Position numbers and translations under genes: made by a program
Source of the DNA: Clostridium sp. 12(A)
Lineage (GTDB): Bacteria > Bacillota > Clostridia > Lachnospirales > Lachnospiraceae
Length of the DNA stretch: 64,000 nt
NCBI GenBank assembly: GCA_000526575.1
Contig: JAGI01000002.1
Location: 1,922,001 to 1,986,000, forward strand
Direction of reading: 5' to 3'
Part shown: positions 1 to 64,000 of the stretch, piece after piece
How the letters are laid out: each line of letters begins with the position of its first letter
Position numbering within the stretch: the first letter of the stretch is position 1
The notes under the pieces: model-generated
Databases searched by the model: none
What the model saw: only the letters and a program-made list of their open reading frames with translations
What the model was told of the DNA's origin: nothing

Positions 1-741
1 CTGATTGAGCTTTAACTGCAATGGAGTCTCTTCCTCTTTCGCGGTGTTAATTGCATCAGCAATACGCCCAATCTCTGTATCCATTCCTGTATAACATACA
101 ACGGCTTTTCCTCTTCCATAAACGATGGTAGAGCCGGTATATACCATGTTTTTTCTATCACCCAGAGTAACTTCCTGAAAGCCTGTTCCTATGGTTTTTT
201 CCGTTTTTGTTACAGATGTTGATTCTCCTGTCAGGGCAGCCTCTTCCACTTTTAAACTGGCACATTCAATTAATCTTGAATCTGCAGGTACTGCATCCCC
301 TGCTTCTAATAGAATAATATCTCCTGGAACAAGATCTTCGGAACGAACACTTTCGATTTTATCATTTCTTATCACATTTGATGTGGCGGCTGCCATATCC
401 TGAAGCGCTTCTATGGCGGCTTCTGCTTTTGATTCCTGATATACTCCAAGTGCTGCATTGATGGTAACAACAAGAAGAATAATGACAGTATCTATCATGC
501 TTTCACCCACATAGAGTGAAGTAATTCCTGAAATAACTGCTGCAATGATAAGTACAACGTTCATAAAATTGATCAGTTCGTTAAAAAACTTTTGAATCAG
601 GCTGGGTTTTACACCTTCTTTTAATTTATTTAAACCATATTTTGATTTTCGTTCCTCCACCTGCGCACTGGAAAGCCCCTGAGTCGATGTTTCAAGATTT
701 TTAAGTACATCAGTTGACTCCATTAAATACTCTTTTTGCAT
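1..741 (-). CDS. P-type cation-transporting ATPase, N-terminal part (runs off the left edge)
   Basis: Only the first 247 codons are inside the window. They encode a cation-ATPase N-terminal domain (about residues 1-50), two membrane spans (about 57-73 and 82-100) and an actuator domain with the TGES loop at residues 171-174, which serves dephosphorylation. This layout fits the P2-type (Ca2+ or Na+/K+-like) E1-E2 ATPases that pump cations out across the plasma membrane. The phosphorylation motif DKTG and the ion-binding helices lie outside, so the ion cannot be told. The start is an ATG 5 bases after GGGAGAAG. Family assignment is firm; substrate is unknown. Confidence 0.88.
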   Translation of the reverse strand, partial: MQKEYLMESTDVLKNLETSTQGLSSAQVEERKSKYGLNKLKEGVKPSLIQKFFNELINFMNVVLIIAAVISGITSLYVGESMIDTVIILLVVTINAALGVYQESKAEAAIEALQDMAAATSNVIRNDKIESVRSEDLVPGDIILLEAGDAVPADSRLIECASLKVEEAALTGESTSVTKTEKTIGTGFQEVTLGDRKNMVYTGSTIVYGRGKAVVCYTGMDTEIGRIADAINTAKEEETPLQLKLNQ

Positions 742-797
742 TTTTCTTCTCCCGCTTTTTTATGCATAATGCGAAAACAGTCTGAACAGATTCTTTA

Positions 798-1706
798 TTA
801 TTTCATGCCCTTATCTGTATTTTCCTTAAGCACTTTTGATAGAGCTTCAATTCCTTCTTCACAAAGGTAGTTAAATGGTCTTCTGCAATCGCCTACTGGG
901 TAGCCTAACATAGCCACTGCTTTCTTAACAACCGTATTCGGATTACCATATTTAAATACAGCTCTAAAACTTGCAATGGATTCCTGAACCACTTCTGCCT
1001 CTTCTAATTTACCATCAATAAATAAGTTGTAAATGGATGATAATACTTCTGGATATACATTAGAGCAACCCGCAATACCACCAAAGCCACCTTCTTTTAG
1101 GCATGGAAGAATCAGAGAATCATTACCGGAAAGTACATAGAAGTCTTTTTCAAGTTCACGTGTTTCCGTAATATAAGCTTTTAGATTATCCCAATCACCG
1201 CTTGAATCCTTGGCTCCAACAATTAAATCTACGTCCTTTGCAAGTTTTGCAATGGTTTCAGGCAGCAGCTTGTTGCCAGTACGTGCAGGTATATTATAAA
1301 GTACGATTGGCGTATCAACATGCTTTGCTATTTCAACATAGTGATCATATAATTCTTTCTGTGACGCAACTGCAAAACTTGGAGTGATAATTGATAAAAC
1401 ATCTGCGCCCAGCTCTTCTGCTTTCTTACTCATACGGATTGTATCTTTTGTAGAGATTAAACCGGAGCCAGCATATACAGGTACTCTTCCCTTCACCTGA
1501 TCGATGGTAGCTTCCAGTACTTCAATCTTTTCGTTTTCGCTTAATATGTAGCCTTCCCCATTGGTTCCAAATGGGAAGATTCCATGTACTCCACCGCTAA
1601 TAAGGCGTTCAACCTGATTGCGAAGTTCTGTAAGATTTACAGACTCATCTGCATTCATTGGTGTTAAAATTGGGGTAATGATACCTTTTAATTCTACTTT
1701 TTTCAT
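798..1706 (-). CDS. Dihydrodipicolinate synthase / N-acetylneuraminate lyase family aldolase
   Basis: A 302-residue class I aldolase-type TIM barrel. It shows the family signature GTNGEG (47-52), the catalytic Tyr137 in LYNIPARTG and the Schiff-base Lys166 in VGAKDSSGDW. These enzymes make or break a carbon-carbon bond next to a 2-oxo acid, usually pyruvate. It is the last gene of an operon with a DUF1537 kinase, a PdxA-like dehydrogenase and an iron alcohol dehydrogenase (gaps of 13-19 bases). A catabolic lyase or dehydratase of a sugar acid is therefore more likely than lysine biosynthesis. True substrate not readable from sequence. Confidence 0.85.
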   Translation of the reverse strand: MKKVELKGIITPILTPMNADESVNLTELRNQVERLISGGVHGIFPFGTNGEGYILSENEKIEVLEATIDQVKGRVPVYAGSGLISTKDTIRMSKKAEELGADVLSIITPSFAVASQKELYDHYVEIAKHVDTPIVLYNIPARTGNKLLPETIAKLAKDVDLIVGAKDSSGDWDNLKAYITETRELEKDFYVLSGNDSLILPCLKEGGFGGIAGCSNVYPEVLSSIYNLFIDGKLEEAEVVQESIASFRAVFKYGNPNTVVKKAVAMLGYPVGDCRRPFNYLCEEGIEALSKVLKENTDKGMK

Positions 1707-1725
1707 TATAATTGTCCTCCTAGAC

Positions 1726-2979
1726 TTATTTTATTATTTTTAGTGCAATTCTACACAAAATATCCTCGGTTCCAAATCCTCCAGACTTCGAGATAATCTG
1801 TTGGTTATACCCATTCCATATAAGCTTAGAAACAACTAACCCTGGTTCTATCTCACACACTGGTTCTATATGGGTACACCCAACTAGTTTCATATATCCC
1901 ATCAGTGTATCTCCTCCTGTCATAAGGATGGTCAAGTCAATCTTTTCCTCTGCAAGAGCTTTTACAATATGTCCATGTGCCTGTGGGATCAATGTTCTTA
2001 GCTCATCAATATTCTTACTTTTGTCAGCCACAAAATTCACAATATTTTCTTCCGTGTCAAAAGAATCCACAATTACTTTTTTGTTGGTTCTACACATAGT
2101 TACGATTTCTTCTAAGAATTTCTTGCCTTCCAAAGTATTGTAATAATCAGTATCGTACTTTTGCTCCATAGTGAGCTTTTTTCTTATAAAGCTATCATTA
2201 CGTTCTGCATATTCTAATTGGTTGAGTGTAATCTTATTTAGGCTTCCACAAGCCACATACAAACCATCCGTCTTTTCATAGGATGATACCTCTTTGGAAT
2301 TGCATAAAACCTTTTCTGCCAATCGCTCTCCAAGCACTGCACAGCCTGCGATGAGTTTCAGCCCATTCATTTTGACTAATTCGTCTAATCTATAATCAAT
2401 ATCTCTCACGGATAGAGTGTCGCATACAATTATTTCTGACATGGAATTCTTCTCATCCGTAATGGGTTCTTCTGCACTTTTACAAATAACAGAAATGTCA
2501 CTCTGGTCCTTTATAATATCTGGGATATAGGACTTAGTAACTGGATCAAATGGATCTTTTCCAAACACACTGTTCTCCAGTAACTCTCCAGATATATAGT
2601 GGACACCGCCCTTTGTAATTCTTCCAATTTCCGGATGCCCTGGGAGAAAATAAATCGGAACGCCTTTTACCGCATCAGCTACCGCCTGAAGTTCGGAACC
2701 AATATTTCCACGTAAGGCGGAATCCGTTTTTTTAAATATAATTTCGATTCCTTTTTTGTGCGCCCAATCAGCAATGCTGTATACGACCTCATAAGAATCC
2801 TCTGCTGACATTGGTCTGGACTCTGAATCTACCACAATAATTTCAGTGTCTGTTTTTACATCACTTTCATTTAGCTTACCTTCTGTGAAAACCTGAGTAC
2901 GTATCCCACGTTTGGCAAATTGTATGCCTGTATCTAACGCCCCAGTAATATCATCTGCTATGATCAACATCTTACCCAT
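1726..2979 (-). CDS. Four-carbon acid sugar kinase (DUF1537 family)
   Basis: A 417-residue protein. Its N-terminal domain carries the hallmark ADDITGALDTG (8-18), and its C-terminal nucleotide-binding domain has MTGGDT (353-358) and KSGGFGTED (398-406). Members phosphorylate D-threonate, D- or L-erythronate or related C4 acids with ATP in the cytoplasm. Characterised DtnK-type kinases work with a PdxA2 dehydrogenase, which is encoded 18 bases downstream of the next gene upstream here. The exact acid is not predictable from motifs. Length is normal for the family, and the start ATG follows AAGGAGGG. Confidence 0.87.
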   Translation of the reverse strand: MGKMLIIADDITGALDTGIQFAKRGIRTQVFTEGKLNESDVKTDTEIIVVDSESRPMSAEDSYEVVYSIADWAHKKGIEIIFKKTDSALRGNIGSELQAVADAVKGVPIYFLPGHPEIGRITKGGVHYISGELLENSVFGKDPFDPVTKSYIPDIIKDQSDISVICKSAEEPITDEKNSMSEIIVCDTLSVRDIDYRLDELVKMNGLKLIAGCAVLGERLAEKVLCNSKEVSSYEKTDGLYVACGSLNKITLNQLEYAERNDSFIRKKLTMEQKYDTDYYNTLEGKKFLEEIVTMCRTNKKVIVDSFDTEENIVNFVADKSKNIDELRTLIPQAHGHIVKALAEEKIDLTILMTGGDTLMGYMKLVGCTHIEPVCEIEPGLVVSKLIWNGYNQQIISKSGGFGTEDILCRIALKIIK

Positions 2980-2997
2980 ACAATCCCCCTCCTTAGA

Positions 2998-4038
2998 TTA
3001 CTTATTTGACGCCAGGCGAATCGCATAGTCAATTGAATGAGCAAGGCTTAATTCGCTGGAGATTCCTTTTCCAGCCAGGTCAAAGCCTGTTCCATGGTCC
3101 ACAGACACTCTTATAATTGGAATACCAAGTGTGATATTTACCCCTGATACAGCATCCCATTTTTTAAGCTCCTTATTATATTGAAAGCCCTTAACCTTTA
3201 AGGGGATATGTCCCTGATCGTGATACATTGCAACAACAATATCATACCAGCCGCCTAAGGCTTTTGAAAAAATAGTATCAGGAGGTGTGGGGATTCCTTC
3301 GGGTATGCAGATACCTTCTGCTATGGCCTCATCAATTGCTGGTTGAATCTCTTCGATCTCCTCTGTACCAAACAGACCATTTTCTCCGCAATGGGGATTT
3401 AATCCAGCTACTCCGATTTTCGGATTTTCGATACCAATGGCTTTACAGCCCTCATTTGCAATTCTAATTACTTCTAACACTCTGGCTTTTTTCACTCTAT
3501 CACAGGCCTGACGAAGAGAAACATGAGTGGATACATGGACCACCCTTAAATCTTCATGGGCCAGCATCATGGTATATCGATCGGTATGAGTGTATTCTGC
3601 ATAGATTTCCGTATGTCCTGAGTAATGATGTCCAGCCATGTTGATTGCTTCTTTATTTAATGCATTGGTTACCGTTGCATCAATGGATCCATTCATTGCC
3701 AGTTCAATTACTTTGACAACATATTGAAATGCTGCTTCGCCGCACATCTTAGATATTTTCCCATAGATATGCTTTTCCATATCAACCAGACCCATGTCAT
3801 AAACATCAATGGTTCCATATTCAAAGACTGCATCTTCCACCTTCTTAACCCCATGGATTTTAATTTCATTTTCCTTATTCAGTCTTTTTACGATTTCTTC
3901 CATACAACTGGCATCCCCGATTATGATAGGACGACACGTTTCATATACCTTTTTATCCAGCAATACCTTTACGGATAACTCAGATCCATTACCAGCCGGA
4001 TCACCCATAGTGATTCCAATAATCGGTCTTTTCTTCAT
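2998..4038 (-). CDS. PdxA-like 4-phosphate dehydrogenase (probable PdxA2, threonate/erythronate 4-phosphate)
   Basis: A 346-residue member of the 4-hydroxythreonine-4-phosphate dehydrogenase family. It shows GITMGDPAGNGSE (8-20) and metal-ligand histidines in GHTE (His142), LNPHCGE (His216) and MYHDQGH (273-277), plus a C-terminal SVDHGTGFDLAGKG. PdxA of vitamin B6 synthesis and PdxA2 of sugar-acid breakdown share these motifs. Position between a DUF1537 kinase and an iron alcohol dehydrogenase points to PdxA2, which oxidises and decarboxylates a C4 acid 4-phosphate, giving dihydroxyacetone phosphate in the known D-threonate route. No other pyridoxine gene is nearby. Confidence 0.85.
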   Translation of the reverse strand: MKKRPIIGITMGDPAGNGSELSVKVLLDKKVYETCRPIIIGDASCMEEIVKRLNKENEIKIHGVKKVEDAVFEYGTIDVYDMGLVDMEKHIYGKISKMCGEAAFQYVVKVIELAMNGSIDATVTNALNKEAINMAGHHYSGHTEIYAEYTHTDRYTMMLAHEDLRVVHVSTHVSLRQACDRVKKARVLEVIRIANEGCKAIGIENPKIGVAGLNPHCGENGLFGTEEIEEIQPAIDEAIAEGICIPEGIPTPPDTIFSKALGGWYDIVVAMYHDQGHIPLKVKGFQYNKELKKWDAVSGVNITLGIPIIRVSVDHGTGFDLAGKGISSELSLAHSIDYAIRLASNK

Positions 4039-4051
4039 TGTCTCACCTTCC

Positions 4052-5206
4052 TTATTTAAGAACCTTTAAGTAAATATTTCTTATATCTTCAAGGCTTAAT
4101 TCCTTCCTATTATTAACAAGTAATCTCTGTTGTTTGCTTCCTGCTTCTACTAAAGTTTCTAAATCTTCCTTCTTAACACCAAATTCTTTTAGATCTGTAG
4201 GAATGTTGGTGGTTTTCACAATATCAGCAATCTGATCAATGACATACTGTGCTTTCTCAGCCTGGGTTTTTACTGGTATACCATGGAATACCGCATCATA
4301 TAACTTAGCAAGTCTGTCTTCACATGCATCTTTATTAAATTCCATAACATGCGCAAATAAAATAGCATTGGATACACCATGAGCAATATGATATTTTCCT
4401 CCAAGGGGGTAAGATAGCGCATGAACTGCTGTTGTACCGCTTCCAGTAATGGCGACACCACCATAAAAGGCACCTAAGAGCAGATTGTTTTTTGCTTCTA
4501 AATTATCAGCATCATCATATGCTTCTCTGATATTATTAAAAATTAATTTAGCTCCTGCAAGCGCATAGGTGTCAGATAATGGAGTTGCTTTTTTTGATGT
4601 ATAACACTCGACAACGTGAGCCAGTGCATCCACACCAGTCGCTGCAACGATTGATCTTGGAAGCTTCTTGATGAAATTTGCATCAAGGATTACGTAATCC
4701 GGAATCATATTGTCATTAACAATTCCTTTTTTCGATTGTTCTTCTGGAATTGCAACAATTGCATTACAAGTCGCCTCGGAGCCAGTACCGCAAGTAGTAG
4801 GAATCATGATTGTTTTCAGTTGTTTTCTTGCCTGTGTCGGATCATTGAGTAAATCTTTTACGGTGTATGTGGCACCTTTTAAAACAGAGCAAAGTTTTGC
4901 AACATCCATAACGCTGCCACCACCAATGGCAATGATCAAATCACCATCATAATCCTCGGCTTCTTTTATCACTCTTTCTGCATCCTGATAAGCAGGTTCT
5001 GGTATCAAATCATCATATACCTTATACTGCGTATTCATTTCATCGAAATGGTTTGTCAAAATATCTAAGAGTCCATGTTCACGTATCCCTTTATCTGTAA
5101 ATATAATAATTTTCTTTGAATCTTCTTTCTTTATTATGGCATTTACATGTTCAATACTTCCTGGTCCGCCATATACGCAAGATGGAATTTTAATTTGGTA
5201 GCTCAT
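4052..5206 (-). CDS. Iron-containing alcohol dehydrogenase
   Basis: A 384-residue group III (Fe-dependent) dehydrogenase. It has the NAD-binding GGGSVMD loop at about 95-101, the PTTCGTGSEAT motif and the metal motif around HALSYPLGGKYHIAHG. This family interconverts alcohols and aldehydes with NAD(P)H. It is the first gene of the sugar-acid operon, 13 bases ahead of the PdxA-like gene, with AGGAGG 7 bases before the ATG. It could oxidise the incoming substrate to the acid or recycle NADH by reducing an aldehyde made by the operon aldolase; the sequence does not decide. Confidence 0.87.
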   Translation of the reverse strand: MSYQIKIPSCVYGGPGSIEHVNAIIKKEDSKKIIIFTDKGIREHGLLDILTNHFDEMNTQYKVYDDLIPEPAYQDAERVIKEAEDYDGDLIIAIGGGSVMDVAKLCSVLKGATYTVKDLLNDPTQARKQLKTIMIPTTCGTGSEATCNAIVAIPEEQSKKGIVNDNMIPDYVILDANFIKKLPRSIVAATGVDALAHVVECYTSKKATPLSDTYALAGAKLIFNNIREAYDDADNLEAKNNLLLGAFYGGVAITGSGTTAVHALSYPLGGKYHIAHGVSNAILFAHVMEFNKDACEDRLAKLYDAVFHGIPVKTQAEKAQYVIDQIADIVKTTNIPTDLKEFGVKKEDLETLVEAGSKQQRLLVNNRKELSLEDIRNIYLKVLK

Positions 5207-5268
5207 TTCAGTTCCTCCTAGTTATTTTCTCGTCTCAATATAAAACATTTTTTTCATATACCTATCTT

Positions 5269-5283
5269 ACACTATCACAGTGT
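5269..5283. promoter_or_regulatory. Candidate operator inside the promoter spacer of the sugar-acid operon
   Basis: Inverted repeat ACACT-N5-AGTGT. On the minus strand it lies between a possible -35 (TTGAAT) and -10 (TAAGAT) 18 bases apart, upstream of the Fe-alcohol dehydrogenase. It is in the divergent region shared with the regulator at 5424, so it is a plausible binding site for that protein. Short arms; moderate support. Confidence 0.4.
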
Positions 5284-5293
5284 GGCGATTCAA

Positions 5294-5308
5294 GCGATAT
5301 ACTTTCCA
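5294..5308 (-). promoter_or_regulatory. Weak -24/-12-like element (GG-N10-GC)
   Basis: The minus strand reads TTGGAAAGTATATCGCTT, which has the invariant sigma54 spacing (GG, ten bases, GC) but matches the rest of the consensus poorly. It is worth noting because the divergent regulator belongs to a family that normally works with sigma54. However, that regulator lacks the sigma54 contact loop, so this may be chance. Confidence 0.25.
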
Positions 5309-5346
5309 ATTTACGTCTTATATTAATACATATTATTTTTAAATCG

Positions 5347-5375
5347 TTGCTTTTTGCGACATTTGATCATATAAT
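5347..5375 (+). promoter_or_regulatory. Sigma-A promoter of the PrpR_N-type regulator gene
   Basis: TTGCTT (5347-5352), 17 bases, TATAAT (5370-5375), about 48 bases before the start codon of the plus-strand regulator. The match to the vegetative consensus is strong. Confidence 0.7.
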
Positions 5376-5423
5376 AAGATTAAAATCAACGAACAAAACA
5401 GTTTTTACACATTGGGAGAGCTT

Positions 5424-7214
5424 ATGCAGAAGGTTAAGATACTTGTCATTGCCCCATACGAGGGAATGACAGAAATATTTGAGAATATTTCCAAAAATCG
5501 TGAAGATATAGAATTGACAATTCAAACTGGAGATTTAAATACCGGGCGAAAAATTGTTGAAAACTTAGCTCATAAGAATTATGATGTCATTATTTCAAGA
5601 GGTGGTACGGCTGAGCTGATTCGATCCTCTGTGGAAATTCCCGTTGTTGATATTTCGATTTCGGGCTACGACATTCTTCGTAGTATTAAAATGGCCGAAA
5701 GTTACTCTGGCAAGCTTGTGATTGCTGGATTTTCCGGAATTACCAAGCAGGCAAGGGTGCTCTGTGATCTGCTTCAATATGATATTAACATAATTACTTT
5801 TACAAGCGAGGATGGTGCACTTGCTGCTCTTCGCCAGGCAAGAAGCAACGGCGCATCTCTGGTACTTTGTGATATGACTGGTGCAAATTATGCAAAAATA
5901 TTAAATATGAACTCCATTCTCATAACTTCAGGTACGGAAAGCATTAACGATGCCATCAATGAAGCGAAAAAAATAGTCCATTCTTCCAATCATGTGCACA
6001 AGCAAAAGAATCTTTTTCAGAGCCTTCTCACGGATGAGGACCGGGAGTTCCTGATTTATGATCCTGCAGGTTCTCTATGGTTTTCAAGCTTTTCTATTGA
6101 CGGAATGAATGTATCGCTGATGAATGTGGTTCAAACATACTTAAAAGCCTTCTTAAAGGTTCCAAACCAAAGTGTTGCCAGACAGATACGTGATAAAGTT
6201 TACACGTTCACATGCCGTCATCTCTATATTGATGAGCAAAAATATACTGCTATCATTATAAACCAAAAGCCTGCACTTTTTACGGAGGATGACATTGGAA
6301 TCACCATTTATAATAAACCAGATTCGGATTCTGCAAATTTTTCAAGCTTCTTTGGAGGTTCCAATAAAATCGGTATTACCGCTCATATCATAGAGGAATA
6401 CAGTAAAAGCTATCTGCCCGTTTTAATTACGGGAGAAGATGGCACTGGCAAAGATAAGGTGGCATCTCTTATGTACGAAAATGGTCCATATAGTACATCA
6501 CCTTTTTATGTCATAGACTGTAAATTTATCAGCGAGCGTAAATGGAACCATATTATGAATAATGAGAATTCTCCTCTTGCAGATGTACATTCTACCATAT
6601 ACATTAAAAATATCTGCATGCTCTCTCATTCTCAGCTTGAAAAACTATTTCACTATATCGATCACACTGACCTGGTAAAACGAAATCGCATGATATTCTC
6701 TCTTTTGATTACCAATGAGATATCCCCAGAAGCAACAGCCATGAAAAATCACTTAGAAAAGCGACTCTCCTGTTTGACCTTAAATCTGCTTCCACTAAGA
6801 GAGAGGAGTGACGATATCCCCAGCATTACCGCATTATATCTTCATAAATTAAATGTATCACTCGGAAAACAGATTATTGGTTTAGAAGCAGAGGCCATGG
6901 AACTTTTCACTGCTTTTCCCTGGACTCACAACTTAGATCAACTGCAGCACGTGCTTAAGGAACTTGCTGTAGTTACGAAAACGCCTTATATCACCTACAA
7001 CGATGTGAAATATTTCCTTGATCAGGAAACACCAAAAATACCCTCGCTTCCTTCCTCTGACTTTGATCTAACTCAGACTCTAGATGAAATCAACTATCAA
7101 ATTATATTAACTGTATTGGCTGAGGAGCACGAAAATAAAGAAAAGACTGCAAACAGACTTGGAATCAGCCGCAGTACACTATGGAGAATATTGAAGACTC
7201 ATAATGGGATATAG
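5424..7214 (+). CDS. PrpR_N-domain transcription regulator with degenerate AAA+ domain and Fis-type HTH
   Basis: About 596 residues. An N-terminal PrpR_N (propionate-regulator-like) sensor domain spans about 1-190. A linker and an AAA+ domain with Walker A GEDGTGKD (337-344) follow. The C-terminus is a Fis-like helix-turn-helix (TANRLGISRSTLWRIL). Unlike true sigma54 activators it has no GAFTGA loop, and the Walker B acidic pair is replaced (STIYIKNICML). Divergent from the sugar-acid operon, so it probably senses a pathway metabolite and controls that operon. A TTG start at 5412 is possible, but the ATG at 5424 is preceded by GGGAGAG at good spacing. Confidence 0.85.
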   Translation: MQKVKILVIAPYEGMTEIFENISKNREDIELTIQTGDLNTGRKIVENLAHKNYDVIISRGGTAELIRSSVEIPVVDISISGYDILRSIKMAESYSGKLVIAGFSGITKQARVLCDLLQYDINIITFTSEDGALAALRQARSNGASLVLCDMTGANYAKILNMNSILITSGTESINDAINEAKKIVHSSNHVHKQKNLFQSLLTDEDREFLIYDPAGSLWFSSFSIDGMNVSLMNVVQTYLKAFLKVPNQSVARQIRDKVYTFTCRHLYIDEQKYTAIIINQKPALFTEDDIGITIYNKPDSDSANFSSFFGGSNKIGITAHIIEEYSKSYLPVLITGEDGTGKDKVASLMYENGPYSTSPFYVIDCKFISERKWNHIMNNENSPLADVHSTIYIKNICMLSHSQLEKLFHYIDHTDLVKRNRMIFSLLITNEISPEATAMKNHLEKRLSCLTLNLLPLRERSDDIPSITALYLHKLNVSLGKQIIGLEAEAMELFTAFPWTHNLDQLQHVLKELAVVTKTPYITYNDVKYFLDQETPKIPSLPSSDFDLTQTLDEINYQIILTVLAEEHENKEKTANRLGISRSTLWRILKTHNGI

Positions 7215-7226
7215 ATTAGATTTAGA

Positions 7227-7256
7227 TTCGAGAATCCTGCAAGCAGGATTCTCGAA
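7227..7256. repeat. Perfect 14-bp inverted repeat after the regulator gene
   Basis: Arms TTCGAGAATCCTGC and GCAGGATTCTCGAA separated by two bases, lying between the convergent regulator and bioB. Neither strand has a T-run after the stem, so it is not a textbook intrinsic terminator. It may still stop or protect transcripts, or be a dispersed palindromic repeat. Confidence 0.6.
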
Positions 7257-7366
7257 CTGAGGAAAGTTGCGTTAGCAAAATCTACCGATGACACGAAAAC
7301 GCATTCTGTAGAGATTTATAATAAAAAAGCATTTTTCTATAAGAGATTTATTTTCCTTGGTCTTTA

Positions 7367-8323
7367 TCACGGCTCAACGTAATATTGAAATCCTGCATCA
7401 GTAATCATCTTGATGGTATCATCAATGCCCTGACCATCAGCCGTCAAATAACCGGATGCGAAAATGGAATCTGCTGCGCAGAACATCTGCTTTTCTCTTC
7501 CTTTTAGATAAACCTCTCTGCCTGCTGCACAACGAATGTCCGACTGCGGGCATAAAAGGCGGGCAAGGCATAAGACCTTTAAACAATAATCCCCAGTTAA
7601 ATATGAAGTATCTTTATGCTCCAGGCCTGTTCCTTCTAATGGAATAAGGAAATTGATTGGAACTGCCTTAGGCTGTATGGACTGTATCTGAAAAAGCATA
7701 TCAACCACATCCGTGTTAGTCTCTCCCAATCCGATGATTCCTCCACAACATAATTCAAAACCAAGGCTTTTCAGTCTCTTAATATTGTCCAGGCGTTCCT
7801 CATACGTATGGGAGGTGCAGATATTGGGATAATGCTTTCTGCTGGTATTCAGGTTATGATTGATTCTGTCCACACCTGCTTCTCTTAACATCACTGCCTG
7901 TTGCTCCGTCAAAAAGCCGATAGAACAGCATATGGGGCTGTTGGTTTCTTTTTTCAGCATTCTTACTTCATCAGCAAATTCCCTGATCTCTTCATCTGAA
8001 AAACGGATTCCGCTTAAGCCAATACAATGACGGGCCAAATTCTTCTCCTTTACCGTATATCCGTCCTGTTGCAGCTTCTCATAGGTAATTAGCCTGTATT
8101 TGTCAATATCAGCTTTGGAATCCCTGGATTGAGCACAATAGGTACAATTTTGGGAGCAGTCTCCGCTTCGTGCGTTGGTGAGGAGGTGAATTCCTACGGT
8201 ATTTCCCTTATACTTTTTTCTAATTTCATATACCTCTTCTAAAAGAACTGGAAGCTCCTTGTCCGGCAATTCTAACATGGATAATGCCATCTCTCTTGTC
8301 ATATTCTTAAGATCATACTTCAT
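7367..8323 (-). CDS. bioB: Biotin synthase
   Basis: A 318-residue radical-SAM enzyme that inserts sulfur into dethiobiotin. The cluster cysteines are Cys56, Cys60 and Cys63 in SGDCSQNCTYCAQS. A GIIGLGET stretch and the conserved arginine region near the C-terminus (IRCAAGRE) are present. It follows bioY by 18 bases in a two-gene operon under a BirA-type operator. No bioA, bioD, bioF or bioW is seen here, so the locus combines biotin uptake with the final synthetic step and may use imported dethiobiotin. Confidence 0.93.
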   Translation of the reverse strand: MKYDLKNMTREMALSMLELPDKELPVLLEEVYEIRKKYKGNTVGIHLLTNARSGDCSQNCTYCAQSRDSKADIDKYRLITYEKLQQDGYTVKEKNLARHCIGLSGIRFSDEEIREFADEVRMLKKETNSPICCSIGFLTEQQAVMLREAGVDRINHNLNTSRKHYPNICTSHTYEERLDNIKRLKSLGFELCCGGIIGLGETNTDVVDMLFQIQSIQPKAVPINFLIPLEGTGLEHKDTSYLTGDYCLKVLCLARLLCPQSDIRCAAGREVYLKGREKQMFCAADSIFASGYLTADGQGIDDTIKMITDAGFQYYVEP

Positions 8324-8341
8324 GTTCCTACTCTCCTTTTA

Positions 8342-8866
8342 TTATCTCATAACCGGATACAGCTTTTTTATCAGCGATATACTTAGAACGGTCTTCAAAC
8401 AGTCTCCCGCCAGAAATGGCAGAACACAAACCAATAAAGCTGCCACAAAACCGGTACCAGTGATGAAGCAATACCACAGTGTTCCAAATAGATATGTAAG
8501 TATCCAGCCAGCATATATGGAGACAGCCATTGCTTTCATGGATTTTTTCCCAAACCGTTCCATTAAAAATCCACTAAGATAGGCAGAAAAAATGTAGGCA
8601 ATGATATATCCCCCTGTAGGACCAAATATCCGCCCAGGACCACCAGAGAATCCGGAAAAGACCGGCAGCCCTATTACTCCCAATAAAACATATACGAGCT
8701 GACTTACAGCCCCATATCTGGCTCCTAAAAGGCCTGCGGCTGTATAGGTGGACAAATGGGTCAGATTAACCGGAACGGGACCAATGGGAATGGTAATTTG
8801 AGCGAATACTGCATTTAAAGCGGCAAAGAAAGCACATAGAACCCATTTTCTGCTTGTTGTAATCAT
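8342..8866 (-). CDS. bioY: BioY, substrate-binding (S) component of the biotin ECF transporter
   Basis: About 174 residues with roughly six hydrophobic helices, including the BioY-typical glycine-rich stretch PVFSGFSGGPGRIFGPTGGY. BioY binds biotin in the membrane, alone or with EcfA/EcfT. A longer reading frame exists, but the ATG at 8866 sits 8 bases after AGGAGG, while the next ATG upstream is only 2 bases from it. First gene of the bioY-bioB operon. Confidence 0.92.
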   Translation of the reverse strand: MITTSRKWVLCAFFAALNAVFAQITIPIGPVPVNLTHLSTYTAAGLLGARYGAVSQLVYVLLGVIGLPVFSGFSGGPGRIFGPTGGYIIAYIFSAYLSGFLMERFGKKSMKAMAVSIYAGWILTYLFGTLWYCFITGTGFVAALLVCVLPFLAGDCLKTVLSISLIKKLYPVMR

Positions 8867-8902
8867 GATCATAACCTCCTGATGTAATTTCAATTCTTTG
8901 CC

Positions 8903-8931
8903 ATTATACAAAGACACTCTCTTATTGTCAA
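8903..8931 (-). promoter_or_regulatory. Consensus sigma-A promoter of bioY-bioB
   Basis: On the minus strand TTGACA (8931-8926), 17 bases, TATAAT (8908-8903): a perfect match to both hexamers. Its -35 lies inside the inverted repeat described as a BirA operator, which explains how so strong a promoter could be held off. Confidence 0.88.
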
Positions 8932-8957
8932 CCATTTTATTGTTTTAGGTTTACAAT
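8924..8957. promoter_or_regulatory. BirA-type biotin operator
   Basis: Inverted repeat ATTGTCAACC-N14-GGTTTACAAT on the plus strand. The arms and 14-base spacing match the known BirA operator pattern (TTGTNAACC-N14..16-GGTTNACAA). It overlaps the -35 of the bioY promoter, so biotinyl-AMP-bound BirA would block transcription. birA is not in the window. Confidence 0.88.
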
Positions 8958-8981
8958 TGAACTCTCCACAAAAAACAATGC

Positions 8982-9027
8982 AAAACAGCGTCTTGCTCCG
9001 GTTTTAAGCAGAACAAAACGCTGTTTT
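8982..9027 (-). terminator. Intrinsic terminator of the rhamnose operon
   Basis: Arms AAAACAGCGT and ACGCTGTTTT with further partial pairing towards the loop. A T-rich stretch follows on the minus strand about 5 bases after the stem. Located between rhaD and the bioY promoter. Confidence 0.75.
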
Positions 9028-9067
9028 CATTATCCTTTTGGTATGGGTAAGATTTTTGGTTTAACTA

Positions 9068-9895
9068 TTATTTCTCATAAAGAAATTCTTCTGGCAGCGT
9101 TACCTTAAAATCACGAGCCAGATCACGGAAATTACCTGCTGTGATGGTCTGCAGCTTATCCGGTCTTATGGAGAGAACCTTTACGAGAATTTCAGCAGAT
9201 TTCTCCACCGTATGCATCAGGCCAAAGGTTAAGTCAAAGTCTTCTCCAGAGGCAAACAAACCGTGATGAGCCCAGATAGCCACATCATACTTTTTCATAA
9301 GCTCGCTGGTAGCCACTGCAATTTCACGTCCGCCCGGCACCATCCAGCCTACTACACCAACACCCGCTGGGAATACCACGGGGCATTCGGTAGCCATTTC
9401 CCATAATTCTCTTGTAAATATCTTATCCTCTAAGGGAAGAACAAAGGTAAGGGCAATGATGTTGGTTGGGTGGGCATGGTAAATGACCCTGTGTGCTCCG
9501 CCTGTGGCTTCCTTTTTTACCTCATGGTTCATCAAATGAGAAGGAAGTTCACTGGTTGGGCGTCCGCCTTTTGTCAGTCCCCAAAGGATTCTGTAGTTTT
9601 CTCCGCTTTCATCCAGTTCTATGATGCAGGTATTGACTTCCGGCTCAAGAATTACATTGCGGAAATACTTTCCGCTTCCCGTTACCATAAAGCACTCCCC
9701 GGAAAGCCCCTTTACCGTTGTTCCAATGGGCTGCCATGGAGCATCAAAGGTAAGCTCCTCTTTAATAGAATCCACCTCTTCCGGCTTGATCCGGTAGCTT
9801 AAGTTGCCGCCGTTTCTCTCATGCCAGTTCTGTTGAAATCCATCATCACACAAACGGATAAAGCCTTTTACAAATTCTGCATCTAAAATTTTCAT
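9068..9895 (-). CDS. rhaD: Rhamnulose-1-phosphate aldolase
   Basis: A 275-residue zinc-dependent class II aldolase that cleaves L-rhamnulose-1-phosphate to dihydroxyacetone phosphate and L-lactaldehyde. Visible are ERNGGNLSYR near residue 26, the catalytic Glu116 region (TSELPSH) and the zinc histidines His140/His142 in YHAHPTN, with a further AHHG histidine near 210. Last gene of rhaB-rhaM-rhaA-rhaD, 13 bases after rhaA. No lactaldehyde reductase gene is adjacent. Confidence 0.95.
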   Translation of the reverse strand: MKILDAEFVKGFIRLCDDGFQQNWHERNGGNLSYRIKPEEVDSIKEELTFDAPWQPIGTTVKGLSGECFMVTGSGKYFRNVILEPEVNTCIIELDESGENYRILWGLTKGGRPTSELPSHLMNHEVKKEATGGAHRVIYHAHPTNIIALTFVLPLEDKIFTRELWEMATECPVVFPAGVGVVGWMVPGGREIAVATSELMKKYDVAIWAHHGLFASGEDFDLTFGLMHTVEKSAEILVKVLSIRPDKLQTITAGNFRDLARDFKVTLPEEFLYEK

Positions 9896-9908
9896 GTTCT
9901 TTTTCTCC

Positions 9909-11159
9909 TTATTTCCGGTTTAACAGTACGTCTTTTTCATAAGCAGCCACTGTTTTAAACCAGTCTTCCTTAGCCGGGACTCCATTTAGCTCACAGAAAT
10001 AGTTCCACACATCTCCAATGGGATAAAGCTTTAATTCTTCCTGAAGCATCATAAGCTCCGTAAAGCTTCTGGTATTTTGAAGCTCAGCCAGTTTTTCATT
10101 TGGTAAAAGCAGTGCATTTAACAAGGCCTTCTGCATGTTTCTCATTCCAACCACCCAGGCACTGATGCGATTAATGCTGGCATCGAAAAAGTCAAGGGCT
10201 AAAAGCACACGGTCTGAGCCGCCGCGGATAATTTCTTTTGCAATTTCCTTTGTCTCATCATCAAATAAAACTACGTGGTCACTATCCCAGCGCACCGGTC
10301 GTGTTACGTGCAGGGCAACCTTGTCAAAGAATAAAAGCATGGATGAAATCTTATCTGAAACCACCTCGGTCGGATGATAATGTCCGCTGTCAAGGAGGCA
10401 GAGGATGTCATTTTTAGAGGCGTAGTTCATATAGAATTCATGGGAGCCTACGGTACAGCTTTCCATACCGATTCCAAATACCTTTGATTCCACGGCTACA
10501 AGCACCTTTGTTTTATCATACTCCATGGAAAGGATCTGGTCCAGAGAATCCTTAAGTCTTGCTCTTGGAGAGGTACGGTCAGCAGGAATGTCCTTAAATC
10601 CGTCAGGAATCCAGATATTCATGGTACAAGGGGTTCCCTGCTCTGTGGCTAAATACTCTGAAATTCGGATGCATGCTTTTACATGGTCGATCCAGAATGA
10701 GCGAATCTTAGGATCTTCGCTTGATAAGGTGGCATGCTCTGCATTGGCATGTGAGAATAATGTGGGGTTAAAATCAATGCCAATGCCCCGTTCCTTTGCA
10801 AACTCTACCCATTTTTTAAAATGCTTTGGTTCCAGCTTATCTCTGTCAGCCCATTCTCCTTCTTCAAATATGGCATAGCTGGCATGTAAGTTAATGCGGT
10901 GCTTTCCAGGAATCAAGTTTAATGCCTGATCCATATCCGCCATTAATTCCTGTGGGTTTCTGGCACGGCCCGGATAATTTCCGGTGGTCTGGATTCCTCC
11001 GGAAAGAGCGCCTGCCCCATCAAATCCAGTTACGTCATCCCCCTGCCAGCAGTGCATGGAAATGGGAATCGCCTTTAATGCACTTATAGCGGCATCGGTA
11101 TCCACACCAATCCCTTTGTAGCTTTCTTTTGCTGCCTCATATCTCTCTTTTATTGTCAT
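9909..11159 (-). CDS. rhaA: L-rhamnose isomerase
   Basis: A 416-residue TIM-barrel ketol isomerase converting L-rhamnose to L-rhamnulose. The active-site and metal-binding region reads [13 protein letters not shown] followed by [16 protein letters not shown], typical of RhaA, and the length equals that of well-known members. It lies 23 bases after rhaM in the rhamnose operon. Confidence 0.95.
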
Positions 11160-11182
11160 CGCTTTCCTTCTCCTTTTCCCTA

Positions 11183-11497
11183 TTAATCCAGATGAAATAC
11201 TGGTGTTAAGCCAACCGAAACCGGACTGTTATCCGGATTGGTCTTCATAATGTCTGCCATGAAATCCCACCATTTGCGGTTGATGGCAGTATCGGCTGAT
11301 TCAGCCCACCGCTCTTCGTCCTCAATTTCAATGTATCCGTAGAGTACGTTGGTCTCTTCGTCTAAGAAGATGGAATAATTATGGCCGCCGCACTGGCGTA
11401 TCATCTCTTTCATCTCCGGCCAGAGCATGTTATGTCTTTTTTCATATTCCTCTGCCATTCCTTCATTTAGATACATTTTAAATGATTTTCGGATCAT
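11183..11497 (-). CDS. rhaM: L-rhamnose mutarotase
   Basis: A 104-residue ferredoxin-fold-like mutarotase that interconverts the alpha and beta anomers of L-rhamnose so that the isomerase gets its preferred form. [16 protein letters not shown] and the C-terminal [11 protein letters not shown] region are typical. It lies 12 bases after rhaB, with an AGGAGG-like site before its ATG. Confidence 0.93.
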
Positions 11498-11509
11498 AAA
11501 TTTCCTCCT

Positions 11510-12946
11510 TTATTTTTTCCCTTTTTGGGGCCTGTATTCCTTTACTGTAAAAGAACGGTATACGCCTTCTCTTGCCTGCTTTAAATCGTCAAATTCATGG
11601 AACGAAAGCATCTGAGCCAGTAAGTTTCCAATGGCAGTTGCCTCTCCTGGTCCTGCATAGACGGTTCTTCCAGTCATATCTGCTGTCAGCTGGTTTAAAT
11701 ATTCCGCTTGGGAGCCGCCGCCTACCACATGAATGGCAGGATATGTTTTCCCGGTAATGGACTCTAATTCCTTGATCGTTTTTTCATAACAGACTGCCAG
11801 ACTGTTATAGATAACCGCTGAAATCTCCCCCGGTGTCTTTGGCTCCTGCTGATTGTGATTTCTGCAATACTCCCTTACTGCCTGTATCATGCTCTCCGGT
11901 GCCAGAAATACGCTGTCATTACAGTCTACGAGAGAAGAGATGGATTCCCTGGAAGCCATATCACAAAGCTGTGCAAAGGAATATTCCTCTCCTTGCCTGG
12001 AAAGCTCTTTTCTTACGGACTGAATCATCCAAAGTCCCATGATATTTTTTAAATACCGGTAACGGTAGTCATAGCCGCCCTCGTTGGTAAAATTTGCTTC
12101 CATGCTTTTGACGGAACAATCTGCTTTTAAAAGCTCTGTGCCCATGAGGGACCAGGTACCGGAGCTGATATAAAGAAGGTCTTCCATGGAACCGCCTGGG
12201 ACCACAGGAACAGCCATTACGGCTGATGCCGTATCATGAGTGGCAGGAAGCACTACCTGACAATCAAAGCCTACTTCTTCTATTATTTGAGGAGCCAGCC
12301 CGCCTGCCAGTGTTCCTGGCATGGAAAGGGGTAAAAACAGCCCCTCTGGAAGTCCCAGGCTCTGAATTAAATCATAATCCCAGGTTCCTGTCTCCGGACT
12401 CACCAGCTGTGTGGTGGTAGCATTTGTGTATTCCTGCTTTTTTACTCCGGTAAGGAGATAATGAAAATAATCCGGAATCATTAAAAATGTTTCTGCCTCT
12501 TTTAAATGCTCAGGAGTTTGTTTCTTTACTGCCATCAGCTGATAAATGGTATTAAAAATCTGCTTCTGGATTCCGGTTCTTTCATAAAGGCTTAGAAGAG
12601 GTATAGTCTTATATACTTCCTCATCCATCCCCTTTGTGCGGTCATCCCGGTATCCAACGGCTTCGGAAAGAAGCTTTCCTTCCCGGTCAAGGAGAACAAA
12701 ATCCACAGCCCAGGTATCAATGCCCATGCTCACAGGTATCTTACCTAGCTTTTTACACGCTTTCATGCCTTCTTTGATTTCTGCAAATAAGGACTCCACA
12801 TCCCAGCAAAGCCTTTCCCCCATCCGTTTCATGCCATTTTCAAAGCGGTATATCTCCTCCAGAACCATGTTTCCATCTTTTACAGTTCCAAGAATATGAC
12901 GTCCGCTGGAAGCACCAATGTCTACGGCAAGATAGTATTTCTCCAT
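11510..12946 (-). CDS. rhaB: Rhamnulokinase
   Basis: A FGGY-family sugar kinase of about 478 residues that phosphorylates L-rhamnulose at O-1. The N-terminal ATPase fold starts LAVDIGASSGRH, the substrate region has GIDTWAVDFVLLD, and the C-terminal phosphate-binding stretch is HVVGGGSQ. An upstream in-frame extension of 11 codons is possible, but the ATG at 12946 has AGGAGGGG at 5 bases and matches family N-termini. First gene of the operon; its own promoter must lie in the short gap after the terminator at 12998-13036 or overlap it. Confidence 0.95.
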   Translation of the reverse strand: MEKYYLAVDIGASSGRHILGTVKDGNMVLEEIYRFENGMKRMGERLCWDVESLFAEIKEGMKACKKLGKIPVSMGIDTWAVDFVLLDREGKLLSEAVGYRDDRTKGMDEEVYKTIPLLSLYERTGIQKQIFNTIYQLMAVKKQTPEHLKEAETFLMIPDYFHYLLTGVKKQEYTNATTTQLVSPETGTWDYDLIQSLGLPEGLFLPLSMPGTLAGGLAPQIIEEVGFDCQVVLPATHDTASAVMAVPVVPGGSMEDLLYISSGTWSLMGTELLKADCSVKSMEANFTNEGGYDYRYRYLKNIMGLWMIQSVRKELSRQGEEYSFAQLCDMASRESISSLVDCNDSVFLAPESMIQAVREYCRNHNQQEPKTPGEISAVIYNSLAVCYEKTIKELESITGKTYPAIHVVGGGSQAEYLNQLTADMTGRTVYAGPGEATAIGNLLAQMLSFHEFDDLKQAREGVYRSFTVKEYRPQKGKK

Positions 12947-12997
12947 GCTTACCCCTCCTAGTTTTCTTATTCTAATCATAGTTTATTTTTCTATAAA

Positions 12998-13036
12998 AAA
13001 TAAGGACGCTGTTTATTTAAAACAACGTCCTTATTT
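12998..13036 (-). terminator. Intrinsic terminator of the aconitase-IDH-LysR operon
   Basis: Perfect 11-bp arms AAATAAGGACG / CGTCCTTATTT. On the minus strand the stem runs into a run of T's. It sits directly after the LysR gene and only about 50 bases before rhaB. Confidence 0.85.
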
Positions 13037-13041
13037 GCACA

Positions 13042-13950
13042 TCATCGCGATGATACAATTACAAGCTTCTCTTCTATATAACGAATAAAATCTTCCAGCA
13101 TCTTTGATTTTCTCTTGTTTTTCGAATAGATAAACCATGTATTTCTAAGTACCGGAGCTCCATTTCTTTTTGTCAAGGGAGTCAGGCAAAGATCATGTTC
13201 GTTCACAAAGTTACTGGGAAGAAAACATAAAGTATACCCTAGTCCCTTGCCAATCAGTTGCCAGGCGAAATCAATAAACCCCACTTCCATACCCAAAGGG
13301 GGAGCTGTATGAAAACGCTCTTGCCACCAATCACCTAAAAGCTCCTTGGTTCGGTCATTGGTGCTGTATGCAATCCACTGCAGACCGGGAAGCTGGTCCA
13401 TATCAACCTTTTCCTTGGTAATGAGATATGCCTGATCCTCAGCAATCAGAGCTTTATTGACAGCGCCCTCATAATCACCGCGGATAAAAGCAACGTCTAC
13501 CGCTTCCTCTAACATCTTTCGGAACAGGATATTGCTTTGATCATTCACAATGTGAAAATTTACATTGGGGTGGGTTTGATTGTATTGGTATAAAACATCA
13601 GTCAGGGTATATTTACTATAGGTGTAGGAAGAGCCTATAACAATAGTCTCTTCACCGCTTTCTTTTAATTCAGCCAGTCCCCGATTGGTCTCTTTCATAA
13701 AATCCAGATATACATTTGCCTGGTTTGCCAGAAATTCGCCTTCTTTCGTAAACTCCAGGCCCTTTGGGGTTCTGTTTACAATGGTCACCTGAAATTCTGA
13801 CTCCATCTGCTTCAGCCTTTTTGTGAGGGAAGGCTGGGTCATAAATAACAGGCTGGCCACCTTTGACATATTTGGATTTTTGTAAAGCTCATACAGGATC
13901 ACCCAATCAGAATCTTTCATTGCCTTTACCTCTTTGTCCGTTTCCTCCAT
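13042..13950 (-). CDS. LysR-family transcriptional regulator
   Basis: About 302 residues. The N-terminal winged helix (NMSKVASLLFMTQPSLTKRL, with recognition helix SLTKRLKQME) is followed by a periplasmic-binding-protein-like effector domain. It is the last gene after aconitase and isocitrate dehydrogenase, 53 bases downstream, and ends just before a terminator. This arrangement suggests it controls these citrate-branch genes, in the manner known for CcpC of Bacillus, which is also a LysR protein acting on aconitase. Starts at 13950 (ATG) or 13920 (ATG with GAGG upstream) are both possible. The rhamnose operon lies beyond and is an alternative target. Confidence 0.85.
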   Translation of the reverse strand: MEETDKEVKAMKDSDWVILYELYKNPNMSKVASLLFMTQPSLTKRLKQMESEFQVTIVNRTPKGLEFTKEGEFLANQANVYLDFMKETNRGLAELKESGEETIVIGSSYTYSKYTLTDVLYQYNQTHPNVNFHIVNDQSNILFRKMLEEAVDVAFIRGDYEGAVNKALIAEDQAYLITKEKVDMDQLPGLQWIAYSTNDRTKELLGDWWQERFHTAPPLGMEVGFIDFAWQLIGKGLGYTLCFLPSNFVNEHDLCLTPLTKRNGAPVLRNTWFIYSKNKRKSKMLEDFIRYIEEKLVIVSSR

Positions 13951-14003
13951 TTTATCAGACCTTTTCCTTCCATACAAGGAGGAAGTTACACGTGAAAAAG
14001 AGG

Positions 14004-15188
14004 TTATCCTATTTGATCTATGGTATTAAGAAGGTAATCCGTAAATTCAGCCGCACTGGCATCTTCTTTTCTGGTCGTGACCACTGTTTTTTTCTCTGTC
14101 ACCGTACAAATATTGAGTGCCTGATCCAAAAGTGCTTTCTTTTCTCCATATCCAATATGCTGGAGCATCTGCCCCATAGCCCGGATTAAGCTGCATGGAT
14201 CTGCATATTCCCCTCTGCCCTGGGACATTAAATAGGGGGCTGTCCCATGGATTGCTTCAAACATGGCATATTGATTGCCTATATTGGCAGACGAGGCAGT
14301 GCCAAGTCCTCCCTGATGTTCCGCTGCAACATCCGTGACAATATCCCCATATAAATTAGGAAGAATGATTACTTCCATTTCTTTATTAAATTCCGGGTCC
14401 ATCATTTTGGCACACATGGCATCCACGAACCGGTCCTGAACTTTAATTTCCGGGTATTCCTCTCCCACCTTATGAACCATTTTACTGAAGTTTCCGTCGG
14501 TCAGTTTGACGATATTTGCTTTTGTCACCACAGTAATATTCTTTTTTCCATTCTTTCTTGCAAAGTCAAACGCAGCTTTCGCAATGCGTTCACTGCCTCT
14601 TGTTGTCTGGATCTTAAAATCAATTGCAAGATCTTCATTCACCTGAATTCCCTTGTTCCCCCAGATATACTCTCCTTCAATATTTTCCCGGAAGAATGTC
14701 CAGTCAATATTTTTTTCTGGTATCTTTACTGGGCGGACTGCTGCAAACAGGTCCAGCCCTCTCCTTAGCAGACTGTTGGCACTGATGAGATTTGGCAGCC
14801 CGTCTCCTTCCTTAGGCGTTACCATGGGGCCTTTTACCAGAACATGACATTTTTTAATCTCTTTCAATACCTCCTCAGGCAGGCTGTTCCTTTTTTCCAC
14901 CCGGTTTTCAATGGTCATTCCTTCTATGGTCCTTAATTCTATTTTCCCCTGGTCAATTTCTTCTGAAACCAGCTTTTTCACCATCCGAAGCGCCTGTTCC
15001 ATGATAATAGGACCAATGCCGTCTCCAGGCAGGATTCCCACTATGATCTTTGGAAGCTCATTAAAATCCGTCACTTCTGTATTGGATTTCATGCGCTCAA
15101 TTCTTTCATACTCTCCTTGAATCAAGCTTCCGAAGGTCTCCTCGGCTATTTTTCTACAATCCATGATTTCTCCTTTTACTCCGGCCAT
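14004..15188 (-). CDS. Isocitrate/isopropylmalate-family dehydrogenase, probably isocitrate dehydrogenase
   Basis: A 394-residue beta-decarboxylating dehydrogenase with GDGIGP (about 54-59), substrate-binding NSLLRRGLDLFAAVRP, and the catalytic and metal region NLYGDIVTDVAAEHQGG, followed by EAIHGTAP. The substrate loop resembles isocitrate rather than isopropylmalate dehydrogenases. It begins 3 bases after the aconitase stop, with AGGAGG in the end of aconitase, so the two are made together. Together they turn citrate into 2-oxoglutarate for glutamate synthesis. Cofactor choice was not determined. Confidence 0.85.
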   Translation of the reverse strand: MAGVKGEIMDCRKIAEETFGSLIQGEYERIERMKSNTEVTDFNELPKIIVGILPGDGIGPIIMEQALRMVKKLVSEEIDQGKIELRTIEGMTIENRVEKRNSLPEEVLKEIKKCHVLVKGPMVTPKEGDGLPNLISANSLLRRGLDLFAAVRPVKIPEKNIDWTFFRENIEGEYIWGNKGIQVNEDLAIDFKIQTTRGSERIAKAAFDFARKNGKKNITVVTKANIVKLTDGNFSKMVHKVGEEYPEIKVQDRFVDAMCAKMMDPEFNKEMEVIILPNLYGDIVTDVAAEHQGGLGTASSANIGNQYAMFEAIHGTAPYLMSQGRGEYADPCSLIRAMGQMLQHIGYGEKKALLDQALNICTVTEKKTVVTTRKEDASAAEFTDYLLNTIDQIG

Positions 15189-15191
15189 ATC

Positions 15192-17147
15192 TTATGCCTC
15201 CTTTGTCAGCTGCTTTTTTAAATAAGCCAGCTGTCCTCCGTTTAAGACGACCTCCATCTCATTGTCCGTTATTTCAAGCTTCACATCAAACAGAAAATGG
15301 CGTGTTTTATTCTTTATGGTTACGGTCCTTGTAGGAATCTGTTCCAGCAGGTTTTCAATTTCCAGTTCATCCTCCAGCTCCAATCCCTGGTAATCCTCAG
15401 AGTTTGCAAATATCATGGGAATGATGCCATGATTGATTAAATTCCCCTTATGAATTCTGGCGATGCTCTTTGCAATGACTGCCTTTACCCCAAGATACAT
15501 GGGATTTATGGCCGCATGCTCCCTGGAAGAACCTTGTCCATAATTTTCTCCGGCAATAATAATGCTTTTCCCCATGGCTTTTGCGCGCGCCGCAAAATCA
15601 GGTGCATAGCGATGGTAGCAGTACTGCGACATCAGAGGGATATTGGAGCGCATGCTGCTGAATTCTGCACTTGCCGGTGTAATGTCATCTGTGGAAATGT
15701 TATCTCCGCCTTTTAAGCTGATGGGGGCGCACAGATATTGCTCCGGTGCATCGGGTATTGGAAGGGGCTTAATATTGGGGCCCCGCACCACAGAAACTTC
15801 CACCCCTTCCTCCTCTGAAAGGGGCTTAATGAGCATTCCGTCATCAATTCCAAATTCTTCAGGCTCTCTTACCTCTCCCAGTTTCCAAATTTCTTCTCCC
15901 ATAATATCCTCTGCCGTAGCAAAGGTACCTGCAATGGCGGTAGCGGCAGCGCTTTCTGGGCTTACCAAATAGATTTCAGCCGTGGGATTTCCTGCTCTTC
16001 CTATAAAATTCCGGTTGGTGGTACGAACGGCAATTCCTTTGGTGGCAGGAGTCTGCCCGATGGCACAACAGGGACCGCAGGCAATTTCCAGCATCCGCAC
16101 TCCTGCATCAAGCAGCATATCAATATATCCATCCTGCATCAGCTTTTTATATATCTGTTTTGACGCCACTGCACAGGTACAGCTTACCGTTTCATTTACC
16201 AGATGACCCTTTAATACCAGTGCAGCTTTTGCGATATCAGAATAACTGGCATTGGTGCAGCTTCCGATAAATACCTGCTGCACAGGCTTTTTTTCCACAT
16301 CTCGGATACGCTTCACGTTATCTGGCTGGTGGGGGCAGGAAACCAAAGGCTCCAGCTCACTTAAATTGATTTCCATACAGTCATCATATTCCGCATCTAA
16401 ATCAGGAAGCAGCTCTTTGTAATCCTGTTCACGCCCCTGGGAGGCTAAAAACTTACGAACCTGTTCATCTGCTGGAAAGATTGATGTTGTTGCCCCCGTT
16501 TCTGCCCCCATATTTGCAATGGTTGCCCTGGCAGAGACTTCTAATGCCTCCGCACCTGGTCCTACATATTCATATACATTTAAAAGGCCGCCTTTGATGC
16601 TGACACGGCGCAAAAGCTCCAGAATGATTTCCTTGGAATTACAGCCCGGCTTTAATGCACCAGTCAGATTCACCTTGATAACCCTTGGCATGGTAAGGCG
16701 CATGGGAACTCCTGTCATTGCGGTAGCCACATCCATGCCCCCGACTCCGATACAGAGCATGCCAATGGAGCCACCATGAGGCGTATGGCTGTCACCGCCC
16801 ATACTGATTTTCCCCGGAACTCCAAACCGGGCCACATGGACCGAATGGCAGATTCCGTTGCCTGGACGTGATACATAGACTCCGTAGCGTTTTGCAACGG
16901 ACTGGAGATAAATGTGGTCATCCGGTGTTTTATGATCTACGTACAATAAGTTGTGATCCAGATAGCTGACGCTGCACTCAGTTTTTACACGGTCAATTCC
17001 CACCGCCTCGAAGGCAAGGTAAGTCATGACTGCATTGATGTCATGAGTCAGTGTCTGGTCCACCTTTACAAATACTTCCTCTCCAGGAATCATGTTTCCT
17101 GAAATTAAATGCGACTTAATAATCTTATGTGTTAATGATTTTCCCAC
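15192..17147 (-). CDS. Aconitate hydratase (clostridial LeuC/LeuD-like type)
   Basis: A 651-residue iron-sulfur enzyme isomerising citrate to isocitrate. Motifs: GGDSHTPHGG (about 117-126), cluster cysteines in GSCTNASYSD and in CGPCCAIGQTP, then a C-terminal swivel domain with NYGQGSSREHAA. It is shorter than the 880-900-residue AcnA/AcnB types, as is usual in Clostridia. The start is a GTG 7 bases after AAGGAGG. First gene of the operon; citrate synthase is not in the window. Confidence 0.92.
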   Translation of the reverse strand: MGKSLTHKIIKSHLISGNMIPGEEVFVKVDQTLTHDINAVMTYLAFEAVGIDRVKTECSVSYLDHNLLYVDHKTPDDHIYLQSVAKRYGVYVSRPGNGICHSVHVARFGVPGKISMGGDSHTPHGGSIGMLCIGVGGMDVATAMTGVPMRLTMPRVIKVNLTGALKPGCNSKEIILELLRRVSIKGGLLNVYEYVGPGAEALEVSARATIANMGAETGATTSIFPADEQVRKFLASQGREQDYKELLPDLDAEYDDCMEINLSELEPLVSCPHQPDNVKRIRDVEKKPVQQVFIGSCTNASYSDIAKAALVLKGHLVNETVSCTCAVASKQIYKKLMQDGYIDMLLDAGVRMLEIACGPCCAIGQTPATKGIAVRTTNRNFIGRAGNPTAEIYLVSPESAAATAIAGTFATAEDIMGEEIWKLGEVREPEEFGIDDGMLIKPLSEEEGVEVSVVRGPNIKPLPIPDAPEQYLCAPISLKGGDNISTDDITPASAEFSSMRSNIPLMSQYCYHRYAPDFAARAKAMGKSIIIAGENYGQGSSREHAAINPMYLGVKAVIAKSIARIHKGNLINHGIIPMIFANSEDYQGLELEDELEIENLLEQIPTRTVTIKNKTRHFLFDVKLEITDNEMEVVLNGGQLAYLKKQLTKEA

Positions 17148-17191
17148 AAGTATGCCTCCTTATATGACTCTCCTATGATTTTATCCTCCCT

Positions 17192-17208
17192 TTATGCCCC
17201 TTGCATAA
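17192..17208. promoter_or_regulatory. Candidate LysR operator upstream of aconitase
   Basis: Perfect dyad TTATGC-N5-GCATAA, 45-61 bases before the aconitase start codon. LysR proteins bind interrupted dyads of about this size, and a LysR gene ends this operon. No clear -35/-10 pair was found to fix its position relative to the promoter. Confidence 0.45.
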
Positions 17209-17276
17209 TGAAATTTAGGAATGCTCTTATAAAAAACAAGAATAGGTTTCTTTTGCCCTAAATATAAATAAAAAAA

Positions 17277-17308
17277 GACCAGAGCCCTTCTTAAAAGGTT
17301 CTGGCCTG
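17277..17308 (-). terminator. Intrinsic terminator after the small coiled-coil gene
   Basis: The minus strand forms a stem from AGGCCAGAACC and GGGCTCTGGTCT with wobble pairs, followed by seven T's (plus-strand A-run 17270-17276). Confidence 0.82.
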
Positions 17309-17365
17309 ATCATCGATTAACTTCTTATCATGAATGATTATAACACGTTAACTTCCATGATTATG

Positions 17366-17608
17366 TTATTCTGCTGGCTCCGTTTTTGATGAGATCAACA
17401 GTTCTTTTAAATCCATAATAGACATTTCGTGCTCGTCCAATATAGAGGATACTTCTTTAAACTGTTCCAGTTTTATCTTATCCTGAATTTCTTTTTCTTT
17501 TTCCTCTAATGTAACCAGACAATCCTTATACTGTTTCATGGATTCTCTTACCTCTTTTAATTCTTCGCTTAACTTCTCAAGCGGTGTCTTTCTTACTCCT
17601 CTTGGCAT
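17366..17608 (-). CDS. Small coiled-coil protein of unknown function
   Basis: Eighty residues, starting MPRGVRKTPLEKL. They are very rich in Lys and Glu, with heptad-like leucine spacing over about residues 8-55, so a coiled coil is likely. No signal peptide or membrane span. It has AAGGAGAG 8 bases before the ATG and its own terminator, so it is a real single-gene unit. The basic MPRGVRKT head could touch nucleic acid. Not recognised as a named family. Confidence 0.65.
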   Translation of the reverse strand: MPRGVRKTPLEKLSEELKEVRESMKQYKDCLVTLEEKEKEIQDKIKLEQFKEVSSILDEHEMSIMDLKELLISSKTEPAE

Positions 17609-17811
17609 TTCGGTTCTCTCCTTTACAGAAATTATTTGTCAACCTTATATAACAAATATATGCCAACTCTATTTCTTTTATTACCATACATATCCATTTA
17701 AAAAAAGATTTAACTCAAACTTTTACTGGTATTTAAGATTTTACTTAAACGTTAAGTACAGGAATAGAACCATTTTTAAGAAGTGGAAAGTTTATAATTT
17801 AACAATGTATT

Positions 17812-18786
17812 CTAAGAATTAGCTGTTTTATTCTTTTCCCTGTATTCTTTCGGTGACATACTGTAATAACCTCGAAAGATTCTGTGGAAATAACTGGTGT
17901 TATCATAACCTACAGCTATGGAAATATCAGTAACAGATAACCTGGTATTGAGCAAAAGAAAGGAAGCCTGATTTAACCGTTTGATCTGCAATAGTTCCTT
18001 ATAAGTCCGTCCGGTCAGCTTCTTTATGGCTCTGCTTAACCAGTATATATTATAGTTTAAGGATTTTGCCAGCTCCGTAAGTTCCCCTTCTTTATAATTT
18101 TCATCAATGAATGTAAGAACCTGAAAAATCAGCTTTTGTTCAAAGCCTTCTCTTGTATGGCTGATCTTATCGGTATAATGCATCAGCTGCAAAAACAAGA
18201 GCCCCATGGTTACCTGATTGATGCTTCTTTTATTGGGCTGGTCATAAAGCAAGGTCCATACCATATTTTCCACCAGATTTTGAATGGGAAGTACATCTGC
18301 TACCTGAAAATGAAGGTAGCTGGCATACCGGGGATCAAAACAGAGGCTGCCCACTAAAAAGTCCCGCAAAAGGTTTTCTTCTTCTCCCATCATCTCAAAG
18401 GCAGTATCAAAGAATTCAGGAAGAATGATGAAATTCACCGCAATATCACCCTCTCCTGCCGGGAGAATCTCCTGATCGGCATGCTGATTTAAAAACAGCA
18501 GCTCTCCTGTTTTTAAAACCACCCTTTCTCCATCAATGATATGAGTCGTCTCTCCCTTGCACATGTAAATCACTTCAATGTAATTATGCTTGTGCCTTGG
18601 AAAATGAACAAATCTGGTATGAGGCCGGATCCGAATCATTTTCCCATGTTCCAGCATCTTTTTGCTGTCGATGACCAGATCTCTGCCTTCTGTATACCGC
18701 TTTATGTCTATCTCTGTCCGGCCGTTTATGATTTCCCGTTCCTCATCCGTTATGACTCCAAGACGGTCTATGATTTCCTGATTCAC
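17812..18786 (-). CDS. AraC-family regulator with cupin sensor domain
   Basis: About 324 residues. An N-terminal cupin barrel contains FPRHKHNYIEVIYMCKG (ligand-binding His region) and ends in a dimerisation segment. The C-terminal double HTH has NIYWLSRAIKKLTG and the AraC signature IAVGYDNTSYFHRIFRGYY. Such proteins usually sense sugars. The GTG at 18786 has AAAAGGAGG 9 bases upstream; the longer TTG start would place that site inside the gene. It is the last gene of an operon with a MocR regulator and a MORN-repeat membrane protein. Target unknown. Confidence 0.85.
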   Translation of the reverse strand: MNQEIIDRLGVITDEEREIINGRTEIDIKRYTEGRDLVIDSKKMLEHGKMIRIRPHTRFVHFPRHKHNYIEVIYMCKGETTHIIDGERVVLKTGELLFLNQHADQEILPAGEGDIAVNFIILPEFFDTAFEMMGEEENLLRDFLVGSLCFDPRYASYLHFQVADVLPIQNLVENMVWTLLYDQPNKRSINQVTMGLLFLQLMHYTDKISHTREGFEQKLIFQVLTFIDENYKEGELTELAKSLNYNIYWLSRAIKKLTGRTYKELLQIKRLNQASFLLLNTRLSVTDISIAVGYDNTSYFHRIFRGYYSMSPKEYREKNKTANS

Positions 18787-18802
18787 AGGGCAAAGCCTCC
18801 TT

Positions 18803-19660
18803 TTAATCTGTTGAAAACTCAATAAAATTCTTCCACCGGTCTTCTTTTATGCCGCTCTCACTTAAGGTATAGGCGTGATTTTCATCCTGGTCTGCCATCC
18901 GTTTATAAATGACCTTTCCCTCATCGTCATTTTCCTGTATCCAGCGGTCATCTGGCACAATCACACCATCGGCCGTCTGGAAATCCCATTTGGCAGTCTC
19001 ACCAGAAGCATTGGTGGTAGTATAAATCACTTCCCCTTCCATGAGATCGTTTTTAAAATTCCCTTCTTTCGCACTTTTCTTATTAATGTCTCCGATTGCT
19101 CCGTCATAGTAATTATAGCCGCTGGCTCCGCTTCCGTTCATCCTTCCCTGAGACCAGGTACCGTAAGAGTAATCATACCGTTTTCCTTCGTCAAGGGTAA
19201 TCACCTGGAGAGCCGTACACTGCCCCTGAGGCAGCCCACCCTCAAATTCTCCATAAAAAACTGTAGTTGGCTTTAAAAACACCATACCTTTTGTTCCAGT
19301 CATCTCCTTTGATAAAACGGTTCCATCATACATCATGGGAAATTCTGTAAAGGTAAGCCCATAGCTGTCTATCAGCCTGGCTGCTCCTTCCAAATCTCCG
19401 CTATCAAAATACGAAGTAAGGCTATCTAAAAACTCTTTATCCGCCTCCGTAAGGGGAATTTCTGCCTTATCAGGTACGGATTCCCCGCCGGCTTTCGCCT
19501 TTTTCACGGGAGCTTCTTTTAGCGCAGGCGCCGGCGTCTGTTTCCCATTTTGAAGAGTTCCTGCCACGGATAAGAGAAATAACAAAAGAGCGGTCAGTCC
19601 TATGGCAGCCAGTACCCGGAAATTTTCCTGTTTTTTTATTTCGTTCCATTTGTGATTCAC
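18803..19660 (-). CDS. Membrane-anchored MORN-repeat protein
   Basis: A 285-residue protein with a short basic N-terminus, one membrane span (about 17-36) and a Lys/Pro/Ala-rich spacer. The outer domain has MORN-like units (FYGEFEGGLPQGQ, YGTWSQGRMNGSG, EGNFKNDLMEGE). MORN repeats form beta-hairpin ladders that bind proteins, lipids or act as a scaffold. The fold is probably displayed outside the cell. It is encoded between two transcription regulators, 13 and 16 bases from its neighbours. No enzyme motif was seen. Confidence 0.75.
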   Translation of the reverse strand: MNHKWNEIKKQENFRVLAAIGLTALLLFLLSVAGTLQNGKQTPAPALKEAPVKKAKAGGESVPDKAEIPLTEADKEFLDSLTSYFDSGDLEGAARLIDSYGLTFTEFPMMYDGTVLSKEMTGTKGMVFLKPTTVFYGEFEGGLPQGQCTALQVITLDEGKRYDYSYGTWSQGRMNGSGASGYNYYDGAIGDINKKSAKEGNFKNDLMEGEVIYTTTNASGETAKWDFQTADGVIVPDDRWIQENDDEGKVIYKRMADQDENHAYTLSESGIKEDRWKNFIEFSTD

Positions 19661-19673
19661 AGCATCCCTCCCT

Positions 19674-21101
19674 CTATTCTTCCACCCTCCAGGCCTTTTT
19701 AAGAAGCTCTAGTCCTGTGACAATCTCTTCTTCTTTCAGGCTTGCAAAGCCCAGTACTATGGTTGGTGGGTAGTTATTATGTTCCTCATGAATAAAGTAT
19801 CCTGACATTCCATATACCTTAACTCCCGCCTGTTCTGCCTGATTTATAAGCTCTTCTTCGGTCCGTCCCTTTAAATCCGTAAGCAGCAGATGAAGACCTG
19901 CGTATTCTCCCTTTATCAGAAACTGTTCCTCAAATGGCTTAAGACCTGTAATTAAAGCATCATGCTTTGCCTTATATACGGCTCTCATCCGGTTTAAATG
20001 ACGCTCATAGTGGCCTTCCTCCATAAACTGATAAAGAATATTCTGGTCGATACGGGAAACCGTGGAGGCATAAAAGCTTACCTTTTCCCGGTAAACTGAC
20101 AGCAAAGATTTTGGAAGCACCATATAGCTCACCCGAATGGCGGGTGCGATGGATTTAGAAAAGGTCCCGATGTAAATGACCTTATCCTTCTGATCCATAC
20201 CCTGTAAGGCTGGAATGGGCTGTCCCTTATAGCGGAATTCACTGTCATAATCGTCTTCAATCAAATATCTGCCTTCTTTTTTACAGGCCCAGGAAAGAAG
20301 CTCCTGGCGGCGCTTCACCGGCATGACAATTCCAGTTGGATACTGGTGGGAGGGCATAACATAGGCGGTATCGGCTCCGCTTTCCTCTAAAAGTCTCACA
20401 TCCATTCCCTGCTGGTCCATGAATACAGGGACTACCTGATAGTTTAAGCTGTAAAAGACCCGGTAAGCCTGTTTGTAGGTCGGATTTTCCATGGCTATAA
20501 TCCGGTCACTGGAGAGAATCTGGGACAGCAGCATAAGAAGGTATTCGCTTCCTGCACCAACAATGATCTGCTCCGCCAGGCAATTAACGCCTCGGGCAGA
20601 ATGAAGATAGGTGCGGATGGCTTCCCGAAAACCGGCCTCTCCTTTCGGATCCCCGGTAACAAACATCTCTCTGTTATCATCCACCAGGGTGTTTTTCGAT
20701 ATCTTCCTCCAGGTATTGAAGGGAAATGCACCAAGATCAATTCCCCTTGGAGAAAAATCCACAAGAAAGCCTGACCCAGTCCTTAAATCGGGTAAGCCTG
20801 ATTGTAACAGGGAGGCCCCCTTTTCTTTTGATTCCTGACCGGTATGCACCAGACCATCAATTTCCAAGACGTAATAGCCTTTATAGGGAACCGCCTCAAT
20901 ATAGCCTTCTGACAGCAATTGTTCGTATGCCATCTGGGTGGTGCTCCGGCTCACCTTTAAATGCTCCGCCAATAATCTGGTGGAAGGAAGACGGGTTGCC
21001 GGCTTTAGATTACCTTTCTTTATCTCTTCTTTGATATAAGTGTAAATCTGGCTGTAATAGGGAAAACCAGCTTGATTTTTAAGAGGAATCATCAGCTCCA
21101 A
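19674..21101 (-). CDS. MocR-type regulator: GntR winged helix fused to an aminotransferase-like domain
   Basis: About 475 residues. The N-terminal GntR helix-turn-helix reads RLPSTRLLAEHLKVSRSTTQ. The rest is a fold-type I PLP domain with YLIEDDYDSEFRYKG and the PLP lysine in GTFSKSIAPAIR. MocR proteins control vitamin B6, GABA or amino-acid genes and use PLP as a sensor cofactor. The start is taken as TTG at 21101, 7 bases after AAGGAGG; the first upstream ATG would add 21 residues before the domain. First of the MocR-MORN-AraC operon. Confidence 0.85.
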   Translation of the reverse strand: MELMIPLKNQAGFPYYSQIYTYIKEEIKKGNLKPATRLPSTRLLAEHLKVSRSTTQMAYEQLLSEGYIEAVPYKGYYVLEIDGLVHTGQESKEKGASLLQSGLPDLRTGSGFLVDFSPRGIDLGAFPFNTWRKISKNTLVDDNREMFVTGDPKGEAGFREAIRTYLHSARGVNCLAEQIIVGAGSEYLLMLLSQILSSDRIIAMENPTYKQAYRVFYSLNYQVVPVFMDQQGMDVRLLEESGADTAYVMPSHQYPTGIVMPVKRRQELLSWACKKEGRYLIEDDYDSEFRYKGQPIPALQGMDQKDKVIYIGTFSKSIAPAIRVSYMVLPKSLLSVYREKVSFYASTVSRIDQNILYQFMEEGHYERHLNRMRAVYKAKHDALITGLKPFEEQFLIKGEYAGLHLLLTDLKGRTEEELINQAEQAGVKVYGMSGYFIHEEHNNYPPTIVLGFASLKEEEIVTGLELLKKAWRVEE

Positions 21102-21204
21102 GATATCGCCTCCTTTTTGCTTCCAATGGAAAAAATGCCCCACGCCCTTTCTTTCCTCGGTCATGCAGCACTTCTTCCTTTGACCGGCATCTAGCCTGTC
21201 ATCA

Positions 21205-22878
21205 TTATTTTGTTATTTTAAAGGAACTCTTTAAGGATACAATCCGGTTAAATACTAAATGCTCTGGTGTGCTGTCTTTACAGTCCACACAGAAAAATCC
21301 GTTTCTAACAAACTGGAAGCTGTCATAAGCTCTTGCTTTTGCAAGCTCAGGTTCCACAAAGCATTTCTCTATAATGGTCAGAGAGTTGGGATTTAAGTTT
21401 AAGCTTCCGTCTTCGTTTAATTTCCCTTTTTCTTCATCCACAATGTTTTCATACAGACGGCATTCTGCCACTTCAGCCGTTTTTGCTGCTACCCAGTGAA
21501 TGGTGCCCTTTACCTTTCTTCCTTCAAAGCCGGAACCGCTTCTTGTCTCAGGATCATAGGTACAGTGTACGACCGTTACATTGCCGTCTGCATCTTTTTC
21601 ACAGCTTGTACAGGTCACAAAGTAAGCATTCATAAGGCGAACTTCATTGCCGGGGAAAAGGCGGAAATACTTTTTCACAGGCTCTTCCATAAAGTCTTCC
21701 CGTTCAATATAAAGCTCTTTGCCAAATGGTATCTTTCTCTCTCCAAGCTCCGGATTTTCCAGGTTATTGGGAGCATCCAGATACTCAATGGTATCTTCCG
21801 GATAATTATCGATGACAAGCTTAATGGGATCTAAAATAGCCATCACTCTTGGCTTTTTCAGCTTTAAATCTTCCCGGATACAATATTCAAGCATGGCATA
21901 ATCCACGGAACTGTTGGCTTTTGAAACACCTACTAAATCCACGAACATACGAAGTGCTTCCGGAGTATAGCCTCTTCTTCTTAAAGCTGCAATAGAAACA
22001 AGACGAGGATCATCCCATCCATCTACAACGTTATCCTCAACCAGCTTCTTTATATACCGCTTACCGGTTATTACATTGGTAAGATAAAGCTTTGCAAATT
22101 CGATCTGACGGGGAGGATTTGGATATTCACATTCCTTAACCACCCAGTCATAAAGAGGTCTGTGGTCTTCAAATTCCAGCGTACAGATAGAATGAGTAAT
22201 GTTTTCAATAGCGTCCTCAATGGGGTGGGCAAAATCATACATGGGATAAATGCACCATGCATCTCCGGTATTATGATGGGTCATGCGGGCCACACGGTAA
22301 ATAACCGGATCACGCATGTTAATGTTTGGAGAAGCCATATCAATCTTCGCACGGAGCACCTTTTCTCCGTCCTTGTATATTCCAGCCTTCATCTCTTCAA
22401 ACAGCTTTAAGTTTTCTTCCACACTTCGGTTTCTGTATGGACTCTCTTTTCCCGGAGTTTTGAAATCACCGCGGTATTCTCTGATTTCCTCCGCAGTTAA
22501 ATCACAGACAAATGCTTTTCCTTTTTTAATTAAAAGAACGGCACAGTCATACATTTCCTGAAAATAATTGGAAGCAAAGAAAAGGCGGTCTGAAAAGTCA
22601 GCTCCCAGCCACTTTACGTCTTCCATAATGGATTCCACGAATTCTGTCTTCTCTTTTGTCGGGTTTGTATCATCAAAACGGAGGTTGAATTTTCCACCAT
22701 ACTTCTGAGCCAGGCCATAGTTAAGCAATATAGACTTTGCATGTCCAATATGCAGATAACCGTTTGGTTCCGGAGGAAATCTCGTTTGCACGTGATTATA
22801 AACTCCTTCGGAAAGATCCTTGTCTATCTCCTGTTCAATAAAGTTTTTAGAAACAATTTCTTCTTTGTTATCTTCCAT
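21205..22878 (-). CDS. glnS: Glutaminyl-tRNA synthetase
   Basis: A 557-residue class I synthetase that charges tRNA-Gln directly. The HIGH region reads [12 protein letters not shown] (35-46). The Rossmann core, VDGWDDPR and [16 protein letters not shown] are followed by the beta-barrel anticodon-binding part. The KMSKS-equivalent loop appears as [10 protein letters not shown] rather than the MSKRKL of proteobacterial GlnRS. Direct GlnRS is not universal in Firmicutes, many of which use GatCAB, but is common in Lachnospiraceae. Single gene with GAGGAAG before its ATG. Confidence 0.94.
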
Positions 22879-22973
22879 CTCTCTTCCTCCATGTCAGTAT
22901 TTCCAATAATACATTATCATACCATACTTCATCCATTTAGAAAAGGGGGAAAAGAACAGGGATTTGCTCATTT

Positions 22974-23249
22974 TTACTTTCTTCTGGCGGATTCCCATAT
23001 TTCTATTTTCTCTTCATACTGCTGGTTGATCCAGTCCACGGCCTGTTCCCGTCCTTCTTCCGAAAATGGAAAGACTTCTTTTGTTTTTTGTTCGTCAGGA
23101 GTTGCCTCATAACAGTAAGGTTCCGGGTATACCGTAGCTTCCAGTCCCTCTTCTTCTTTTTTGATCCGGTAGCGCATTCCCATCATGCTTCCGGTGTACG
23201 CTTCTTTTTTAAAAAACTGTATGGGCACGAATGTCTCTTTTTTTAGCAT
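22974..23249 (-). CDS. Conserved small protein of unknown function
   Basis: Ninety-one residues with no membrane span. It starts MLKKETFVPIQFFKKEAYTG, and the middle holds a short acidic Pro/Tyr stretch, VYPEPYCYEATPDEQK. AAGGAGAAGG precedes the ATG. It lies 10 bases after the PadR gene on the same strand, so it is probably the third gene of the glycosyltransferase operon. Function not recognised. Confidence 0.65.
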   Translation of the reverse strand: MLKKETFVPIQFFKKEAYTGSMMGMRYRIKKEEEGLEATVYPEPYCYEATPDEQKTKEVFPFSEEGREQAVDWINQQYEEKIEIWESARRK

Positions 23250-23259
23250 GGCCTTCTCC

Positions 23260-23808
23260 TTATTTCAGTAAATCAATTTCGTTCAGCATCTCATCGCACC
23301 ATGCGATGGCAGACTCTGCAGAACGGATTCCATATCTTAGGGGGGCATATAGGAAGAATCCCTGCTGTGTTTCCAGAGCCCCTTCCTTTTGTTTCATATA
23401 TTCTTCCATTTTACCATATCCATCGAGTTTTTTCACGTAATCTTCTTTGTATTTTAAAATCATGCTCCTGATCTCATCTTTATGAAGATCCTTGGAGAAG
23501 GATAGCTTTAACAGAAACTCCGATCTGGCAGGCTGATAATGGGCCGGTTCTTTTAGCCAGCTTAAGAATTCCTCTCTGCCTTTTCCGGTTATGGCATACT
23601 TCTTTTTCCTGTCATTCGTCTCCTCTTCCACCCGCTCTATGAGACCTTCCTCCTGCAGCGCTTTGAGCACCGGATAGATATGGCCGTAATTCTCATTCCA
23701 GAAATGGGCGATGATCCGGTCGCAGTATTTCTTAATATCATAGCCAGTACAGGGGGAACTATTTAAGACACCTAAAATAGCGTAGCGTGTTTTATTCTTC
23801 ACTGACAT
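23260..23808 (-). CDS. PadR-family transcriptional regulator
   Basis: About 182 residues. The PadR winged helix reads YAILGVLNSSPCTGYDIKKY, followed by GHIYPVLKALQEEGLIERVE. A C-terminal helical dimerisation domain follows, as in Vir-type PadR proteins. PadR repressors often sense phenolic or drug-like compounds and govern adjacent efflux or resistance genes. The ATG at 23808 overlaps the end of the glycosyltransferase gene by 17 bases, which suggests coupled translation. Two near-identical palindromes in the operon promoter are its likely operators. Confidence 0.9.
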   Translation of the reverse strand: MSVKNKTRYAILGVLNSSPCTGYDIKKYCDRIIAHFWNENYGHIYPVLKALQEEGLIERVEEETNDRKKKYAITGKGREEFLSWLKEPAHYQPARSEFLLKLSFSKDLHKDEIRSMILKYKEDYVKKLDGYGKMEEYMKQKEGALETQQGFFLYAPLRYGIRSAESAIAWCDEMLNEIDLLK

Positions 23809-24997
23809 CTTTTTTCTCCTTCCATTCTGCAAGCAGCTTATGAATCTCATCTGCTGCCTGTTTCATACCTCCTGTTTTCTCAAACTCAAGACGAAGCTTC
23901 TGACAGGCTTTCTCATAATTTGGCTCATTCATGACCTCCCAGGCCTTTTCTTTTATAATGGAAGAAGTTGCTTCCTTCCATATCATCCTGATTCCGCAGC
24001 CCATGGATTCCACCTGTTTCGCCACCAGGAACTGGTCATTGACCATGGGGAACAGGAGCATGGGTACAACGCTTAGAATGGCCTCTTTGACGCTGTTTAA
24101 GCCGCTGTGGGTAAGAAACAAGCTGGCATGCTTTAAGACCTCCAGCTGAGGCACATATGGCCTTACGATGAAATTGGCTGGGATATGAGTAAAATCAGAT
24201 ATCTGACACTTTTTTCCCACAGAAAGAACCACTACACCATCAAAGTCTTTAAAGGCTTCCATGCACATTTCATAAAATTCCGATATCTGATTGTTTATGG
24301 TCCCAAGGGAAATGTAAATCACCTTCTTATCCTGAAGCTGTTCTATTGGGAAATCTCCCATGTCCTCCTCCCGGAGCATTGGGCTTACAAACCGGTAGGA
24401 ATCGTCAAGGAGCTGGCTGCCTGGGTTAAATGCCTTTGAAGTATAAACCATATTTAAGTCCCCCTGATTTTGAAAAAAGGACAGAGGATCAGGAACCGGC
24501 AATTGATAGGAAGAGCAAAGCTCATGAAGTCTGCGGTAAAACTCATCAAGCTGGGGATGGGTCCCCCGCTCTAACATGCTGTCAGGAATGGGAAGGCTGC
24601 TTAAGGCAAAGGAGGAGACAGAACCAATCACAGGCACGCTAAGAATTCCTCTCAAAAACTGGCCGGCTCCCAGAACGCTGTCACATATCAGACAGTCAAA
24701 GGTCCTCTCCTTCCAGACCTCTAAAATCATCGGAATCAGTATCTCATCAAGGCGGATCATATATTCCAGTATGGTGAAAAACGGGTGATTTCCCGTGGGA
24801 CGGTATCCCTTATAAAATTCCTCCAGTTCCTCACCTCCATTTGTGCAGATAGCCCCAGCCTCCGACAAGGAATTACGGAAAGAATCAGCTCCAAAGTACC
24901 ATACCTTATCTCCTCGGTTCACAAGTTCTTCTACCAAAGGCAGGGTTGGATTTACATGACCATGAAGATTGCCATTAACAAACAGTATATTAGACAT
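23792..24997 (-). CDS. UGT/MGT-family glycosyltransferase
   Basis: A 401-residue GT-B glycosyltransferase (GT1). The N-terminal acceptor domain begins ILFVNGNLHGHVNPTLPLV. The C-terminal nucleotide-sugar site has THSGLNSVKEAILSVVPMLL and then PMVNDQ, equivalent to the HGG..S..E....P.....DQ signature. Relatives (YjiC, OleD, Mgt) attach glucose to macrolides, flavonoids and other small aglycones, often as detoxification. First gene of a PadR-controlled operon under a strong promoter. The acceptor cannot be predicted. Confidence 0.88.
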   Translation of the reverse strand: MSNILFVNGNLHGHVNPTLPLVEELVNRGDKVWYFGADSFRNSLSEAGAICTNGGEELEEFYKGYRPTGNHPFFTILEYMIRLDEILIPMILEVWKERTFDCLICDSVLGAGQFLRGILSVPVIGSVSSFALSSLPIPDSMLERGTHPQLDEFYRRLHELCSSYQLPVPDPLSFFQNQGDLNMVYTSKAFNPGSQLLDDSYRFVSPMLREEDMGDFPIEQLQDKKVIYISLGTINNQISEFYEMCMEAFKDFDGVVVLSVGKKCQISDFTHIPANFIVRPYVPQLEVLKHASLFLTHSGLNSVKEAILSVVPMLLFPMVNDQFLVAKQVESMGCGIRMIWKEATSSIIKEKAWEVMNEPNYEKACQKLRLEFEKTGGMKQAADEIHKLLAEWKEKKDVSEE

Positions 24998-25010
24998 ACG
25001 CTCCTCCTAC

Positions 25011-25027
25011 TATATCAGATTGATATA
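25011..25027. promoter_or_regulatory. Probable PadR operator 2
   Basis: TATATCAGATTGATATA on the plus strand, an almost perfect palindrome. It is nearly identical to the 25036-25052 site and lies 25 bases from it centre to centre. Located between the -10 and the ribosome site of the glycosyltransferase gene, it could form a second repressor contact. Confidence 0.7.
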
Positions 25028-25031
25028 TTTT

Positions 25032-25060
25032 ATATTATATCAGTCTGATATACTTGTCAA
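25032..25060 (-). promoter_or_regulatory. Sigma-A promoter of the glycosyltransferase-PadR operon
   Basis: Minus strand TTGACA (25060-25055), 17 bases, TAATAT (25037-25032). The whole 17-base spacer overlaps the operator at 25036-25052, as expected for a promoter blocked by its own repressor. Confidence 0.85.
25036..25052. promoter_or_regulatory. Probable PadR operator 1
   Basis: Perfect palindrome TATATCAG-T-CTGATATA filling the spacer between the -35 and -10 of the operon promoter. Best candidate for autorepression by the PadR protein at 23260-23808. Confidence 0.78.
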
Positions 25061-25124
25061 GTAAAGTTCATAAGGGAAGGAGACGAAGGGAAGACAGGAG
25101 GCAGTATTCTTTATTACAGCAAAA

Positions 25125-25162
25125 AGAGGCAGCCTCCTATTAAATATCCGGAGACTGCCTCT
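25125..25162 (-). terminator. Intrinsic terminator of the first L,D-transpeptidase gene
   Basis: Arms AGAGGCAG.CTCC and GGAG.CTGCCTCT (13 bp with one wobble) followed by five T's on the minus strand. Confidence 0.85.
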
Positions 25163-25187
25163 GATTTTATTATTAGATTCCTTTCCC

Positions 25188-26909
25188 CTACATCCCAGGT
25201 CCGGACTTATTCTTTCCCGTACTTTTCGATGCGCCAGGCCCTGCCTCCTGGTCAAAGGAAGGATGGGCTGAAACTGTGGTTGGGGTGGTTGCCGCCGGAG
25301 CCGTAGTCGGAGCTGCTGTTGTTGGCGCTGCTGTCGTAGGTGCTGCGGTGGTTGGTTGTGTGGCTGGCTGAGTAGCTGCCTGGGTGGTTGGCTGGGTACC
25401 TGCCTGAGTCGTTGGCTGCTGGGCGCCTTTTGTCTCTTCCTTTTTTCCGGTTCCATTGGAAGTAGTCAGAGACTCGGTTCCTGGCAGATGATAACAAAGG
25501 ACCGGAATTCCTGCACCTATGTTCTCAAAAATGGTCTTTGCAACGGCTGGAGGAAGATTGATACAGCCATGAGAGCCGCTGGTCTTATAGATAGAACCTC
25601 CAAAGGTGCTCCGCCATTTGGCATCGTGAAGACCGATATTGCCGTAAAATGGCATCCAGTAATCCACAGGAGTTCTGTAATTCTCTCCCTTAAGTGTGGC
25701 ATTGCGTTCTTTATAAGTAAGGGCGTAAGCTCCTGCTGGAGTAGACCAGCCCTTGGATTCATTGCCTGATACGAAATCAGATTCCACAATTAGCTTGCCG
25801 TCTTTATAATAGTAGATATGCTGAGCCGTCAAGTTGATCTCCACATATGTATTCCCATAATCCTTAGCGCCTCTGCTGGCGCCCCTCTGTTTATAAACAG
25901 GCTCTCTTACCTGACTGTTACCGGTACGGATCAGCTCTGCCAACTCGTCTGCCTCAGCACTTTGATTGATTTTAAAGCCATAGCTTCCTCCGGTAATTTT
26001 CACATTCTGTCCGGTGGAAGTGGTGAAATTCTTGGCCTTGTAGGCCGTATCATAGGTACTTGCCAGTTCTTTTACATAATCACTGACGGATTTACTGTCT
26101 AAATAAACCTGGCCGCTGTCATCGGTTTTGACCCATTTGGAGATGGTATCTCCGCTTAGTACCTTTTTCTCATCGCCGAAGTTATATGTAATCGTGGTGT
26201 TGACATACTTATTCATGGTCTGAACCTTGCTTACAAGCCCTGGATCATTGGTCGGCACCTTAGGAGAGATATAAGCTCCCACCTCGTCTAAATTAAGCTC
26301 CGGCTTTAAATCCATAACTGCATTTGATATCTCTGACTTCAACTTTTCCGGGTTTAATTCTTTGCCATCCTTGGCCGGCTTAATCTGGTAACCCTGACCA
26401 GAGACGTAATCAGAAATTGATGCGTTCTGAGCCTTATCCTCTTCGTCTATCTTTAAGCAGGATAATCCGTTTACCACAGTATCAAATTTATTCTGGTCAT
26501 ACTGAATCATGGTTCCGATTTCAAATGACTGGGGCTTCCTTAAGTGTTTTGCCCAGGAAAGGGGCTTTTGTTCTCCCAGCAAAGATTCCAGCTTTCCATC
26601 GAATACGGCTTCCAGACCGATATCCATGCCTTTAATCTCTTCCGTGGTTCCTCCCCGTTCCTGTAAGGTAAGCTTATAATCATCAATGGTCAAAGCAATC
26701 ATCTTTTTGACTTCCATCACTGATTTTTTTGAAACGTCCATTCCATTGATAACGGTTTTAGGGAAAAACACCTTTTGATATGATCTGCCAACCTGTATGT
26801 ATGCAAAAGCAGCAATCAGCGCTGCTGCCATAATTCCGCCTCCAACTAATGCCAGCCCCGATACTCCTAAGGACTTCTTCTTTCTGCTGCGCTGTTCATG
26901 TTTTTCCAT
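25188..26909 (-). CDS. L,D-transpeptidase (YkuD domain) with PG-binding domain and Thr/Ala/Pro-rich tail
   Basis: A 573-residue membrane-anchored cell-wall enzyme: basic N-terminus, one span (about 14-40), a putative peptidoglycan-binding region (about 50-340) and a YkuD catalytic domain with GSHGCINLPP and Cys449. It forms 3-3 cross-links or attaches proteins to the wall. After the catalytic domain comes an unusual tail of about 100 residues rich in Thr, Ala, Pro and Gln, ending in a charged Gly/Lys stretch. The ATG follows GAGGTAGGA. Its relative at 32147-33556 lacks such a tail. Confidence 0.9.
   Translation of the reverse strand: MEKHEQRSRKKKSLGVSGLALVGGGIMAAALIAAFAYIQVGRSYQKVFFPKTVINGMDVSKKSVMEVKKMIALTIDDYKLTLQERGGTTEEIKGMDIGLEAVFDGKLESLLGEQKPLSWAKHLRKPQSFEIGTMIQYDQNKFDTVVNGLSCLKIDEEDKAQNASISDYVSGQGYQIKPAKDGKELNPEKLKSEISNAVMDLKPELNLDEVGAYISPKVPTNDPGLVSKVQTMNKYVNTTITYNFGDEKKVLSGDTISKWVKTDDSGQVYLDSKSVSDYVKELASTYDTAYKAKNFTTSTGQNVKITGGSYGFKINQSAEADELAELIRTGNSQVREPVYKQRGASRGAKDYGNTYVEINLTAQHIYYYKDGKLIVESDFVSGNESKGWSTPAGAYALTYKERNATLKGENYRTPVDYWMPFYGNIGLHDAKWRSTFGGSIYKTSGSHGCINLPPAVAKTIFENIGAGIPVLCYHLPGTESLTTSNGTGKKEETKGAQQPTTQAGTQPTTQAATQPATQPTTAAPTTAAPTTAAPTTAPAATTPTTVSAHPSFDQEAGPGASKSTGKNKSGPGM
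25275..25424 (-). repeat. Low-complexity repeat encoding a TTAAP/TTQA tail
   Basis: Imperfect tandem repeats of about 15 bases within the 3' part of the L,D-transpeptidase gene encode units such as PTTAAPTTAAPTTA. They look like slippage-prone coding DNA and produce long false reading frames in other frames. The tail probably spans the cell wall or is modified. Confidence 0.8.
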
Positions 26910-27105
26910 TTATTTCCTACCTCTTTGCTATCCTTTTCGTTCAGAATCAATTATAACGGATAAACGCGAAATATGTCTAAATATTTATGGTATATTTCTT
27001 GACGTTTTTATTACGATTTCCAGGAAAGAGTTATTAAGATTTTTCACAGAGAGGAATTGCTCTTCATAAAATGAAACTAAGAATGTTCCAAAGGAAATCT
27101 TGTTC

Positions 27106-27597
27106 ATGACCCGTTATACTCCTGTTTATGGAACCATCAGTTCCATTACTCCATTAAAAACCTCGGCTCTGGACCATAGCTGTTCTATTCTGATCTCTGT
27201 TATGAGCCAAAGCCTCGGTCAGGTGAATTTTGTCGTTAATCCCAATACTTATGTCTTGGGCCAGCATACCTTTAAAGAAGGAGATCCCATCATTGCTATT
27301 TATGATACCAGCGCTCCTGTTCCCTTAATCTATCCGCCACAATTCACTGCAGTGATGCTTGCAAAAAATGAAGATGGATTTCAGGCTATGTTTGATTATT
27401 TTAACGAGGACCTGCTTAATACCGACGAGACTTTAAAGCTTAATATCTCCGATTCTACCAACGTGCTTCTGCCCAATGGGCAAACCTTTTTTTACAATCC
27501 GGGAGGCCACTACCTTCTTGTTCTTTACTTATTTACCACCCGCAGCATACCGGCTCAGACCACGCCACAGTCTGTCATAGTTTTTTGCTCGGAATAA
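27106..27597 (+). CDS. Conserved protein of unknown function
   Basis: About 163 residues starting MTRYTPVYGTISSITPL, with a hydrophobic, beta-rich pattern (SLGQVNFVVNPNTYVLG, then EGDPIIAIYDTSAPVP). No signal peptide, transmembrane helix or catalytic motif was recognised. Plus-strand single gene between two minus-strand units. An AAAGGA site lies 10 bases before the ATG, and a bidirectional terminator follows. The alternation of short strands and the binding-like EGD.I.AIYD stretch suggest a small beta-barrel, which is a guess. Confidence 0.7.
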   Translation: MTRYTPVYGTISSITPLKTSALDHSCSILISVMSQSLGQVNFVVNPNTYVLGQHTFKEGDPIIAIYDTSAPVPLIYPPQFTAVMLAKNEDGFQAMFDYFNEDLLNTDETLKLNISDSTNVLLPNGQTFFYNPGGHYLLVLYLFTTRSIPAQTTPQSVIVFCSE

Positions 27598-27605
27598 ACA
27601 TATGA

Positions 27606-27652
27606 AAAATACCTGGCTCTCATTCATACTTCTTTTAAGAGCCAGGTATTTT
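27606..27652. terminator. Bidirectional terminator between the unknown gene and niaR
   Basis: Perfect 15-bp arms AAAATACCTGGCTCT / AGAGCCAGGTATTTT. The T-run is five long on the minus strand and four on the plus strand, so it can serve both convergent genes. Confidence 0.85.
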
Positions 27653-27659
27653 ACGTGCC

Positions 27660-28184
27660 TTATTCTTCCACCAGAAAGCCTTTATTCTTTAATTCCTGTT
27701 GAATTCTGTCTAAATTCTTTATGGAATCCGCCGCCACCGTGTGGTAATGGCAGCCATTGGTAAGCGCCTTTAAAGGCTGGTCCTTCGATGTCTCCAGGGC
27801 TTCTACAAATTCCTCTGCATCCAACCGGTTATTAATGATTAAATCCACATGGATCTCACCGTAGACCTCATGCTCGATGGACACGTCAAGAAGCCTGCCG
27901 CCATAATCCACAATGGTCTGAAGCTCACTTAAGGTATCTTCTGTTCTGTGTGTGGACCGAAAGACTCTTACAAAGCTTTCCTCCTCTTTTCCTGACTGGC
28001 GGCGAAGTACATATCCTTTGTTCGTGGAAAGAATCTCCGTCTGCTCCGCCCGCATCAGGGCCACATCCTGAACAATGACCTGCCGGCTCACTCCCAGCCG
28101 TTTTGCAAGCTCTGTACCGGAAACGGGCATGTCCTCCTGGCTTAAGATTTGTATTATTTTTTGTCTGCGTTCCATTCCATCCAA
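27660..28184 (-). CDS. niaR: NiaR-type niacin-responsive repressor (HTH plus 3H domain)
   Basis: A 174-residue protein. An N-terminal HTH_11 winged helix (LAKRLGVSRQVIVQDVALMR) is followed by a 3H domain with its conserved histidines in RSTHRTED, YGEIHVDL and CHYHTV. NiaR (YrxA) binds nicotinic acid and represses niacin transport and NAD synthesis genes. It is the last gene of the operon with the ECF transporter and nucleoside phosphorylase, 6 bases after the ATPase gene. The start is uncertain: TTG at 28184 or ATG at 28175, both with weak ribosome sites. Confidence 0.88.
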   Translation of the reverse strand: MDGMERRQKIIQILSQEDMPVSGTELAKRLGVSRQVIVQDVALMRAEQTEILSTNKGYVLRRQSGKEEESFVRVFRSTHRTEDTLSELQTIVDYGGRLLDVSIEHEVYGEIHVDLIINNRLDAEEFVEALETSKDQPLKALTNGCHYHTVAADSIKNLDRIQQELKNKGFLVEE

Positions 28185-28190
28185 TTTTTA

Positions 28191-29903
28191 TTAATCCCTG
28201 CCTTTATCTTTGATATCGTCTGCTGTTAAAAATATCCCCTGGTATCCCAATGCCTCACACAGCCTTGTCATATGAGGCTGTTCAAGTCTTGCCGTACTTA
28301 AGCTGTCCTTATCATAGAAAACAGCTTCTTTTGGTCCGTCTGCCAGCACCTTTCCATGAGCCATGACAATGACCCGGTCAAAGTATTCTGCTACAAAGTC
28401 CATATCATGAAGAATCGCCAGGACAAATACTCCCTTGTCACTGAGCTTTTTTATGATTGAGCCCAAAAGCTTACGTCCTTTTATATCCTGAGCAATGGTT
28501 GGCTCATCTAAAATCAGCACCTTTGGCTCCATGGCAATGACAGAAGCAATGGCCACCATCTTACGTTCTGAAAGATCCAGATCATAAGGATTTTCCTGCT
28601 CCCATTTCGTCATATCAACCATGGAAAGGGCCTCTCTGGCCCTTTTTCCAGCTTCTTCCCGGCTCATGCCAATATGAAGAGGCCCTACCATTACCTCATC
28701 GATTACCTTGTTTTTAAAAATCTGATCATCAGGGTTCTGGAACACATAGCCCACCACTCCCGCCAGCTTTGCAACAGTTTTTTCCGAAATATCTTCTCCG
28801 TTTAAAAGGATCTGGCCGTCACCCGGCTTTAGCAATCCTTTCAAAAGTCTCACTAAGGTGGTTTTACCCGCACCATTTTGACCGATGATGGCTGTGGGCT
28901 GTTTTGATAATTTGAGAGACAGGCTATGGATCACCAGCTTTTGTGAGGTATAGCCAAACTCCAGATCCTGAATTTCAAAAAGCACTTCTTGTTCCTTTGA
29001 GACCTCTTCTTCCCATAAAGCCCCTTGTTTTTCTATTTCTCTGCCGGAAAGAGTTTTTGGAAAGCTGTCCTTTTTCTCCACGGTTTGTGATAAGGTAACC
29101 GGATACTCTTTTTGATCCCCTGATTCCCTGTAGATTTCAAGTTTCTTACACACCTTTGTATAGACCGGCGGTTCCACTCCATACTGTTCTAAATCCGCTC
29201 TGGAAAAAATACGTTCCGGTGTATCGTAGGCAATCTGTCTTCCCTGGTGTAAAAGAAGGATCTTATCACAGTATTCTGCCAGCTTTTCCATCTTGTGTTC
29301 TACCATCAGTATGGTGATGCCGGATTGTTTTAAGGCCTCTACCACCTGAAAGACCTCTTCGCTTCCCTGAGGGTCAAGCTGAGAGGTTGGTTCGTCAAGA
29401 ACAATGACTTCCGGCTCCATGGCCAGGATGCTTGCGATTGCCACTCTCTGGGTCTGACCTCCGGATAAGTCAAATGGGTTCCTGTTTTTATAGTCTAAAA
29501 TGTCCAGGCGGGAAAGATTATCCTCCACCCGTCTTATGATTTCCTCTCTGGGAATCCCCAGATTTTGAAGGCCAAAGGCAACCTCCTCAAACACCGTTTC
29601 CTTGGCTCCTGATAACTGGTTAAACGGATTTTGAAACACCAGCCCCACATGACGGCAAAGTTTAGCTACCGGTGTTTTAGCCGCCTCCATACCATGAATC
29701 ATGAGCGTTCCGCCATAGGCTCCCCGAAACATGGAGGGCACCAGTCCCACAAAAGCCTGACATAGAGTGCTCTTCCCTGCCTTATTTTCCCCGATGATTC
29801 CAATAAACTGCCCTTTTTCCACAGTAAAATCAATTCCGTCAAGAGCCAGCTTGTCCGTATGGGGATAGCGGTACTTTAACTGTTTCACCTCAATCAGAGC
29901 CAT
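28191..29903 (-). CDS. ECF transporter energy-coupling ATPase, two ATPase domains fused
   Basis: About 570 residues holding two ABC ATPases in tandem (EcfA plus EcfA-like). Domain 1 has Walker A GENKAGKST (38-46) and signature LSGGQTQR. Domain 2 has GQNGAGKTT and Walker B ILDEPT, but its signature reads LSERK instead of LSGGQ, so one ATP site of the pair may be inactive. It powers uptake with EcfT and the S component encoded upstream. The ATG at 29903 overlaps the ecfT end by 10 bases and has GGAGG 8 bases upstream. Confidence 0.9.
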   Translation of the reverse strand: MALIEVKQLKYRYPHTDKLALDGIDFTVEKGQFIGIIGENKAGKSTLCQAFVGLVPSMFRGAYGGTLMIHGMEAAKTPVAKLCRHVGLVFQNPFNQLSGAKETVFEEVAFGLQNLGIPREEIIRRVEDNLSRLDILDYKNRNPFDLSGGQTQRVAIASILAMEPEVIVLDEPTSQLDPQGSEEVFQVVEALKQSGITILMVEHKMEKLAEYCDKILLLHQGRQIAYDTPERIFSRADLEQYGVEPPVYTKVCKKLEIYRESGDQKEYPVTLSQTVEKKDSFPKTLSGREIEKQGALWEEEVSKEQEVLFEIQDLEFGYTSQKLVIHSLSLKLSKQPTAIIGQNGAGKTTLVRLLKGLLKPGDGQILLNGEDISEKTVAKLAGVVGYVFQNPDDQIFKNKVIDEVMVGPLHIGMSREEAGKRAREALSMVDMTKWEQENPYDLDLSERKMVAIASVIAMEPKVLILDEPTIAQDIKGRKLLGSIIKKLSDKGVFVLAILHDMDFVAEYFDRVIVMAHGKVLADGPKEAVFYDKDSLSTARLEQPHMTRLCEALGYQGIFLTADDIKDKGRD

Positions 29904-30667
29904 ACACGTATCCTCCATATGAGAGCTGCAAAGAGAAGAACCGCCATCATGGCTATAAATCTCTTATCTTCTCCCCGTAATTTACGATCCTGTAAAAAGG
30001 TCTTTTTCTCTTTGGAATCAAATCCACGGACTTCTAAGGCAATGGCCCTTTCTCTGGTATTGATTAATGAACTGTTTACCACTGGAGAGATGAGGGGAAG
30101 AAATGCCCTGGCTCTTACCAGTATATTGCCTTCTGTCTCCATGCCCCTGCTTCTTTGAGCATCCAGTATGGTATTCATGGTTCCCATCATCTGAGGGATA
30201 ATCTGAAACACAGAACAGATCATATACCCGAATCTGGGAGAAAATCCAGCCTGTTCTAAATCATCCACAAGGACTGCTGGTCTGGTCGTCAGCACAAGAA
30301 CCGCAAAGGCAAGGAGCATATTTAAGATATTAAGCCCTATCTTAAGTGCATCTAAAAGCCCTTCCCTGTAAAAGACGAGAGGTCCCAGAGTAAAAAGAAT
30401 CTGTTCATTTTTCTGATTAAAGAGTCCGTGAATCAAAAACACCGTAAGAATAATGGTAAATGAAAACGCGATGAGAGGGAGGATTCTTCTTCCGATTTTT
30501 CCTGCTGCAATCAGACAAAAGCTTAATCCCAGGCTAAGGACATATAAACGGAAACCGCCTCCGATGAGAGGAATGGCAATGGCTGCTGCAATGTAAAATA
30601 ACTTGGAAAAGGAATGGAGTCTGGTTAAAAAGGTATCCTGATCCACATAAAGACTGATGCTTTTCAT
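29894..30667 (-). CDS. ecfT: ECF transporter transmembrane coupling protein EcfT
   Basis: A 257-residue membrane protein with about five hydrophobic segments and the EcfT cytoplasmic coupling helices. The Ala-Arg-Gly type motif appears as AQRSRGME, and a second coupling segment reads ALEVRGF. It links the ATPase to the S component. It lies 18 bases downstream of the S-component gene. Confidence 0.9.
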   Translation of the reverse strand: MKSISLYVDQDTFLTRLHSFSKLFYIAAAIAIPLIGGGFRLYVLSLGLSFCLIAAGKIGRRILPLIAFSFTIILTVFLIHGLFNQKNEQILFTLGPLVFYREGLLDALKIGLNILNMLLAFAVLVLTTRPAVLVDDLEQAGFSPRFGYMICSVFQIIPQMMGTMNTILDAQRSRGMETEGNILVRARAFLPLISPVVNSSLINTRERAIALEVRGFDSKEKKTFLQDRKLRGEDKRFIAMMAVLLFAALIWRIRVWL

Positions 30668-30685
30668 AATTAACCGCCTTTTTCT

Positions 30686-31294
30686 CTAATCCAGGCTTAC
30701 AACTTCATCATCAATGTCATACAGTGAGGTAAGTTTCCTGGGAAGTCCTTTCACAATGGCAAACACGATCAAAAGAGTAATAAACTTGTCTGGAACATCT
30801 ACCACCACTTCATCTAAAAATGAGCCTAAGAAAACAGGAAGCCCAGAAGCCTGTGACCATGCAAACACTGCATCTCCCCAGATATTTCCGGTGGTTCCTC
30901 CCCAGAAGATAATGTTTAAAGGGGTGGAAATAACAACGGCTGTCAAGCCTGTGACGCAGGCTGTGAATAAGGCACCCCCCAATGATTTCATATGGCCCAG
31001 TCTTGCCATGATTCCTGCTGCCGCGCCGATCCCAAGACTTGTTAAGGCATATACAAGAGTAATGGAATCCCCGGTGGTAAAACCAAAGATCAGATTGTTG
31101 GCAGCTCCGCAGATCCCCCCGATTACAGGCCCTCCAAGAATTCCGCCAATGCAGGTTCCAATGGAATCCAGCCAAAGTGGCAGCTTTAAAACAGAAGCAA
31201 ATAATTTTCCCAGATAATTGATACCAATACAGGCTGGAATCAGCACAAAGCAGGCTGCATTCCATTTCGTTTTAAATAACTGTTTCATTTTCAT
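30686..31294 (-). CDS. ECF transporter substrate-binding (S) component, substrate unknown
   Basis: A 202-residue membrane protein of about six helices, with a glycine-rich core (SIGTCIGGILGGPVIGGICG, then NNLIFGFTTG). It fits the ECF S-component architecture but not clearly any vitamin class I know. Its start overlaps the nucleoside phosphorylase gene by 4 bases, and niaR ends the operon. A nucleoside of the niacin branch, such as nicotinamide riboside, is the best contextual guess. Direct evidence for the ligand is lacking. Confidence 0.82.
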   Translation of the reverse strand: MKMKQLFKTKWNAACFVLIPACIGINYLGKLFASVLKLPLWLDSIGTCIGGILGGPVIGGICGAANNLIFGFTTGDSITLVYALTSLGIGAAAGIMARLGHMKSLGGALFTACVTGLTAVVISTPLNIIFWGGTTGNIWGDAVFAWSQASGLPVFLGSFLDEVVVDVPDKFITLLIVFAIVKGLPRKLTSLYDIDDEVVSLD

Positions 31295-32046
31295 ATTCTC
31301 CCTTCCTGGTTCTGACTGATCCGAACAAATGCTTGAAGTGCCGTAAGAATCTCTGCTTGTTCTCCCCTCATCATAGCTGATTCACCGCCGGTATAAAGGT
31401 TTATGTTCTCTTCTAAGGATTCCTCATACTGGACTACGGTATTCAGGATGGAAGCAGTTTTTACTCCCCGTAAGCCTCCTGTCACAAACAGCGCCGCAGT
31501 TTCCATATCAGAGCCAAGGACACCCTTTTTTGACCAGTACTCACATATTTCCTTTTCTTCGTCAATATAAAAGCTGTCATGACTTCTTATGATCCCTGCA
31601 TGACAGGGAACTCCCGATTCTCTGGCGCTTTCCATTAAGGCCATAAAAAGCTGGGGGTCAGGGACTGCCGGGTAAGCGGAATCTACATAGGATGAGGAGG
31701 CCCCGTCGTTACGAACGGCACCACTTGCTATGATTAAATCTCCCAGAGAAATGCCTTTTTTAAGAGCACCACAGCTTCCAATCCGTATCATGGCCCTGAC
31801 TCCGATGCGGTGAAGCTCTTCTACCGCTATGGCCGCCGAAGCGCCACCGATTCCAGTGGATACAGCCATCAACTCAACTCCCCGAAAGCTTCCCTTTAAG
31901 CTTCGAAATTCCCGGTTAAACGCCAGCTCCCTTACATCCTCCAAATAGGGGGCAATCCGGTCAAGCCGTTTTGGGTCTCCGGGTAAAAGGGCAAAGGGGG
32001 CTGCCTGTTCCTTGGAAAGCTTTAAATGCGGCATAATTTCTGACAT
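31291..32046 (-). CDS. Nucleoside phosphorylase (uridine phosphorylase-like, PNP_UDP_1 family)
   Basis: About 251 residues. It has a phosphate-binding GDPKRLDRI, GIGGASAAIAVEEL, IRIGSCGALKKG and the ribose-binding SDMETAALF. Overall it resembles uridine phosphorylase, which splits nucleosides with phosphate into base and ribose-1-phosphate. By memory alignment, the pyrimidine-recognising Gln-x-Arg of E. coli Udp (FYPGQERYD) is FYIDEEKEI here, so uracil specificity is doubtful. First gene of the ECF-NiaR operon. The ATG at 32046 follows AAAGGAG; a longer frame runs back into the hairpin and is not credible. Confidence 0.87.
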   Translation of the reverse strand: MSEIMPHLKLSKEQAAPFALLPGDPKRLDRIAPYLEDVRELAFNREFRSLKGSFRGVELMAVSTGIGGASAAIAVEELHRIGVRAMIRIGSCGALKKGISLGDLIIASGAVRNDGASSSYVDSAYPAVPDPQLFMALMESARESGVPCHAGIIRSHDSFYIDEEKEICEYWSKKGVLGSDMETAALFVTGGLRGVKTASILNTVVQYEESLEENINLYTGGESAMMRGEQAEILTALQAFVRISQNQEGRI

Positions 32047-32080
32047 CAATGTCTTCTCCTTTCTGCCATTTAATGTCATC

Positions 32081-32109
32081 AATGTAACACAAAGGGATTG
32101 TCTTGTCAA
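32081..32109 (-). promoter_or_regulatory. Sigma-A promoter of the phosphorylase-ECF-niaR operon
   Basis: Minus strand TTGACA (32109-32104), 17 bases, TACATT (32086-32081). The -35 and most of the spacer lie in the second arm of the 18-bp inverted repeat at 32091-32139, a plausible NiaR control site. Confidence 0.75.
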
Positions 32110-32139
32110 TCTGTTGCCAGGTGACAAGACAATCCCTTT
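32091..32139. promoter_or_regulatory. 18-bp inverted repeat: possible terminator and operator combined
   Basis: Perfect arms AAAGGGATTGTCTTGTCA / TGACAAGACAATCCCTTT around a 13-base loop, placed between the second L,D-transpeptidase and the phosphorylase gene. It can stop transpeptidase transcripts, but a clear T-run follows only on the plus strand. It also carries the -35 of the next operon, with repeated TGTC/GACA half-sites that could bind NiaR. Confidence 0.6.
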
Positions 32140-32146
32140 CTTTTTC

Positions 32147-33556
32147 TTAATAAAAGCAGATAACCGGTATTCCGGAATAAACAAGGCTGTAAAGGTCTTT
32201 CGCCTTTTTGGGAGGCAGATTGACACAGCCATGACTTCCGCTGTTTTTATAAATAGCTCCGCCGAACTTACTTCTCCAGTTGGCATCGTGAAAACCGATT
32301 CCACCGTTAAATGGCATCCAGTAATCTACATGACTCTCATATTCATAGGTCCCGTCCGCCTTTTTATCTCCACGAAGAATCCGGTCCGTCTGCTTATAAG
32401 ATAAGGTATAGATTCCTTCGGGTGTGGTATAATTCTTTGATACATTTCCAGTGACACAGGGAGCGTCCCAGACTAGGGCTCCATCCTTGTACATGTAAAC
32501 ATGCTGGGCAGACATATCCGCTTCTACATAGGTTCCACCCCAGTCATTGTTCCGGTCTGCAGCAGCTTTTAAGTACTTGGGTTCCTTCGTAATACTTTGT
32601 CCGCCGCGAATGGCAGCGATCAGCTCCCCAACCTCAGCCGGCTGGTTGATCTGCCAGCCATAAGCACCGGATAAGCTTAAATCCCTTCCGCTTGTGGTAC
32701 GGAAATTTCTTCCCCTGCCGGCAGTGTCGTACTTGTCTCCCAGGGTCTTTACGTAGGCGGCAGCCTTTTCCTGATTCACCTGAATGGAGCCATCTGCCCC
32801 AGCGGTAATCCAGGAGCTCAGCTCCTCTCCTAACAGAACCTCGGTTCTGTTTCCAAAAGTATATGTAATCTGCATCTCCCTGACCTTATTAAGTGCCTCG
32901 CACTGTGCCTTTAAGCCAGGGTCATCCTTTGTAACGGTAACCGCGTCATAGCAGCCGGAATCTTCTAAGCTGATTTCCCGAAGTTCCTGGTTCAGCCCGC
33001 CTTTTACTACTTCCTCCAGCTTTCCCATGTTCACGCTGTTTCCCTGCACCTCCGGGAGAATGGTGAATGGCTCCCCCTGTTGAAAGGCGGATATCCTTGC
33101 ATTTACCGTAGTTACGACTCCCTGTCCGCTTACAAAAGAAAGGCCATTCAGCTTTTCCTTTAGTTTTCCTTCATCAAAGGCCACCGTGCTTTTTAAGCTG
33201 CGGCTGTTGTCCTCGGCAGGTCCTGCTACGCGGCCTGAGGCGTTCTGCTCATCCAGGATGCTCTTTAATCCATCGGTAATCACCACCTGATATCCAATGT
33301 CAGAGCCCTTGATGACCTCCGCCTTTCCGTCTTTTGTCTTAATCGTTAAGTTATATTCTCTTCCATAAAAGCCTTCTATCTGTACTTTTGCTTCCTCCAC
33401 TGTCATACCGCCCACAAAGACTCCGTTGATCTTTGTTCCAGGCACAAACTTTAAGGAGGCATCTGCCAGTGCATTCCCCTGTCCTGCCAGAATAAATACC
33501 CCTGTCAGAACCAGGACTTTAGCCATTGTAAGTACATGATTTCTTTTCCTGTCCAT
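32147..33556 (-). CDS. L,D-transpeptidase (YkuD domain) with PG-binding domain
   Basis: About 469 residues, secreted or anchored by an N-terminal hydrophobic segment (about 8-30). A peptidoglycan-binding-like region is followed by a C-terminal YkuD domain with GSHGCVNLPP and Cys444, 25 residues before the end. It shares domain order and many motifs with the protein at 25188-26909 (for example YVEADMSAQHVYMYKDG against YVEINLTAQHIYYYKDG), so the two are paralogues. The ATG at 33556 (MDRKRN) is preferred, with AAAGGA upstream; an ATG at 33598 is also in frame. Confidence 0.88.
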   Translation of the reverse strand: MDRKRNHVLTMAKVLVLTGVFILAGQGNALADASLKFVPGTKINGVFVGGMTVEEAKVQIEGFYGREYNLTIKTKDGKAEVIKGSDIGYQVVITDGLKSILDEQNASGRVAGPAEDNSRSLKSTVAFDEGKLKEKLNGLSFVSGQGVVTTVNARISAFQQGEPFTILPEVQGNSVNMGKLEEVVKGGLNQELREISLEDSGCYDAVTVTKDDPGLKAQCEALNKVREMQITYTFGNRTEVLLGEELSSWITAGADGSIQVNQEKAAAYVKTLGDKYDTAGRGRNFRTTSGRDLSLSGAYGWQINQPAEVGELIAAIRGGQSITKEPKYLKAAADRNNDWGGTYVEADMSAQHVYMYKDGALVWDAPCVTGNVSKNYTTPEGIYTLSYKQTDRILRGDKKADGTYEYESHVDYWMPFNGGIGFHDANWRSKFGGAIYKNSGSHGCVNLPPKKAKDLYSLVYSGIPVICFY

Positions 33557-33644
33557 TTCCTCAAATCCTTTGCTGTATTTTATGGAAATCATTTCCATAC
33601 CTGTCTAGGGTAACACGATTTTAAGGGAATAACAAGCGTCAAAT

Positions 33645-34397
33645 TTACCTAATTTTTCCATCTAGTAAATGCTTTGTGATCTCTCTTTTGTATTCCAGGA
33701 ATTCTTCAGACAAGTGAAACTCTACGCTTCTGGGCTTTGGCTCTTTGATCAGAATCTCTCTGGTTATCTTTCCGGGAGACCCGGTCAAAAGGCAGATACG
33801 ATCCGATAAAAGAATGGCTTCGTCAATATCGTGGGTGATAAAAAGAGTGGATAGCTTAATCTCCTCCATCACCTTTAAGTACCATTCATGCATGGCGTGC
33901 TTGGTAAGCATATCAAGGGCTGAGAATGGTTCATCCAAAAGGGCAATGGGCCTTTTAAATAAATATGTCCTTAAAAGAGCTGCTCTTTGCCGCATACCGC
34001 CGGAGAGCTGGGAGGGATATTTTTTTTCGGTTCCTTCTAAGCCAAACAGCTCAAAGTATCCGGCTGCTTTTTCTCTGGCCTCCTTTTTTCTCATTCCGGA
34101 AAGCAATAGGGGAAGAGCCACGTTATCAACCACCGTTCGATATGGAAGGAGCAGGTCCTTTTGAAGCATGTAGCTGACGTTACCTGGTTTCCCTGTAACC
34201 TCTCTTTCATCAATAAAAACGTGGCCCTCCTCCGGCAGGCTGAGTCCTGCGAGAATCTGAAACAGGGTGGTTTTTCCTCCTCCGCTTGCTCCAAGAAGGG
34301 AAACCAGCTCCCCTTCCTTAAGTTCCAGAGATACACCTTCTAAAATCGTTCTTCCTTCAAAAGACTTTTTTATGCCTTCCGCCTTTAAATGTACCAT
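33645..34397 (-). CDS. ABC transporter ATPase for thiamine precursor (ThiZ-like)
   Basis: A 250-residue ATPase of the nitrate/taurine/thiamine-precursor class. It has Walker A GASGGGKTT, signature LSGGMRQR and Walker B IALLDEPFSALD. Last gene of the riboswitch-controlled operon, 15 bases after the binding-protein gene, with GGAGG before the ATG. It drives uptake together with the permease and lipoprotein encoded upstream. Confidence 0.9.
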   Translation of the reverse strand: MVHLKAEGIKKSFEGRTILEGVSLELKEGELVSLLGASGGGKTTLFQILAGLSLPEEGHVFIDEREVTGKPGNVSYMLQKDLLLPYRTVVDNVALPLLLSGMRKKEAREKAAGYFELFGLEGTEKKYPSQLSGGMRQRAALLRTYLFKRPIALLDEPFSALDMLTKHAMHEWYLKVMEEIKLSTLFITHDIDEAILLSDRICLLTGSPGKITREILIKEPKPRSVEFHLSEEFLEYKREITKHLLDGKIR

Positions 34398-34412
34398 ATA
34401 AGCCTCCTGATT

Positions 34413-35435
34413 TTACTGTGGCAGGTAGTCGTTGGAAAAGCCAGTGTTTTCCGGTATTGCAGGATTAGAAAGTCCATTGTCGTTAAGCCAGTTGTAAAAT
34501 CCGTTCCAACGCTTGGGGTCCATATATCCCCATACATCCACTCCAGCCTGATATTTATCAGCAAGGTATTTCTGGCTTGCCAGGACAAGGCCTTTATCAA
34601 GCTCTGGAGCTGCCTTACATAATATTTCTGCTGCTTCCTCCGGGTTCTTTGCTGCGTCTTCATACCCTTTGCTAACGGCACCAAGAAACGCTCTTGCCGT
34701 TTCCGGATCATTCTTTAAGAAATCATTACCGGCTATCATAACAGGTGTATAATAATCAAACACCGGATTTAAATCTGCAAATTGAAAATAATCGGTATCC
34801 AGTTTTTCTTCTTCCATCTTAACGCCTGCCCAGCCATAGAAAATCCAGATGGCATCCACTGACTTTGTTTTTAAAGCAGAAACTTCATCGGTCACTGTAC
34901 TTGGAATCATCTCTATTTTGGAGAAATCTCCGCCATCCGCTTCCACCACATCTTTTATCATGGCTTTTTCCACTGGATTATCCCAGGTAGCATATTTTTT
35001 CCCTTCCAGTCCTTTGGGAGTATCCATGCCTTCCCCTTTTCTGGAGATAATTCCAGAAGTATTATGCTGAATCACAGCTGCCACAGCTGTAATCGGTAAG
35101 GCATTATCCCCAACCAGTGCCGGGGCCATGGTATCCTGAAATGCCATGCCAAATTCCGCTTTTCCTGAGGCGACTAAAACGGCTGCCCCATCTTCCGGTG
35201 GCTGTACAATATCAACAGAAAGTCCGGCATCTTTAAAATATCCTTTTTCCTGTGCAATATAAAGGCCTGTATGATTGGTGTTAGGCGTCCAATCAAGAAC
35301 AAATGTTACTTTCTTTAAATTCTCTGCTTCTGTATTACCTGTCTGCGTTTCCTGCTTCTTACAGGCACTTAAGGATGCAGTAAGTGCCGCTGCAAGTAAA
35401 ACTGCTGTCCCTGCTTTTCTTATGATTTTTTTCAT
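34413..35435 (-). CDS. ABC transporter substrate-binding lipoprotein, NMT1/THI5-like (ThiY-like)
   Basis: About 340 residues with a lipoprotein signal (AALTASLSAC, lipidated Cys near residue 24). The NMT1/THI5-like fold has the family signature VLDWTPNTNHTGLYIAQEKG and then GMAFQDTMAP. Relatives bind the thiamine pyrimidine precursors HMP or formylaminopyrimidine. The ATG at 35435 sits 4 bases after GGAGGAAA. An in-frame extension would overlap the permease gene and is unlikely. Confidence 0.9.
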   Translation of the reverse strand: MKKIIRKAGTAVLLAAALTASLSACKKQETQTGNTEAENLKKVTFVLDWTPNTNHTGLYIAQEKGYFKDAGLSVDIVQPPEDGAAVLVASGKAEFGMAFQDTMAPALVGDNALPITAVAAVIQHNTSGIISRKGEGMDTPKGLEGKKYATWDNPVEKAMIKDVVEADGGDFSKIEMIPSTVTDEVSALKTKSVDAIWIFYGWAGVKMEEEKLDTDYFQFADLNPVFDYYTPVMIAGNDFLKNDPETARAFLGAVSKGYEDAAKNPEEAAEILCKAAPELDKGLVLASQKYLADKYQAGVDVWGYMDPKRWNGFYNWLNDNGLSNPAIPENTGFSNDYLPQ

Positions 35436-35457
35436 TGTTTCCTCCAAATTAATTCTG

Positions 35458-36219
35458 TTAGATTTCTTCCCATGGCATACATTTTTTCGAGAGGTAGTCA
35501 ACCCCCTTCATGAGAAGAAGGCTGATGACTGATATGAGAATAATCACTGCGAACATTTTATCAAAGGCAAAGGCCTTTTTCACCCGGGTCATATAGACGC
35601 CAAGGCCGCCAAATCCCCCCAGCCATTCGGAGATGACCGCACCTACTACTGCATAGGATGCGGAAATCCTCAGGCTGGAAAAGAACTGCCCCATGGCTCC
35701 CGGAAGCTTGATATAACGAAAAATACTTACATTTCCTGCGCCCATGGACCGAAGCAAGGTGACTTCATCCGGATCAACGGATTGAAAGCCGGAAAGGAGT
35801 CCGATGGCAACAGGAAAAAATGTGGTCAGCACAATCAGTATGATCTTTGGTGTCATTTCATAACCAAACCACAACACTAAGAGAGGGGCTAAGGCCACCG
35901 TAGGAATGGTCTGGGTAAGTATAATCACCGGATAAATTGCCCGGTAAAGTCCATGAAAATGATCCATGATAACAGCGATAAAAAATCCCAGTACCACTCC
36001 AAGAAAAAGTCCTGCAAATGCCTCTTTAAGCGTTATCTTCCCATGCTCCATCAGTGCCGGAAACTCCGTGATCAGTGCACGTCCCACGCTGGCGGGAGAC
36101 GGCAGAAGGTAGGCTTCTATGATACCGGCGGAACATATCCCCTGCCACAGGAGCAAAAGCCCCAATACCGCGGAACAGGACCAAAGCTTATTGGTGATGC
36201 TTTGTGACTTTCTTATCAA
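35458..36219 (-). CDS. ABC transporter permease for thiamine precursor (ThiX-like)
   Basis: A 253-residue inner-membrane permease with about six spans and the cytoplasmic EAA-type loop (VTLLRSMGAGNVSIFRYIKLPGA). The likely start is TTG at 36219, with GGTGAGG 9 bases upstream, overlapping the thiamine-binding gene by 32 bases. Partner of the ATPase and lipoprotein downstream. Confidence 0.88.
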   Translation of the reverse strand: MIRKSQSITNKLWSCSAVLGLLLLWQGICSAGIIEAYLLPSPASVGRALITEFPALMEHGKITLKEAFAGLFLGVVLGFFIAVIMDHFHGLYRAIYPVIILTQTIPTVALAPLLVLWFGYEMTPKIILIVLTTFFPVAIGLLSGFQSVDPDEVTLLRSMGAGNVSIFRYIKLPGAMGQFFSSLRISASYAVVGAVISEWLGGFGGLGVYMTRVKKAFAFDKMFAVIILISVISLLLMKGVDYLSKKCMPWEEI

Positions 36220-36484
36220 TGGTCAATACCTCACCTTCCGGCCGGTAGGTAACTTTAATATAAGCGGCCACAGAAGGAGCGCCTGCACGAATGGCGATAT
36301 GCTGGCATTCCTTTACAATATCCATCAGTTCATCATAATCTCCTTCAATGGCAGTCTCAAACGGCCCAACATAATAAGTCAGTCCCGTGCTTTTAATATA
36401 ATCAATAACTTCATCTACAATACGGATTAAATCCTCATCATTCTTAGCCTCTGGAAGTGTTTGAATTGCTACGCTTGCATTCAT
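36188..36484 (-). CDS. Thiamine-binding protein, MTH1187/YkoF-like (DUF77)
   Basis: Ninety-eight residues with the DUF77 pattern: VAIQTLPEAKN at the start, YYVGPFETAIEG in the middle and IRAGAPSVAAYIKVTYRP near the end. The family forms a ferredoxin-like fold that binds thiamine or its pyrimidine part in the cytoplasm. First gene after the TPP riboswitch and overlapping the permease gene, so thiamine metabolism is well supported. Confidence 0.87.
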   Translation of the reverse strand: MNASVAIQTLPEAKNDEDLIRIVDEVIDYIKSTGLTYYVGPFETAIEGDYDELMDIVKECQHIAIRAGAPSVAAYIKVTYRPEGEVLTIDKKVTKHHQ

Positions 36485-36536
36485 ATGTGTTCTCTCCTTT
36501 TCCTGTTATGTGCGTTATGCCCAGTAGGGCTGGTAT

Positions 36537-36565
36537 GAAAAAACCCGCCCGGATATCCGGGCGGG
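36537..36565 (-). terminator. Riboswitch-controlled terminator
   Basis: A perfect 22-base palindrome (36544-36565, arms CCCGCCCGGAT / ATCCGGGCGGG) followed by a run of six T's on the minus strand. It lies directly downstream of the TPP aptamer and before the DUF77 gene, as expected for an off-switch at transcription level. Its left arm starts 15 bases from the aptamer end. Confidence 0.88.
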
Positions 36566-36579
36566 TTAACAGGCAGAGC

Positions 36580-36672
36580 CTGAAAGTTTCCTACGCTGGC
36601 ATTATCCAGATCAGGTTACAGGGTTTAAAACAAGACGGTTTTATCTCAGCCGGACTTCATCCAGCACCCCTT
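36580..36672 (-). ncRNA. TPP riboswitch (THI element)
   Basis: The minus strand carries the conserved THI blocks: GGGGTGCTGGATGAAGTCC, GGCTGAGAT, ACCCTGTAACCTGATCTGG and ATGCCAGCGTAGGAAA. Thiamine pyrophosphate binding would favour the terminator at 36537-36565 and switch off the transporter genes. Together with its promoter and the dyad at 36801 it fills the 338-base gap between the DUF77 gene and the Fur-family gene. Confidence 0.95.
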
Positions 36673-36688
36673 TTTAATTTTCTTTGAA

Positions 36689-36717
36689 AGTATACATCGA
36701 ACCAGCGGGAATGTCAA
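36689..36717 (-). promoter_or_regulatory. Sigma-A promoter of the TPP riboswitch operon
   Basis: Minus strand TTGACA (36717-36712), 17 bases, TATACT (36694-36689), about 20 bases before the start of the aptamer. Confidence 0.88.
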
Positions 36718-36800
36718 GCTGGCCGGGTCCCAATGGGTATTGAATGGCTGCTGTCACTTTCAATCTGGTTCCTATATTCCTATGTTTTACTCGTCTTTTA

Positions 36801-36816
36801 GTTAGCAAAGGCTAAC
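36801..36816. promoter_or_regulatory. GTTAG-N6-CTAAC dyad after the Fur-family gene
   Basis: Perfect inverted repeat GTTAGC-AAAG-GCTAAC, 6 bases after the stop of the Fur-family gene. The same GTTAG-N6-CTAAC pattern covers the -10 of the feo promoter at 40322-40339. There is no T-run, so a terminator is unlikely; a regulator site is a better reading, though its target here is unclear. Confidence 0.45.
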
Positions 36817-36822
36817 CGTCAA

Positions 36823-37314
36823 TTAGTAGCATCCGGCCTGTTCACATTCGCAGGGCTTTACGGAAATAGAAGAAATCTTCTGATCGTTTAAATATCCGCA
36901 GGCGGATAGTCCTGCCCGTACTACCAGATTCCAGTTCTTTGCAGATAAATGATATGTGGTTTCATCGTCAAGAATCACTGTGCAGGCATTTTCCATAGAG
37001 CAGGTTTCTGAATAAGCAATCTTATACATGTTCTTTCTGCTGATGGCACCGATCTCTTCCAACACATTTACCATACGGTAAACCGTTGCAGCTCCAATGC
37101 TTTCATCCACTCTCGACGCTTTGTAATAAATCTCTTTACAGCTGGAGCACTCATGTTCCAGAATTATATCCAGCAGCGTGAGGCGCTGTTTAGTTATTCT
37201 GCATCCTTTTTGCTTTAGTCGCTCAATAATGAGGTCCTTCTGCATTTTAGATGTACGATAGCTTCTGGAGTCGGTTACTTTTCTTTTTTCACTGATTACA
37301 TTACGATTTTCCAT
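36823..37314 (-). CDS. Fur-family metalloregulator, atypical
   Basis: A 163-residue protein with the Fur winged helix (KGCRITKQRLTLLDIIL, then GAATVYRMVNVLEEIGAI). The usual HHDHxxCxxCG metal stretch is replaced by ETCSMENACTVILDDETTYH, and the C-terminus ends CECEQAGCY. Metal sensing must therefore differ from classic Fur, Zur or PerR. It is the last gene of the feo operon, with GGAGG 7 bases before its ATG. It may regulate feo or act as a heme-, Fe- or redox-linked sensor. Confidence 0.85.
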   Translation of the reverse strand: MENRNVISEKRKVTDSRSYRTSKMQKDLIIERLKQKGCRITKQRLTLLDIILEHECSSCKEIYYKASRVDESIGAATVYRMVNVLEEIGAISRKNMYKIAYSETCSMENACTVILDDETTYHLSAKNWNLVVRAGLSACGYLNDQKISSISVKPCECEQAGCY

Positions 37315-37362
37315 ATTGGCACCTCCGTTTACTGGTATTAATTCGTTATTAATTGGTATCGA

Positions 37363-37500
37363 TTAGCTGCAATGTCCTCCGCAGTCCTTACAGGACTGAC
37401 CGCACTGAATGGATTTTCCGTTCTTCTTATCACGGACCATACTTCTGACTGCCAATGAAACTGCGCCGATAACGGCTAAGAGTACAACCACTGTTCCCAT
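37363..37500 (-). CDS. FeoB-associated cysteine-rich membrane protein
   Basis: A 45-residue protein starting MGTVVVLLAVIGAVSLAVRS. It has one membrane span (about 3-19), a basic linker, and the tail CGQSCKDCGGHCS with four cysteines. Small proteins of this type often follow feoB in Clostridia and are thought to help FeoB handle Fe2+. GGAGG lies 7 bases before the ATG. It lies between feoB and the Fur-family gene. Confidence 0.88.
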   Translation of the reverse strand: MGTVVVLLAVIGAVSLAVRSMVRDKKNGKSIQCGQSCKDCGGHCS

Positions 37501-37520
37501 AATGAGCCTCCTTATATGTT

Positions 37521-37544
37521 GAGCCTGCATCTTCATGCAGGCTC
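37521..37544 (-). repeat. Hairpin between feoB and the cysteine-rich gene
   Basis: Perfect 10-bp stem GAGCCTGCAT / ATGCAGGCTC with a 4-base loop and no T-run on the minus strand. It may be a processing site or partial attenuator that sets the ratio of feoB to the two downstream genes. Confidence 0.55.
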
Positions 37545-37563
37545 TTTCTACGTGTACCGCGAC

Positions 37564-39747
37564 TTATTTGGCGCCTGCCACACTTTTAAAATTTGCTTTT
37601 GAAACTTTACTGTCTTTGCCTGGTCTTACCAGAAGGAAGATAAATCCTGCAATCAATGCAAATGCAACGATTGTAAATACTCCAAAGCTTCCTGTGGTAA
37701 TGAGTGTACCAATCTGGTAAACACAAAGAGCCACTACATAAGCGAGGAGCGTCTGGTAACCTACTGCATACCAGAACCATCTGGCGCTGTTCATCTCTCG
37801 TTTGATGGCACCCATAGCAGCAAAGCAGGGAGCGCAGAGAAGATTAAATACCAGGAAGGAATAAGCAGCGATAGAAGTCATGCTTCCTGCAAGAGTTCCC
37901 CAGATTTCGCTTCCGTCTTCTGCTACTTCTGCAAAACCGTAAAGAATACCAAAGGTTCCTACTACGTTCTCTTTTGCGATCAGGCCTGTGATTGCAGCGA
38001 CAGCTGCTTTCCAGTTGCCCCAGCCAAGAGGAGCGAATAACCAGCTGATGGTACTTCCCACTGCTGCCAGGATGCTGTGATCAAGTTCAAGGGTATCAAG
38101 AAGTCTGAACTGTCCGTCCACCCAGCCAAAGTATGAGGTAAACCATACTACGATGGTTGCAAGAAGGATGATGGTACCAGCCTTCTTAATAAAGGACCAG
38201 CCACGTTCCCACATGCTTCTTAAAATATTTTCTACTGTAGGCATGTGATATGCCGGAAGCTCCATAACAAAGGGAGCCGGATCGCCGGAGAAAATCTTTG
38301 TCTTCTTTAAAATGATACCGGAACAGATAATTGCTGCAATTCCAACAAAGTAAGCACTTGGAGCTACCCAGGCAGCTCCTCCGAACAACGCACCTGAGAT
38401 CAGAGCAATAATCGGAAGCTTGGCACTACATGGAATAAAAGTAGTTGTCATGATAGTCATCTTACGGTCACGATCATTTTCAATGGTACGGGAAGCCATG
38501 ATACCAGGAACACCACAACCGCTTCCGATTAACATTGGAATGAAGGATTTTCCAGAAAGGCCGAATTTACGGAAGATACGGTCCATAATGAACGCAACTC
38601 TTGCCATATATCCGCAGCTCTCAAGAAAAGCAAGGAATATAAAAAGTACTAACATCTGAGGTACGAAGCCAAGAACAGCGCCCACACCAGCGATAATACC
38701 ATCTAAAATCAATCCCTGAAGCCAGTCTGCACAACCCACTGCAACCAGGATGTTTTCTGCTATGACTGGAATTCCTGGAACATCAATGCCAAAGAAGGAA
38801 AAGCCTTCACCAAACAGGTTATCATTGGTCCAGTCCGTAGCCCAGCCGCCTACGGTAGTTACAGATGCATAGTATACGAGGAACATGATAGCCGCAAAAA
38901 TAGGCAGAGCAAGAAACCGGTTGGTAACAATCCGGTCGATCTTATCAGATATTGTAAGCTTATCCCGTTTGCTTCTTGTGTAGCACTCATTGATAATGGA
39001 AGAGATGTACACATACCGCTCATTGGTAATAATGCTTTCCGTATCATCGTCCATCTCACGTTCAATTAAGGTGATTTCTTCTGATACATCCGGTACCCGC
39101 TTTAACTGGGTTTCGATCTTACTGTCTTTTTCTAAAAGCTTAATTGCAAAGAAACGTTTCTGCTCTTCTGGCACATCGTTTCCTAACTTTTCCTCGATGG
39201 AATCCAATACGCTTTCAAGCTCCGCCTGAAATTTGTGTACCGGAACTGTATTTTTCTTTCCATTGGCTAATGCAACTGCTTTTTCCGCGGCCTGAGAGAT
39301 ACCAGTTCCCTTTAAAGCGGAGATTTCTACAACTTCACAGCCCAGCTTCTGGCTTAATTTGCTGATATGTATCTTGTCTCCGTTTTTCTCAACGATATCC
39401 ATCATGTTGATAGCCATAATGACTGGAATTCCAAGTTCCATCAGCTGGGTGGATAAGTAAAGGTTACGTTCGATGTTGGTTCCGTCCACGATATTAAGAA
39501 TCGCATCCGGCCTCTCTCCGATTAAGTAGTTTCTGGCTACTACTTCTTCCAGAGTATAGGGAGAAAGGGAATAAATTCCAGGAAGATCCATGATGATAAC
39601 ATCCTTATGACCCTTTAACTTTCCTTCCTTTTTCTCAACCGTAACGCCGGGCCAGTTCCCCACAAACTGATTTGATCCCGTAAGCGCATTAAACAGCGTT
39701 GTCTTTCCGCAGTTTGGATTTCCTGCTAATGCAATCTTAATTGACAT
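37564..39747 (-). CDS. feoB: Ferrous iron transport protein B
   Basis: A 727-residue Fe2+ transporter. The N-terminal G domain has G1 GNPNCGKT (9-16), G3 DLPG and a G4 motif NMMD, followed by the GDI-like helical region. The membrane part has about eight or more spans with the conserved GCGVPGIMA and PCSAKLPI cysteine motifs. It moves Fe2+ into the cell. Its gene follows two feoA genes and precedes a small cysteine-rich partner. Length is normal. Confidence 0.96.
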   Translation of the reverse strand: MSIKIALAGNPNCGKTTLFNALTGSNQFVGNWPGVTVEKKEGKLKGHKDVIIMDLPGIYSLSPYTLEEVVARNYLIGERPDAILNIVDGTNIERNLYLSTQLMELGIPVIMAINMMDIVEKNGDKIHISKLSQKLGCEVVEISALKGTGISQAAEKAVALANGKKNTVPVHKFQAELESVLDSIEEKLGNDVPEEQKRFFAIKLLEKDSKIETQLKRVPDVSEEITLIEREMDDDTESIITNERYVYISSIINECYTRSKRDKLTISDKIDRIVTNRFLALPIFAAIMFLVYYASVTTVGGWATDWTNDNLFGEGFSFFGIDVPGIPVIAENILVAVGCADWLQGLILDGIIAGVGAVLGFVPQMLVLFIFLAFLESCGYMARVAFIMDRIFRKFGLSGKSFIPMLIGSGCGVPGIMASRTIENDRDRKMTIMTTTFIPCSAKLPIIALISGALFGGAAWVAPSAYFVGIAAIICSGIILKKTKIFSGDPAPFVMELPAYHMPTVENILRSMWERGWSFIKKAGTIILLATIVVWFTSYFGWVDGQFRLLDTLELDHSILAAVGSTISWLFAPLGWGNWKAAVAAITGLIAKENVVGTFGILYGFAEVAEDGSEIWGTLAGSMTSIAAYSFLVFNLLCAPCFAAMGAIKREMNSARWFWYAVGYQTLLAYVVALCVYQIGTLITTGSFGVFTIVAFALIAGFIFLLVRPGKDSKVSKANFKSVAGAK

Positions 39748-39788
39748 ACTCTACCTCTTTCTGCCTGTCAGCATTAATATGTTTGGTA

Positions 39789-39802
39789 TTAGTTTTACCT
39801 AA
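39789..39802. promoter_or_regulatory. Weak TTAG-N6-CTAA copy in the feoA-feoB gap
   Basis: TTAG-TTTTAC-CTAA, the same spacing as the stronger dyads at 40322-40339 and 36801-36816 but with only 4-bp arms. It may be chance; listed because it sits in the same iron locus. Confidence 0.25.
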
Positions 39803-39819
39803 CTCATCTGTAAAAAAAA

Positions 39820-40038
39820 TTATTCCACAACAATCATTTCCGCATCAGCCTTGCGAAGGGATAATTCATATCCTCTTACGGTGACTTCAACCGGATCCCC
39901 AAGAGGTGCGACCTTCCTTACAAAAATGTCCACGCCTTTTGTGATGCCCATATCCATGATTCTTCGTTTCACAGGGCCCTCACCTGTCAGCTTGGTAACC
40001 TTGACTGTTTTTCCTACTGGGATTTCCTTTAATGTCAT
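39820..40038 (-). CDS. feoA: FeoA-domain protein (second copy)
   Basis: Seventy-two residues with an SH3-like FeoA fold: LKEIPVGKTVKVTKLTGEG, RRIMDMGITKG and ATPLGDPVEV-like VAPLGDPVEVTVRG. FeoA binds FeoB and supports iron transport. It lies 16 bases after the other feoA gene and 72 bases before feoB, with GGAGAAAAG before its ATG. It is closer to canonical FeoA than its upstream neighbour. Confidence 0.92.
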   Translation of the reverse strand: MTLKEIPVGKTVKVTKLTGEGPVKRRIMDMGITKGVDIFVRKVAPLGDPVEVTVRGYELSLRKADAEMIVVE

Positions 40039-40054
40039 CTTCTTTTCTCCTTCT

Positions 40055-40267
40055 CTAGCCTACAATAATCTTATTGGCCATATCTCTTCCGATTGCCACT
40101 CTGGAATCTTTTACATTAACAATCATATTTCCTCCGATTTCAGAAACAACAGTCACAACTCCACCTGTAACAAATCCCAGGTTCTCTAAAAACCGTCTTG
40201 TTTCTTCTTTTCCTCCGACTTTACGGATTACATTTGGTTCTCCAGCTTTTACCATTGTCAAGGGCAT
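40055..40267 (-). CDS. feoA: FeoA-domain protein (first copy)
   Basis: Seventy residues with a FeoA-like SH3 fold: IRKVGGKEETRRFLENLGFVTG and GGNMIVNVKDSRVAIGRDMA. First gene of the feo operon. The start may be ATG 40267 or ATG 40255 (MVKAGEPN); both are close to GAAGGA. Two FeoA paralogues before one FeoB are common in Clostridia and may have different partner roles. Confidence 0.9.
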   Translation of the reverse strand: MPLTMVKAGEPNVIRKVGGKEETRRFLENLGFVTGGVVTVVSEIGGNMIVNVKDSRVAIGRDMANKIIVG

Positions 40268-40295
40268 CCTTCGTCATCTTCTTTCTTTTATATTT

Positions 40296-40308
40296 ATTGA
40301 TAATCAAT
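40296..40308. promoter_or_regulatory. ATTGAT-A-ATCAAT palindrome in the feo leader
   Basis: Perfect 13-base palindrome 29 bases before the first feoA start codon and downstream of the -10. It contains GATAATCA, similar to one half of a Fur box, so it is a candidate for the Fur-family protein of this operon. Confidence 0.4.
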
Positions 40309-40321
40309 TCCATTTCCTGTA

Positions 40322-40339
40322 GGTTAGTATATGCTAACC
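40322..40339. promoter_or_regulatory. DtxR-like operator over the feo promoter
   Basis: Inverted repeat GGTTAGTATATGCTAACC, with arms GGTTAG / CTAACC as in DtxR/IdeR boxes but with a 6-base instead of 1-base centre. It covers the -10 (AGTATA on the plus strand) of the feo promoter, so binding would block iron uptake genes. The divergent DtxR-type regulator is the obvious candidate. Confidence 0.72.
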
Positions 40340-40354
40340 CAGGGAAGTTGTCAA
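40326..40354 (-). promoter_or_regulatory. Sigma-A promoter of the feo operon
   Basis: Minus strand TTGACA (40354-40349), 17 bases, TATACT (40331-40326), about 60 bases before the first feoA. Confidence 0.87.
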
Positions 40355-40390
40355 TATCTTTATTAATATTTTTTATCAATAAATTTTTAT

Positions 40391-40419
40391 TTGATGTTAT
40401 GTCATCGGTATGATATACT
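40391..40419 (+). promoter_or_regulatory. Sigma-A promoter of the DtxR-type regulator gene
   Basis: TTGATG (40391-40396), 17 bases, TATACT (40414-40419), 32 bases before the start codon. The palindrome at 40418-40435 begins at its -10. Confidence 0.8.
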
Positions 40420-40435
40420 AAAATAACTATTTTAG
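40418..40435. promoter_or_regulatory. Palindrome at the start site of the DtxR-type gene
   Basis: CTAAAATA-AC-TATTTTAG, perfect 8-bp arms immediately after the -10. A likely autoregulatory operator; its sequence differs from the feo operator. Confidence 0.6.
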
Positions 40436-40450
40436 ATTGAGGTGACGCTA

Positions 40451-40813
40451 ATGATGCATACCAATGAATCATCAGAAAACTACCTGGAAGTCATACTTGT
40501 ATTAAGCAAGACACGACCTGTGGTAAGATCTGTGGATGTAGCGGAAGAGCTTGGTTTTAAAAAATCCAGTGTCAGCGTTGCTATGAAACATCTTCGTGAA
40601 CGAAATCACATTACGGTTACAAAAGAAGGATTTATATATCTGACGGAAGAAGGCAGGGCGATTGCAGAGATGATCTATGAAAGACATGAACTTCTATCCA
40701 ATTGGCTTGTTACCCTTGGAGTATCCAGAGAAATCGCTGACGAAGATGCCTGCCGAATCGAGCATGTCATCAGCAAGGAAAGCTTTGACGCACTGAAAAA
40801 ACATATTAATTAA
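40451..40813 (+). CDS. DtxR/MntR-family metal-dependent regulator
   Basis: About 120 residues. The N-terminal winged helix reads YLEVILVLSKTRPVVRSVDVAEELGF in two quotable parts (YLEVILVLSKT, VRSVDVAEELGF), followed by KSSVSVAMKHLRE. The helical dimerisation and metal domain includes RHELLSNWLVTLGV and EDACRIEHVIS. There is no C-terminal SH3 domain, as in MntR. Transcribed away from feo, with GAGGTG before ATG 40451. It probably represses feo when Fe2+ or Mn2+ is plentiful. Confidence 0.9.
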   Translation: MMHTNESSENYLEVILVLSKTRPVVRSVDVAEELGFKKSSVSVAMKHLRERNHITVTKEGFIYLTEEGRAIAEMIYERHELLSNWLVTLGVSREIADEDACRIEHVISKESFDALKKHIN

Positions 40814-40840
40814 AAAAAGGACCTGTTACGGTCCTTTTTT
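40813..40840. terminator. Bidirectional terminator between the DtxR-type gene and the M13 peptidase gene
   Basis: Stem AAAAAAGGACC / GGTCCTTTTTT with a 6-base loop. T-runs exist on both strands, so it serves the two convergent genes. Confidence 0.9.
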
Positions 40841-40849
40841 CATGCTTCA

Positions 40850-42907
40850 CTACCAGATCTTCACCCGTTTCTCCGGGGGGACGTACATACCATCTGTCTC
40901 CTTGATCTCGGGATAAGCCCAGTAAAAACCATCTGTGGCACTTAACACTGCGTTCACCCTCACCTTTGCCGGGGAATGGACATCTGTGTTAAGTCTCTTA
41001 ATCATGGCCTCAGGCGTGTATTTAGAGGCCCAGATGGTGGCATACTGCCGAAACAGATGGCGCAGGGCTTCTTTGTCGTCTCCTGCAATGCTTGTAATGC
41101 TGGCCAGAGCCCCTAAGTCAGCGATGTTTTCATTTAAGGTCTGGGCACCGTTTACATGGCGGCCCTCATATCCCTCCTGGCTGTCATAATAAGCTTCCAC
41201 CTGACTGGCCAGCTCTTTAAATTTGGCTCGGTCTTCCTCTGTCCACCATACATGATAATTTCCATTTTCATCGTATTGGGAGCCGGAAGAATCAAAGGCG
41301 TGGCTGACCTCATGGGCAATGACCATACCAATTCCTCCCAGATTGGAAGCGTATAACGCATTGGAATCATAAAAGGGAGGCTGTAATATGGCGGCCGGAA
41401 ATACGATTTCATTTCCCGTGGGGTTATAATAGGCGTTGACCGTCTGAGGTGTCATGGCCCATTCCCCTTTATCCACCGGCTTTTTCACCTTCTCTTTTTC
41501 CACCTCATTCCTTGCTTTTAGCAGGGAGAGGACATTGCCTATAAGACTTCCTCCCAGTTCTGAAGACAAGACTTCTGCGTTTTTATAATTATCTGGCCAT
41601 TGGTCGGGATAGCCTATTTTAAGGGTCATATGGTCCAGTTTTTTCACCGCTGCTTCTTTCGTCTTTTCCCCCATCCAGTCCAGAGCCATGATTTGCTTCT
41701 TATAGGTATCAATGATGGTTTCTGCCATGGCCTTAATGGCTTCTTTGTCTTTTTCTGAAAAGCATTTCTCCACATAGAGGCGGCCAAATTCAAAACCAAG
41801 CATATCCTGAGTCATCTCACTTGCCAGCTTCTCATCGGATTTTGTTTCCTTTATACCATTCTGGATTTTGTGCCAGTTCATATAGTTATCCCGAATCTCA
41901 GGAGTCAGATACCCGGCAAAATCATTGATGAGGCTAAATACCGCGTAATTTTTAAGAAGAGGCAGAAACTCTTCGTTTAAATATCCGCTGATTTTCTTTA
42001 ACTGTTCTTGTTCTGTTACCACAAGGCCTGGCTGCTTTGAAAGTCCGGCTGCCTGCAGGAATATGTCTATGGTGCCGTCTGGGAACATCTCCTTTAACAT
42101 CTCAGGTGTGTAAGGGTTATAGATGATTTCCGGGTCCCCTTGTTTGCTTAAAGGAAGGGCACTCTTAGCCAGATCCTTTTGAAATGCCAGGATATCTGCT
42201 CCCGCTTTTTTCGCATCCTCCTGGCTTAGGCCAGAGCTTTCCATGATCTTTTCTATATAGGCCTGGTAATTCTTTAGAAGTTCTGATAAGGACTCATCTT
42301 CCAGAGTTTCCTTTCCAGGTCCAATATCTGCTCCGTTTAGATAGAGTGCATAGCGGCTGGAATCCTTCATATCCTCATACCACTGGGGAAGAATGAGGCT
42401 CCCAACTCCTAAGTCGGAATAAACCGTTCCCAATGCCTTCATATATTCTGATACACTTTTTGCATCTCTGATACTGTCAATATAAGGGTTCAATGGTTGA
42501 AGACCGGCATTTTTTCTTCCTTCCATATCAAGAGCTGTCAGATAGAAATCCCCAATTTTCTGCTGGATGGACCCTATCTTTGCATTTGCCCGGTCATTGA
42601 CTGCACTTTTTAGTACACCATCTAAAATATCATAGGACTTCTTATCCAAATCATAAAAATAGCTCCATTGATTGGAATCCTTTGAGATTTCTTTTTCACT
42701 GAGCACCTTTTGATTCACATAATCATAGTAATCCGTTGCCAGGGCCTTTCTTTCTTCTTCCGACTGGGCACTTTCTGCTGTTCCGGAGACATTGACCGGC
42801 TGGGCCTTTGTTTCCTCCGGGTCAGCCTCCTTTTTTTTGCTGCATCCACTTAAGATAAATGACAGTGCCAGAACAAGTGCCAGGAATAAGCTGATGGTTC
42901 TTTTCAT
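40850..42907 (-). CDS. M13-family (neprilysin/PepO-like) metallopeptidase lipoprotein
   Basis: About 685 residues. A lipoprotein signal peptide (LSFILSGC) is followed by a long helical domain and the catalytic part with zinc motif VIAHEVSHAFD (HExxH), the third ligand in ENIADLGAL, and NAYYNPTGNEIVFPAA. It is a surface-anchored zinc endopeptidase cutting short peptides, for nutrition or for degrading signal peptides. The ATG at 42907 follows AAAGGGG. The C-terminus ends VKIW, close to the family's usual end. Confidence 0.93.
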   Translation of the reverse strand: MKRTISLFLALVLALSFILSGCSKKKEADPEETKAQPVNVSGTAESAQSEEERKALATDYYDYVNQKVLSEKEISKDSNQWSYFYDLDKKSYDILDGVLKSAVNDRANAKIGSIQQKIGDFYLTALDMEGRKNAGLQPLNPYIDSIRDAKSVSEYMKALGTVYSDLGVGSLILPQWYEDMKDSSRYALYLNGADIGPGKETLEDESLSELLKNYQAYIEKIMESSGLSQEDAKKAGADILAFQKDLAKSALPLSKQGDPEIIYNPYTPEMLKEMFPDGTIDIFLQAAGLSKQPGLVVTEQEQLKKISGYLNEEFLPLLKNYAVFSLINDFAGYLTPEIRDNYMNWHKIQNGIKETKSDEKLASEMTQDMLGFEFGRLYVEKCFSEKDKEAIKAMAETIIDTYKKQIMALDWMGEKTKEAAVKKLDHMTLKIGYPDQWPDNYKNAEVLSSELGGSLIGNVLSLLKARNEVEKEKVKKPVDKGEWAMTPQTVNAYYNPTGNEIVFPAAILQPPFYDSNALYASNLGGIGMVIAHEVSHAFDSSGSQYDENGNYHVWWTEEDRAKFKELASQVEAYYDSQEGYEGRHVNGAQTLNENIADLGALASITSIAGDDKEALRHLFRQYATIWASKYTPEAMIKRLNTDVHSPAKVRVNAVLSATDGFYWAYPEIKETDGMYVPPEKRVKIW

Positions 42908-42948
42908 AAGTTCCCCTTTCTCTTTCATTCCTTTTATTGGACTCAAAA

Positions 42949-42974
42949 AAGGAAGTGGATGGCTCCACTTCCTT
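42949..42974 (-). terminator. Intrinsic terminator after the S1 gene
   Basis: Perfect arms AAGGAAGTGGA / TCCACTTCCTT with a 4-base loop and six T's counted from the stem on the minus strand. Confidence 0.9.
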
Positions 42975-42997
42975 ATCTGTCATATATCTTATTATGT

Positions 42998-44092
42998 TTA
43001 AGCTTCGTCAGAATATACAGGACCATCTTCAATTTCATCCTGTGCCTGAAGTGCTTTGATGCTTAAACTGATCTTTTTCTCATCTTCGTTAAAATCAACG
43101 ACTCTTGCTTCGATTTCCTGACCAATTGCAAGTACATCAGATGGCTTCTCTACGTGCTCTCTGGAAATCTGAGATACATGAAGAAGTGCATCTACGCCTG
43201 GCTCTAACTCAACGAATGCGCCGAAGTCTGTCATACGAGCAACTCTTCCTGTTACCACATTGCCTACTGCATATTTCTCAGAAGCATCTTTCCATGGATT
43301 TGTCTCAGGGAACTTTAAGCTTAATGCGATCTTATCGCCGTTAATGTCTTTGATTAAAACTTTAACTTTCTCTCCAGCCTTGAATGCTTTTTTCGGGCTT
43401 TCTACTCTGCCCCAGCTCATCTCAGAGATATGAAGTAAACCGTCAGCACCGCCAAGATCGATGAATGCACCGAAATCAGTTACGTTCTTAATGGTTCCTT
43501 CTACAATATCACCGGTATGGATTCTGCTGAATAATTCTTTCTGTAATTCTGCTCTCTTAGCAACCATAAGCTGCTTTCTGTCGCCGATGATTCTTCTTCT
43601 CTTAGGATTGAATTCTGTAATGATGAATTCGATTTCTTTATCTGCATATTTAGATAAATCCTTCTCATAAGTATCAGAAACAAGGCTTGCAGGAATGAAT
43701 ACTCTTGCACCTTCTACAACAACGCTTAAACCGCCGTCAAGGACCTGTGCAACTTTTGCAGTTAATACTTCGTGGTTTTCGAATGCTTCTTCCAGCTTCT
43801 TGTTGCCTCTGTCTGCTGCAAGTCTCTTGTAGGATAAAGCAACCTGACCTTCACCATCGTTTACCTTAGTAACTTTGGCTTCCATCTCTTCTCCAACCTG
43901 TACAACGGTGGTAAGATTTAAATTCTGGTCATCCGTGTACTCGCTACGCGGGATGATGCCATCAGACTTGTAACCTATATTCAAGACGATTTCATCTTCT
44001 TTTACGTCGATGACTTTACCAGTGACGATCTCTCCTGTACGTATGGTTTTTAATGATTCTTCTAACATTTGTTCAAAACTTAACTCTGACAT
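42998..44092 (-). CDS. S1 RNA-binding-domain protein, ribosomal protein S1 homologue
   Basis: A 364-residue protein with four S1 domains, starting near residues 18, 105, 190 and 275. The third has the best consensus (GTIKNVTDFGAFIDLGGADG, then LLHISEMSW) and the fourth reads GRVARMTDFGAFVELEPGVD. It binds mRNA at the 30S subunit or in RNA turnover. Shorter than the six-domain proteobacterial S1, as usual in Firmicutes. Its start overlaps ispH by 20 bases, with GAGGAGG inside ispH. In several Clostridia the two are one fused protein. Confidence 0.92.
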   Translation of the reverse strand: MSELSFEQMLEESLKTIRTGEIVTGKVIDVKEDEIVLNIGYKSDGIIPRSEYTDDQNLNLTTVVQVGEEMEAKVTKVNDGEGQVALSYKRLAADRGNKKLEEAFENHEVLTAKVAQVLDGGLSVVVEGARVFIPASLVSDTYEKDLSKYADKEIEFIITEFNPKRRRIIGDRKQLMVAKRAELQKELFSRIHTGDIVEGTIKNVTDFGAFIDLGGADGLLHISEMSWGRVESPKKAFKAGEKVKVLIKDINGDKIALSLKFPETNPWKDASEKYAVGNVVTGRVARMTDFGAFVELEPGVDALLHVSQISREHVEKPSDVLAIGQEIEARVVDFNEDEKKISLSIKALQAQDEIEDGPVYSDEA

Positions 44093-44924
44093 TAGTATGA
44101 ACCTCCTCGATAATATGATTCGGGGTTGAAGCCCCGGCTGTAATACCTACGCTGCGCACAGAATTTACACAATCAGGATCTAAATCACCTAGTGTCTGGA
44201 TATAGTAAGTATTCTTACATTCCCTTCGGCATATCTCGTACAGCTTCTGGGTATTAGAACTGCTTTTTCCGCCTATGACAATCATGGCATCCACTTCTGA
44301 AGCTATCCGCTTTGCTTCCACTTGTCTTTCCTGTGTTGCATTGCAAATCGTATTTAAAACAAGTATATCATACCGCGTTTCAGAAATTTTTTCAACTAAA
44401 TCTTGAAATTTCTTGTAATTAAATGTCGTCTGTGATACAATACACAGCCTTTCTCCTTCGGTTAGAGGTAAAGCTTCCACTTGTTCGGGTGTTTCCACCA
44501 CTAGAGTATTTGCATTTCCCCAGCCTTTAATACCCTCTACTTCCGGATGCGATTCATTTCCAATAATTATCAGGCGTCTTCCGTCTTTATTCTGCTCCTG
44601 AGCGACCTTATGTATCTTCCTGACATAAGGGCAGGTGGCATCAATCACCTCAATGCCATTCTCTTCTAAGATCTCATAAATCTTTCTGCCAACGCCGTGG
44701 CTTCTTATGACCACCACACCATCTTTCAGCTTACGAAGCTCTTCTTCTGTTTCTATGACTTTTACGCCCTTTTCTTCTAAGTCCCTGACCACTTCTTCGT
44801 TATGAATGATGGGACCGTAGGTATAGATGGGCTTATCGTTTCGTTTTAGCTGTTCGTAGACCTGGTCAACGGCGCGCTTTACGCCGAAGCAGAATCCTGC
44901 TGATTTCGCAACTACCACTTCCAT
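44073..44924 (-). CDS. ispH: 4-hydroxy-3-methylbut-2-enyl diphosphate reductase
   Basis: A 283-residue iron-sulfur enzyme of the MEP isoprenoid pathway, forming IPP and DMAPP. Cluster cysteines are Cys12 (SAGFCFGVKRA), the Cys in DATCPYV and the one in NTICNATQERQ. The substrate motif SHPEVEG and the glutamate TTFNYKKF region are present. It overlaps the S1 gene and starts 2 bases after cmk, so cmk-ispH-S1 are translated as a unit. Confidence 0.95.
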   Translation of the reverse strand: MEVVVAKSAGFCFGVKRAVDQVYEQLKRNDKPIYTYGPIIHNEEVVRDLEEKGVKVIETEEELRKLKDGVVVIRSHGVGRKIYEILEENGIEVIDATCPYVRKIHKVAQEQNKDGRRLIIIGNESHPEVEGIKGWGNANTLVVETPEQVEALPLTEGERLCIVSQTTFNYKKFQDLVEKISETRYDILVLNTICNATQERQVEAKRIASEVDAMIVIGGKSSSNTQKLYEICRRECKNTYYIQTLGDLDPDCVNSVRSVGITAGASTPNHIIEEVHTNVRVKF

Positions 44925-44926
44925 GA

Positions 44927-45613
44927 CTACTTCTTCCCTTCTTTTTTTCGTTCAAGGAACAGCTCCAAAATACGATCCTCCACCTCTTTTTTTGTCATGT
45001 CAGAGGAATCCAAAAGAACGGCATCCTCTGCCTGTCTTAAAGGGGAATTTTCCCGGTTCATATCCCGGCTGTCTCTCTCTATAATATCTTTTTCTATGTC
45101 TTCCAGCGTGTATTGTCCCTGGTTTTCCTTTAGCTGTGCAAATCTTCTCTTTGCCCTCACCTTACTGCTTGCAGTGAGATAGATTTTTAAATCTGCCTCT
45201 GGGAGCACGCAGGTTCCTATATCTCTTCCGTCCATGATTACGCTTTCATTTCTGGCAAGCTCTTTTTGAAGTTCCACCAGTTTTTCTCTGACGGGCAGAT
45301 AAACGGAGGTAGCTGAGGCCATGTCACTGACTTCTCCGGTGCGGATCAGTCCGGAAACGTTTTCCCCGTTTAAAATCACCTGCTGTTCCCCGTTTTCGTA
45401 GGAAATGGTCACCTTTACGTCTTTTGCTGCCTTAAATATGGCGACTTCATCTGCCGGTGAAATGCCCATTCTTAAAAAATGAAGAGCCATGGCGCGGTAC
45501 ATTGCTCCTGTATCAACATAAACAAAATGAAGCTTTTCTGCTACTGACCTTGCAATGGTACTTTTTCCGGCACCAGCCGGACCATCTATGGCTATATTAT
45601 AAACCTCTTTCAT
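44927..45613 (-). CDS. cmk: Cytidylate kinase
   Basis: About 228 residues with P-loop GPAGAGKST (11-19), YVDTGAMYRA, MDGRDIGT and KRRFAQL, forming CDP/dCDP from CMP/dCMP. The ATG at 45613 overlaps the stop of the upstream flavoprotein gene by 4 bases. A longer frame would add a Cys/Arg-rich stretch with no homology. The cmk-ispH-S1 order is a well-known Clostridia arrangement. Confidence 0.95.
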   Translation of the reverse strand: MKEVYNIAIDGPAGAGKSTIARSVAEKLHFVYVDTGAMYRAMALHFLRMGISPADEVAIFKAAKDVKVTISYENGEQQVILNGENVSGLIRTGEVSDMASATSVYLPVREKLVELQKELARNESVIMDGRDIGTCVLPEADLKIYLTASSKVRAKRRFAQLKENQGQYTLEDIEKDIIERDSRDMNRENSPLRQAEDAVLLDSSDMTKKEVEDRILELFLERKKEGKK

Positions 45614-46866
45614 CCTTCGAACTTCTCCTCTCCTGCAGCATTCCCTGCTGCCCATCCGGTGGACCAGGCAATCTGTAAATTAAACCCTCCGGTCACTGCA
45701 TCAAGATCCAGTACTTCTCCTGCAAAATAAAGACCGGGAACCAGCTTTGATTCCATGGTAGAGGGATTTACCTCCTTTACGGAAACACCGCCCTGGGTGA
45801 TAATTGCCTCATTATAGGCACGAAGCCCGGATAAGGTAAGGGTAAATGCCTTGGTTATCTGAATGATTCTTTGGCGTTCTTCCTTTGTAATCTCATTGAC
45901 CTTTTTCTCCGGCGGTATCTGGCTTCTGTCAATCATAACAGGAACCAGCTTGGCGGGGTAGAGGTGATTCAAAGAGTTTTTAAACTGCTTATTGATAGCT
46001 TCTTCAAAATCCCGTAAAAGCCTGGTATCTAACTGCTCTTCGGTAAGTGCTGGCTTTAAATCAATGGATAAGGTAAGCGGACCTTTTTTTAATTCTTTGG
46101 CAGCATAGCTGCTGGCACTTAATAATACAGGGCCGCTGACGCCGTAATGGGTAAAGAGCATCTCCCCAAATTCCTGGTAAATGGTCTTTTTCCCTTTTAA
46201 CACTGTGGCCTCCACATTGCGAAGGGATAATCCCTGAAGCTCCTTTACCACCGGCTCCTCAACCACAAATGGAACGAGGGCTGGAGATATGGGCGTAACC
46301 GTATGGCCAGCTTCCTTGGCTAGCTCGTAGCCATCTCCAGTGGATCCGGTCAGGGGATAGGAATAGCCTCCGCAGGCTACAATCACGGAATCTCCCGTAA
46401 ACTGGACTTTCTTTCCTCCGCTATTTAAGAGAAGTCCGGTTATGGAACCGTTTTCTATGAGAAGCTTTTTCACCTCTGCGCGGTAGTGAATGGTGACCCC
46501 TAAATCCATCAGTCTTTGGTTCAAGACCCGGATAACATCAGAGGATTTGTCTGATGCAGGAAAGACCCGGTTTCCACGCTCGGTTTTAAGCGGACATCCA
46601 AGCTTTTCTAAAAGATCCATCATATCAAAATTGGTAAAACCGTAAAAACTGCTATATAAAAATTTGGCATTGGTCACAACGTTTCCAAACAATTCTTCGG
46701 TATCACAGGCATTGGTCACATTACAGCGGCCTTTTCCCGTGATAAAAACCTTTTTGCCAAGCTTTTCATTTTTCTCAAAAATGTGGACGGTACTGCCCTT
46801 CATGGCTGCTGCTATACCAGCCAGCATCCCTGCAGCGCCACCGCCCACGATTAAAACCGTATTCAT
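45610..46866 (-). CDS. NAD(P)/FAD-dependent oxidoreductase, HI0933/BaiN-like flavoprotein
   Basis: About 418 residues. The N-terminal FAD-binding motif is LIVGGGAAGMLAG. GKGRCNVTNA near residue 45 and the C-terminal LYFAGEVLDLDAVTGGFNLQ are typical of the HI0933 (YhiN/BaiN-like) family. The physiological substrate of most members is unknown; BaiN of Clostridium scindens acts in bile-acid dehydroxylation, but no bai genes are here. The ATG at 46866 has AGGAGG at 7 bases. Confidence 0.9.
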   Translation of the reverse strand: MNTVLIVGGGAAGMLAGIAAAMKGSTVHIFEKNEKLGKKVFITGKGRCNVTNACDTEELFGNVVTNAKFLYSSFYGFTNFDMMDLLEKLGCPLKTERGNRVFPASDKSSDVIRVLNQRLMDLGVTIHYRAEVKKLLIENGSITGLLLNSGGKKVQFTGDSVIVACGGYSYPLTGSTGDGYELAKEAGHTVTPISPALVPFVVEEPVVKELQGLSLRNVEATVLKGKKTIYQEFGEMLFTHYGVSGPVLLSASSYAAKELKKGPLTLSIDLKPALTEEQLDTRLLRDFEEAINKQFKNSLNHLYPAKLVPVMIDRSQIPPEKKVNEITKEERQRIIQITKAFTLTLSGLRAYNEAIITQGGVSVKEVNPSTMESKLVPGLYFAGEVLDLDAVTGGFNLQIAWSTGWAAGNAAGEEKFEG

Positions 46867-46899
46867 GCCGTATCCTCCTGGTTCATTCACTCCTTTTCT

Positions 46900-46928
46900 A
46901 CTTTACACGAAAAAAGAGGAAAATACAA
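46900..46928 (-). promoter_or_regulatory. Sigma-A promoter of the flavoprotein-cmk-ispH-S1 operon
   Basis: Minus strand TTGTAT (46928-46923), 17 bases, TAAAGT (46905-46900), 34 bases before the start codon. Confidence 0.7.
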
Positions 46929-46932
46929 GCGG

Positions 46933-48432
46933 TCACGGATTTTTCTTTGACTCCTTAATCTTTGCTTCCAGGGCTTCCACCACTGTTTTTAAGATCTTTA
47001 CTCTGGCATAATACTTACAGTTTCCTTCTACCACAATCCAGGGAGCATAGGTGGTTGAGGTACGCACAAGCATCTCATTGACTGCCTCCTCATACTCATC
47101 CCACTTCTCTCTGTTTCTCCAGTCTTCTTCCGTTATTTTCCACTGCTTTTGAGGATTTTCCTGGCGGGCCTTAAAGCGCCGCTCCTGCTCATCCTTATCA
47201 ATGTGAATCCAGAACTTTAACACCACAGCGCCTGCATTGCCTATGTGATTTTCCATCTCATTGATTTCCTGGTAAGCCTGCTTCCACTGATTTTCACTGC
47301 AAAAGCCTTCCACCCGTTCCACCAGAACACGTCCATACCAGGTGCGGTCAAAGATGGCGATGTGACCTGATTTAGGCATGTGATTCCAGAACCGCCAAAG
47401 GTAATGATGGACCCGCTCTAAATCGTTTGGCGCTGATGTGGGATATACCTTATAGCCTCTTGGGTCTAAATGACTGGTGAGGCGCCTGATAGCGCCGCCT
47501 TTTCCTGCTGCATCCCAGCCTTCAAAACCAAGGACCACGGGGATTTTTAACAGGTAGATCTGACTGTGAAGCTCATCTAAGCGCTCCTGAAGAACGTCAA
47601 TTTCTCTTTTATACTCTTCCTTTGTTAAGGTCTTTGTTAAATCAACTCCCGAGAGCACTCCATTTTGATACTCCTTCGTCCGGATAGGAACTTCCTTTTC
47701 CTTTCGTTCTCCGCGGATCAAACGAAGGTGGTATGCCTCCTCCAGACGGTCTGCCACATGGGTCATGATTTTTACGGCTGCATAATCTTTATCCGTGGCT
47801 TCGATAATGGTCCAGGGAGCATAGTCCATATCCGTATTTTCAAGCATCTCTTCACAGATGCCAAGAAACCGGTCATACTCCTTATTCCTTCTCCAGTCGT
47901 CTAAAGAAACTCTCCAGCTGGTACTTTTTGAGCTTTCCAGCTTCTGAAACCGGTCCTTCTGCTCTTTTTTAGAAATGTAGAGAAACAGCTTGATGATGAC
48001 CATGCCATCATCGGTCAGCTGTCGCTCAAAGGACTGGATATCCTTATATGCTCCCTCTATGGCGCAGGCTTCTATCTTCCCGTCAAACCGCTCCATGGTC
48101 ACCTGGCGGTACCAGCTCCTGTCAAAGAGGGCGATTCTTCCCTGGGCCGGAAGCTTGGTCCAGAAACGCCACAGAAACGGGCGCATCCGCTCCTCCTTGC
48201 TGGATTTGTCATTGGCATACACATCGAAGCCTCTTGGGTCAAGGGCCTGGATGAGATGATTGATCTGGGTGCCTTTCCCCGATGCTCCCATGCCTTCAAA
48301 TACAATGGAAACAGGGATGTTGGCATCCTTTAGCTTTCGCTGCAGCTCTCCTAACCGTTCACTTTGTTCCTTGATTTTATCCTTATATTCTCGTTTATCA
48401 ATGGTTTTAGACAAATCAATTTTCTCTAGCAT
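46933..48432 (-). CDS. pap: Two-domain polyphosphate kinase 2 (polyphosphate:AMP phosphotransferase)
   Basis: A 499-residue protein with two PPK2 domains. The first has FEGMGASGKGTQ and lid FDRSWYRQV; the second has FEGWDAAGKGG and FDRTWYGRV. Two-domain PPK2 proteins are usually AMP phosphotransferases (Pap, PPK2 class II), moving phosphate from polyphosphate to AMP to give ADP. Both P-loops and both aspartates look intact. Single gene with a ribosome site AGGAGGGA. Confidence 0.9.
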   Translation of the reverse strand: MLEKIDLSKTIDKREYKDKIKEQSERLGELQRKLKDANIPVSIVFEGMGASGKGTQINHLIQALDPRGFDVYANDKSSKEERMRPFLWRFWTKLPAQGRIALFDRSWYRQVTMERFDGKIEACAIEGAYKDIQSFERQLTDDGMVIIKLFLYISKKEQKDRFQKLESSKSTSWRVSLDDWRRNKEYDRFLGICEEMLENTDMDYAPWTIIEATDKDYAAVKIMTHVADRLEEAYHLRLIRGERKEKEVPIRTKEYQNGVLSGVDLTKTLTKEEYKREIDVLQERLDELHSQIYLLKIPVVLGFEGWDAAGKGGAIRRLTSHLDPRGYKVYPTSAPNDLERVHHYLWRFWNHMPKSGHIAIFDRTWYGRVLVERVEGFCSENQWKQAYQEINEMENHIGNAGAVVLKFWIHIDKDEQERRFKARQENPQKQWKITEEDWRNREKWDEYEEAVNEMLVRTSTTYAPWIVVEGNCKYYARVKILKTVVEALEAKIKESKKNP

Positions 48433-48457
48433 ACGCCATCCCTCCTGGATTAAGCCG

Positions 48458-49579
48458 TCATGCCTCCATGTGGGAAAATACCTTTGCCACTTCTGGCATG
48501 ACCTGACTGATCTTTATCATCTGCGGGCACTCTTTTTCACAGCGGTGGCATGCCTTACAGCTTTCCGCATTTATGGAAATGTTCCGGTATCCTTCCACAG
48601 CTTCTTTTTCTTTATGAGCAGCTGTCATATTGTATAGGGTGAAGATGTCTGGAATAGGAAGTCCAAAGGGGCAGGGAATGCAGTAGCGGCAGCCAGTGCA
48701 GCCTACCAGTGCCATGGAATCGTACACTTCCTTTGCCTTTTCATACATTACCTTTTCTTTATCCGTCACCATATGAACATGACTTCTATCCGCATAAGTC
48801 AAGTTTTCTTCTAACTGGGTTTCATCGCTCATTCCGCTTAGGAGCAGGCTGACTTCCGGCTGATCCCATAAAAAGTCCAGAGCATATTCCACACAGGTTT
48901 TATCCTCCGGGAAAATCTCTTTTACGTGGGCGGCCGGTGCTGCCAGCTTACCGCCTAAAAGCGGTTCCATGATAACCACGGCAAGTCCCTTAGAAGCGGC
49001 CTCTAATAAGCCTTTTTTGCCTGCCTGATGGGTCAGATCCACATAGTTATACTGAATCTGGCAGAAATCCCATCCATCATAATAATCTAGGATATCCTGA
49101 AATACATCATATGAATCATGGAAGGAAAAACCAAGATACTTAATCTTTCCCTGTTCTCTTGCCCGCTCCATCTTTTTTACAAGATCGAATTTTTTAACCG
49201 TATCTTCAAACCGGTCTCTGCTTAAGGCATGAAGCAGATAAAAATCAACGTGGTCTGTCTGAAGCTTATCTAACTGCTCGTCTAACACAGCTTCAAAGTC
49301 CTCTTCCTTTTGAAGCTTCCAGACAGGACATTTGGTAGCCAGATACGTCTTGTCCCGGTATCCGTCAAGAAGAGCCTTTCCAACAATCCGCTCGCTTTCT
49401 CCCTGGTGATAAGGATATGCGGTATCAATGTAATTGACTCCTTCGTCAATGGCATGGCGAATCATCTGAATGGCCCGTGTTTCATCCACCTGATCATGTT
49501 CCAATACGGGAAGTCTCATGGCTCCAAATCCAAGTGCTGATACTTTTAATCCTGTTTTTCCAAATTCACGATACTGCAT
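48458..49579 (-). CDS. Aldo-keto reductase with C-terminal ferredoxin-type domain
   Basis: About 373 residues. An AKR TIM barrel carries the catalytic Tyr region (YIDTAYPYHQGESE) and Lys (KTYLATKCPVW). The C-terminal 4Fe-4S part has CTGCRYCIPCPFGLP and CKACHRCEKECP, typical of electron-bifurcating or ferredoxin-linked anaerobic reductases. The ATG at 49579 has GGAGGG 5 bases upstream. Substrate not predictable. Confidence 0.92.
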   Translation of the reverse strand: MQYREFGKTGLKVSALGFGAMRLPVLEHDQVDETRAIQMIRHAIDEGVNYIDTAYPYHQGESERIVGKALLDGYRDKTYLATKCPVWKLQKEEDFEAVLDEQLDKLQTDHVDFYLLHALSRDRFEDTVKKFDLVKKMERAREQGKIKYLGFSFHDSYDVFQDILDYYDGWDFCQIQYNYVDLTHQAGKKGLLEAASKGLAVVIMEPLLGGKLAAPAAHVKEIFPEDKTCVEYALDFLWDQPEVSLLLSGMSDETQLEENLTYADRSHVHMVTDKEKVMYEKAKEVYDSMALVGCTGCRYCIPCPFGLPIPDIFTLYNMTAAHKEKEAVEGYRNISINAESCKACHRCEKECPQMIKISQVMPEVAKVFSHMEA

Positions 49580-49662
49580 AATTACCCTCCGCATGTGTAT
49601 TTAATACTGTAATTGTATCATATTCGACCTGACATAAAAATACTTTTCTGGAAAAAAAGAAA

Positions 49663-49699
49663 GACAGGAATCACAGCTTTATAGCTGTTCGTTCCTGTC
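49663..49699. terminator. Terminator after the aspartate kinase gene
   Basis: Outer arms GACAGGAA / TTCCTGTC plus inner ACAGCT / AGCTGT. T-rich tails follow on both strands; the longer one follows on the minus strand, serving lysC. Confidence 0.85.
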
Positions 49700-49706
49700 C
49701 CTTTTT

Positions 49707-51026
49707 TTATACTTCTGTCATAATAAAGATATCGTAGATTGCCTTGATGGCTTCCTCAAAATCTGCATTCTTTACACCGATAATAATATTCAGTTCACTG
49801 GAGCCCTGGTCAATCATCTTTACGTTGACCCTGGAATGAGCCAGTCCTGAGAAAATCCTTCCGGCAGTCCCTCTGGTCGCTTTCATTCCACGTCCGACCA
49901 CCGCGATTAAAGCAAGGTCTGATTCCATTTCAACAAAATCCGGTTCCACAGCCCGATGAATTCCTGCGATTACTGACTGCTCAAATTCTTCAAATTCGGA
50001 CTGATGAACAAAGATAGTCATGGTATCGATTCCAGAAGGCATATGCTCAAAGGAAACGCCGTACCGCTCAAATACCTCTAAAACCTTTCTCCCAAAGCCA
50101 ACCTCAGCATTCATCATGGCCTTTTCAATGTTAATGGAGCAGAACCCTTTTTTACCTGCAATGCCTGTAATGGTGTAATTGGGCTTTCTGCAGGTGCTTT
50201 CCACGATTAAGGTTCCCTTATCCTCCGGTTTATTGGTGTTTCGGATATTGATGGGGATGCCTTCTTTTCTTACTGGGAAAATGGCATCCTCATGAAGCAC
50301 GCTTGCTCCCATGTAAGCCAGTTCCCTGAGTTCTCTGTATGTAATGGTCTCAATGACCTCAGGATTTTTAATAATTCTTGGATCAGCCACCAGAAAACCA
50401 GATACATCGGTCCAGTTCTCATACATATCTGCATGAATGGCCTTTGCTACAATAGAACCTGTGATATCAGAGCCGCCTCTGGAAAAGGTCTTAATGGTCC
50501 CATCTTTTTTCGCTCCGTAAAAGCCGGGAATGACTGCCCTTTCTGTATGACCTAGACGCTCTCCCAGCTCCTTGTCTGTAAGGTCTGCTAAAAAGGCTCC
50601 ATCCTCATCAAAAAAGATAACGTCTGCTGCGTCGATAAATTCGTAGCCCAAATACTCTGCCATCACGAGGCCGTTTAAATATTCACCTCTGGAAGCCGCA
50701 TAATCCTTTCCGGCCTTTTTAAGGAAATTCTCTTCAATGGTGGAAAATTCAAAATCCAGGTTCAGGTTTAAATTAAGACCGTCAATGATCTCATCGTACC
50801 GTTCTCTGATCTTTTCCAAAATCTTTTTATAGCTTTTTCCCTGTGATGCTGCCTCGTAACACTGATACAGCATATCAGTTACTTTTTCGTCCTTGTCACT
50901 ACGCTTTCCAGGTGCGGAAGGTACCACATATCGCCTGCTTTTGTCTTCCCGAATGATATCTCCAACCTTTTTAAACTGCTTCGCGCTGGCCAAAGAGCTG
51001 CCTCCGAATTTCACAACTTTTTTCAT
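49707..51026 (-). CDS. Aspartate kinase
   Basis: A 439-residue kinase of the diaminopimelate/threonine/methionine pathway. It has KFGGSSLA at the start, SRGGSDITG in the amino-acid kinase fold and two C-terminal ACT domains (SINIEKAMM, and then VNVKMIDQGSSELNI). The ACT domains are where lysine or threonine feedback would act. No lysine riboswitch is visible in its short leader. Confidence 0.94.
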   Translation of the reverse strand: MKKVVKFGGSSLASAKQFKKVGDIIREDKSRRYVVPSAPGKRSDKDEKVTDMLYQCYEAASQGKSYKKILEKIRERYDEIIDGLNLNLNLDFEFSTIEENFLKKAGKDYAASRGEYLNGLVMAEYLGYEFIDAADVIFFDEDGAFLADLTDKELGERLGHTERAVIPGFYGAKKDGTIKTFSRGGSDITGSIVAKAIHADMYENWTDVSGFLVADPRIIKNPEVIETITYRELRELAYMGASVLHEDAIFPVRKEGIPINIRNTNKPEDKGTLIVESTCRKPNYTITGIAGKKGFCSINIEKAMMNAEVGFGRKVLEVFERYGVSFEHMPSGIDTMTIFVHQSEFEEFEQSVIAGIHRAVEPDFVEMESDLALIAVVGRGMKATRGTAGRIFSGLAHSRVNVKMIDQGSSELNIIIGVKNADFEEAIKAIYDIFIMTEV

Positions 51027-51074
51027 AGCGTCTCTCTCCTCTGATACAGGTTATTATCTGGATATTTAACGGAA

Positions 51075-51103
51075 ATAATATCCCAATTGCTTTCTGATGT
51101 CAA
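51075..51103 (-). promoter_or_regulatory. Sigma-A promoter of the aspartate kinase gene
   Basis: Minus strand TTGACA (51103-51098), 17 bases, TATTAT (51080-51075), 49 bases before the start codon. The leader is too short for a lysine riboswitch. Confidence 0.85.
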
Positions 51104-51170
51104 GCATTTTTCAAATATATTGCATAATTTTCCATTTTCATGTATAAATAATCCTTCAATGTCCTGGTTC

Positions 51171-51758
51171 TTAAGAAAGGTGTTCCAGTTCTGCGTTTAC
51201 ACGTTCCTCGCAGGAGCGCATGGCAAGTATGGTCTTCTCAAACAAATCTTCCAGGGTCCAGCCAAGAGCCTGTGCGCCGTCTGTAATCACATCTCTGGAG
51301 CAGCCGGCTGCAAACTTTTTATCTTTGAATTTTTTCTTTAAGCTTGATACCTCCATATCCATGACACTCTTAGAGGGGCGCATTCTGGCTGCAGCACCAA
51401 TGAGGCCCGTGAGTTCATCGGCAGCAAACAGTATCTTTTCCATCTCATGCTCTGGCTTTGTATCCACGCAGATACCGTAGCCATGGCTTACAATGGCATG
51501 GACAAGTTCCTCTTCTGCCCCGATTTCTGAGAGAAGCTCCGGAGCTTTTTTGCAGTGCTCCTCCGGGAATTCTTCAAAATCCACATCATGAAGAAGACCT
51601 GCAAGCCCCCAGAAATCTTCCTCTTCGGAATATCCCATTTCTTTTGCATACCACCGCATGACTCCTTCTACGGTCAGTCCGTGAAGCAGATGGAAGGGCT
51701 CCTTGTTATATTTCATAAGCAGTTTCAGTGCTTCTGGTCTTGTAATTGCTGTTTTCAT
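51171..51758 (-). CDS. HD-domain phosphohydrolase family protein
   Basis: A 195-residue protein with an HDIG-type core: HLLHGLTVEGVMRWYA, LLHDVDFEEFPEEH (metal His-Asp pair), and VSHGYGICVD. Such domains hydrolyse phosphate esters or nucleotides, often of small signalling molecules. Close relatives are annotated only as HDIG proteins. It lies 18 bases after the DUF523 gene. Substrate unknown. Confidence 0.85.
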   Translation of the reverse strand: MKTAITRPEALKLLMKYNKEPFHLLHGLTVEGVMRWYAKEMGYSEEEDFWGLAGLLHDVDFEEFPEEHCKKAPELLSEIGAEEELVHAIVSHGYGICVDTKPEHEMEKILFAADELTGLIGAAARMRPSKSVMDMEVSSLKKKFKDKKFAAGCSRDVITDGAQALGWTLEDLFEKTILAMRSCEERVNAELEHLS

Positions 51759-51776
51759 CCTATTCGTCTCCTTATC

Positions 51777-52238
51777 CTAACGTTCCGTGTTCTTTGTAAA
51801 TTCTTCCTGGATGTTACTCTCCCCTGTTACCTTAATTCCGTTCTCTTCTAAGAGCGCTGCTGTCATGCCGCTGCCGCCTGTCCTTGTTCCGGAAAACGTG
51901 CCGTCGTAAATGGTACCATGGCCGCAGGAAGGGCTTCGCTCTTTTAATATGGCCCGTTTGCAGCCGTAAAGCGTTCCGATTCTGAGGGTCTCTTTCGCGC
52001 CCCGTTTAAAATAATCTGTGACGTCCTGTCCCTGCTCATTTCTAACAGACCCATCTGCCTTCCTCTCTGCCGGCAGCCGGGGCGTCATTAAGCCTCCTAA
52101 CTGCTCCGGACAGACTGGAATCAGATTATAATGTTTCATCAGCGATACCACTTCTTCTCGTTTGCCGTTACCGCCGTCGTAGCGGCAATTCACTCCCAAA
52201 AGGCATGCGCTTACCAGTATGTTTTCCTTATTTTCCAC
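51777..52238 (-). CDS. DUF523 family protein (TudS-like desulfidase)
   Basis: About 153 residues with the DUF523 cysteines in VSACLLGVNCRYDGG, VCPEQLGGL and LKERSPSCGHG. Three cysteines of this pattern hold an iron-sulfur cluster in TudS, which removes sulfur from thiouracil. The GTG start at 52238 has AAAAGGAGG 8 bases upstream; a longer frame would start in the preceding gap without a ribosome site. Assignment as desulfidase is by family only. Confidence 0.85.
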   Translation of the reverse strand: MENKENILVSACLLGVNCRYDGGNGKREEVVSLMKHYNLIPVCPEQLGGLMTPRLPAERKADGSVRNEQGQDVTDYFKRGAKETLRIGTLYGCKRAILKERSPSCGHGTIYDGTFSGTRTGGSGMTAALLEENGIKVTGESNIQEEFTKNTER

Positions 52239-52302
52239 CTTTAAGCCTCCTTTTATAAGTCTTACTGTAGCAAAAAAAAGAAAGAGGTTCAATCCCTCCT
52301 TC

Positions 52303-52887
52303 TTATTTTCGTTCCACAATTTCATCTATGATCCCATAATCCTTGGCTTCCTGGGCCGTCATATAATGATCCCGGTCCGTATCCCGGTCAATCTCTTCTA
52401 TGGTATGCCCTGTATTTTCTGCCATGATCCGGTTAAGCTTAAGCTTATCTGATTCCAGCTTTCTCGTAAAAATAGAGATATCCGTTGCTTTTCCTCCGAT
52501 GTTCTGTACCGCCACCTGATGAATCATGATTTCAGCATTGGGAAGAGCAAACCGCTTTCCCTTTGTTCCTCCTGCCAGAAGAAATGCACCGTAGCTTGCT
52601 GCAAAGCCAAGACAAATGGTTGACACATCACATTTGATGTGTCTCATGGTATCGTAAATGGCAAAGCCTGCTGTGACCGAACCGCCTGGGCAGTTAATAT
52701 AAAAGGATATATCCTTAGATGGATCCTCTGCCTCCAGAAAAAGAAGCTGGGCGACGATAAGTCTGGCCGATTCGTCACTGACCTCTTCTCCTAAAAAGAT
52801 GATCCGCTCCTTTAACAGGCGGGAAAAGATATCATAGCTCCGTTCTCCTGCCGACGTTCTCTCAATGACATAGGGTACAAAACTCAT
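52303..52887 (-). CDS. ClpP-family serine protease (probable second ClpP)
   Basis: About 194 residues with the ClpP triad Ser98 ([11 protein letters not shown]), His123 (MIHQ) and Asp169 ([10 protein letters not shown]). Around the active site the usual ASMGA is ASYGA, and the handle region ([13 protein letters not shown]) differs from main-line ClpP, suggesting an accessory paralogue. There is no tig or clpX gene beside it. The ATG overlaps the stop of an AraC-type HTH gene as ATGA, an unusual translational coupling. Confidence 0.88.
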
Positions 52888-53285
52888 GCTGCACACCTCC
52901 AGGTTCCTGTTTGTCTGGATACAACCTCAACCCTTCTAAGCTCCTTGCAGATTCCTCTTTCTCTGTACGTCTTTGGCGTACATCCGTATTCCTTTTTAAA
53001 GGCCAGAGAGAATGCCTGCTGGGACTGATAGGATGCCTCCAGGGCAATGTCAGCAATTGTTTTTTCTTCTTCCATAACAAGCTTTTTAGCAGCCTCTGAA
53101 AGCCTTCGTTCCTTAATATAGCGGTGCAGGGTACAGCCGGTCACTTCACAAAACATGCGATTTAGATGAAACCGGGAATATCCGGCTCTCTTTGCAATAG
53201 TCTCCAGATCCAGTCCTTCCTCCAAAGACAATTGGGCTTCCACATATTCAATTACATTTTTAACGGTCCTTTTCTTACCTTCCAT
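52884..53285 (-). CDS. Stand-alone AraC-type helix-turn-helix protein
   Basis: About 133 residues comprising only the two HTH motifs of the AraC family: [19 protein letters not shown], then [20 protein letters not shown] with [13 protein letters not shown]. No sensor domain. The ATG at 53285 has GGAGGTG 5 bases upstream; a longer frame would run over the promoter at 53311. It overlaps the ClpP gene by 4 bases. Similar to SoxS/MarA-type small regulators in design, so it may be controlled by its level, perhaps through ClpP. Confidence 0.85.
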
Positions 53286-53310
53286 GTTCCACCTCCATCT
53301 TATGCCTCTC

Positions 53311-53339
53311 ATTATATCAGCCAATAAATTTTTTGTCTT
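53311..53339 (-). promoter_or_regulatory. Sigma-A promoter of the HTH-ClpP operon
   Basis: Minus strand AAGACA (53339-53334), 17 bases, TATAAT (53316-53311), 26 bases before the HTH start codon. Confidence 0.75.
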
Positions 53340-53440
53340 AATAAAAAATGCGGTTATTTTCAGCTTTTTTCCATAAAATAGTTGGATATGATCCATCATT
53401 TAAACTGGATAGAGAGAAAATTCATCAAAAGGGTCTTAAT

Positions 53441-53459
53441 AATAGTAAATCCTACTATT
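53441..53459. promoter_or_regulatory. Inverted repeat upstream of the flavodiiron gene
   Basis: AATAGTA-N5-TACTATT, 7-bp perfect arms, 16 bases upstream of the -35 at 53475. A candidate binding site for an oxygen or peroxide regulator, not matched to a known box. Confidence 0.4.
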
Positions 53460-53474
53460 TTTGTAGAAAAAACA

Positions 53475-53503
53475 ATGACATTTCCTTTGAAATATAGTAT
53501 ACT
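53475..53503 (+). promoter_or_regulatory. Sigma-A promoter of the flavodiiron gene
   Basis: ATGACA (53475-53480), 17 bases, TATACT (53498-53503), 45 bases before the start codon. Confidence 0.7.
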
Positions 53504-53548
53504 TTTAAGTGACAAGATATATCGAACGAAAGAAAGGAAGGCTGCAAC

Positions 53549-54748
53549 ATGTATTGTGTAAAAAAAATCAACGACGATCTATTCTGGGTCGGGGGAAGTG
53601 ACCGCCGTCTGGCTCTGTTCGAAAATGCTTACCCGATTCCAAGAGGGATTTCCTATAATTCTTATGTCCTGCTTGACGAAAAGACGGTTCTTTTTGATAC
53701 CGTTGACCGTGCCATTACCGGACAATTTTTGGAAAATGTGGAAGCTGTGCTTGATGGAAGGGATTTGGATTATATTATTGTCAATCATATGGAGCCAGAT
53801 CACTGTGCTACCTTAGGAGAGATTGTAAGAAGATATCCAGATGTAAAGGTCGTATGCAATGCAAAGACCGTTCCCATCATTAACCAGTTTTATGAATTCG
53901 GTGTTGATTCCAGAGCAATTATTGTAAAGGAAGGAGATACCTTAAGTACCGGTAAGCATAACTTTACCTTTTATCTGGCTCCCATGGTCCATTGGCCGGA
54001 GGTTATGGTTACTTTTGATACAACAGATAAGATCCTTTTTTCAGCCGATGCCTTCGGTACCTTTGGCGCGATGAACGGGAATTTATTTGCAGATGAATTG
54101 AATTTTGAGCGGGACTGGCTTGATGATTCCAGAAGATATTATTCCAATATCGTAGGCAAATACGGTCCGTCTGCCATGACGCTATTAAAGAAGGTAGCGC
54201 CACTTGACATTCAGATTCTCTGCCCGCTTCACGGTCCGGTCTGGCGCTCCGACATCAACTGGTACGTGGATAAGTACTTGACCTGGAGCAGCTATGAGCC
54301 AGAGGATAAGGCCGTTATGATTGTTTATGGTTCCATTTACGGCAACACAGAGAATGCTGCTAATATCCTTGCAAGCCGTCTGGCAGACAGAGGCGTGAAG
54401 AACATTGTTGTTTATGACGTATCCGTCACACATGCCTCAATTCTCATTTCAGAAGCGTTCCGGTGCAGTCATCTGGTATTTGCCTCTGCCACCTATAACA
54501 GCGGTATTTTCAGCAACATGGAGCACCTTCTCATGGATATGAAGGCCCATAACGTGCAGAACCGTACCGTAGCTCTTATGGAGAATGGTACCTGGGGTAT
54601 TACAGCAGGGAAAAAGATGGCTGAAATCATCTCCGGCATGAAAAATATGACCATTCTTGATGATATGGTCACCATCAAATCTTCCGTCAAAGAAGATCAG
54701 CTTGTGGACATCGCAGCTCTTGCTGATGCCATTGTAAAGACCTTATAA
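53549..54748 (+). CDS. Flavodiiron protein (FprA, A-type flavoprotein)
   Basis: A 399-residue cytoplasmic enzyme reducing O2 to water (or NO to N2O). The N-terminal metallo-beta-lactamase-like domain has iron ligands H80, E82, D84, H85 (NHMEPDHC), VHWPE, SADAFG and LHGPVW. The C-terminal flavodoxin domain binds FMN (IVYGSIYGNTENAA). No fused rubredoxin, so electrons come from a separate donor. Plus-strand single gene, with AAAGGAAGG before the ATG. It protects an anaerobe from oxygen. Confidence 0.94.
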   Translation: MYCVKKINDDLFWVGGSDRRLALFENAYPIPRGISYNSYVLLDEKTVLFDTVDRAITGQFLENVEAVLDGRDLDYIIVNHMEPDHCATLGEIVRRYPDVKVVCNAKTVPIINQFYEFGVDSRAIIVKEGDTLSTGKHNFTFYLAPMVHWPEVMVTFDTTDKILFSADAFGTFGAMNGNLFADELNFERDWLDDSRRYYSNIVGKYGPSAMTLLKKVAPLDIQILCPLHGPVWRSDINWYVDKYLTWSSYEPEDKAVMIVYGSIYGNTENAANILASRLADRGVKNIVVYDVSVTHASILISEAFRCSHLVFASATYNSGIFSNMEHLLMDMKAHNVQNRTVALMENGTWGITAGKKMAEIISGMKNMTILDDMVTIKSSVKEDQLVDIAALADAIVKTL

Positions 54749-54760
54749 TTCTTAACATAC

Positions 54761-54812
54761 AAAAATCCCTCCCAGGATACAGCTCATTTAAGCTGTTCCC
54801 AGGAGGGTTTTT
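54761..54812. terminator. Bidirectional terminator between the flavodiiron gene and agrB
   Basis: A-run, CCCTCC..GGAGGG and ACAGCT..AGCTGT paired arms, T-run: a long imperfect hairpin with A/T tails usable on both strands. The last codons of agrB and its stop lie inside it. Confidence 0.75.
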
Positions 54813-55368
54813 GATTTCTTATCTTTTGAAGCACCAGTAAGAATGCAGCGGCATAGATTCCCCATATGATGAGACCTCCAATGTTTATGTAATGAATCAT
54901 AGTAAATATCATACAGCCTGTATTTGCCAGAATCAGGATAATTCTTGCTTTTTTCCTGTAGTATATCTTTTCTACCTCATCCAGTCTCTTATTCTCATTA
55001 TCAGCCGGGCTTAAGAAAAAAATAATACCGTCGCATAAGGCCAATAATCCCCACAACAAGAACTGATTGATTTCCATCTGAGATAACAAAAGAATGATTG
55101 AAATGTAACAGCAGGAAAACAGATAACATCCTGTTTTTGTCTTTGCATGATATCCCCCTGCACTTCTTCTTAATGGTATGAATACGCATCCAATCAGGAT
55201 TAACTCCGGGACCAAATGAAAGCATATTGCAATCCATAAATATGAAATACAATGAGCGATCTTTAAGATCAGACACTCCATTCCAAATTTATAAAGCTCT
55301 CCATCTTCCTCCGAAATAATCTGATGGAATACCAGCTTTTTGGTAAACCATATTTCCCATGGTATCAT
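54784..55368 (-). CDS. agrB: AgrB-family peptide-processing membrane protease
   Basis: A 194-residue membrane protein with about six hydrophobic segments. The AgrB signature LRRSAGGYHAKTKTGC carries catalytic His74 and Cys81. It cuts the AgrD precursor and forms the thiolactone ring of the signal peptide. It lies 12 bases downstream of agrD. The matching sensor and regulator are encoded 4 kb away on the same strand. Confidence 0.93.
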   Translation of the reverse strand: MIPWEIWFTKKLVFHQIISEEDGELYKFGMECLILKIAHCISYLWIAICFHLVPELILIGCVFIPLRRSAGGYHAKTKTGCYLFSCCYISIILLLSQMEINQFLLWGLLALCDGIIFFLSPADNENKRLDEVEKIYYRKKARIILILANTGCMIFTMIHYINIGGLIIWGIYAAAFLLVLQKIRNQKPSWEQLK

Positions 55369-55380
55369 CCGGAAATCACC

Positions 55381-55527
55381 TTAAAATTTTCTTAGTTTCT
55401 TTGCATTTTCAGGTAGTTTTGGCTGGTAGCCAATGAAAAAACAGGAACTGTTTGCTTCTGTTTTTGCAGAACTTAAGATTACTTTTGATGCCAGTTTGAG
55501 TGACAATTTCTTTAACTCATCCTTCAT
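55381..55527 (-). CDS. agrD: AgrD cyclic-peptide signal precursor
   Basis: A 48-residue peptide. Its amphipathic N-terminus (MKDELKKLSLKLASKVILSS) is followed by the signal core SSCFFIGYQPKLPE and a charged tail. By analogy with known AgrD, a thiolactone from Cys29 to about Gly33 is likely, with cutting before the YQPKLPE recognition part. The exact ends are inferred, not shown. The ATG has GGAGG 7 bases upstream and lies 96 bases after ctfB. A longer frame lacks a ribosome site. Confidence 0.9.
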   Translation of the reverse strand: MKDELKKLSLKLASKVILSSAKTEANSSCFFIGYQPKLPENAKKLRKF

Positions 55528-55598
55528 TTTGACGCCTCCATTCTTTTTTCTTATTAAGAATATATGACTTCTTCCCAGCATTATTCAAAACCTAATAC

Positions 55599-55610
55599 AA
55601 TCTTAAGATT
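55599..55610. promoter_or_regulatory. Palindrome in the ctfB-agrD gap
   Basis: AATCTTAAGATT, a perfect 12-base palindrome with the TTAAG core common in AgrA-type sites. No good -35/-10 pair was found here, so agrDB may be read from the acetone operon or from a weak local promoter. Confidence 0.3.
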
Positions 55611-55623
55611 TTGACCGTGTATC

Positions 55624-56280
55624 TTAAACTTCAATGACTTTTAGACTGGGAGAAATGATCAAAGGAGCTTCTGTCTGATTTTTTACATCTTCTACAGAAA
55701 TACCAGGAGCAATTTCCTTTAACACCAGACCTTCATCTGGTATAACATCAATAACTGCCATATCTGTCACAATGGTCTTAGCCACATGAGCTGCAGTGAG
55801 AGGAAGTCTGCATTTACGAAGTATCTTCGGTGATCCGTTCTTATTGACGTGCTCCATAGCCAGAATGACTTTTTTGGCGCCTACCACCAGATCCATGGCT
55901 CCGCCCATTCCCGGTACCTTTTTGCCTGGAATCATCCAGTTGGCAACATTTCCTTCTGAATCAACCTCCAGTGCTCCTAACACCGTAACATCCACGTGGC
56001 CTCCCCGTATGATGCTAAAGGAGAACGAGCTGTCAAAGAAGCTGGCCCCCTTTACCGTGGTCACGTAATTTCCACCTGCATCAATACAGTTAGGGCTCTC
56101 ATTCCCCTCTCCGGCATTTGGTCCAACGCCAAGGATTCCATTTTCCGCTTCCAGCATGATATGAACATCTTCCGGTATGTAATTTGCCACCATGGTAGGC
56201 ATTCCTATCCCAAGGTTGACGACATCACCATCTTTTAATTCCTTTGCAACTCGTTTCGCAATAAATTCTCTCTTATCCAT
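55624..56280 (-). CDS. ctfB: Acetoacetyl-CoA:acetate/butyrate CoA-transferase, subunit B
   Basis: A 218-residue class I CoA-transferase beta subunit with catalytic Glu46 in LEAENGILGVGP. With subunit A it moves CoA from acetoacetyl-CoA to acetate or butyrate, freeing acetoacetate for the decarboxylase encoded upstream. Its ATG overlaps the ctfA stop by one base (TAATG), so the subunits are made 1:1. Confidence 0.9.
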   Translation of the reverse strand: MDKREFIAKRVAKELKDGDVVNLGIGMPTMVANYIPEDVHIMLEAENGILGVGPNAGEGNESPNCIDAGGNYVTTVKGASFFDSSFSFSIIRGGHVDVTVLGALEVDSEGNVANWMIPGKKVPGMGGAMDLVVGAKKVILAMEHVNKNGSPKILRKCRLPLTAAHVAKTIVTDMAVIDVIPDEGLVLKEIAPGISVEDVKNQTEAPLIISPSLKVIEV

Positions 56281-56939
56281 TATAATCCCACCTTTACGAT
56301 TGCATTTACAAAGATTCCAGGAACATTGATATGATTCGGCTCCAGCGTACCTGTCTTTACCACCTCATCTACTTCAGCAACTACATAATCAGCCGCAGTA
56401 GCCATGACAATATTAAAATTACGGGAGGAACCTCTGATGATTAGGTTTCCTTCTTCATCGGCCTTTTCTGCTTTTATAAAGGCCACATTTGCCTTTAAGG
56501 GCATCTCAAGAAGATATTCTTTTCCCTCAATCTCCAGCTTCTTTTTTCCTTCCTCCACTACGGTACCTACACCAACAGGAGTTAAAACACCTCCAAGTCC
56601 TGCACCGCCGGAACGGATTTTCTCTGCCAGGGTTCCCTGAGGAAACAGCTTTACTTCTGCTTCTCCTGTCATAAGAAGTCTTCCTGTCTCCGGATTGGCG
56701 CCGATATAGGAAGCAAAGATACGGCTGACTCTTCCGCTTTTCACCAGCTGATAGATGGATAATTCTTTGGTTCCTGTATCATTGGATATGATGGTCAAAT
56801 CCTTGGCTGGATTGGTGTTTAACAGAGTGTTCACCAGATGCTCCGGATGGCCTCCTGCCAAAAATCCGCCCACCATAATGGCATCTCCGTCTTTTACTTT
56901 TTCTACTGCTTCTCTGGCTGTCATCAATTTACTTTTCAT
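56280..56939 (-). CDS. ctfA: Acetoacetyl-CoA:acetate/butyrate CoA-transferase, subunit A
   Basis: A 219-residue alpha subunit with the GGFLAGGHPEHLVNTL motif near residue 24 and GGAGLGGVLTPVGVGT in the middle. It pairs with CtfB. It lies 13 bases after the acetoacetate decarboxylase gene, the usual acetone cluster. Relatives include butyrate- and acetate-acetoacetate transferases; the adc neighbour supports acetone production. Confidence 0.9.
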   Translation of the reverse strand: MKSKLMTAREAVEKVKDGDAIMVGGFLAGGHPEHLVNTLLNTNPAKDLTIISNDTGTKELSIYQLVKSGRVSRIFASYIGANPETGRLLMTGEAEVKLFPQGTLAEKIRSGGAGLGGVLTPVGVGTVVEEGKKKLEIEGKEYLLEMPLKANVAFIKAEKADEEGNLIIRGSSRNFNIVMATAADYVVAEVDEVVKTGTLEPNHINVPGIFVNAIVKVGL

Positions 56940-56952
56940 GATCGATACCTCC

Positions 56953-57699
56953 TTAGCTTTCTTCTAAGTAATCATACATAACGCTTCCATAGGGAAGGGT
57001 CAAATCTGCGATAAAATGCTTTCCTTCCAGGCATTTCTTTATGGGAAGGTCTGCGACCGGTGCATTGACATGAGGCGTCAGGCTTAGTCTTGCAGGCCCT
57101 GACCAGGCACCTTTCACTGTAATGTCTTCCAGTTCATAGGATACCAGCTGAGCAATCTTAGGACTTCCGTCCACGTCGGGAATCAGCTTTAAGTTCACCT
57201 GGGTCTTTCCTATGGTTTTAGCAACTGCCTGATGATCAAGTGTGTTATATTTAAAGGGCATAGTTCCCATAGCCACCAAAACGTTATTATAAATCAGAGT
57301 ACCGGTTAGGGTTTCTGTTTCCTCAACCTTTAGAGAGGGGTGACCCCATTTTTTAGGAAATCCCCAGATTTCCCGGCCTCCAAGAATGGCGGGACCATTG
57401 TTTAAATACATCTGAGAAATAAAGTTACAAGGTTCTCCGTGATAGAGGCAGGGAATGACGACTCCGCTTTCTTCGTAGGAACCTAAACCTGAGGAATCCG
57501 GCATTTTAATCCATTCATAGACCACTGTATTGCTCCCGTTCGGCTCCAGAGGCTCCGGAACAGCCTGGCGTATGGTTTCCGGGTCGGATTCATAGGTAAC
57601 GGTAAAGAATTCACGGTTTATGAACCGGCAGGGGGGACGGCCGTAGCTGGCACTTGCAGCCGGCATGGATTGTAAGGCTAAAATATCTTCTTTCTTCAT
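56953..57699 (-). CDS. adc: Acetoacetate decarboxylase
   Basis: About 248 residues. The Schiff-base lysine motif REIWGFPKKWGHP places Lys116/Lys117 as in Clostridium acetobutylicum Adc, and the length agrees with that enzyme. It turns acetoacetate into acetone and CO2, drawing CtfAB forward. The ATG at 57699 is 8 bases after AAAGGA; another ATG at 57705 is too close to the site. It lies between thl and ctfA. Confidence 0.95.
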   Translation of the reverse strand: MKKEDILALQSMPAASASYGRPPCRFINREFFTVTYESDPETIRQAVPEPLEPNGSNTVVYEWIKMPDSSGLGSYEESGVVIPCLYHGEPCNFISQMYLNNGPAILGGREIWGFPKKWGHPSLKVEETETLTGTLIYNNVLVAMGTMPFKYNTLDHQAVAKTIGKTQVNLKLIPDVDGSPKIAQLVSYELEDITVKGAWSGPARLSLTPHVNAPVADLPIKKCLEGKHFIADLTLPYGSVMYDYLEES

Positions 57700-57729
57700 A
57701 CACATCTTCCTTTCTTTGTATTATGTATG

Positions 57730-58914
57730 TTAAATGGCGGCGTTTTCTACCAGCATGGCAATTCCCATGCCTCCTCCGATACATAAGGAAGCAACTCCAT
57801 AATGAGCGGATCTGCGCGTCATTTCATGAATGAGAGTGACCAGTATTCTGGCTCCGCTGGCCCCTAAGGGATGGCCGATTGCAATGGCTCCTCCATTGAC
57901 ATTGATTTTTGATGCGGGTATTTCCAGTTCTCTTGTGGCAGCCACAGACTGAGAAGCAAATGCTTCATTGATTTCAAAAAGGTCAATATCCCCTACGGTA
58001 AGTCCCTGTTTTTTCAGTAAGGTGTCTACTGCCTTTAGTGGTCCCATTCCCATGTATGCAGGATCAAGCCCCACCAGGGAATACCCCTTAATATAAGCTG
58101 CCGGTTTTAACCCATGCTCCCTGCATGCCTCGTCTGATGCTACAAGCATGGCTGCTGCGCCATCACTGATGGGGGAGGCATTACCAGCTGTGACAGTTCC
58201 ATCTGGCCGGAATACAGTTCTTAAGGTGGATAGCTTTTCTTTTGTGGTATCCACTCTCACGTGCTCATCTTCGTTAAAGAGGATTTCTTCCTTCTTCTTT
58301 TTGACGGTTACTGGTACGATTTCTCCGTCAAATACGTGATTCTTCTGTGCTTCTGCTGCTTTTTTATTGCTCTCATAAGCAAATTCATCCTGTTCCTGTC
58401 TTGTTACGTGATATTTTTCAGCCACATTTTCGGCGGTAAGACCCATATGATAATCGTTAATGGCACAGGTAAGGCCATCTCCCACCAGGCTATCTACCAG
58501 CTCACCGCTTCCAAGACGGTATCCGTTTCTTGCATTTCTCAAAAGGTAGGGAGCATTGCTCATATTCTCCATTCCACCTGCCAACATTATGCTCCCCTGT
58601 TCTGCCAGGATGGAATTGTAAGCAAGAGCTACTGCATGAAGGCCGGAGCCGCACACGGTATTGATGGTTGATGCCGGTACATTCACTGGGATTCCTGCTT
58701 TTATTGCAGCCTGACGGGCCGGGTTCTGACCATTGCCAGCCTGAAGGACATTGCCCATATATACTTCATTAATGAAAGAACTATTTACATTGCTTTGATT
58801 CAAACACGCTTTTATAACGGTTGAACCGAGTTCCGTGGCACTTAGGGTGGAAAGGGTACCATTAAAGGATCCAACTGCAGTTCTTAAAGGACTTACTAAC
58901 GCTATTTTTTTCAT
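57730..58914 (-). CDS. thl: Acetyl-CoA C-acetyltransferase (thiolase)
   Basis: About 394 residues of the biosynthetic thiolase type: acylated Cys88 (NTVCGSGLH), NEAFASQS, GAIAIGHPLGASGAR and the second catalytic Cys in ASLCIGGGMG. It condenses two acetyl-CoA to acetoacetyl-CoA, the first step toward acetone or butyrate. First gene of the acetone operon; start ATG 58914 is preferred over 58920 on spacing from AAAGGA. Confidence 0.95.
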   Translation of the reverse strand: MKKIALVSPLRTAVGSFNGTLSTLSATELGSTVIKACLNQSNVNSSFINEVYMGNVLQAGNGQNPARQAAIKAGIPVNVPASTINTVCGSGLHAVALAYNSILAEQGSIMLAGGMENMSNAPYLLRNARNGYRLGSGELVDSLVGDGLTCAINDYHMGLTAENVAEKYHVTRQEQDEFAYESNKKAAEAQKNHVFDGEIVPVTVKKKKEEILFNEDEHVRVDTTKEKLSTLRTVFRPDGTVTAGNASPISDGAAAMLVASDEACREHGLKPAAYIKGYSLVGLDPAYMGMGPLKAVDTLLKKQGLTVGDIDLFEINEAFASQSVAATRELEIPASKINVNGGAIAIGHPLGASGARILVTLIHEMTRRSAHYGVASLCIGGGMGIAMLVENAAI

Positions 58915-59054
58915 AATCATTCATTCCTTTCATTTATTCGTTTGTCAGTTACCAAGATGAAACAATGATTTCAAATGTGAGACTTCGATTCAAAAATAAG
59001 TGATGTAGAATAGTTATTTTTGCTCCTTTCTGTTGTGGATTGAATTACAAACGT

Positions 59055-59084
59055 ATTTTAACTACTCTTAAAGTTTGATTTCAA
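59055..59084 (-). promoter_or_regulatory. Possible promoter of the acetone operon
   Basis: Minus strand TTGAAA, 18 bases, TAAAAT, about 140 bases before the thl start. The leader is long. No clear Spo0A box (TGTCGAA) or LytTR direct repeat was found at it. Confidence 0.4.
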
Positions 59085-59131
59085 TACAAGTGGCATAACT
59101 TACAGTTTTTGTTGTATGACTGACAGAAAAA

Positions 59132-59154
59132 GGAGCATATAAAGCATCTGCTCC
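59132..59154 (-). terminator. Terminator upstream of the acetone operon
   Basis: Stem GGAGCA / TGCTCC with an 11-base loop and five T's on the minus strand. It would separate transcripts from agrCA and the gap region from the thl operon. Confidence 0.65.
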
Positions 59155-59510
59155 CTAAAATTTTGATTTTAAGTTCTTAACAATAAATTGGAATCATATA
59201 CTAAAAATCGGCCTGATATGCTCCGGATTTTGATTCTATATAGCTATCATTAAACCCTAAGCATATGATTCAGTCTGGGGAATGGGAAACCTTTTTTATG
59301 TTTTCCCATGGACGAACTAAAAGGAAGAATAATTAAGAACATTGACTATGAGAATTGTAAATTGAATCTTTGTTGCATCAAATTTCACAAATTTTTAAAA
59401 CACAAATAAGCCCTGTCATTATTGAGATCAGGGCTGACGTTAGGGAATCTTCCACAAATAGTGACAGGTTGAAAGCTCTTTAAAATCATTCATAAGAATG
59501 AAATCCTGTG

Positions 59511-60821
59511 TTACAAATTAAAAATAATTTTACAGCTGAATTTTTTATTTACTTCCTCTAAAACCATGCTGCCATCATACTTTTTTATGATATTTTCTAC
59601 ATTAAGCAGACCGATACCATGATTTTTACCCTTTCTTGATACGGGCTTTCCCAGATACCACTTTTCAATGGGCATGGTACGGTTGGTGATGTTAATAACA
59701 ATGAATTCATTGTATTTGTCCAGCTTCATATCTATGAATCTGTTGTTCGGTACCATGTCGCACGCCTCGATTGCATTATCCAGCAGATTTCCAAAAACAG
59801 TGGTAACTTCTATGGGTTCCATAAAGCTAAGATCAACAGCCCCGATTTCTAAGTTAAATTCAATGGAATGAAGGCAAGCTATTCGTTTCTTATCATTGAG
59901 CAATACGTTTAAGATTGGGTTGTTGGTGTAATCCTCCAGGGAGAGAGGCATGAGCATCTGACCGATTTCCCTGGCATAGGTTATAGCCGTATCATGTTCC
60001 TTTGCCTCATACAGGGATTCAATCAGGTTCAAATGTTTATTGACATCATGGAGAATTTTAATGGATTCATTGTATTTCTCTTCCTGGTCTTCGTAGAACT
60101 CATATTGAAGGGTTGACTGCTGCTCCAAAAGCTTTAGTTTTATCTTTAGCTGGCTGTTTTCCTCCACGAATCTGGCAAAATAAGAAAAATAAAGATCTGC
60201 AATCAAAATGCACCCCATATTAACGAGAATCAATATGTGGTCTTTCTGGCTGTTTACCTTGGATATGACAAGAAAGATAACAGCTAAATTGGCTATACTG
60301 TATAAGATAACAATAATTTCGATGAGACATTGGGTCCTGTTAAACGTCCGGCCTGCTTCTTCTTTCCAAAGCTTTGCTATGATCTGATAATAAGAAATCA
60401 GTACAAACAATTTGGAAAAGGTGATTTCCATGCTTTTGGCCATAATTGGCTCTACGTTATGTATTTGAAACTTCCAAAAGATATAGTCTAAAACTTCAAC
60501 ACCAACTGCCTCGCATATGGATAGAATTAATATTAGTACGGTAACATCTACTAACCGGTGTATCACCTTTTTATTGATATGATGAAACAGCAAAAGATTT
60601 ACAGTGCCAGGAAGAACGATCCAGCTTAAGATATTTATGATGGGATTATTTAATAAGTTAAGACATACAAGGGCAATAAATACCCCTGTTTTTACAAAGA
60701 AATATAGGCAACGCTTTTGATAGATTCGCTCATTTCTTTCTTCTATGAATTGAAATACAATAACAATGTTGACCAGACATGAAATGATGGATCCATATAT
60801 AAAAATAATGTAACTTTCCAT
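59511..60821 (-). CDS. agrC: AgrC-like sensor histidine kinase (GHKL type)
   Basis: A 436-residue membrane kinase. Six or so N-terminal spans (about 1-205) form the peptide-binding part, followed by a coiled segment, the phospho-acceptor His region (ILHDVNKHLNLIESLY), N-box NLLDNAIEAC and G-box GIGLLNVENIIKKYDG. It lies 8 bases downstream of agrA. It should sense the cyclic peptide made from the agrD/agrB genes 4 kb away. Confidence 0.92.
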   Translation of the reverse strand: MESYIIFIYGSIISCLVNIVIVFQFIEERNERIYQKRCLYFFVKTGVFIALVCLNLLNNPIINILSWIVLPGTVNLLLFHHINKKVIHRLVDVTVLILILSICEAVGVEVLDYIFWKFQIHNVEPIMAKSMEITFSKLFVLISYYQIIAKLWKEEAGRTFNRTQCLIEIIVILYSIANLAVIFLVISKVNSQKDHILILVNMGCILIADLYFSYFARFVEENSQLKIKLKLLEQQSTLQYEFYEDQEEKYNESIKILHDVNKHLNLIESLYEAKEHDTAITYAREIGQMLMPLSLEDYTNNPILNVLLNDKKRIACLHSIEFNLEIGAVDLSFMEPIEVTTVFGNLLDNAIEACDMVPNNRFIDMKLDKYNEFIVINITNRTMPIEKWYLGKPVSRKGKNHGIGLLNVENIIKKYDGSMVLEEVNKKFSCKIIFNL

Positions 60822-60829
60822 CTCTTCTC

Positions 60830-61573
60830 CTAAATCGAATTCTGTATAAATGTATTTAATTTTTTTCTAAACTCTGCGGATCGTTTCTGTGAAACAGGTA
60901 TGATATCATTATTATTTAAAAAAACTTCGTAGCCTTTTATCTTTTTCACATGACGTAAATTAACTAAAAAACACTGGTGGCAGGTTTCGAAATTATGTAA
61001 CTGCATCTTGTCTGCCAGATCTTTCATTTTATCTTTAAAGAAATATTCTTCCTTTTCCAGTTTGATTTTAATCTTTCTATTAAAATATTCAAAATAAAAG
61101 ATATCATCTACTTCAAAATCCTTGATTCTGCTTTCCAGTTCCCCTTTGTCCGTTATCTCCATAATCTCAAATGCCACGGTTTCTTTATCTTCGTGTTCTT
61201 CCTGAATGCAGGATAAGATTTCATCCAGCTGGCGGTCTATCTTATCCTTTGTAACAGGCTTTACTAAATATGCAAATGCATGAACCCGGTTCACAGCCTG
61301 TTTGCAAAACTGCTTGTAGCTGGTGGTATAAATTATTTTTAACCCTCTGTTAGATTCCCTGATTTTCGTTCCTACCTCTATTCCATTCATTCCGCCTAAT
61401 GCAATATCAAGAAATAATAAATCAAACGTCTCACTGGATTCAAGCAGCTCTTCTCCTGAGCAATACTTTTTGATGTCATAAGAAAATGGGCTCTGGCTCA
61501 TGTAACCATTCACCAAAGTTTCTAATTTATCCGTATCCTTCCTGTCATCGTCACAAATAGCTATTGAAAGCAT
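60830..61573 (-). CDS. agrA: AgrA-like LytTR response regulator
   Basis: A 247-residue protein: receiver domain with Asp56 (DLLFLDIALGG) and Lys (YLVKPVTK), then a C-terminal LytTR DNA-binding domain with NFETCHQCFLVNLRHVKKI. It lies upstream of agrC, with GGAGG before its ATG. LytTR proteins bind direct repeats of 9 bases 12 apart. Targets likely include the acetone and agrBD units on the same strand, but no convincing repeat was found. Confidence 0.92.
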   Translation of the reverse strand: MLSIAICDDDRKDTDKLETLVNGYMSQSPFSYDIKKYCSGEELLESSETFDLLFLDIALGGMNGIEVGTKIRESNRGLKIIYTTSYKQFCKQAVNRVHAFAYLVKPVTKDKIDRQLDEILSCIQEEHEDKETVAFEIMEITDKGELESRIKDFEVDDIFYFEYFNRKIKIKLEKEEYFFKDKMKDLADKMQLHNFETCHQCFLVNLRHVKKIKGYEVFLNNNDIIPVSQKRSAEFRKKLNTFIQNSI

Positions 61574-61696
61574 CCATAATATCCTCCTGTCATATACATA
61601 AAGTTCCTGTTATGCCAATATTTTGTCAAGTTTTTTGCATACTGCCGGCCATTTCTTCTATAGGCAGAGCTTTTGTCGATGAACTTCTTTGACTCT

Positions 61697-61710
61697 GTTA
61701 ATATATTAAC
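61697..61710. promoter_or_regulatory. Palindrome GTTAATATATTAAC upstream of agrA
   Basis: Perfect 14-base palindrome 124 bases before the agrA start. It is also within a possible plus-strand promoter spacer (TTGACT, 17 bases, TATTTA at 61690-61718). Function unknown. Confidence 0.35.
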
Positions 61711-61788
61711 ATATTTACCACAGAAATTACCAATATGTAATAAATAACCTTTTGCAAGTAATTATTCATATAGAAAGGAGAGATATGT

Positions 61789-62544
61789 TTAAAACCCTTT
61801 TACTTCAATTCCCTTTACAGCTAGTTCCTCCCGAATCCTTTTAACAAAGGAAAGGGCGTTGCGGCCATCCCCATGAACGCAGACGGAATCCGCCTTTATA
61901 GAAATGTCTTCCCCGTTAATGGCTCTTACCCTGCCTTCCTTTGCCATGCGGACCACCTGTTTTACCGCTGCCTCTTTCTCTTCGATCACAGCACCCTTTT
62001 GATTTCTTGAAACAAGGGTTCCATCTCTTTCATAAGCCCTGTCTGCAAATACCTCGCTGGCATAAGAAAGTCCGCATTCTTTGGCTGCCCGGAGCATCTC
62101 GCTTCCGCTTAAGGCCAGGAGCACCAGACTATCATCCACATCATGGATGGCTTCACAGATAGCGGCGGCCAGTTTGTAGTCCACGGCTGCCATGTTATAT
62201 AAGGCTCCATGAGGTTTGACATGATAAAGGCGTATGGTGGCGCTGTCACAAAATGCTTTTAATGCCCCGATCTGATAGGTAACACATGCCTTTACTTCTT
62301 TTGGAGACAGATTCATGTTTCTTCTGCCGAATCCATTTAAGTCCGGAAATCCAGGATGGGCCCCCGGCCTTACTCCGTGTACCTTACAAAGCGCAACGGT
62401 ACGTTCCATGATCAGCGGATCTCCTCCATGAAATCCGCAGGCAATGTTTGCTGAGGTAATAAACGGAAGAATCTCTTCATCCATACCCATCTTGTAGGCT
62501 CCGAAGCTTTCTCCCAGATCGCAGTTCAAATCAATGGTTGGCAT
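61789..62544 (-). CDS. pxpA: 5-oxoprolinase subunit A (LamB/YcsF family)
   Basis: A 251-residue TIM-barrel hydrolase with DLNCDLGESFGAYKMG at the start, ANIACGFHGGDP and HVKPHGALYN, all typical. With PxpB and PxpC it opens 5-oxoproline to glutamate using ATP. It lies 26 bases after a DUF1445 gene, and pxpC is next upstream. GGAGAAGAAAT precedes the ATG. Confidence 0.94.
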   Translation of the reverse strand: MPTIDLNCDLGESFGAYKMGMDEEILPFITSANIACGFHGGDPLIMERTVALCKVHGVRPGAHPGFPDLNGFGRRNMNLSPKEVKACVTYQIGALKAFCDSATIRLYHVKPHGALYNMAAVDYKLAAAICEAIHDVDDSLVLLALSGSEMLRAAKECGLSYASEVFADRAYERDGTLVSRNQKGAVIEEKEAAVKQVVRMAKEGRVRAINGEDISIKADSVCVHGDGRNALSFVKRIREELAVKGIEVKGF

Positions 62545-62570
62545 ATTTCTTCTCCTTTCTTTTACAGGTG

Positions 62571-63377
62571 TCAGCTATATTTAAGAACCGTGTTCTTTAA
62601 ATCGGTAATAAACATATGGCCTGGAGCATGGGTTATGGCAAAGGTCGGTTTGCTGTTCATTAAAACAGCCTGAGGAGTAACGCCGCATGGCCAAAATACT
62701 GGGATTTCCCCTTCCTTTACCGTTACGGGATCGCCGTAATCGGGGACTGATAAGTCCTTAATTCCAATGGCTTCCGGGTATCCGATATGTATGGGAGCAC
62801 CGTGTACCTTAGGCATGGCAGCGGTCACCGAAACGGCTGCCGGGACCTGACTATGAGGGATGGGTCTCATGCTGACCACCATGGTTCCGGAAAAAACTCC
62901 TGCAGAGGTGCAGGGAATACTGGTATTGTACATGGGAACATTGACCCCTTCTTCTATCTGCCTTACGGGTATGCCTGCTTCTAAAAGCTCCGCTTCAAAG
63001 GAGAAGCTGCATCCGATAAGAAAGCTAATGAGCCTGCCCTTTGTTTTCTGGTATTCATCAAACAACGAGGAGATATCAGTCGGTTCTCCCGTGCAGATTC
63101 CATTTTCATATATCCGGTATCTTGGAATGTCTCTTGTAAGATCACTGCCTTTTGCCGTTATGGGAAAGGATTTACTGCCTGCATCCGATACCTCTAACAA
63201 GGGACAGGCTCTGGGATTTCTCTGACAGAACAGCAAAAAATTCCAGGACAGCTCTTCCGGAAGTATGACTAAATTTCCCTGAGCATACCCGTTGCACATT
63301 CCTGTCGTAGGACCATCTATCAAACCTTCCCGTATCAGTGATCTTACCTGCCATGGCTTACTTTCTGCATAATCCAT
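62571..63377 (-). CDS. Putative hydro-lyase / D-glutamate cyclase-like (DUF1445)
   Basis: About 268 residues with the DUF1445 pattern: GPTTGMCNGYAQGNLVILP near residue 20, FLIGCSFSFEAELLEAGIPV, and FWPCGVTPQ followed by AITHAPGHMFITD. The mammalian homologue is a D-glutamate cyclase forming 5-oxo-D-proline. Its place between pxpC and pxpA supports a role in the glutamate/5-oxoproline cycle. The ATG at 63377 (MDYAES), with AAAGGAAG upstream, matches family N-termini. Confidence 0.88.
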   Translation of the reverse strand: MDYAESKPWQVRSLIREGLIDGPTTGMCNGYAQGNLVILPEELSWNFLLFCQRNPRACPLLEVSDAGSKSFPITAKGSDLTRDIPRYRIYENGICTGEPTDISSLFDEYQKTKGRLISFLIGCSFSFEAELLEAGIPVRQIEEGVNVPMYNTSIPCTSAGVFSGTMVVSMRPIPHSQVPAAVSVTAAMPKVHGAPIHIGYPEAIGIKDLSVPDYGDPVTVKEGEIPVFWPCGVTPQAVLMNSKPTFAITHAPGHMFITDLKNTVLKYS

Positions 63378-63411
63378 ATCGTTTCTTCCTTTCATACTGA
63401 TTCGTTCCATC

Positions 63412-64000
63412 TTAATTTCCAGCCGCTGACAGGAAACCCTTACAGGCAGCTAAAAGCCTTTGTTCCTCTCTCCGGCAGATATTTACTGCCTCCTGTGGGG
63501 TTACAAACTGAAACGTCACCCATTCTCCGGGACGTAACTGAGCCAGGGCTGGAATGTCCGTGGAAATTACTGTTGCTATCTTGGCATAGCCTCCTGTTGT
63601 CTGGTGGTCTGCCATCATTACCATGGGAAGACCGGAGGCTGAAACCTGTACCGAGCCTTCCACAATTCCGTCAGATATGATATCCGCTCCCTGTATCATA
63701 TCAATTACAGGACCTTCAAGCCTCAAGGCCATGCGGTCACAGTCGCTGGAAAGCCGGTAAGGGTTACGAAGAAAGGTCCTCACTCCCTCCTCCGTAAATG
63801 CCTGAATCTGTGGCCCTTCTACTGCCCGTAAAAGTACATATTCCTCTGACCCATAATAGCGTTTGGGAGTAGACGGTCTTTGAAGCAATGGCTGTTTTAC
63901 AAAAGGCGAGGACCCATGTACATTTCCCTGAATGCTTTTCCAAAAATCTCTGACCTCTTCTGTGGATTTTCTGGTTGGAAGAATATCTCCCTGCTTTAAT
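63412..64000 (-). CDS. pxpC: 5-oxoprolinase subunit C, C-terminal part (runs off the right edge)
   Basis: The last about 195 residues of the PxpC/biotin-dependent carboxyltransferase (KipA-like, AHS2) family. It shows YLLRAVEGPQ-like YVLLRAVEGPQ and the hallmark HQTTGGYAKIATVIS. Reading continues past 64000, so the N-terminal half and a possible pxpB are outside. The stop precedes the DUF1445 gene, which begins just after it. Confidence 0.9.
   Translation of the reverse strand, partial: LKQGDILPTRKSTEEVRDFWKSIQGNVHGSSPFVKQPLLQRPSTPKRYYGSEEYVLLRAVEGPQIQAFTEEGVRTFLRNPYRLSSDCDRMALRLEGPVIDMIQGADIISDGIVEGSVQVSASGLPMVMMADHQTTGGYAKIATVISTDIPALAQLRPGEWVTFQFVTPQEAVNICRREEQRLLAACKGFLSAAGN

Follow-up and report, generated by a model that had tools for sequence, protein, structure and literature searches.

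On the minus strand of the window (the whole 64,000-nucleotide stretch of Clostridium sp. 12(A) DNA that was analyzed), the order from 5' to 3' is agrA, agrC, terminator-like hairpins, a promoter, thl, adc, ctfA, ctfB, agrD, agrB and a strong terminator. Family matches recovered all eight genes that an initial annotation had placed here on one strand in this order. agrA (60830..61573) encodes a response regulator with receiver and LytTR DNA-binding domains (Response_reg, 1.3e-13; LytTR, 5.5e-18); its match to the NCBIfam AgrA model (6.8e-12) falls under the curated cut-off of that model. agrC (59511..60821) encodes a sensor histidine kinase with a GHKL ATPase domain (HATPase_c_5, 2.1e-22), and an Agr-type GHKL kinase and a LytTR response regulator are thus both present by family match. 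The enclosed enzymes are an acetyl-CoA acetyltransferase (thl, 57730..58920; Thiolase_N, 2.2e-98; best solved relative the acetyl-CoA acetyltransferase 4n44, 1.4e-134), an acetoacetate decarboxylase (adc, 56953..57705; PF06314, 9.3e-71; PDB 3bgt, 1.1e-70, and 3bh2, 8.5e-62), and CoA-transferase subunits A (ctfA, 56280..56939; CoA_trans, 4e-60; TIGR02429, above cut-off) and B (ctfB, 55624..56280; CoA_trans, 2.4e-47; TIGR02428, above cut-off). Thiolase, the CoA-transferase pair and acetoacetate decarboxylase therefore occur together by family and structure matches, and the WGFPKK motif of the decarboxylase is kept in the two alignments shown (3bgt, 3bh2). Together, thl, adc and ctfAB make up a complete route from acetyl-CoA to acetone.

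The peptide genes follow. agrD (55381..55527), whose start is best set at 55527 (an ATG behind GGAGG), encodes a 48-aa cyclic peptide precursor with the core SSCFFIGYQPKLPE, assigned by alignment and by TIGR04223 (2.6e-12, above cut-off), and agrB (54784..55368) encodes a membrane peptidase expected to process AgrD (PF04647, 6.7e-36; alignment of 14 sequences). His74 and Cys81 of AgrB, presumably the catalytic residues, are invariant in all 14. C32, G36-Y37-Q38-P39 and P42 of AgrD are invariant in 21 of 21 aligned sequences, giving a Cys core and a QPxxP tail; the core reads CFFIGYQP in 17 of the 18 acetone loci aligned and CFFLGYQP in one. The signal is thus probably a peptide of the CFFIG type. 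From thl to agrB the intergenic gaps are 24, 13, -1, 87 and 12 nt, where the 87-nt ctfB-agrD gap runs to the agrD query start (96 nt to the ATG). The four agr genes are not side by side in the window, as the acetone operon lies between them. The statement that they are adjacent in known loci was too strong, because Clostridium autoethanogenum has incomplete agr loci at separate places, as an excerpt of PMC8748961 describes. Since adjacency is usual rather than universal in that excerpt, we treated the enclosed acetone operon as a variant Agr layout rather than as grounds for exclusion.

We compared this arrangement with loci collected by an adc query, so that the presence of adc in the set reflects the choice of query. 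Agr genes occurred in 16 of the 80 adc loci kept from genome contigs. Fifty adc loci (outside L001-L037 and L088 onward) were only counted for agr matches; they gave none at 40% identity or above, and one agrA match at 31% in L039. The block was found in 17 loci of different genomes, including the window, and the acetone-in-Agr layout recurs across many species of Lacrimispora and related anaerobic bacteria. Twelve of the 17 share the order of the window, and five (L012, L021, L023, L025 and L117; layout 2) carry agrD early, ahead of thl or, where thl is absent (L025), ahead of adc. The gene order is therefore conserved well beyond a single genome, and the description of a sensor half upstream and a peptide half downstream of the enzymes fits the 12 loci but does not generalize to layout 2. 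In L117 (genome G368) the block has no agrB, and the three agrB genes elsewhere adjoin other agrC genes. Two further block loci are cut by contig ends (L015 and L036). adc adjoins ctfAB in all 16 agr-bearing loci, with ctfA alone at the contig end of L015. The flanking genes fall into three contexts shared between loci, while each of four further loci has no more than one flanking gene in common with any other locus. A chance arrangement in one genome was rejected, as the block recurs across genomes with several unrelated sets of flanks. Among other agrAC loci, L120 has the maturase gene of a group II intron inserted between agrC and agrD, and L122 has other cargo between agrD and agrB.

The enzymes and the Agr proteins are also distributed together. 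adc is present in 16 of 25 genomes of the genus, and the identical 16 carry an AgrC orthologue at 63-100% identity; of the remaining nine, four have a contiguous agrA-C-D-B locus (L131-L134) whose AgrC is 43-44% identical, and five have no AgrC at E 1e-40. Among 397 genomes of the family, the four with adc (79-100%) are the four with this AgrC (64-100%), and an order-level AgrC search found it in 4 of 344 genomes at E 1e-100, all of this genus. Phylogenetic trees of the enzymes and of the Agr proteins, with 6 of the 13 Paenibacillus loci as outgroup, agree on the main groups; the nodes that would decide which layout came first have low support (20-21 for the enzymes, 43-51 for the Agr proteins).

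The gap between agrC and thl measures 590 nt and contains two terminator-like hairpins, one clear and one weak, and a conserved promoter. The clear hairpin (59398..59440, minus strand) lies past agrC, folds at -13.8 kcal/mol (z -3.4, equalled by 1 of 200 shuffles) and has a T-rich tail. The second (59126..59175, minus strand; GGGAGC..GCTCC, then TTTTT) abuts the promoter repeats and is weak alone (-10.6 kcal/mol, z -1.9); by eye, L011, L023 and L034 have similar hairpins at this position. At the far end, the operon terminator (54764..54813, minus strand) uses the end of the agrB coding sequence as one arm, and positions 54758-54818 fold at -33.8 kcal/mol (z -8.4). This terminator also faces a convergent flavodiiron-type gene. 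No terminator-like fold interrupts the short operon gaps of the main layout (agrD late), and weak ones occur in two gaps of layout 2 (L012 agrD-thl and L023 ctfB-agrB). Generic scans gave results at shuffle level (promoter-like sites, 22 versus a mean of 20.6; terminator-like sites, 5 versus 5.5), and no known Rfam RNA reached the gathering score in the thl leader or elsewhere within the block in the window, L011, L012, L023 and L117. The best reading is that agrAC forms a unit separate from the thl-agrB operon, which is itself probably transcribed continuously. The single terminator proposed for the array thus holds for thl to agrB and not for the whole of it. A co-transcript from agrA to agrB was rejected as the main product in view of the hairpins and conserved promoter that lie between agrC and thl, while read-through may still occur.

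The operon promoter (59055..59084, minus strand) has the -35 box TTGAAA, an 18-nt spacer and the -10 box TAAAAT; it matches 10 of 12 consensus bases, in a scan that was itself at shuffle level, and is conserved across loci. Ahead of it lie two tandem half-sites, CTGTCAGTCATAC and CTGTAAGTTATGC, 21 bp apart (59094..59126, minus strand), which we propose as the AgrA binding site and which have a counterpart in 18 of 18 loci. The conserved promoter, with its two half-sites at a spacing of 20-21 bp and a -35 box behind them, was found in all 18 loci inspected, in both layouts; L036, on a short contig, is without the promoter region. One comparison of promoter conservation used 12 of the 18 promoters, and the column consensus alone was computed without the near-duplicates L020, L026, L128, L015 and L037. 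In a single sequence the pair is weak, as 170 of 1,000 shuffles of the 120-nt excerpt from the window hold an equally good pair and the best unrestricted repeat pair differed from the half-sites in 11 of the 18 loci; the case for the half-sites therefore rests on conservation. In the contiguous relatives the repeat seen by eye was not outstanding, the best pair lay elsewhere, and shuffles were as good in 1988 of 2000 (L132) and 283 of 2000 (L131) trials.

A model of this promoter, R1, was built without the window and without its closest relative L037, and matches the window element at 59049-59130 with 58.5 bits. Each of the 16 adc genomes of the genus has one strong match (54-73 bits) and the other nine have none; the next-best match listed in any of the 25 genomes, with 150 candidates scored per genome, reaches 20.7 bits. 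Eight of the 16 positive genomes lie outside the model, five of them (G007, G015, G016, G022 and G024) belonging to the L019 group, which is itself in the model. Under stricter filters R1 matched 3 of 338 family genomes, all bearing adc. G368, whose site is part of the model, is not among these matches and possibly lies outside the 338. A scan of 43 sources, a subset of the collected loci, gave nothing above 11 bits in the 13 Paenibacillus loci or in the six other agr loci of this genome. Within the window no match stands ahead of agrA, and a chance-level match at 51106 scores 12.2 bits. At up to three mismatches, the 33-bp half-site element is single-copy in the whole genome. A wide AgrA regulon with this type of site was rejected, given the single-copy site and the lack of a second strong R1 match; a looser regulon is possible.

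We consider it likely that the block is an AgrA-driven autoinduction operon that carries the acetone pathway as a passenger. AgrC would sense the cyclic peptide that AgrB makes from AgrD, and phosphorylated AgrA would bind the two direct half-sites beside the -35 box of a single promoter, switching on thl-adc-ctfA-ctfB-agrD-agrB. One transcript would then yield both the acetone enzymes and fresh signal in a positive feedback loop, and such a loop implies that acetone formation should switch on sharply at high signal, with cell density the probable trigger. The promoter stands ahead of the first operon gene, thl where agrD is late and agrD where it is early, so agrD and the enzymes are always downstream of it; agrB is likewise downstream, except in L117.

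This tracking of the first gene argues against mere co-inheritance, in which a single insertion put an acetone operon into an agr locus and the block was kept by descent and transfer, the peptide exerting no control over acetone. One founding event is possible because the two trees agree on the main groups, and unrelated inserts such as the L120 maturase gene do occur in other agrAC loci; the block, however, is kept across the three shared and four near-unique flank contexts, and adc and this AgrC never separate in the 25 genus genomes. We therefore regard co-inheritance without control as quite improbable. A promoter of agrDB's own in the ctfB-agrD gap, which would leave acetone under density control without feedback through the operon, seems somewhat less improbable. 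The gap is 77-103 nt (to the query start, 9 nt ahead of the ATG), several loci with late agrD show a TATAAT-like stretch by eye, and an Agr system requires some basal signal; yet the window has just TATTAG there with no -35 box seen, agrD is the first gene behind the conserved promoter in layout 2, and in three of four layout 2 loci agrB begins 15-32 nt past ctfB.

About equally improbable, in our judgment, is that the Agr link is real and the enzymes have a role other than acetone formation, such as acetoacetate or butyrate metabolism by way of the CoA-transferase. The families that CtfAB match are broad ones of 3-oxoacid and acetate CoA-transferases, and a literature search turned up no data on the products of these species. 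Eight of the 16 adc genomes, among them the present one, and 0 of the other 9 carry a secondary alcohol dehydrogenase with 86-88% identity to an operon neighbour in L117; its absence from the remaining eight adc genomes would fit a non-acetone role. The constant pairing of adc with ctfAB and the completeness of the acetone route argue against it. Solved relatives of the dehydrogenase are NADP-dependent alcohol, secondary-alcohol or isopropanol dehydrogenases, and judging from these genes the product of the favoured autoinduction operon is probably acetone or isopropanol.

In Staphylococcus aureus, agr promoters have tandem half-sites about 21 bp apart near the -35 box. All four protein types of its agr system (agrBDCA, with the AgrA-driven promoters P2 and P3) are present here, whereas the order is A-C-[enzymes]-D-B or A-C-D-[enzymes]-B, the sensor genes apparently lie outside the autoinduced operon, and the output is a metabolic pathway in the same operon rather than an RNAIII-type regulator. 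An excerpt of PMC8748961 describes signal genes under their own regulator, with positive feedback, in S. aureus. Clostridium acetobutylicum is likewise a clostridium with an Agr system, and a solvent-forming one; according to an excerpt of PMC10301443, its lanM-like CA_C0082 lies downstream of agrCA under Agr control, Agr acts on granulose and sporulation, loss of agr leaves final solvent levels unchanged, and agrC mutants made more solvent at 48 h; the last two findings count against the control proposed here. In the three class-level adc loci collected (L150-L152, ADC 42-44%), the agr proteins of the window were unmatched within about 20 kb, a search that more distant agr genes could escape. 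The thl-adc-ctfA-ctfB operons of Paenibacillus agree with the window in enzyme genes and their order, with ADC at 75-82% identity, but give no agr protein match in 13 of 13 loci and no R1 match. Within the genus, the nearest Agr relatives found are L131-L134 (AgrC 43-44%, AgrD 46-53%); in contrast to the acetone block they enclose no enzymes, have the core CICIGYQP in the three aligned, and give no R1 match above 11 bits.

Our literature search found no description of acetone genes enclosed in an agr locus. The introduction of PMC8748961 ascribes to the RRNPP and Agr systems a part in solventogenesis, and to judge from excerpts of PMC10301443 and PMC8748961 the case for peptide control of the clostridial solvent switch is built on mutant phenotypes and is unsettled. 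In the block described here, agrDB and the acetone genes apparently share operon and promoter across species, which makes the link directly testable with a single promoter, peptide and knock-out. Density control of the solvent genes and coupling of signal production to their operon had been posed as alternatives; the anatomy supports both at once, because agrDB and the acetone genes lie in one short-gap operon behind one AgrA-like conserved promoter, and the regulatory link itself is inferred. The conserved layout suggests that a group signal prompts acetone production and that the acetone operon itself amplifies this signal, and, if so, the promoter could serve as an autoinducible one for solvent work in anaerobes. 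More speculatively, and with considerable doubt, the block may be a transferable quorum-gated fermentation cassette that commits a community bistably to acetone, and Agr loci may act as sockets for metabolic or secreted cargo. Since the peptide core is nearly common (CFFIG or CFFLG), different Lachnospiraceae could conceivably switch solvent formation together. At the other agrB loci of this genome, agrA, agrC and agrB are neighbours in six of six with no operon between, and agrB is divergent from agrAC in two of these (L139 and L140).

The gene order reported in the initial annotation was borne out on the minus strand of the window, which carries agrA (61573-60830), agrC (60821-59511), a gap of 590 nt, thl (58920-57730), adc (57705-56953), ctfA (56939-56280), ctfB (56280-55624), agrD (55527-55381) and agrB (55368-54784). 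The whole run had been described as ending at one terminator. A very strong hairpin does follow (54764-54813; -33.8 kcal/mol, z -8.4), but a terminator-like hairpin is already present after agrC (-13.8 kcal/mol, z -3.4). One arm of the strong terminator is the 3' end of agrB, and the same structure faces a convergent flavodiiron-type gene (53549-54748). The source genome (4.6 Mb, three contigs) contains six further agrB loci, in every one of which agrA, agrC and agrB adjoin one another and enclose no operon; agrB is divergent in two. Elsewhere in the window, a TPP riboswitch (36570-36681, minus strand, 69.4 bits) lies upstream, on its strand, of genes that by eye resemble an ABC transporter (33645-36219).

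The gene-order comparison proposed with the annotation was carried out by scanning genome contigs with ADC, and the arrangement recurred in many loci rather than in a single genome, so that the enclosure of acetone genes by agr genes proved wider than first noted. The scan confirmed 358 relatives; among the best 80 of these 358, agr genes at ≥40% identity were found at 16 adc loci, four of which are cut by contig ends (L015, L026, L028 and L036). No agr genes at this identity were found at the other 64, which include 13 Paenibacillus loci that share the window's thl-adc-ctfA-ctfB order and whose ADC is 75-82% identical to that of the window. A sensor half upstream and a peptide half downstream, as originally described, characterize layout 1 (agrA-agrC-thl-adc-ctfA-ctfB-agrD-agrB), found in 12 loci: the window, L037 ([Clostridium] aerotolerans DSM 5434, with adc 98% identical to that of the window), L008, L009, L011, L019, L020, L026, L027, L028, L034 and L128. 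This count includes L128 despite its broken frames, and L026 and L028 although agrA is partly or wholly missing at the contig end. The description does not hold for layout 2, in which agrD precedes thl (agrA-agrC-agrD-thl-adc-ctfA-ctfB-agrB; L012, L021 and L023). L025 has the layout 2 order without thl, and L117 (5838-13423, genome G368) retains agrA, agrC, agrD, thl, adc, ctfA and ctfB with agrB absent from the block.

The block stays intact while its genomic surroundings vary. Flanking genes fall into mutually unlike sets, one shared by the window, L037, L008, L009 and L034, another by L019, L020, L026, L027, L028, L036 and L128, and a third, on the upstream side only, by L021 and L023; L011, L012, L025 and L117 have at most one flanking gene in common with any other locus. 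Four public MAGs labelled Hungatella or Paenibacillaceae (L009, L015, L019 and L036) carry the Lacrimispora-type block, and their contig positions agree with those of genomes that our genus search counted in Lacrimispora (G010, G016, G013 and G015, respectively).

Within the genus, adc was present in 16 of 25 genomes, and an AgrC orthologue at 63-100% identity was found in exactly those 16. Four of the other nine had AgrC at 43-44%, in each case within a contiguous agrA-agrC-agrD-agrB locus (L131-L134), and the remaining five gave no AgrC match at E 1e-40. Across 397 family genomes, adc at 79-100% and AgrC at 64-100% occurred in the same four; two more had ADC at 37-38%, with no agr-protein matches nearby. 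A class-level sample of 391 genomes yielded ADC at E 1e-20 in only three further genomes (42-44% identity), whose loci contained ctfAB and gave no agr-protein matches.

Terminator-like hairpins and gene spacing make it likely that agrAC and an acetone-agrDB operon are separate transcription units. In the window, the gaps from thl through agrB are 24, 13, -1, 87 and 12 nt, the 87 nt being measured to the start of the agrD query (96 nt to the agrD ATG). Across 13 layout 1 loci, L036 included, the ctfB-agrD gap to the query start is 77-103 nt with no terminator-like fold, and the agrD-agrB gap is 12-13 nt. Three layout 2 loci have a ctfB-agrB gap of 15-32 nt, whereas that of L023 measures 188 nt and contains a weak fold; the agrD-thl gap of L012 is 327 nt, also with a weak fold.

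The gap after agrC contains a shared element in which a half-site of the CTGT(A/C)AGTTATAC type is followed at a distance of 20 or 21 bp by one of the CTGTAAGTTATG type, and then by TTGAAA and an AAAAT-type -10 box. It precedes thl in layout 1 and agrD in layout 2; in the window, a weaker terminator-like hairpin adjoins it (z -1.9). The pattern matched all 18 loci inspected with 0-5 substitutions, a count that is descriptive because the pattern was derived from those same loci; taken in a single sequence, the half-site repeat is not remarkable. A sequence-only model was built from an alignment of 12 loci that excluded the window and L037 (29 invariant columns of 83), and was run on the 25 genus genomes, scoring 150 candidates in each. 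A single match of 54-73 bits came from every one of the 16 adc genomes (58.5 bits in the window), nothing else exceeded 20.7 bits, and the nine adc-free genomes gave no strong match. Eight of the 16 lie outside the model, five of them belonging to the L019 group, which is represented in it. Under stricter filters, three of 338 family genomes matched, all adc-bearing. No match above 11 bits was found in the 13 Paenibacillus loci, the three class-level loci, the four contiguous relatives or the six other agr loci of the window's genome. Matches downstream of agrC in two distant agrAC loci (L121, 13.5 bits; L122, 12.3 bits) may be due to chance, because the window (12.2 bits at 51106) and L121 (12.1 bits) give similar additional matches.

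The regulatory link originally suggested is partly supported and sharpened: agrDB and the acetone genes probably share an operon behind a conserved promoter, and agrAC is likely a separate unit. Phosphorylated AgrA would bind the half-sites and activate this promoter, and the resulting transcript would carry the genes for the signal machinery along with those of the acetone pathway; a sharp, self-amplifying, density-dependent switch is therefore predicted. The AgrD core is CFFIGYQP in 17 of 18 aligned acetone loci and CFFLGYQP in Lachnotalea (L011), whereas three aligned contiguous relatives have CICIGYQP. By analogy with clostridial AgrD peptide rings, the ring would be C-F-F-I-G. AgrB H74 and C81 are kept in 14 of 14 aligned sequences, and, L037 aside, AgrC is 48-77% identical to that of the window in its sensor half and 73-87% in its kinase half.

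No acetone operon within an agr locus was described in the titles and abstract openings listed, in a literature set made up largely of open-access papers. Agr of C. acetobutylicum acts on granulose and spores and not on final solvent levels, and agrC mutants had more solvent at 48 h (PMC10301443). Two incomplete agr loci are reported in C. autoethanogenum, in a paper whose introduction assigns Agr and RRNPP systems a part in solventogenesis (PMC8748961). Other studies describe three agr clusters in C. beijerinckii NRRL B-598 that are transcribed and whose target is unknown (PMC6362236), agrB-agrD-resE in C. pasteurianum and others (PMC5367854), cyclic lactone autoinducers, common in solvent Clostridium genomes and given without placement (PMC11063209), and a C. 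thermocellum AgrD-type pentapeptide outside any apparent agr operon (PMC5322536).

Enzyme and Agr trees concur on the main Lacrimispora groups. They conflict over L034 (Clostridium sp. HBUAS56010): its enzymes group with those of the L027 group (97), but its Agr proteins with those of the window group (100), suggesting that one part of this block was exchanged by recombination. Plausibly, an agr-free acetone operon supplied the genes, and these were inserted downstream of the autoinduction promoter in an agrA-agrC-agrD-agrB locus. Cargo between agrD and agrB is seen a second time in L122 (9312-14039), which has a distant AgrC relative (36%) and the order agrD, 453-aa protein, 273-aa protein, agrB; neither protein had a Pfam match at 0.001, and the former has a signal-peptide-like start by eye. 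In L120, agrC and agrD are separated by a gene for a group II intron maturase (10977-12326), and L125 (2554-10140, minus strand) has a 2528-aa open frame with an AgrC-like kinase start running on into RHS repeats, either a fusion or an assembly artefact.

The genes thl, adc and ctfAB constitute the textbook acetone route, and some species may go on to form isopropanol as their end product. A gene for a secondary alcohol dehydrogenase, recognised by eye, adjoins the L117 operon on the other strand. Relatives at 86-88% were found in eight of the 16 genus genomes with adc, including that of the window, and in none of the nine adc-free genomes, which hold only relatives at 47-55%. Solved relatives of the copy in the window's genome are NADP-dependent alcohol, secondary-alcohol or isopropanol dehydrogenases.
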